Part shown: positions 1 through 14,494 of the stretch, piece by piece
How the letters are laid out: every line of letters begins with the position of its first letter
How positions within the stretch are numbered: position 1 is the stretch's first letter
Assembly (NCBI GenBank): GCA_025350985.1
Contig: JANXWU010000022.1
Location: forward strand, 1-14,494
DNA length: 14,494 bases
Source of the DNA: Spartobacteria bacterium
Lineage (GTDB): Bacteria; Verrucomicrobiota; Verrucomicrobiia; Chthoniobacterales; Chthoniobacteraceae
Direction of reading: 5' to 3'
Position numbers and translations under genes: made by a program
The notes under the pieces: model-generated
What the model was told of the DNA's origin: nothing
The model's database searches: none
Seen by the model: only the letters and a program-made list of their open reading frames with translations

Positions 1-2529
1 CTCCGGCCGGGCTGGCGTTTCGTGAGCAAACAACTGCGTTTGGAGGCGAAGGACGGCACCGCGTTTCGAGTGGGACGCGTGGAAGTTTTTCGCGGTGAAA
101 TTTCCGACCCGATCGCGCACGAGCACAAGTTGCGGGACGGCGCGTTTCTTCGTCTCGCCGAATCGAACGGACCGCCGCGAGCGGGGTTGTTCGCCGTGCT
201 GCAAAACCCGTTTGTCGAGTGGACGCGGACGGAAAACCGAATCGCGCTCGCCTACGCCGCCGACATGGATTGGAAACCTGCCGACGGGCCTTTTCTCTCG
301 GACCGATTTTGCCTCGGACCTTGTCCACTCAGCGGCCACGAAATACCCGCCGCGCTCGTGCCCGAATGGAAATATATCCCCGGCGCGACCCTGCCCGGCG
401 GACCGTGCCTTGACTGGGCGGAAGTCGAGGCGCTGACGGATTGCGTGCGCGCGTTTTTGCTTGTGCATCCGCGCGTGGCGTCGCGCGTGCATGTCGGCTG
501 GTGCGAGAATGATTTCCAAATCGACGCCGCCACGCCGGAAGGCCGCGCGGAATACAAACGGATCATCGACCAGGCGGCGGCGCTCGGCTGCCGGCATCTG
601 CTTTACTCGCCGGCAAACAGCGCTCTGTCCTCGCTGGCGGAAAACCGGGACGCGTGGGCTTGGGAAAACATTTTGTGGTTTGGCCTCGGCCAGAAAATCC
701 GCAAGGACGAATGGATTCCCGGCCAGGATGCACTGCCGGATTCCGTGCGCGAAATGCTCGCTTACGCGAAATCCAAAGATGTGAAACTGCTCGCCTACGT
801 CTTCCCGTCGATGGCCTTTTTGCAAAACCCGGTGTGGACGAAATGGATCACGAAAAATCCGCCGGGCGGCTACCTCGGCGCGGACACCGGCGACCGGAGT
901 TTCCAAGACTGGCTCGTCGCGAAGCTCGTCGCTTTCCAAAAGCAAACCGGCGCGGGCGGCTTCTCGTTCGACCACTGGTGGATCGGCTACGACGACGCGA
1001 CCAGCAAGTATGCGCAGTGGGCTGGTTGCCGCCGCATCCTCGAACAACTTCGCGCGCAACTGCCCGACGCCGTGCTCGATGGCCGCCAGCAGTATCACTA
1101 TTTCGGCGCGTGGACGTGGCTCGCGGGTTCGTATCCGCACCCGCTCGCGAGCGACGAGCAGCCGCAGAGTTTCCGCGCTTTTCCCGATCTGCACCTTGAC
1201 CGCGTTTCCGCCGACCGCCAGCGCTCCGCCGCGTGGTGGTACCGCATTCACAACTTCTGCCCGCCGGAAATCATGCCCGGTTTCATCGGTCACCAAACGC
1301 CGCGACTGGACGCGCAAAACGCCGTCCGCCGCGACCGTTTCCGCGCGCGCGATTGGGACACGCTCGGCTGGCATTACTCGCTGCTTTCGTCCATCGCCAC
1401 CGCCCCGTTCCAGCACGTCGTGAACATGATTCCGGCGCGCGACGCGGAGGAGTTCGCGCACTTTTCCGCCACCGACCAGAAGTGGTTTCGCGACTGGCTC
1501 GACTGGACGGATGCGAACCTCGGAACGCTGCGCCACGTCCGTCCGATCCTCGGGCAGCCGATGCTCGGGCGCGTCGATGGCAGCGCGGCGTTCGACGGCA
1601 CGCACGGTTTCGTTTTTTTGTTCAATCCGAACTACCGCGCGCTGCCGGCGGAGTTCGCGCTCGACGCCACGATCGGTCTGAATACCGGCGGGAAATTCAT
1701 CATCCGCCAGCTCTATCCCGACGCGGGCCGTGGCCAGCTCCTCGCGCCGCGGGTGGGCGCGTTCTGGAATTTTGGGGATCGCGTTTCGCTGCCAATGCCC
1801 GGCGCGGATGCGCTGGTCCTGGAGATCAGCCCCGCGCCTGCATCACCCGCAGAACCGCTGCTCATCGGGCTCGCCGGTCGGGCCGTGTTAAAAGACGACA
1901 CGCTCGAACTGAACGGCGTCACGGATGAACCGGGCCGCGTGCGCGAGGCGAAAGTCGTGTTGCCTTCGGGTCAAAAAATCCGCGCGGTGACCGTGAACGG
2001 GTTCGTCACTTCGTTTCAACAATCAGAAAACACCGTCTCGCTGCGCGTCACTTTTACCGGCGCGCCGTTTCATCGCTGCCAGCAAATCGGCAGCTTCGAT
2101 CCAAAATTCACGGGTGGAAAATTCGTCGGCGCGATGGCAATTCCAGCGCGCATCTTTCAACAACTCGCCGAGCGCAAACGTCAGTGGCCGATTACTTACT
2201 CCGATGAGGAAATGGCGGCGACGTGGCTCGCCTCGCATCGCCTGTTGCTGTTCGTCAACGTCGCCGAGCCGTCCGACAAACTCGCGGTGCAACTGAAAAT
2301 CGACGGCCAGCCGGTGACATTGAAACGCGCCTACACGAGCGTCCTGCCGCAAGTGGCCGAAAACACATTTGTCGGCTGGTATGCGGATGTTTCCTCGCTC
2401 GAGCCAGAGGTCGCGCATGAGTTTGAACTGGACTTGCCACCGCTCGCGGCGGGGCAGTTTCAAGGACTCTTTTTCGACAACGTGGAGACGGAAATGACGG
2501 CGGAAGTCACTCCCCCATCAACTCCTTGA
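1..2529 (+). CDS. Glycoside-hydrolase-like TIM-barrel protein, 5' end outside window
   Basis: The frame is open from the first base and ends at TGA 2527-2529. A GTG at 22 could start it, but no in-frame stop or Shine-Dalgarno precedes it, so the true start is probably upstream. Numbering from that GTG, residues about 150-450 look like a sugar-active TIM barrel: strand-like HVGW near 156, a sheet/helix alternation, FSFDHWW at 314-320 with D317 at a strand end, and a second strand-end acid in VLDGRQQ (D353). Aromatic residues (HYFGAWTW, SAAWWY) line what would be a substrate cleft. The last 250 residues or so are beta-rich and resemble the sandwich domain that often follows such barrels. The overall pattern recalls alpha-galactosidase-type hydrolases, but I cannot assign a family or substrate. 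D317 and D353 are only candidate catalytic residues. The 3' end overlaps the opposing SGNH gene by 23 bases. Confidence 0.8.
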   Translation, partial: LRPGWRFVSKQLRLEAKDGTAFRVGRVEVFRGEISDPIAHEHKLRDGAFLRLAESNGPPRAGLFAVLQNPFVEWTRTENRIALAYAADMDWKPADGPFLSDRFCLGPCPLSGHEIPAALVPEWKYIPGATLPGGPCLDWAEVEALTDCVRAFLLVHPRVASRVHVGWCENDFQIDAATPEGRAEYKRIIDQAAALGCRHLLYSPANSALSSLAENRDAWAWENILWFGLGQKIRKDEWIPGQDALPDSVREMLAYAKSKDVKLLAYVFPSMAFLQNPVWTKWITKNPPGGYLGADTGDRSFQDWLVAKLVAFQKQTGAGGFSFDHWWIGYDDATSKYAQWAGCRRILEQLRAQLPDAVLDGRQQYHYFGAWTWLAGSYPHPLASDEQPQSFRAFPDLHLDRVSADRQRSAAWWYRIHNFCPPEIMPGFIGHQTPRLDAQNAVRRDRFRARDWDTLGWHYSLLSSIATAPFQHVVNMIPARDAEEFAHFSATDQKWFRDWLDWTDANLGTLRHVRPILGQPMLGRVDGSAAFDGTHGFVFLFNPNYRALPAEFALDATIGLNTGGKFIIRQLYPDAGRGQLLAPRVGAFWNFGDRVSLPMPGADALVLEISPAPASPAEPLLIGLAGRAVLKDDTLELNGVTDEPGRVREAKVVLPSGQKIRAVTVNGFVTSFQQSENTVSLRVTFTGAPFHRCQQIGSFDPKFTGGKFVGAMAIPARIFQQLAERKRQWPITYSDEEMAATWLASHRLLLFVNVAEPSDKLAVQLKIDGQPVTLKRAYTSVLPQVAENTFVGWYADVSSLEPEVAHEFELDLPPLAAGQFQGLFFDNVETEMTAEVTPPSTP

Positions 2530-3247
2530 GCGGTTCCCGCATGAGGTCGGCCCAGCGTTGATAACCGAGGTCCGAGAGATGCGCGGCGTCCGGCATGAGG
2601 TCTTTGGGAATTGTGCCGTCGGGGGCGAGAAACTTGGGCGCGAGGTCGAGGAATTTCACCGTCTTCCCGCCGTCGTCGAGCTTGGGCAGCAGCGCGTTGA
2701 CTGCGCCGTGCCGGTCGCGGCGCGTGCCCGGCATTTCGCCCCACGGGAGCACCGAGAGCAGCAGGATTTTCGTGCGCGGCGATTTCATTTTTACGAAATC
2801 AACGATCGCCTTCACGCCGTCGAAAATCTTCTCCGCCGGTTCGCCATTCGAGCCATTGGTCCCGCCGATCATGAGCATCATCACCGTCGGCGTGATGCCG
2901 TCGATCTCGCCATTTTGCAGCCGCCAAAGCACATGCTGCGTGTAATCGCCACCCTGCCCGAAGTTCGCCGGCCGGTATCGGCTGAAGGCCGCGTCGTAAA
3001 TCGCCTTCACGCCGTTTTTGTTATTCCCGCGCCAGTCGTCCGTCAGAAAATCGCCCATCAGCAACAACCTGACGCTGCCTTTTTTCGCTTCCGTCAAGAA
3101 GCTCTCGTGGCGCTTGATGAAGCGATCGTCGGGGTTGCCGAATTTGTCTTTTTTAAAAGCCGGCACGTCGGCTGGGTCGGCCGCAAGTGCCCCAATGCCA
3201 ACCAAGGCAACCCAGAGGCCGGTCAGAATCGGGCGCGATTTGCTCAA
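2507..3247 (-). CDS. SGNH/GDSL-family hydrolase, catalytic Ser replaced by Phe
   Basis: This encodes a 246-residue protein of the GDSL/SGNH esterase family, likely exported. Residues 1-22 form a signal peptide (basic MSKSR, hydrophobic core, ALA before AD). Block I reads LLLMGDFLTDDW (63-72), where the family has GDS: the nucleophile position is F67. The other blocks are present: GQGG (97-100), MIGGTNG (126-132, Asn131) and the DxxH dyad D220/H223 in PDAAHLSD. Members with an intact Ser deacylate sugars or lipids; this one may be a non-hydrolytic binder or a recently inactivated copy. I chose the TTG at 3247 because it gives a clean signal peptide and its TTGA overlaps the stop of ppnP, suggesting translational coupling. 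A longer upstream reading would run through ppnP in another frame. It is the last gene of the minus-strand cluster. Confidence 0.85.
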   Translation of the reverse strand: MSKSRPILTGLWVALVGIGALAADPADVPAFKKDKFGNPDDRFIKRHESFLTEAKKGSVRLLLMGDFLTDDWRGNNKNGVKAIYDAAFSRYRPANFGQGGDYTQHVLWRLQNGEIDGITPTVMMLMIGGTNGSNGEPAEKIFDGVKAIVDFVKMKSPRTKILLLSVLPWGEMPGTRRDRHGAVNALLPKLDDGGKTVKFLDLAPKFLAPDGTIPKDLMPDAAHLSDLGYQRWADLMREPLKELMGE

Positions 3248-3570
3248 GGCAAAAATGAACACACGTATTCGCAAATGCCGTCCGCCACGGCGATGTCGAA
3301 CCCGGAGTTGGCCGGAACGTGAAAGGCACTGCCCGTGCGGTAGTCCTGCCACGATTCCACTCCGTCCAGTTTCACCCGGCATGCGCCCGCGATGATTTCC
3401 ATTTGTTCGGCGGCTTGGGTTCCGAAATGAAACGAGCCGGGATAAATCAGGCCGAGCGTTTTGCGATTGCCGTCCGCCAGCACGATCGAGTGGCTGACGA
3501 CGTTGCCTTCAAAATAGACATTGGCCTTGGCGAGGGCGGTGACGCCGGGGAATTCAAGCGGGACGGACAT
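3244..3570 (-). CDS. ppnP: Pyrimidine/purine nucleoside phosphorylase (PpnP, DUF1255 cupin)
   Basis: This encodes a 108-residue small cupin matching the PpnP (YaiE/DUF1255) family, which phosphorolyses several nucleosides to a free base and (deoxy)ribose-1-phosphate in the cytoplasm. Family hallmarks visible are NVYFEGNVVS near the start, the GxYxF-like stretch IYPGSFHFGT, then AAEQMEIIAGACRV, WQDYRTGSAFHVPANSGFD and the C-terminal CEYVCSFL. The E. coli protein is about 94 residues, so length fits with a short N-terminal extension. The ATG at 3570 is chosen because homology begins just inside it. A same-frame reading extending about 190 codons further upstream would cross the transporter gene in another frame and is rejected. 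It sits 56 bases downstream of the transporter stop, and its TGA overlaps the TTG start of the SGNH gene. Confidence 0.88.
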   Translation of the reverse strand: MSVPLEFPGVTALAKANVYFEGNVVSHSIVLADGNRKTLGLIYPGSFHFGTQAAEQMEIIAGACRVKLDGVESWQDYRTGSAFHVPANSGFDIAVADGICEYVCSFLP

Positions 3571-3626
3571 GCGTTCTGATTTAGCGAACTGACGGCTGAA
3601 GTTCAAGCGGCGAGCCACCCAGGGAA

Positions 3627-4496
3627 TCACTCGCGATTTTCTGAGAGCAGCAGCCAGACGCCGACGACCATCGAAGCCGCCGCTGCGATCAACCAGCTCG
3701 TGAGCGGTTCGTGCAGCAGCAGAACGGACAGGGCAGCGCCCATGAACGGCGCGGTCGCGAAGTATGCCGCCGTCCGCCCCGCGCCCAGCGCTCGCAAGCC
3801 GCGGACGAAGAGCGTCAGGCTGATGCCGTAGCTGAAAAAACCGAGCGTCAGCACTGCGGCGACGCGCGGCCACTCGGGACAGCGATGACCCAGCGCACCG
3901 GCGAGGACGAGGTTGAAAAGGCCCGCGCAAACTCCTTTCCAAGCGGTGATTTGCGTCGGCTCGGCGTGGGAAATCCGGCGCGTGAAATTGTTGTCCAAAC
4001 CCCACATGAAACACGCGCCCGCGACCGCGAGCCCTCCCAGCGGCAACCCGGTGCCGGGCTCCTGCGACCAGCCCGCCAGCGCGCCGCCGCAACTGATCGC
4101 ACCCAGCCCGAGCCACAGCCGCGCGCTCATCTTTTCGCGGAAAAAAAGCCACGCGAGCAGCGCGGTGAACCCGGCCTCGCTATTCAACAACAACGAGGCC
4201 GCGGAGCCGGTCGAGCGCGCAAGCCCGAACATCAAGCACACCGGCGCGACAACTCCGCCCGCGACGATCGCCCCGGCAAACCACGCCAAATCTTTGCGGC
4301 TCCAACTCCGCGAAACTGTGGGGCGGACCAACCGGCCGCCCAGCCGCCACAACGCCAGCCCGCCGCCCGATCCCATGTTGAGCAACCCGGCCAGCAAAAC
4401 CGGCGACAGGTCGCTGAACCAACCTTTGATCAACGGCGAACTCGCGCCAAAAAGCGCGGCAGCCATCAACACCGCCAGTGCGCCTTTTCTCATCAT
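3627..4496 (-). CDS. EamA/DMT-superfamily inner-membrane transporter
   Basis: This encodes a 289-residue polytopic membrane protein of the drug/metabolite transporter (EamA) superfamily. About ten hydrophobic segments fall into two halves (roughly 5-140 and 150-285), as expected for two EamA repeats. Typical stretches are the N-terminal AALFGASSPLIKG, LLLNSEAGFTALLAWLFFREK in the first half, and the equivalent AAYFATAPFMGAALSVLLLHEPLTSWL in the second, each placing an acid-basic pair at a helix end. Substrate cannot be read from sequence; relatives export amino acids, nucleobases or other metabolites. Being followed by ppnP on the same strand hints at nucleoside or base traffic, which is inference only. 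Two consecutive ATG codons (4496 and 4493) are possible starts; a GGAGGAG lies about 12 bases upstream, rather far for an SD. It diverges from accB. Confidence 0.9.
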   Translation of the reverse strand: MMRKGALAVLMAAALFGASSPLIKGWFSDLSPVLLAGLLNMGSGGGLALWRLGGRLVRPTVSRSWSRKDLAWFAGAIVAGGVVAPVCLMFGLARSTGSAASLLLNSEAGFTALLAWLFFREKMSARLWLGLGAISCGGALAGWSQEPGTGLPLGGLAVAGACFMWGLDNNFTRRISHAEPTQITAWKGVCAGLFNLVLAGALGHRCPEWPRVAAVLTLGFFSYGISLTLFVRGLRALGAGRTAAYFATAPFMGAALSVLLLHEPLTSWLIAAAASMVVGVWLLLSENRE

Positions 4497-4536
4497 CGGT
4501 GGCGCAAACTCCTCCGCGCCGCGCCAGAATCAATGG

Positions 4537-4566
4537 TTGACCTGCCGGAAAACGCGCGTTTAGCAT
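4537..4566 (+). promoter_or_regulatory. Putative sigma-70 promoter for accBC
   Basis: TTGACC (4537-4542) matches five of six -35 bases and is followed after 18 bases by TAGCAT (4561-4566), which matches four of six -10 bases. It would give a leader of roughly 28 bases with the Shine-Dalgarno in the right place. It lies in the 104-bp divergent gap between the transporter and accB. No expression evidence is available. Confidence 0.45.
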
Positions 4567-4587
4567 CCGCTCGAATCGCCCAACTAC

Positions 4588-4593
4588 AGGAGG
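4588..4593 (+). promoter_or_regulatory. Ribosome binding site fixing the accB TTG start
   Basis: AGGAGG, an exact anti-16S match, sits seven bases before TTG 4601-4603. There is no in-frame ATG nearby, so this site decides the start and supports TTG initiation. Confidence 0.8.
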
Positions 4594-4600
4594 CCCCCTT

Positions 4601-5032
<432 letters not shown>

Positions 5033-5060
5033 TTTTGGATTTTGGATTTTGGATTTTCGA
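5033..5060. repeat. Heptamer array TTTTGGA x3 + TTTTCGA
   Basis: Four back-to-back 7-bp units begin immediately after the accB stop codon: three TTTTGGA and one TTTTCGA. The array is AT-rich inside a GC-rich neighbourhood. It pairs in inverted orientation with the array at 5158-5185. Confidence 0.85.
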
Positions 5061-5157
5061 TTGACTGCCTCCGCCCAATCGTTTGCCAAGTCGAAGCCGG
5101 AATTTGCGCACGGCTCGGTTTCCATCTCTCCCCTTCCGATTCGGCACGCGCAGCCGA

Positions 5158-5185
5158 TTGAAAATCGAAAATTGAAAATCAAAAA
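5158..5185. repeat. Inverted heptamer array TTGAAAA / TCGAAAA ending at the accC start
   Basis: Four 7-bp units (TTGAAAA, TCGAAAA, TTGAAAA, TCAAAAA) end on the A of the accC ATG. Read on the other strand they are TTTTNNA units, like the array at 5033-5060; 23 of 28 positions match as an inverted repeat. The array occupies the place where a Shine-Dalgarno would be expected, and none is seen there. Confidence 0.8.
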
Positions 5186-6549
5186 TGTTTGACAAGGTTC
5201 TCATCGCCAATCGCGGAGAAATCGCCCTGCGCGTCATCCGCGCCTGCAAGGAACTCGGCGTCAAAACGCTCGCCGTTTACTCCGAAGCCGACAGCGACTC
5301 ACTCCACGTCCAACTCGCCGACGAGGCCATCTGCATCGGCCCCGCTCCGAGCGCGCAGAGCTATTTGAAAATCGACCGCATCATCAGCGCGGCGGAAGTT
5401 GGCGATGTCGATGCCATTCATCCCGGCTACGGATTTCTCTCGGAAAATGCGCACTTCGCCGACGTCTGCTCGAGCTGCAACATCAAGTTCATCGGCCCGC
5501 CCGCCAGCGCCATCCGCTCGATGGGCGACAAAAATGTGGCGCGCGCGACGGCGCGGAAAGCTGGCGTGCCCGTCACGCCCGGCAGCGACGGCCTCGTGGA
5601 AACCGAGCAGGAAGCCCTCAAGGTCGCGAAGAAAATCGGCTACCCGGTGATGATCAAAGCCGTGGCTGGCGGCGGCGGGAAGGGAATGCGTCCGGCACAC
5701 AATGACGTGAGTCTCGTGCAAGGTTTTCACGGCGCGCGGATGGAGGCGGAAAAGGCGTTCGGCAACGCTGGCGTTTACATCGAAAAACTGATCGAGAACC
5801 CGCACCACATCGAGTTTCAAGTCATGGCCGACCAGCACGGCGACATCGTGCATCTGGGCGAGCGCGACTGTTCCATCCAACGGCGGAACCAAAAGATCGT
5901 CGAGGAAACGCCTTCGCCGCTGATGACCGAATCGCTGCGCAAAAAAATGGGCGCGTGCGCGGTCAAGCTCGCGGAGTCGGTCAAATACGTCGGCGCCGGC
6001 ACGCTGGAATTTCTGGTCGATGACCGTGGTAATTTTTACTTCATGGAAATGAACACGCGCATCCAGGTCGAGCACACGATCACGGAGGAAGTGTACGGCG
6101 TGGACCTCGTGAAGGAGCAAATCCGCGTCGCCGCGGGCGAGTCGCTGGGCGCGCACATCCGCAATGCCAAGCCGCGCGGCCACGCCATCGAATGCCGCAT
6201 CAACGCCGAGGACCCGTTCAATAATTTCGCGCCCTGCCCCGGCAAGATCGACCTTTACTACGCACCCGGCGGTCGCGGCGTGCGCGTGGACAGCCACGCC
6301 TACTCGGGCTACACCGTCCCGCCGCACTACGATTCGATGGTGGGCAAACTCATCACCACCGGCTCCACGCGCTTCAACACCATCAACCGAATGAACCGCG
6401 CGCTGGGCGAATACCTCATCCGCGGCATCAAGACGACCATTCCCTTTCAGCAGGCGATCATGCAAAACCCGGACTTCGTCCGTGGAAAATACAACACGGG
6501 TTTTGTGGAAAAATTCGTGTCTTCGCGCGCGGCGGAATTCAATCGTTGA
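5185..6549 (+). CDS. accC: Biotin carboxylase subunit of acetyl-CoA carboxylase
   Basis: This encodes a 454-residue ATP-grasp enzyme that carboxylates BCCP-biotin using ATP and bicarbonate in the cytoplasm. The N-terminal domain opens with [19 protein letters not shown]. It continues through [14 protein letters not shown] and the GDK region near 114-116, and then the glycine-rich nucleotide loop AGGGGKGM (161-168). The ATP-grasp core shows the HIEFQVMAD stretch (208-216), [12 protein letters not shown] (226-236), [12 protein letters not shown] (286-297) and the C-terminal [11 protein letters not shown]. These include the residues that bind Mg-ATP, bicarbonate and biotin in E. coli AccC, and residue numbers are nearly the same. 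Length fits the family (about 450). ATG 5185 is the only sensible start because homology begins at residue 2, but no SD precedes it. It probably shares an mRNA with accB. Confidence 0.97.
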
Positions 6550-6564
6550 GCCACGCGCGGTGGC
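6550..6564. terminator. Possible shared hairpin between accC and mrp
   Basis: GCCAC (6550-6554) and GTGGC (6560-6564) form a perfect 5-bp GC-rich stem with a GCGCG loop. It lies in the 19-bp gap between the convergent stops of accC and mrp, so it could work in both directions. There is no T tract on either side and the stem is short, so intrinsic termination is uncertain. Confidence 0.35.
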
Positions 6565-6568
6565 GGAA

Positions 6569-7609
6569 TCAGACCGACAGCGTCTGTCGCAGTTCCATCG
6601 CGATTTTCAAAAACTCAGCCTTCACCGGATTCTCGCCGGGGAGCGCCACGATCGGTTTTCCGCGGTCGCCGGATTCGCGCGTGGGGATGTCGATGGGCAC
6701 TTGGCCAAGCAGTGGCACGCCGAGACGTTTGGCTTCGCGCTCGCCCCCGCCATTTCCAAAAATGTCGTAGCGCACGCCGTCGCTCGGGCACAGGAAATAG
6801 CTCATGTTTTCGATGAGGCCGAGCACGGGCACGTTCACTTTTTCAAACATGGTCGCAGCCTTGCGCGCATCGATCAGCGCGACTTCCTGCGGCGTCGTGA
6901 CGATGATCGCGCCGGCCAGCGCGACGGTCTGCACGATCGTGAGCTGGATGTCGCCAGTGCCGGGCGGCAAGTCGAGCACGAGGAAGTCGAGTTCGCCCCA
7001 TTCGACCTGTCGTAAAAATTGCTGCGTGTAGCGCGTGACCATCGGCCCGCGCAGGATCGCGGGCGAAGTGTCTTCGAGCAAAAATCCCATCGACATGAGC
7101 TTCAGCCCGTACTGCTCGATGGGCAGAATGCGCTCGTCCTCGGTCGCCATCGGGCGGTCGCGCGTGCCGAACATCAGCGACACGCTCGGGCCGTACAAAT
7201 CGCAATCGCACAAGCCCACCCGCGCGCCGTTTTCCTGCAACGCCAGCGCGAGATTCGCGGCCACGGTGGACTTGCCGACGCCGCCTTTTCCACTCGCGAT
7301 GGCGAGGACGTGCCGGATGCCGGGAATCGCCGTCGCGCCCACGCCGGCAGTTTGCGGTGGAGCTTGGATGTCGATCAAAACGCGCACTTCACCGATGCCC
7401 TCGACCGCGCGCAACGCGGCTTCGCTCTGCTCCTTAATCGACTGCGGAATGCGCGGATCGTTGGTGGCGAGCGCCATTTGCACCGTCACGTCCGCGCCGC
7501 TGATCGCGATGTTTTTGACGATGCCGAACGAAAGAATATCGCGCGAGAAGCCGGGATATTTTACGGACGCGAGCGACTGGCGGACGAGATTTTCCGAAAG
7601 GGCTGACAT
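6569..7609 (-). CDS. Mrp/NBP35-family Fe-S cluster carrier ATPase (ApbC-like)
   Basis: This encodes a 346-residue cytoplasmic P-loop ATPase of the Mrp/ApbC/NBP35 group, which holds and delivers Fe-S clusters. Residues about 5-85 are the MIP18/DUF59-type domain often found at the N-terminus. The deviant Walker A motif is SGKGGVGKST (106-115), followed by DCDLYGPS (136-142), LRGPM, the VLDLPPGTGD switch (211-220) and TTPQEVALIDARK. The family usually carries a CxxC after ENMSY to bridge a cluster across the dimer; here the stretch is CPSD (274-277), so only Cys274 remains. Cluster binding may use other ligands, or this branch may differ. ATG 7609 starts at the family N-terminus. It converges with accC and lies 44 bases downstream of the small hypothetical gene on the same strand. 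Confidence 0.93.
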   Translation of the reverse strand: MSALSENLVRQSLASVKYPGFSRDILSFGIVKNIAISGADVTVQMALATNDPRIPQSIKEQSEAALRAVEGIGEVRVLIDIQAPPQTAGVGATAIPGIRHVLAIASGKGGVGKSTVAANLALALQENGARVGLCDCDLYGPSVSLMFGTRDRPMATEDERILPIEQYGLKLMSMGFLLEDTSPAILRGPMVTRYTQQFLRQVEWGELDFLVLDLPPGTGDIQLTIVQTVALAGAIIVTTPQEVALIDARKAATMFEKVNVPVLGLIENMSYFLCPSDGVRYDIFGNGGGEREAKRLGVPLLGQVPIDIPTRESGDRGKPIVALPGENPVKAEFLKIAMELRQTLSV

Positions 7610-7634
7610 GGAGAAAACAACCTAAAGATACGAC

Positions 7635-7665
7635 ATGCTAACACGCCCTGGAGTCAGCGAGTCAA
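7635..7665 (-). promoter_or_regulatory. Weak sigma-70-like promoter candidate for mrp
   Basis: On the minus strand, TTGACT (complement of 7660-7665) and TAGCAT (complement of 7635-7640) are 19 bases apart and lie 26 bases before the mrp ATG. The spacing is long, and the -35 overlaps the end of the upstream small gene. The -10 hexamer is the same one proposed for accBC. Confidence 0.25.
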
Positions 7666-7881
7666 ATCAGCGACCGCCGCTGTCGCGATGCTGCTGATCA
7701 AAACCACATCGATTAGTCGAAGGCCGCCGTCTTCGGTCGTCAAGACCAGCAGACGCTTATCGCCACTGAGCATCGCGAAATCGGAATGCGGCACGTGCAT
7801 CGGCGTCTGTTCTGCGATGTGAACCGTAAACGGTCTGAAGGGTGCAGCATGCAGTAATTCCTGAATGGCTCGCGCGGTCAT
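7654..7881 (-). CDS. Small conserved-type hypothetical protein
   Basis: Read from ATG 7881 this gives 75 residues beginning MTARAIQELL. The layout resembles a widespread family of uncharacterised 70-80 residue proteins: a short helix, a PFRPFTVH strand, VPHSDFAML, a LLVLTTEDGG hairpin and a final hydrophobic LIDVVLISSI strand. I know no function for that family. No SD precedes 7881. A GTG at 7941 would add 20 residues and has GAGG five bases upstream, so it is a real alternative. Further upstream another frame continues in a similar coiled-coil style, which may mean the gene is longer and frameshifted (see findings). It lies 44 bases upstream of mrp on the same strand and diverges from the sigma-factor gene. 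Confidence 0.6.
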   Translation of the reverse strand: MTARAIQELLHAAPFRPFTVHIAEQTPMHVPHSDFAMLSGDKRLLVLTTEDGGLRLIDVVLISSIATAAVADLTR

Positions 7882-8068
7882 GTCTGAGGAGATTACCGCT
7901 TTGTCATAGCCGCGCAAGGTGCGCGCCAGCTCATGCAGCACTCAATCCTCTTCCGCATGGGATCAACTTCGAGTTCAAGGCGTTCGATACGGTTGATCGG
8001 AAAAGCCTCATCGCGTGCAAGGGTCTGCGCTTTGCAATTCACAAGAGTTCCGGCAGTCTGAGCACTCG

Positions 8069-8674
8069 ATGAATCGGGAAACAGAGCTTGTGGAGAGCCA
8101 TTTAGGATTGGCACAGGTGATCGCTTGCGAATACGCGAACATTCCCGCAGCCACGCTCGACGAGATTGTTGCTGAAGCTCAAAAAGCGCTTGCCTCCGCG
8201 GCCCGGCACTTCGATCCCGCAAAAGGAGCGTTCACCGCTTATGCCGCCCGCGCGATTCGTAATGCGCTGAATTCATTTTACGAAAAACAACTTCGCTACG
8301 TGCAGGCGCATGAATTCTCACTCGACGCGCCTCAGCATGGTTCTGAGCAAACAACGGAAAGTCCGCGCATCGCTAACATGGCCGATGGTTCGCAGCAGCT
8401 TAGTATCGAAATCCGCGCCCGCGAATCTCGCAAGGTGCTCGAGGAGGTCATGGCGGATATGCCGAAGCGTTCCCGCGATGCGCTGGAAATGTTGCGCGAA
8501 GGTCGCAGCTATTCGGAAATCGGCGAGGCGATGACAATGAGCAAACAGGCCGCGCACAAGATTGGTCAGGACGCGCTGCATAGACTGCGTGAAAAGCTGG
8601 AAGCACGCGGGTTCGCGGGACTCGATTCCAAAGGGTTTCTGAAATCGCGCTCCGTCGAAAAACCCGGCGGCTGA
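8069..8674 (+). CDS. Short sigma-70-family RNA polymerase sigma factor
   Basis: This encodes a 201-residue sigma factor with only two recognisable domains. Region 2 is at about 5-75: ESHLGLAQVIACEYAN, LDEIVAEAQKALASAARHFDPAKGAFTAYAARAIRNAL, the same pattern as group 1-3 sigmas. A linker (80-115) follows with no region 3. Region 4 is at about 118-178, with the helix-turn-helix in SYSEIGEAMTMSKQAAHKIGQDALHRLRE. It should direct core polymerase to a specific promoter set. The ATG at 8069 is preferred because homology begins just after it; an in-frame GTG at 8015 would add 18 residues that look non-coding. No strong SD is present. It is the first of five closely spaced + strand genes; the FHA kinase downstream suggests phospho-regulated transcription. 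No clear anti-sigma factor is seen, though the next small protein is a candidate. Confidence 0.88.
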   Translation: MNRETELVESHLGLAQVIACEYANIPAATLDEIVAEAQKALASAARHFDPAKGAFTAYAARAIRNALNSFYEKQLRYVQAHEFSLDAPQHGSEQTTESPRIANMADGSQQLSIEIRARESRKVLEEVMADMPKRSRDALEMLREGRSYSEIGEAMTMSKQAAHKIGQDALHRLREKLEARGFAGLDSKGFLKSRSVEKPGG

Positions 8675-8715
8675 TTGACGGTTTCTCGCCCAACCCGTAG
8701 TGCCTGAGAAAGACA

Positions 8716-8904
8716 ATGACACGCCATAACTTCAAACCCATCACGCCGGAGGACATTCAAAAACTGCTCACGCCCGAGGAAATGAAAGCGTTTGCTGCCG
8801 GCGCTCGCTTTTTGTTTGGCAATCAGGGCGGCGATGATGACGCCGGTCACTCCACCGGGGCTGACGATGGCGACGAGGCCGAGTCCCGCACCCCTAAACA
8901 ATAG
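8716..8904 (+). CDS. 62-residue acidic-tailed small protein, unknown function
   Basis: I do not recognise this protein. Residues 8-33 look helical (TPEDIQKLLTPEEMKAFAAG, then ARFLFG). The last 25 residues are polar and strongly acidic, with GGDDDAG and DDGDEAE, and look disordered. There is no signal peptide or membrane helix. It is set 41 bases after the sigma-factor stop and 15 bases before the FHA kinase start, with a purine-rich GAGAAAGA ahead of its ATG. That spacing supports real translation and a role in the cassette. A small partner or regulator of the sigma factor, or a kinase substrate (its tail holds Ser/Thr residues, S26-type positions are absent but HSTG and SRTP are present), is possible by position only. 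Confidence 0.65.
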   Translation: MTRHNFKPITPEDIQKLLTPEEMKAFAAGARFLFGNQGGDDDAGHSTGADDGDEAESRTPKQ

Positions 8905-8919
8905 CTGGCGACGCAAAAA

Positions 8920-10206
8920 ATGAGCGCAAAGGTCCACCTTCAGGTTACGTCAGGACCACAGGACGGAAAGGTGTTCAGTTACACCGAGCATGACACCTTC
9001 ATCTTTGGCAGAATGGACGACTGCCATGCCTGCATTCCCAATGATACTCAAGTCTCACGCCATCACTTCATCCTGGAAGCGAACCCGCCGCAGGCGTGTC
9101 TGCGCGACCTTGGCAGCCTCAATGGCACTTATGTAAATGGAAAAAAGTATGGCGGAAGGCTTGCAGGCGAAACGCCCGACGAAGGAGCGAAGCGCCGCTA
9201 CCCGGAGATTGAGTTGAAGCCTGGCGACGTCATTCGCGTGGGAAAGACTTCACTTGAAGTCACGATTGAACAGCCCAAGGAAAAACCGCGGCACAAAGTT
9301 GATCCAGCTCTTGCGGATTGGCTTTCACTCAGTCCAAAGCAACTCGCTCAACTACTCTTCGGTGACCTGAAGAAGCCAGGTCAGGGTGGGAAGCTGACGA
9401 TCCCCGGCTATCACATCGAAGCGGAGATTGGGCGGGGCGGGTTCGGTGTCGTCTATCGAGCGAAGCGTGACTTCGATAACTCTTTCGCTGCCATCAAAGT
9501 CGTATTCGCGCGAGTGGATGCCGACTCTGCGGCTGTCGAGAGATTTCAACGCGAGGCAGACGTGGTAAAGCAACTCGACCATCCGCACATCGTCAGGTTG
9601 TTCAAGAGCGGAAACAGCGGAACCATCTTTCACCTGCTCATGGAGTATTGCGATGGAGGCAGCATTTGGGATTTGATGCGAAAGAATGGCGGGAAGCTTG
9701 GCCTCACGCAGGCAATGCCGATCATCTTGAATGCACTGTCCGGCCTTGCCTATGCGCACAAGCTTGGTTTTGTGCATCGCGACATCAAGCCTCAGAACAT
9801 TCTACTCCATCGAGGGGAAGGACGGCTGTCAGATTTCGGAATGTCGAAAAGCTTCGAGCAGGCGGGACTAAGTGGTCTTACGATGACGGGCAAATACGCA
9901 GGCACTTCGTATTTCATGCCGCGCGAGCAGATCACCAATTTTAAGCACGTGAAGCCCGCAAGCGATGTTTGGAGCATGGCGGCGACTATCTACAACATAC
10001 TCACAGGTAAGTTTCCATATGAGTTCACCAAGCAACGCGACCCGATTGATGTGATCCTCAACGAGGATATTGTCCCTATAGTCAAACGCAGCAAATCGTT
10101 GCCAGCATCTATTTCCGCCGTGCTCGATCAAGCATTGGCAAAGAAACCAAAGCATCGTTATCAGACGGGTGCGGAATTCCTCGCCGCGTTGAAGGTCGCG
10201 GTTTAG
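8920..10206 (+). CDS. FHA-domain Ser/Thr protein kinase
   Basis: This encodes a 428-residue soluble kinase. The N-terminal FHA domain (about 3-118) binds phospho-threonine peptides: FGR at 29-31, VSRHH at 45-49 and SLNGTYVNG at 66-74 are the conserved binding-loop residues. The kinase domain covers about 163-427. It has the Gly loop GRGGFG (171-176), Lys193 in AAIKVV, Glu212 of helix C, the catalytic loop HRDIKPQN (286-293), DFG at 305-307, and an activation segment rich in Thr/Ser ([19 protein letters not shown]). All catalytic residues are present, so it should be active, and the Arg before the catalytic Asp suggests control by activation-loop phosphorylation. Unlike PknB-type kinases it has no membrane segment; an FHA domain placed before the kinase is notable. 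The start follows CAAAAA with no clear SD. The next gene begins four bases after its stop. Confidence 0.95.
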
Positions 10207-10210
10207 CGCA

Positions 10211-13200
10211 ATGAACTATAGCGATCCCGAGAATGTGCCATCGCTCTGGCAGGTCGGCGACGTGATTCTCGACCGATACGAAGTGAAGCAAGTCTTCACG
10301 GGCGGCGGCATGGGGTTGGTCTATCGCGTTCATCACCGCGATTGGGCCATGGACCTCGCCGTTAAGTCCCCAAGGCCGGAGTTCTTTCGGACCAAGCAAC
10401 ACATCGAGAACTTCGAGCACGAAGCGGAGACGTGGGTAAAACTTGGACTGCATCCGAACACGGTCAGTTGCTACTACGTCCGCCGCTTGGGCGGCATCCC
10501 GCGAATCTTCACCGAGTTCGTCGATGGCGGCAGTCTGGCGGACTGGATTCGATCACGCCGACTCTACGAAGGCGGGCCGGACAGAGCGATGGAACGAATC
10601 CTCGATACTGCCATCCAGTTCGCATGGGGACTGCATTACGCCCATGAGCAGGGGTTGATCCATCAAGACGTAAAGCCAGGGAACGTGCTCGTGAACACCG
10701 CTGGAACGGTTAAAGTCACTGATTTCGGTCTGGCAAAGGCGCGTGCTCTTGCAGGCGAGACACCGATATTCTCTGTTGGACAAAGCATCCTTGTTACCTC
10801 CGGCGGCATGACACCGGGTTATTGCTCGCCCGAACAAGCCAACGGAAAGCCGCTGTCGCGGAAGACGGATATTTGGAGTTGGGCGATTAGCGTCTTTGAG
10901 ATGTTCGCGGGAGAAACGCCGTGCAGATACGGAGGCCAGTTTGCGAGCGAGGTGTTTGAAACATTTTTGGAAACCGGCGACGGCGATGAACTCTTGCCGC
11001 TCGTGCCGCCACCGTTAGTAGGTCTCCTCAAACATTGCTTTCGTCGCGATCCCGTCGGCCGCCCCCGAACCCTGCGCGACTGCGCGATTGCACTTTGCGA
11101 AGTTTACCAGTCAGAAACTGGTCTGTCATATCCTCGCCCCGAACCGCAAGCCGCCGGCGATACGGCCGACGCGCTCAGCAATCGCGCCCTCTCCCTGCTC
11201 GATCTTGGCAGACCCGATGAGGCCGAAAGGCTTTTGGACCAGGCGCTGGAACTGAACAGGCACCATTTGGCCGCCACGTATAACCGGAATTTGTTGCTCT
11301 GGCGGGCTGGCAAATCCACCGATGCGGACGCCTTGGTGACCCTTGAAGAAATCAGGAAGGAGCACACGAATGACGGACATGTTGAATGCGCGTTTGGCTG
11401 GGTGCGAATGGAGAACGCCGACTTTGCACAAGCCCTAGCTCATTTTGAGAGAGCGACCGAGTTAGGGGCCGACAGTGAAGCCCAGACAGGGTTAGACCGT
11501 GCCCGGCCGCTTGCGCAAGTTAGAGCAGGTCATCGACACGCCTTCGAGGGGCACACGCACATTGTCAGCTCCGTTGCGTACTCGCCTGACGGTAGTTCCG
11601 CTCTCTCCGGCAGTTGGGACAAAACGCTCCGACTCTGGGACGCAGCCACTGGGCAATGCCTGCGCATCTTCGAGGGGCATGCGGATAAGATTAACTCGGT
11701 CGCCTATTCTGCCAACGGTCGTTTTGCCGTCTCCGCAAGCAACGACCATACGCTTCGACTGTGGGATGCTGAAACTGGACAGTGCCTGCGCATCTTCAAA
11801 GGACATCAGAGTTATGTGAACGCCGTGGCGTTTTCGCCCGACGGCCGTTTCGCCCTCTCTGGGGGCGGTGACACCGGCTCCTTTGATAGCACCGACAATA
11901 AGCTTCGGTTGTGGGAACTGGCTACCGGGAAATGCCTGCGCACCTTCGAAGGTCATACGCACAGAGCCGCCTCTGTGGCGTTTTCACCTGACGGCCGCTT
12001 CGTCCTATCTGGAGGCTCACACTTCATTCGCGGCGGTGAAGATAATATGCTCTGGCTGTGGGATGTGGCCAGCGGGAGGTGCCTTTACATCTTCGAGACG
12101 AACTTCGTCAACTCCGTTGCGTTTTCACCCGACGGTCGCTTCGCCCTTTCCGGAAGCGACAGAACGCTTCGGCTTTGGGACGTTGCCACTGGGCAATGCC
12201 TCCGCACCTTCGAGGGGCATACGGATAATGTTAACTCCGTTGCGTATTCGCCCGATGGATGCTTCGCGCTTTCCGGGAGCGGGGACGATACGCTCCGGCT
12301 TTGGAACGTGACCACCGGGCAATGCCTCCGCACCTTTGACGGACATGCTGGATATGTCTCATCGGTGGCGTTTTCACCCGACGGTCGTTTCGGTCTTTCC
12401 GGGGGCTGGGATAGGACTCCCCGGCTATGGGACATCTGTTCAGTAATGGAGCGGTGCTATGTTTCGCCATGGCTATACTCGATGGTCACTACGATTAGCG
12501 AGGCCACAGAACGGCAACACCGGCACGAGTCCCATTTATCTCGCGCACGCGAGGCGTTATCCGCCGAGCAGTTCGCAGAGGCGTTGACGTTATTGAAGCA
12601 GGCGCGTGCGATTCCAAGTTTCGAGAGAAACCCCGAGACTCGCGAGCTTCAAGCCCGCGCTGGTGCGCGAGCGCGCGTCAAATCCTATGTTGGTGGGTGG
12701 TTGCAACGCACCTTCGTGGGGCATGACGTAGGGGTCTTCGGGGTCTGTTCAGTGGCATTTTCCCCTGACGGTAGATTTGTTCTCTCCGGGGGCGGGGACA
12801 GGACGCCTCGGCTCTGGGATGTAGCCACCGGAAAATGCCTGCGCACCTTCGGTGCACATTGGGAATATGTAGCCTCTGTTGCATATTCGCCCGATGGCCG
12901 TCTCGCCCTCTCAGGCAGCTCGGACTACGAGACCGATGACAGGTTCCGGCTTTGGGACATAGCCACCGGAAAATGTTTGTTCATCTTCAATGGGCATACG
13001 GAAACGGTCTCATCGGTGACGTTTTCGCCGGACGGTTGTTTCGTCCTCTCTGGCAGTTGGGACAAGACGGTCCGACTGTGGAACCTGACGACCGGGCAAT
13101 GTGTGCGCACTTTCGAGGGGCATGGAAGTGCCCTCCGTTCCGTCGCGTTTTCACCCGACGGCCGCTTCGCCCTGTCGGGGAGCGGAGACGCCTCCTCCAA

Positions 13201-13669
13201 AAATACGCTCCGTCTATGGAACGTGGCCACTGGACAATGCCTGCGCACTTTCGAGGGTCATACGGGTGGTGTGCTCTCCGTGGCGTATTCGCCCGACGGA
13301 TGTTGCGCGCTCTCAGGAGGGATAGATACGACGATCCGGCTTTGGAACGTCGCCACTGGGCACTGCTTACGCGTATTCGAGGGAGAAACCGAGAGTGTCG
13401 CTGCTCTGGCATATTCGCCGGACGGCCGTTTCATCCTATCAGGCGGAAGCGTCGTCATGTTGTGGGAATTGCGCACCGGCCAATGCGTGCGCACCTTCGA
13501 GGGGCATACGGATAGTGTCCATGCAGTGGCGTTTTCACCCGACGGCCGCTTCGCCCTTTCGGGAAGCGGCGATTTAACCGTAAAGCTTTGGGAGATTGAT
13601 TGGGATTACGAATATGACCCGGAATACGATCCGGTTTTGAAACGCCGAGCGAAGCAAGCACGAAAATGA
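10211..13669 (+). CDS. Non-RD Ser/Thr kinase fused to TPR and two 7-bladed WD40 propellers
   Basis: This encodes a 1152-residue soluble protein. The kinase domain (about 20-300) has GGGMGLVY (31-38), Lys52, helix-C Glu71, HQDVKPGN (151-158) and DFG at 171-173. The Arg before Asp153 is Gln, making it a non-RD kinase, but Lys, Asp, Asn and DFG are intact. Residues about 318-432 form TPR-like helical pairs ([35 protein letters not shown]). Fourteen WD40 repeats follow in two sets of seven, about 440-743 and 831-1131. Between them lies an 85-residue helical insert ([29 protein letters not shown]). Most blades end RLWD/[14 protein letters not shown] and carry SPDG. The tail is acidic then basic ([18 protein letters not shown]). 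It probably serves as a signalling kinase with a large protein-binding platform. It is packed between the FHA kinase and the zinc-ribbon gene, whose ATG overlaps its TGA. Confidence 0.95.
11536..13605 (+). repeat. Fourteen in-gene WD40-encoding repeats
   Basis: Units of about 120-150 bp recur within the kinase-WD40 gene, in two runs split by a non-repetitive stretch at about 12440-12700. Similarity is high at DNA level: for example the 25 bases at 12203-12227 recur exactly at 13490-13514, and variants of GGGCAATGCCTGCGCA recur in most units. This fits blade duplication followed by drift. Confidence 0.9.
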
Positions 13670-14494
13670 ACCTCCGCCCGCAAGACCTCATTCACGCACC
13701 ATATTGGAACTGCCCGTTCTGCCATGCAGAAGCGGTTTTCGGTATGTGGAGTGTCGGCGGGCACTCATACACGCGACGATGCAAGAACTGTTGGCAAACC
13801 AGCTACTTCCAGCTTCCTCCGTTGCAACCAAAGGTTCTCTACTTGGATCAGTTCTTCTTGAGCAACGTCGTCAAGACACTTGATCCTGGTACCGAAGCCG
13901 CCCGCCGTCAGAAAACTGATCCGCTGCGATTTTATCGGAGCGCATTCGAGAAGATACACCGGCTGTGCAAACTCCACCTGTTAGTGTGTCCATATTCCCC
14001 GGTTCACTATGACGAGTCGGTCGTCAGTGACAATTACTTCCGCAAGCTAAAGCGTCTATATGAGATGCTTTCAAACGGCGCGAGCTTTCAATCTCCAGGT
14101 TGGATTCGGAACGCCCAAATCATTTCATTTGCGCGGAAGTGGGCGGGGCTTCCGCATGAAGACACTGCCATTGTAGATCGAAAGACCGTGATCAACAAAA
14201 GAATCGACGAGTGGCAGAACTGGTATCAGATCAGTCTCAACACACGTCCGGCTCCGGGTCTGACGAATGAACTTCGGGAGATGCGTGAAAAGAAGTATCA
14301 AGGCTTCTTGGGCGTTCACGAGAGATGGAAAGCAGAAAAGGATCAAAATTTCGCTTACTGGCTTCGGGAAGAACAATTGGCGCTCTGCAAGGTATTGAAG
14401 GAGAGGCTCGCGAAGACGTTAGCTCGGGAATTCCAGTTTCGCACTGGTCAACGTGAACGGACGTTAGAGGACGCCTTCGCGCTGATGGACGAGA
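13666..14494 (+). CDS. Zinc-ribbon protein with possible PIN-like region, 3' end outside window
   Basis: The reading frame from ATG 13666 stays open to the window edge (276 codons seen). It overlaps the preceding stop as ATGA, a strong sign of coupled translation. Residues 12-45 form a zinc ribbon: CPFC (C16, C19) and CKNC (C39, C42). Then [12 protein letters not shown] (56-67) gives a hydrophobic strand ending in Asp61, as at the start of PIN-like nuclease folds. A second strand with an acidic patch follows, [16 protein letters not shown] (D116, E117). The rest is charged and helical ([40 protein letters not shown]). I have a vague memory of uncharacterised proteins with this strand-YLDQ arrangement but cannot name the family; the nuclease idea is inference. 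It may be the output protein of the kinase cassette. Base composition here is clearly lower in GC than in the left half. Confidence 0.8.

Follow-up and report, generated by a model that had tools for sequence, protein, structure and literature searches.

A contig of 14,494 nucleotides from a Spartobacteria bacterium ends in five closely spaced genes that bring together a sigma factor, two protein kinases and a zinc-ribbon protein. The question raised by this locus is whether the five genes work together as a signalling or defence cassette and, if they do, how such a cassette would be switched on. The stretch analysed, called the window below, is a whole contig of a draft genome (C209; genome of 2.74 Mb in 542 contigs, 88% complete). 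As the window ends with the contig, the last gene is truncated, and the cassette may extend further.

Gene layout and surroundings

The cassette consists of five ORFs on the + strand (8069-8674, 8716-8904, 8920-10206, 10211-13669 and 13666->14494), which follow one another at distances of 41, 15, 4 and -4 bases. Genes 4 and 5 overlap by 4 bases in a common ATGA. A first-pass annotation had proposed these genes, domains and spacings, and the ORFs and Pfam matches confirm them.

Gene 1 (8069..8674, + strand) encodes a sigma-70 family, ECF-like sigma factor of 201 residues, with Pfam Sigma70_r2 at residues 7-74 and Sigma70_r4 at 128-175. According to Pfam and NCBIfam it has sigma-70 regions 2 and 4 only, as ECF-type factors do, and it scores 63 bits against the NCBIfam sigma70-ECF cut-off of 42.9. 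Gene 2 (8716..8904, + strand) is an ORF for a small protein of unknown function, 62 residues long with an acidic C-terminal half, that has no Pfam, PADLOC or NCBIfam match and no relative in 196 other genomes. The 428-residue product of gene 3 (8920..10206, + strand) joins an FHA domain (residues 28-108) to a Hanks-type kinase of the RD type (164-415) with the catalytic loop HRDIKPQNI (HRD); at least 1902 proteins are related to it at E<=1e-60. The gene 4 protein (10211..13669, + strand; 1152 residues) contains a kinase domain (Pfam, 24-286), a TPR-like stretch and 14 WD40 blades, seven in each of two groups (residues 442-749 and 835-1136). Its catalytic loop, HQDVKPGNV (HQD), agrees with the earlier description of a non-RD kinase with 14 blades. 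Gene 5 (13666..14494, + strand) encodes 276 of about 430 residues of a zinc-ribbon and PIN-like protein, assigned from its relatives and their predicted fold.

The cassette is preceded by a gene for an mrp/ApbC (NUBPL-type) P-loop ATPase on the - strand (6569..7609; Pfam ParA/NUBPL, 322 bits), which is matched in 39 of 40 genomes of the family, its own genome included. An ORF of 95 residues and unknown function (7654..7941, - strand; ORF call) lies between the two. Loci around mrp were made for 29 of the 38 other genomes that have it, with flanks of about 1.5 kb, some shorter. In these 29 loci the cassette does not adjoin mrp, the 95-residue ORF has no relative beside it and no accC relative is next to it; a fixed-site insertion is not demonstrable from them. 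The GC content is 0.57-0.66 upstream and falls to 0.54-0.58 in the first part of the cassette. The set is sporadic, as the sigma factor is matched in 8 of 196 other genomes (E<=1e-20) and the FHA kinase in 5 of 212. Within the order, 5 of 212 other genomes have a match to the kinase part of gene 4 at E<=1e-60. These observations support the view that the cassette is accessory and does not belong to the core genome.

Sister loci

The front half of the cassette recurs elsewhere. All eight other copies of the FHA kinase found at E<1e-140 have a homologous sigma gene upstream, and a Ser/Thr kinase gene adjoins the sigma gene both in the window, after gene 2, and in the eight sister loci, some of them with intervening genes. 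Five genomes with an FHA-kinase match (one of them, G029, with a fragment that does not include the FHA part) and eight with the sigma factor overlap in four (Fisher p ~6e-6 within the order, kinship ignored). The FHA kinase and the gene-4-type kinase, found in five genomes each, overlap in three (p ~6e-5, on the same basis). The sigma factor and the FHA kinase are thus supported as a conserved unit. The claim that all five genes form one conserved set does not hold: no second copy of the exact set was found, gene 2 has no relative in the 196 genomes, and in 23 loci the relatives of gene 5 have no relative of the sigma factor or the kinases beside them.

The downstream genes of the sister loci vary and include another kinase, Clp-type ATPases and nuclease families. 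Nucleases of the HEPN-AbiU2, YhcG and PLD families lie downstream in five of the eight sister loci; with the window, nuclease families are found in six of nine loci (PIN-like, PLD and HEPN-AbiU2 once each, YhcG three times). In two of the genomes, G128 and G430, YhcG genes are common outside these loci as well. Sister loci also have insertions of toxin-type genes. These assignments come from PADLOC and Pfam runs on neighbours picked by eye, with L044 and L074, which are the same locus, counted once. The sequence stops no more than about 2 kb downstream of the FHA kinase in three loci (L046, L047 and L067) and about 3 kb downstream of it in L045, so that genes absent there mean little.

Other neighbours are of a different kind. 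ClpB-type ATPases occur in the sister loci, and in five of eight (L042, L043, L044, L045 and L047) the sigma gene is preceded by a metallophosphatase gene on its own strand. The Clp and metallophosphatase genes are as compatible with a stress response as with defence. PP2C genes are present in two distant FHA loci (L070 and L072), and Hsp70-like ORFs were recognised by eye in L040, L041 and L048. All four families speak for a regulon in which the sigma factor and the kinases respond to proteotoxic or envelope stress; its core outputs would be Clp-type ATPases and the metallophosphatase, and the nucleases would be mere insertions. Such a regulon is unlikely, as the window has no Clp, metallophosphatase, PP2C or Hsp70-like gene as far as the contig reaches, the set is sporadic, and nuclease families accompany it in most of the nine loci.

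The type VI secretion threonine phosphorylation pathway consists of a kinase, a PP2C phosphatase, an FHA protein and a Clp-type ATPase. A developmental or secretion-control relay of this kind would account for L072, a distant locus where an FHA kinase, a second kinase, PP2C and a Clp-type ATPase occur together. The scanned neighbours, picked by eye, include no secretion-system domain and the window has no PP2C gene, which makes this relay very improbable.

A promoter-like motif ahead of cassette genes

A new feature of these loci is a promoter-like motif that recurs ahead of cassette genes, approximately GTTGACG-N14-(T/C)CGTA in the sister loci. It was first spotted by eye in the sequences upstream of operons. 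The copy in the window, ATTGACG-N14-CCGTAGTG (8674..8702, + strand), has 4 mismatches against the sister-locus motif; it starts with the last letter of the stop codon of the sigma gene, and 13 bp separate its end from gene 2. As this site is directly behind the sigma gene, genes 2-5 may be a separate transcription unit. The narrower form TTGACGNTTTN11CGTA matches exactly at 8675-8699, its sole exact match in the draft genome. Motif scans with mismatches allowed gave no site ahead of the window's own sigma gene, and a scan with a simple sigma-70 consensus promoter gave matches at chance level only.

With fixed spacing and up to 4 mismatches, 19 cassette loci (226 kb) contain 29 matches and three control sets (535 kb) none. 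The loci that show this enrichment are also those from which the motif was built, and only matches elsewhere test it independently: three in G119 and G430 and one in G001. In the exact form, 80 genomes contain 27 matches, of which 23 are in the 11 sigma-bearing genomes and 4 in the remaining 69 (5 of these 69 not searched for sigma); the reversed pattern, used as a control, gives 15 matches in total and 4 in the sigma-bearing genomes. Three of the 11 (G013, G068 and G090) have no exact match. In the seven genomes that carry both sigma and FHA kinase, all 22 exact sites lie in or beside cassette-type loci, 18 of them within sigma-FHA loci. The other four adjoin cassette gene families: in G125 one stands ahead of a gene-4-type kinase, G430 has sites by a YhcG relic and ahead of a gene-4-type kinase, and in G119 the motif lies between Clp and unk526 genes. 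G001, which has no sigma match, has one exact site ahead of a short metallophosphatase ORF of the family. The other three of the four matches in genomes with no known sigma (G020, G067 and G634) look like chance. Four more distant FHA-kinase loci have neither a sigma homologue nor a site at up to 4 mismatches.

An earlier scan of all loci with spacings of 13-16 and up to 3 mismatches was noisy, about 70 matches being expected from shuffles in 974 kb; among the matches listed, exact ones were found only at operon starts. The sites were also considered as recombination sites with GGTT...AACC arms; this idea was rejected, as the arms are not kept in all of them and TTGACG and CGTA mostly are. The distribution of the motif supports the view that a common promoter-like signal ties the cassette genes together, and the motif would act as a promoter.

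The gene 5 protein

Pfam finds only a sub-threshold zinc-finger match in gene 5 and no PIN match in its family. The zinc ribbon occupies residues 1-52 and has two C-x2-C pairs (13666..13821, + strand). It is followed by the first part of the PIN-like domain (13822..14025, + strand), which contains D61 and E117, conserved in alignment A3. A full-length relative, P0001 (431 residues), is 97% identical; taken together, the relatives P0001-P0005 and P0008 share 68-97% identity with gene 5, and P0008 comes from a Chthoniobacteraceae contig of 5.6 Mb. Full-length relatives combine the zinc ribbon with a PIN-like fold, in which a long, mostly helical insert of about 220 residues lies between the second and third conserved acids. 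The fold is seen in two structure models of relatives (pLDDT 89.4 for a gene 5 relative), and the PIN reading is based on VIA-align rows together with the motifs. In the first model, the rows spanning residues 52-401 are VapC11, PcrIIC1 and HARP; in the second, the top rows are 1y82, PcrIIC1 and VapC5. Used by itself, Foldseek found no match at E<=0.001, either for the two models against the PDB or for the first against a viral library. A profile search of PDB sequences returned nothing useful, and gene 5 had no match in a phage collection.

Conserved acidic residues are expected of a PIN-like nuclease, and the family has four spaced acids. In P0001 numbering, E117, D345 and D362 are invariant and D61 is kept in at least 90% of 30 sequences; the window encodes D61 and E117, and D345 and D362, which are beyond the contig end, are known from the relatives. 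Alignment A3 leaves out the partial sequences P0006, P0007, P0008, P0014, P0016 and P0017, the partial or broken L020, L022 and L023, L026 (a repeat of L012), and L003 and L017 (the same gene as L002); A4 leaves out L020, L022, L023 and L026. The "nuclease-like strand" that had been noted in gene 5 thus finds its place in the PIN-like fold predicted for its full-length relatives. On these models, the gene 5 product is a probable nuclease, and its substrate is probably RNA.

The placement of gene 5 behind gene 4 may be a chance insertion, since no sigma, gene 2 or kinase relative is near its own relatives in the 23 loci. For this gene, the finding of homologues routinely apart, which the first-pass annotation had named as counting against the set, is what the comparison gives. 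Some of the relatives are near restriction genes, others are carried by plasmids of Rhizobium and Mesorhizobium, and relatives also occur in two IMG/VR contigs. (A neighbour in L025 was at first taken for a terminase; it has no Pfam match.) Gene 5 might then be a mobile toxin or defence nuclease that landed behind an unrelated operon, much as toxin-type genes have inserted in the sister loci, and genes 1-4 would be an ordinary signalling operon. This hitch-hiking is rather unlikely: gene 5 is on the same strand as gene 4 and shares the ATGA overlap with it, and other nuclease families take the downstream position in sister loci.

Relation to known systems

Activation of an ECF sigma factor by a Ser/Thr kinase is described for ECF43 (EcfP/PknT and EcfK/PknS) and has been proposed from gene context for ECF59, 61, 62, 217 and 283, in the available text of PMC8999054 and PMC13147305. 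The cassette sigma resembles these factors in having regions 2 and 4 only and in its adjacent Hanks-type kinase genes. EcfK is described as controlling type VI secretion against amoebae (PMC8999054, available text), so that a known kinase-activated ECF sigma controls a system against a biological enemy. The hallmark of ECF43 is that the acidic motif of region 2.2 is missing and a phosphorylatable residue stands instead. The sigma factors of the window and the sister loci, read by eye, keep the acids (LDEIVAEAQ in the window, xEIEIQAQ-like stretches in the sisters). Unlike ECF43, the cassette also has two kinases, with FHA and WD40 domains, genes of nuclease type downstream and a motif that recurs within it.

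The vWA-MoxR ternary and EACC systems share with the cassette family a constant regulatory core with variable effectors, PIN and FHA being among their effector domains (PMC7159879, 2020; PMC8195603, 2021; available text), and an ECF sigma factor is a frequent member of EACC2 neighbourhoods (PMC8195603, available text). None of the five genes has a Pfam match to MoxR, vWA, caspase or STAND (for gene 4, among the matches listed, 25 of 73 families), and the combination of sigma factor, FHA kinase and WD40 kinase is not among the sets described in the available text of these two papers. No description of such a cassette in Verrucomicrobia was found in the titles and abstract openings of the open PMC literature.

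The Hanks-type domains of the defence kinases PD-T4-6 and MADS6 (PADLOC, NCBIfam) align with the cassette kinases. The matches listed cover residues 154-428 of gene 3 and 14-386 of gene 4, that is, the kinase part and not the FHA or WD40 parts, and with MADS6 also the TPR-like stretch of gene 4. MADS6 scores 148 and 92 bits against an NCBIfam cut-off of 460, a likeness that does not go beyond a generic kinase domain. The PADLOC kinase matches are mostly generic, and no cassette gene matches a specific known defence system. Relatives of gene 5 share the predicted PIN-like fold and the four spaced acids with PIN nucleases such as VapC and PRORP/HARP, and differ from them in the N-terminal zinc ribbon and the helical insert.

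A possible mechanism

By combining these observations, it is possible to describe how the cassette might work. The preferred reading, which has about an even chance of being right, is an accessory signalling unit in which an ECF-like, kinase-linked sigma factor switches on its own cassette with exchangeable effectors. The sigma factor would guide RNA polymerase to the GTTGACG-N14-(T/C)CGTA motif ahead of cassette genes and, once released, would activate the kinases and the effector of its own cassette. The gene 4 product, a non-RD kinase with TPR and WD40 parts, is the likely sensor and scaffold and might form a phospho-relay with the FHA kinase, whose FHA domain could read phosphothreonine on the partner kinase, on the sigma factor or on gene 2. 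The zinc-ribbon PIN-like protein of gene 5, the start of which overlaps the end of gene 4, would be the likely effector, probably cutting RNA; in the sister loci, the other nuclease families may take this downstream role.

The most likely purpose of such a unit would be conflict, against phages or other elements, or a response to damage, and a defence role is plausible. The analysis suggests that the cassette is an undescribed, self-switched stress or anti-virus response. The signalling or defence cassette proposed in the first pass is retained in part: it is accessory, with a conserved front half, a common motif and a probable nuclease as its end gene, but it is not a single five-gene set. 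A bolder version, which can be offered only tentatively, is a self-amplifying immune regulon. Here an ECF-like sigma factor that has a promoter code of its own would drive a two-kinase phospho-relay, the WD40/TPR sensor kinase would release exchangeable nucleases (zinc-ribbon PIN, HEPN-AbiU2, YhcG or PLD), and any gene landing behind such a promoter would join the regulon.

Sigma factors linked to kinases are known, and so, separately, are conflict systems armed with nucleases; one cassette family seems to unite them here. The readable promoter-like signal may allow members of the family to be found by DNA pattern alone. The analysis also brings to light an unnamed, widely scattered family of zinc-ribbon PIN-like proteins. 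The cassette would thus offer a testable case of Ser/Thr kinases controlling exchangeable nuclease effectors at the level of transcription.

Organization of the cassette

The window spans the whole of contig C209, one of 542 in a draft genome of 2.74 Mb. Positions 8069-14494 are filled by five plus-strand genes with gaps of 41, 15, 4 and -4 bases, in agreement with the layout and domains described in the first-pass annotation. These genes encode an ECF-like sigma factor (gene 1), a 62-residue protein with an acidic C-terminal half (gene 2), an FHA kinase with an HRD loop (gene 3), a kinase with an HQD loop, a TPR-like stretch and 14 WD blades arranged as two groups of seven (gene 4), and a zinc-ribbon protein truncated at the contig end (gene 5). 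In 1-kb windows the GC content is 0.57-0.66 upstream; it falls to 0.54-0.58 where the cassette begins and is 0.57-0.60 across the WD40 region. Cassette genes adjoin mrp, the conserved upstream ATPase gene, in none of the 29 other family loci examined. A 95-residue minus-strand ORF (7654-7941), without a Pfam or NCBIfam match, lies between mrp and the cassette.

The sigma factor and the two kinases

Of the 196 other genomes searched, 8 match the sigma factor at E<=1e-20. In the order, at least 5 out of 212 other genomes match the FHA kinase (E<=1e-75), as do at least 5 out of 383 others sampled from the class and at least 5 out of 386 sampled from the phylum, all lower bounds with few candidates scored per genome; the match in genome G029 is the kinase part only, at a contig end. 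Eight FHA-kinase copies are close relatives (E<1e-140; G110, G119, G125, three in G128, G430 and G321). In every one of them a sigma homologue lies upstream in the same orientation, preceded in five by a metallophosphatase gene. The four loci fetched for more distant FHA kinases (L069-L072) lack a sigma homologue. Four genomes carry both genes (5 with the FHA kinase versus 8 with the sigma factor, p ~6e-6, with kinship ignored and slightly different genome sets).

Behind region 4, 12 of 14 aligned sigma factors (from L040-L048, L067, L068 and the window, 8069-8674, which carries it; the exceptions are L049 and L050) share the C-terminal signature G-x-x-G-[LIM]-D-[ST]-x-G-[LF]-L (GLDSxGLLKS-like), a possible docking or phospho-site. 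Region 2.2 of the window's sigma factor retains acidic residues, so the protein does not resemble the phospho-switch type ECF43.

The gap between sigma factor and FHA kinase takes insertions, because a PemK/MazF-type toxin gene and a PIN-type gene (just under the Pfam cut-off) sit there on the opposite strand in sister loci L042 (5674-6015, minus strand) and L044 (10278-10736, plus strand). A second type of sigma-led cassette (L040, L041, L048) consists of a sigma factor, a kinase without an FHA match, an Hsp70-like ORF recognized by eye and a Clp-like gene, with a PLD gene nearby in L041 and L048.

Few genomes encode a gene-4-type kinase; within the order, 5 of the 212 others have a match at E<=1e-60. 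This kinase shares three genomes with the FHA kinase (5 versus 5, p ~6e-5, again ignoring kinship and with slightly different sets), and in G029 it lies 2 kb behind the FHA-kinase-like fragment. The G784 relative, which stops at a contig end, has by eye a kinase and a TPR-like stretch, then seven blades and, past a helical stretch, four or more further blades. The HQD loop is present in five of nine second kinases compared, the window's included.

Downstream of the FHA kinase, the sister loci carry another kinase (L042, L043, L045 and L068; a fragment in L044), HEPN-AbiU2 (L043), YhcG/DUF1016 (L044, L046 and L067), a PLD and a VapC-type PIN gene (L042) and Clp-type ATPases (L042 and L043). YhcG is not specific to these loci, since G128 has six and G430 several genome-wide.

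A promoter-like motif

In L042-L045 an exact GTTGACG-N14-TCGTATTC starts 29-35 bp before the ATG of the metallophosphatase. Its shape (TTGACG, 15 bases, CGTA) fits an ECF-type promoter. The scan form was built from these sites and internal ones. At up to four mismatches it gives 29 matches in 226 kb of 19 sigma, FHA or gene-4-type loci and none in distant FHA loci (71 kb), gene 5 relatives (354 kb) or mrp loci (110 kb); at up to five, the counts are 39, 1, 7 and 2. By the author's count, a same-strand ORF starts 29-90 bp after the beginning of about 22 of the 29, and not all of these ORFs are identified as cassette genes. Each of the eight close loci has the motif ahead of its FHA kinase, in L045 at five mismatches and in L067 given an inner ATG start; the single site in the window (8674-8702) directly follows the sigma gene and precedes gene 2. 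A binomial enrichment of 8e-40 was set aside as circular, the motif being derived from the same loci.

In 80 whole genomes, the exact pattern TTGACGNTTTN11CGTA has 27 matches: 23 in 11 sigma-bearing genomes and 4 in the other 69, five of which lay outside the sigma search. The reversed-pattern control gives 15, of which 4 are in the 11. Seven genomes have both the sigma factor and the FHA kinase; of their 22 exact matches, 18 fall inside known loci. Of the four outside, the one in G125 precedes a gene-4-type kinase, the two in G430 are found beside a YhcG relic and ahead of a gene-4-type kinase and Clp, and the one in G119 lies between Clp and an unk526 gene, where a gene-4-type kinase then follows; the three in G430 and G119 played no part in shaping the motif. 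Among the four matches in the 69 other genomes, the one in G001 starts 35 bp before a 100-residue metallophosphatase ORF of the family, with transposase-like ORFs nearby by eye; those in G020, G067 and G634 look like chance. The sigma-bearing genomes G013, G068 and G090 have no exact site.

In L046 (2706-2742) and L043 (10986-11015 and 9573-9609) the ATG follows the CGTA box by only about 9-10 bp. So short a distance to the start codon suggests that cassette messages are leaderless or very short-leadered.

The gene 5 family

Relatives of gene 5 were found in 21 genome-contig loci (L026 duplicating L012), from Firmicutes, Patescibacteria, Gemmatimonadota, Verrucomicrobia, Planctomycetota and others, and in two viral contigs. 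Co-conservation of all five genes, named in the first-pass annotation as a supporting result, fails here: in these 23 loci, with flanks of up to 10 kb and many shorter, phmmer (E<=1e-3) detects nothing related to the sigma factor, to gene 2 or to the two kinases. A relative on a Rhizobium plasmid (28.5%) has conjugation genes within a few kb, and a Mesorhizobium plasmid relative (25%) is of half length. From its loci, the family is independent of these kinases, scattered and probably mobile.

Five of the 23 loci have defence-type PADLOC matches, the neighbours being picked by eye. A DUF1156 methyltransferase and a PLD helicase stand immediately upstream of the gene 5 relative in L005 (7226-11278); type I restriction genes are adjacent in L011 (5463-11278) and one gene off in L010 (3557-8105). 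A type II methyltransferase and a dGTPase are near the relative in L021, and a type III methyltransferase is about 4 kb away in L004. The context in L005, L010 and L011 makes the family a candidate unnamed defence nuclease family. One relative, P0150 (635 residues), has about 200 additional N-terminal residues without a Pfam match, and that of L022 (7673-9017) is in two overlapping ORFs, broken or misassembled.

A possible order of events

The following order is the most likely, with sequence support for its ends only. A signal would reach the WD40/TPR kinase and phosphorylation would ensue, to be read by the FHA kinase. The sigma factor would then be released or activated, and genes 2-5 would be expressed in a self-amplifying manner. 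Gene 5 would finally act as a nuclease.

A defence role of the cassette is hypothetical. The first-pass annotation had read the five genes as a candidate signalling or defence system, which holds in part: the five are not conserved as one set, but the cassette is a real accessory kinase module, tied to a sigma factor and joined by variable nuclease partners.
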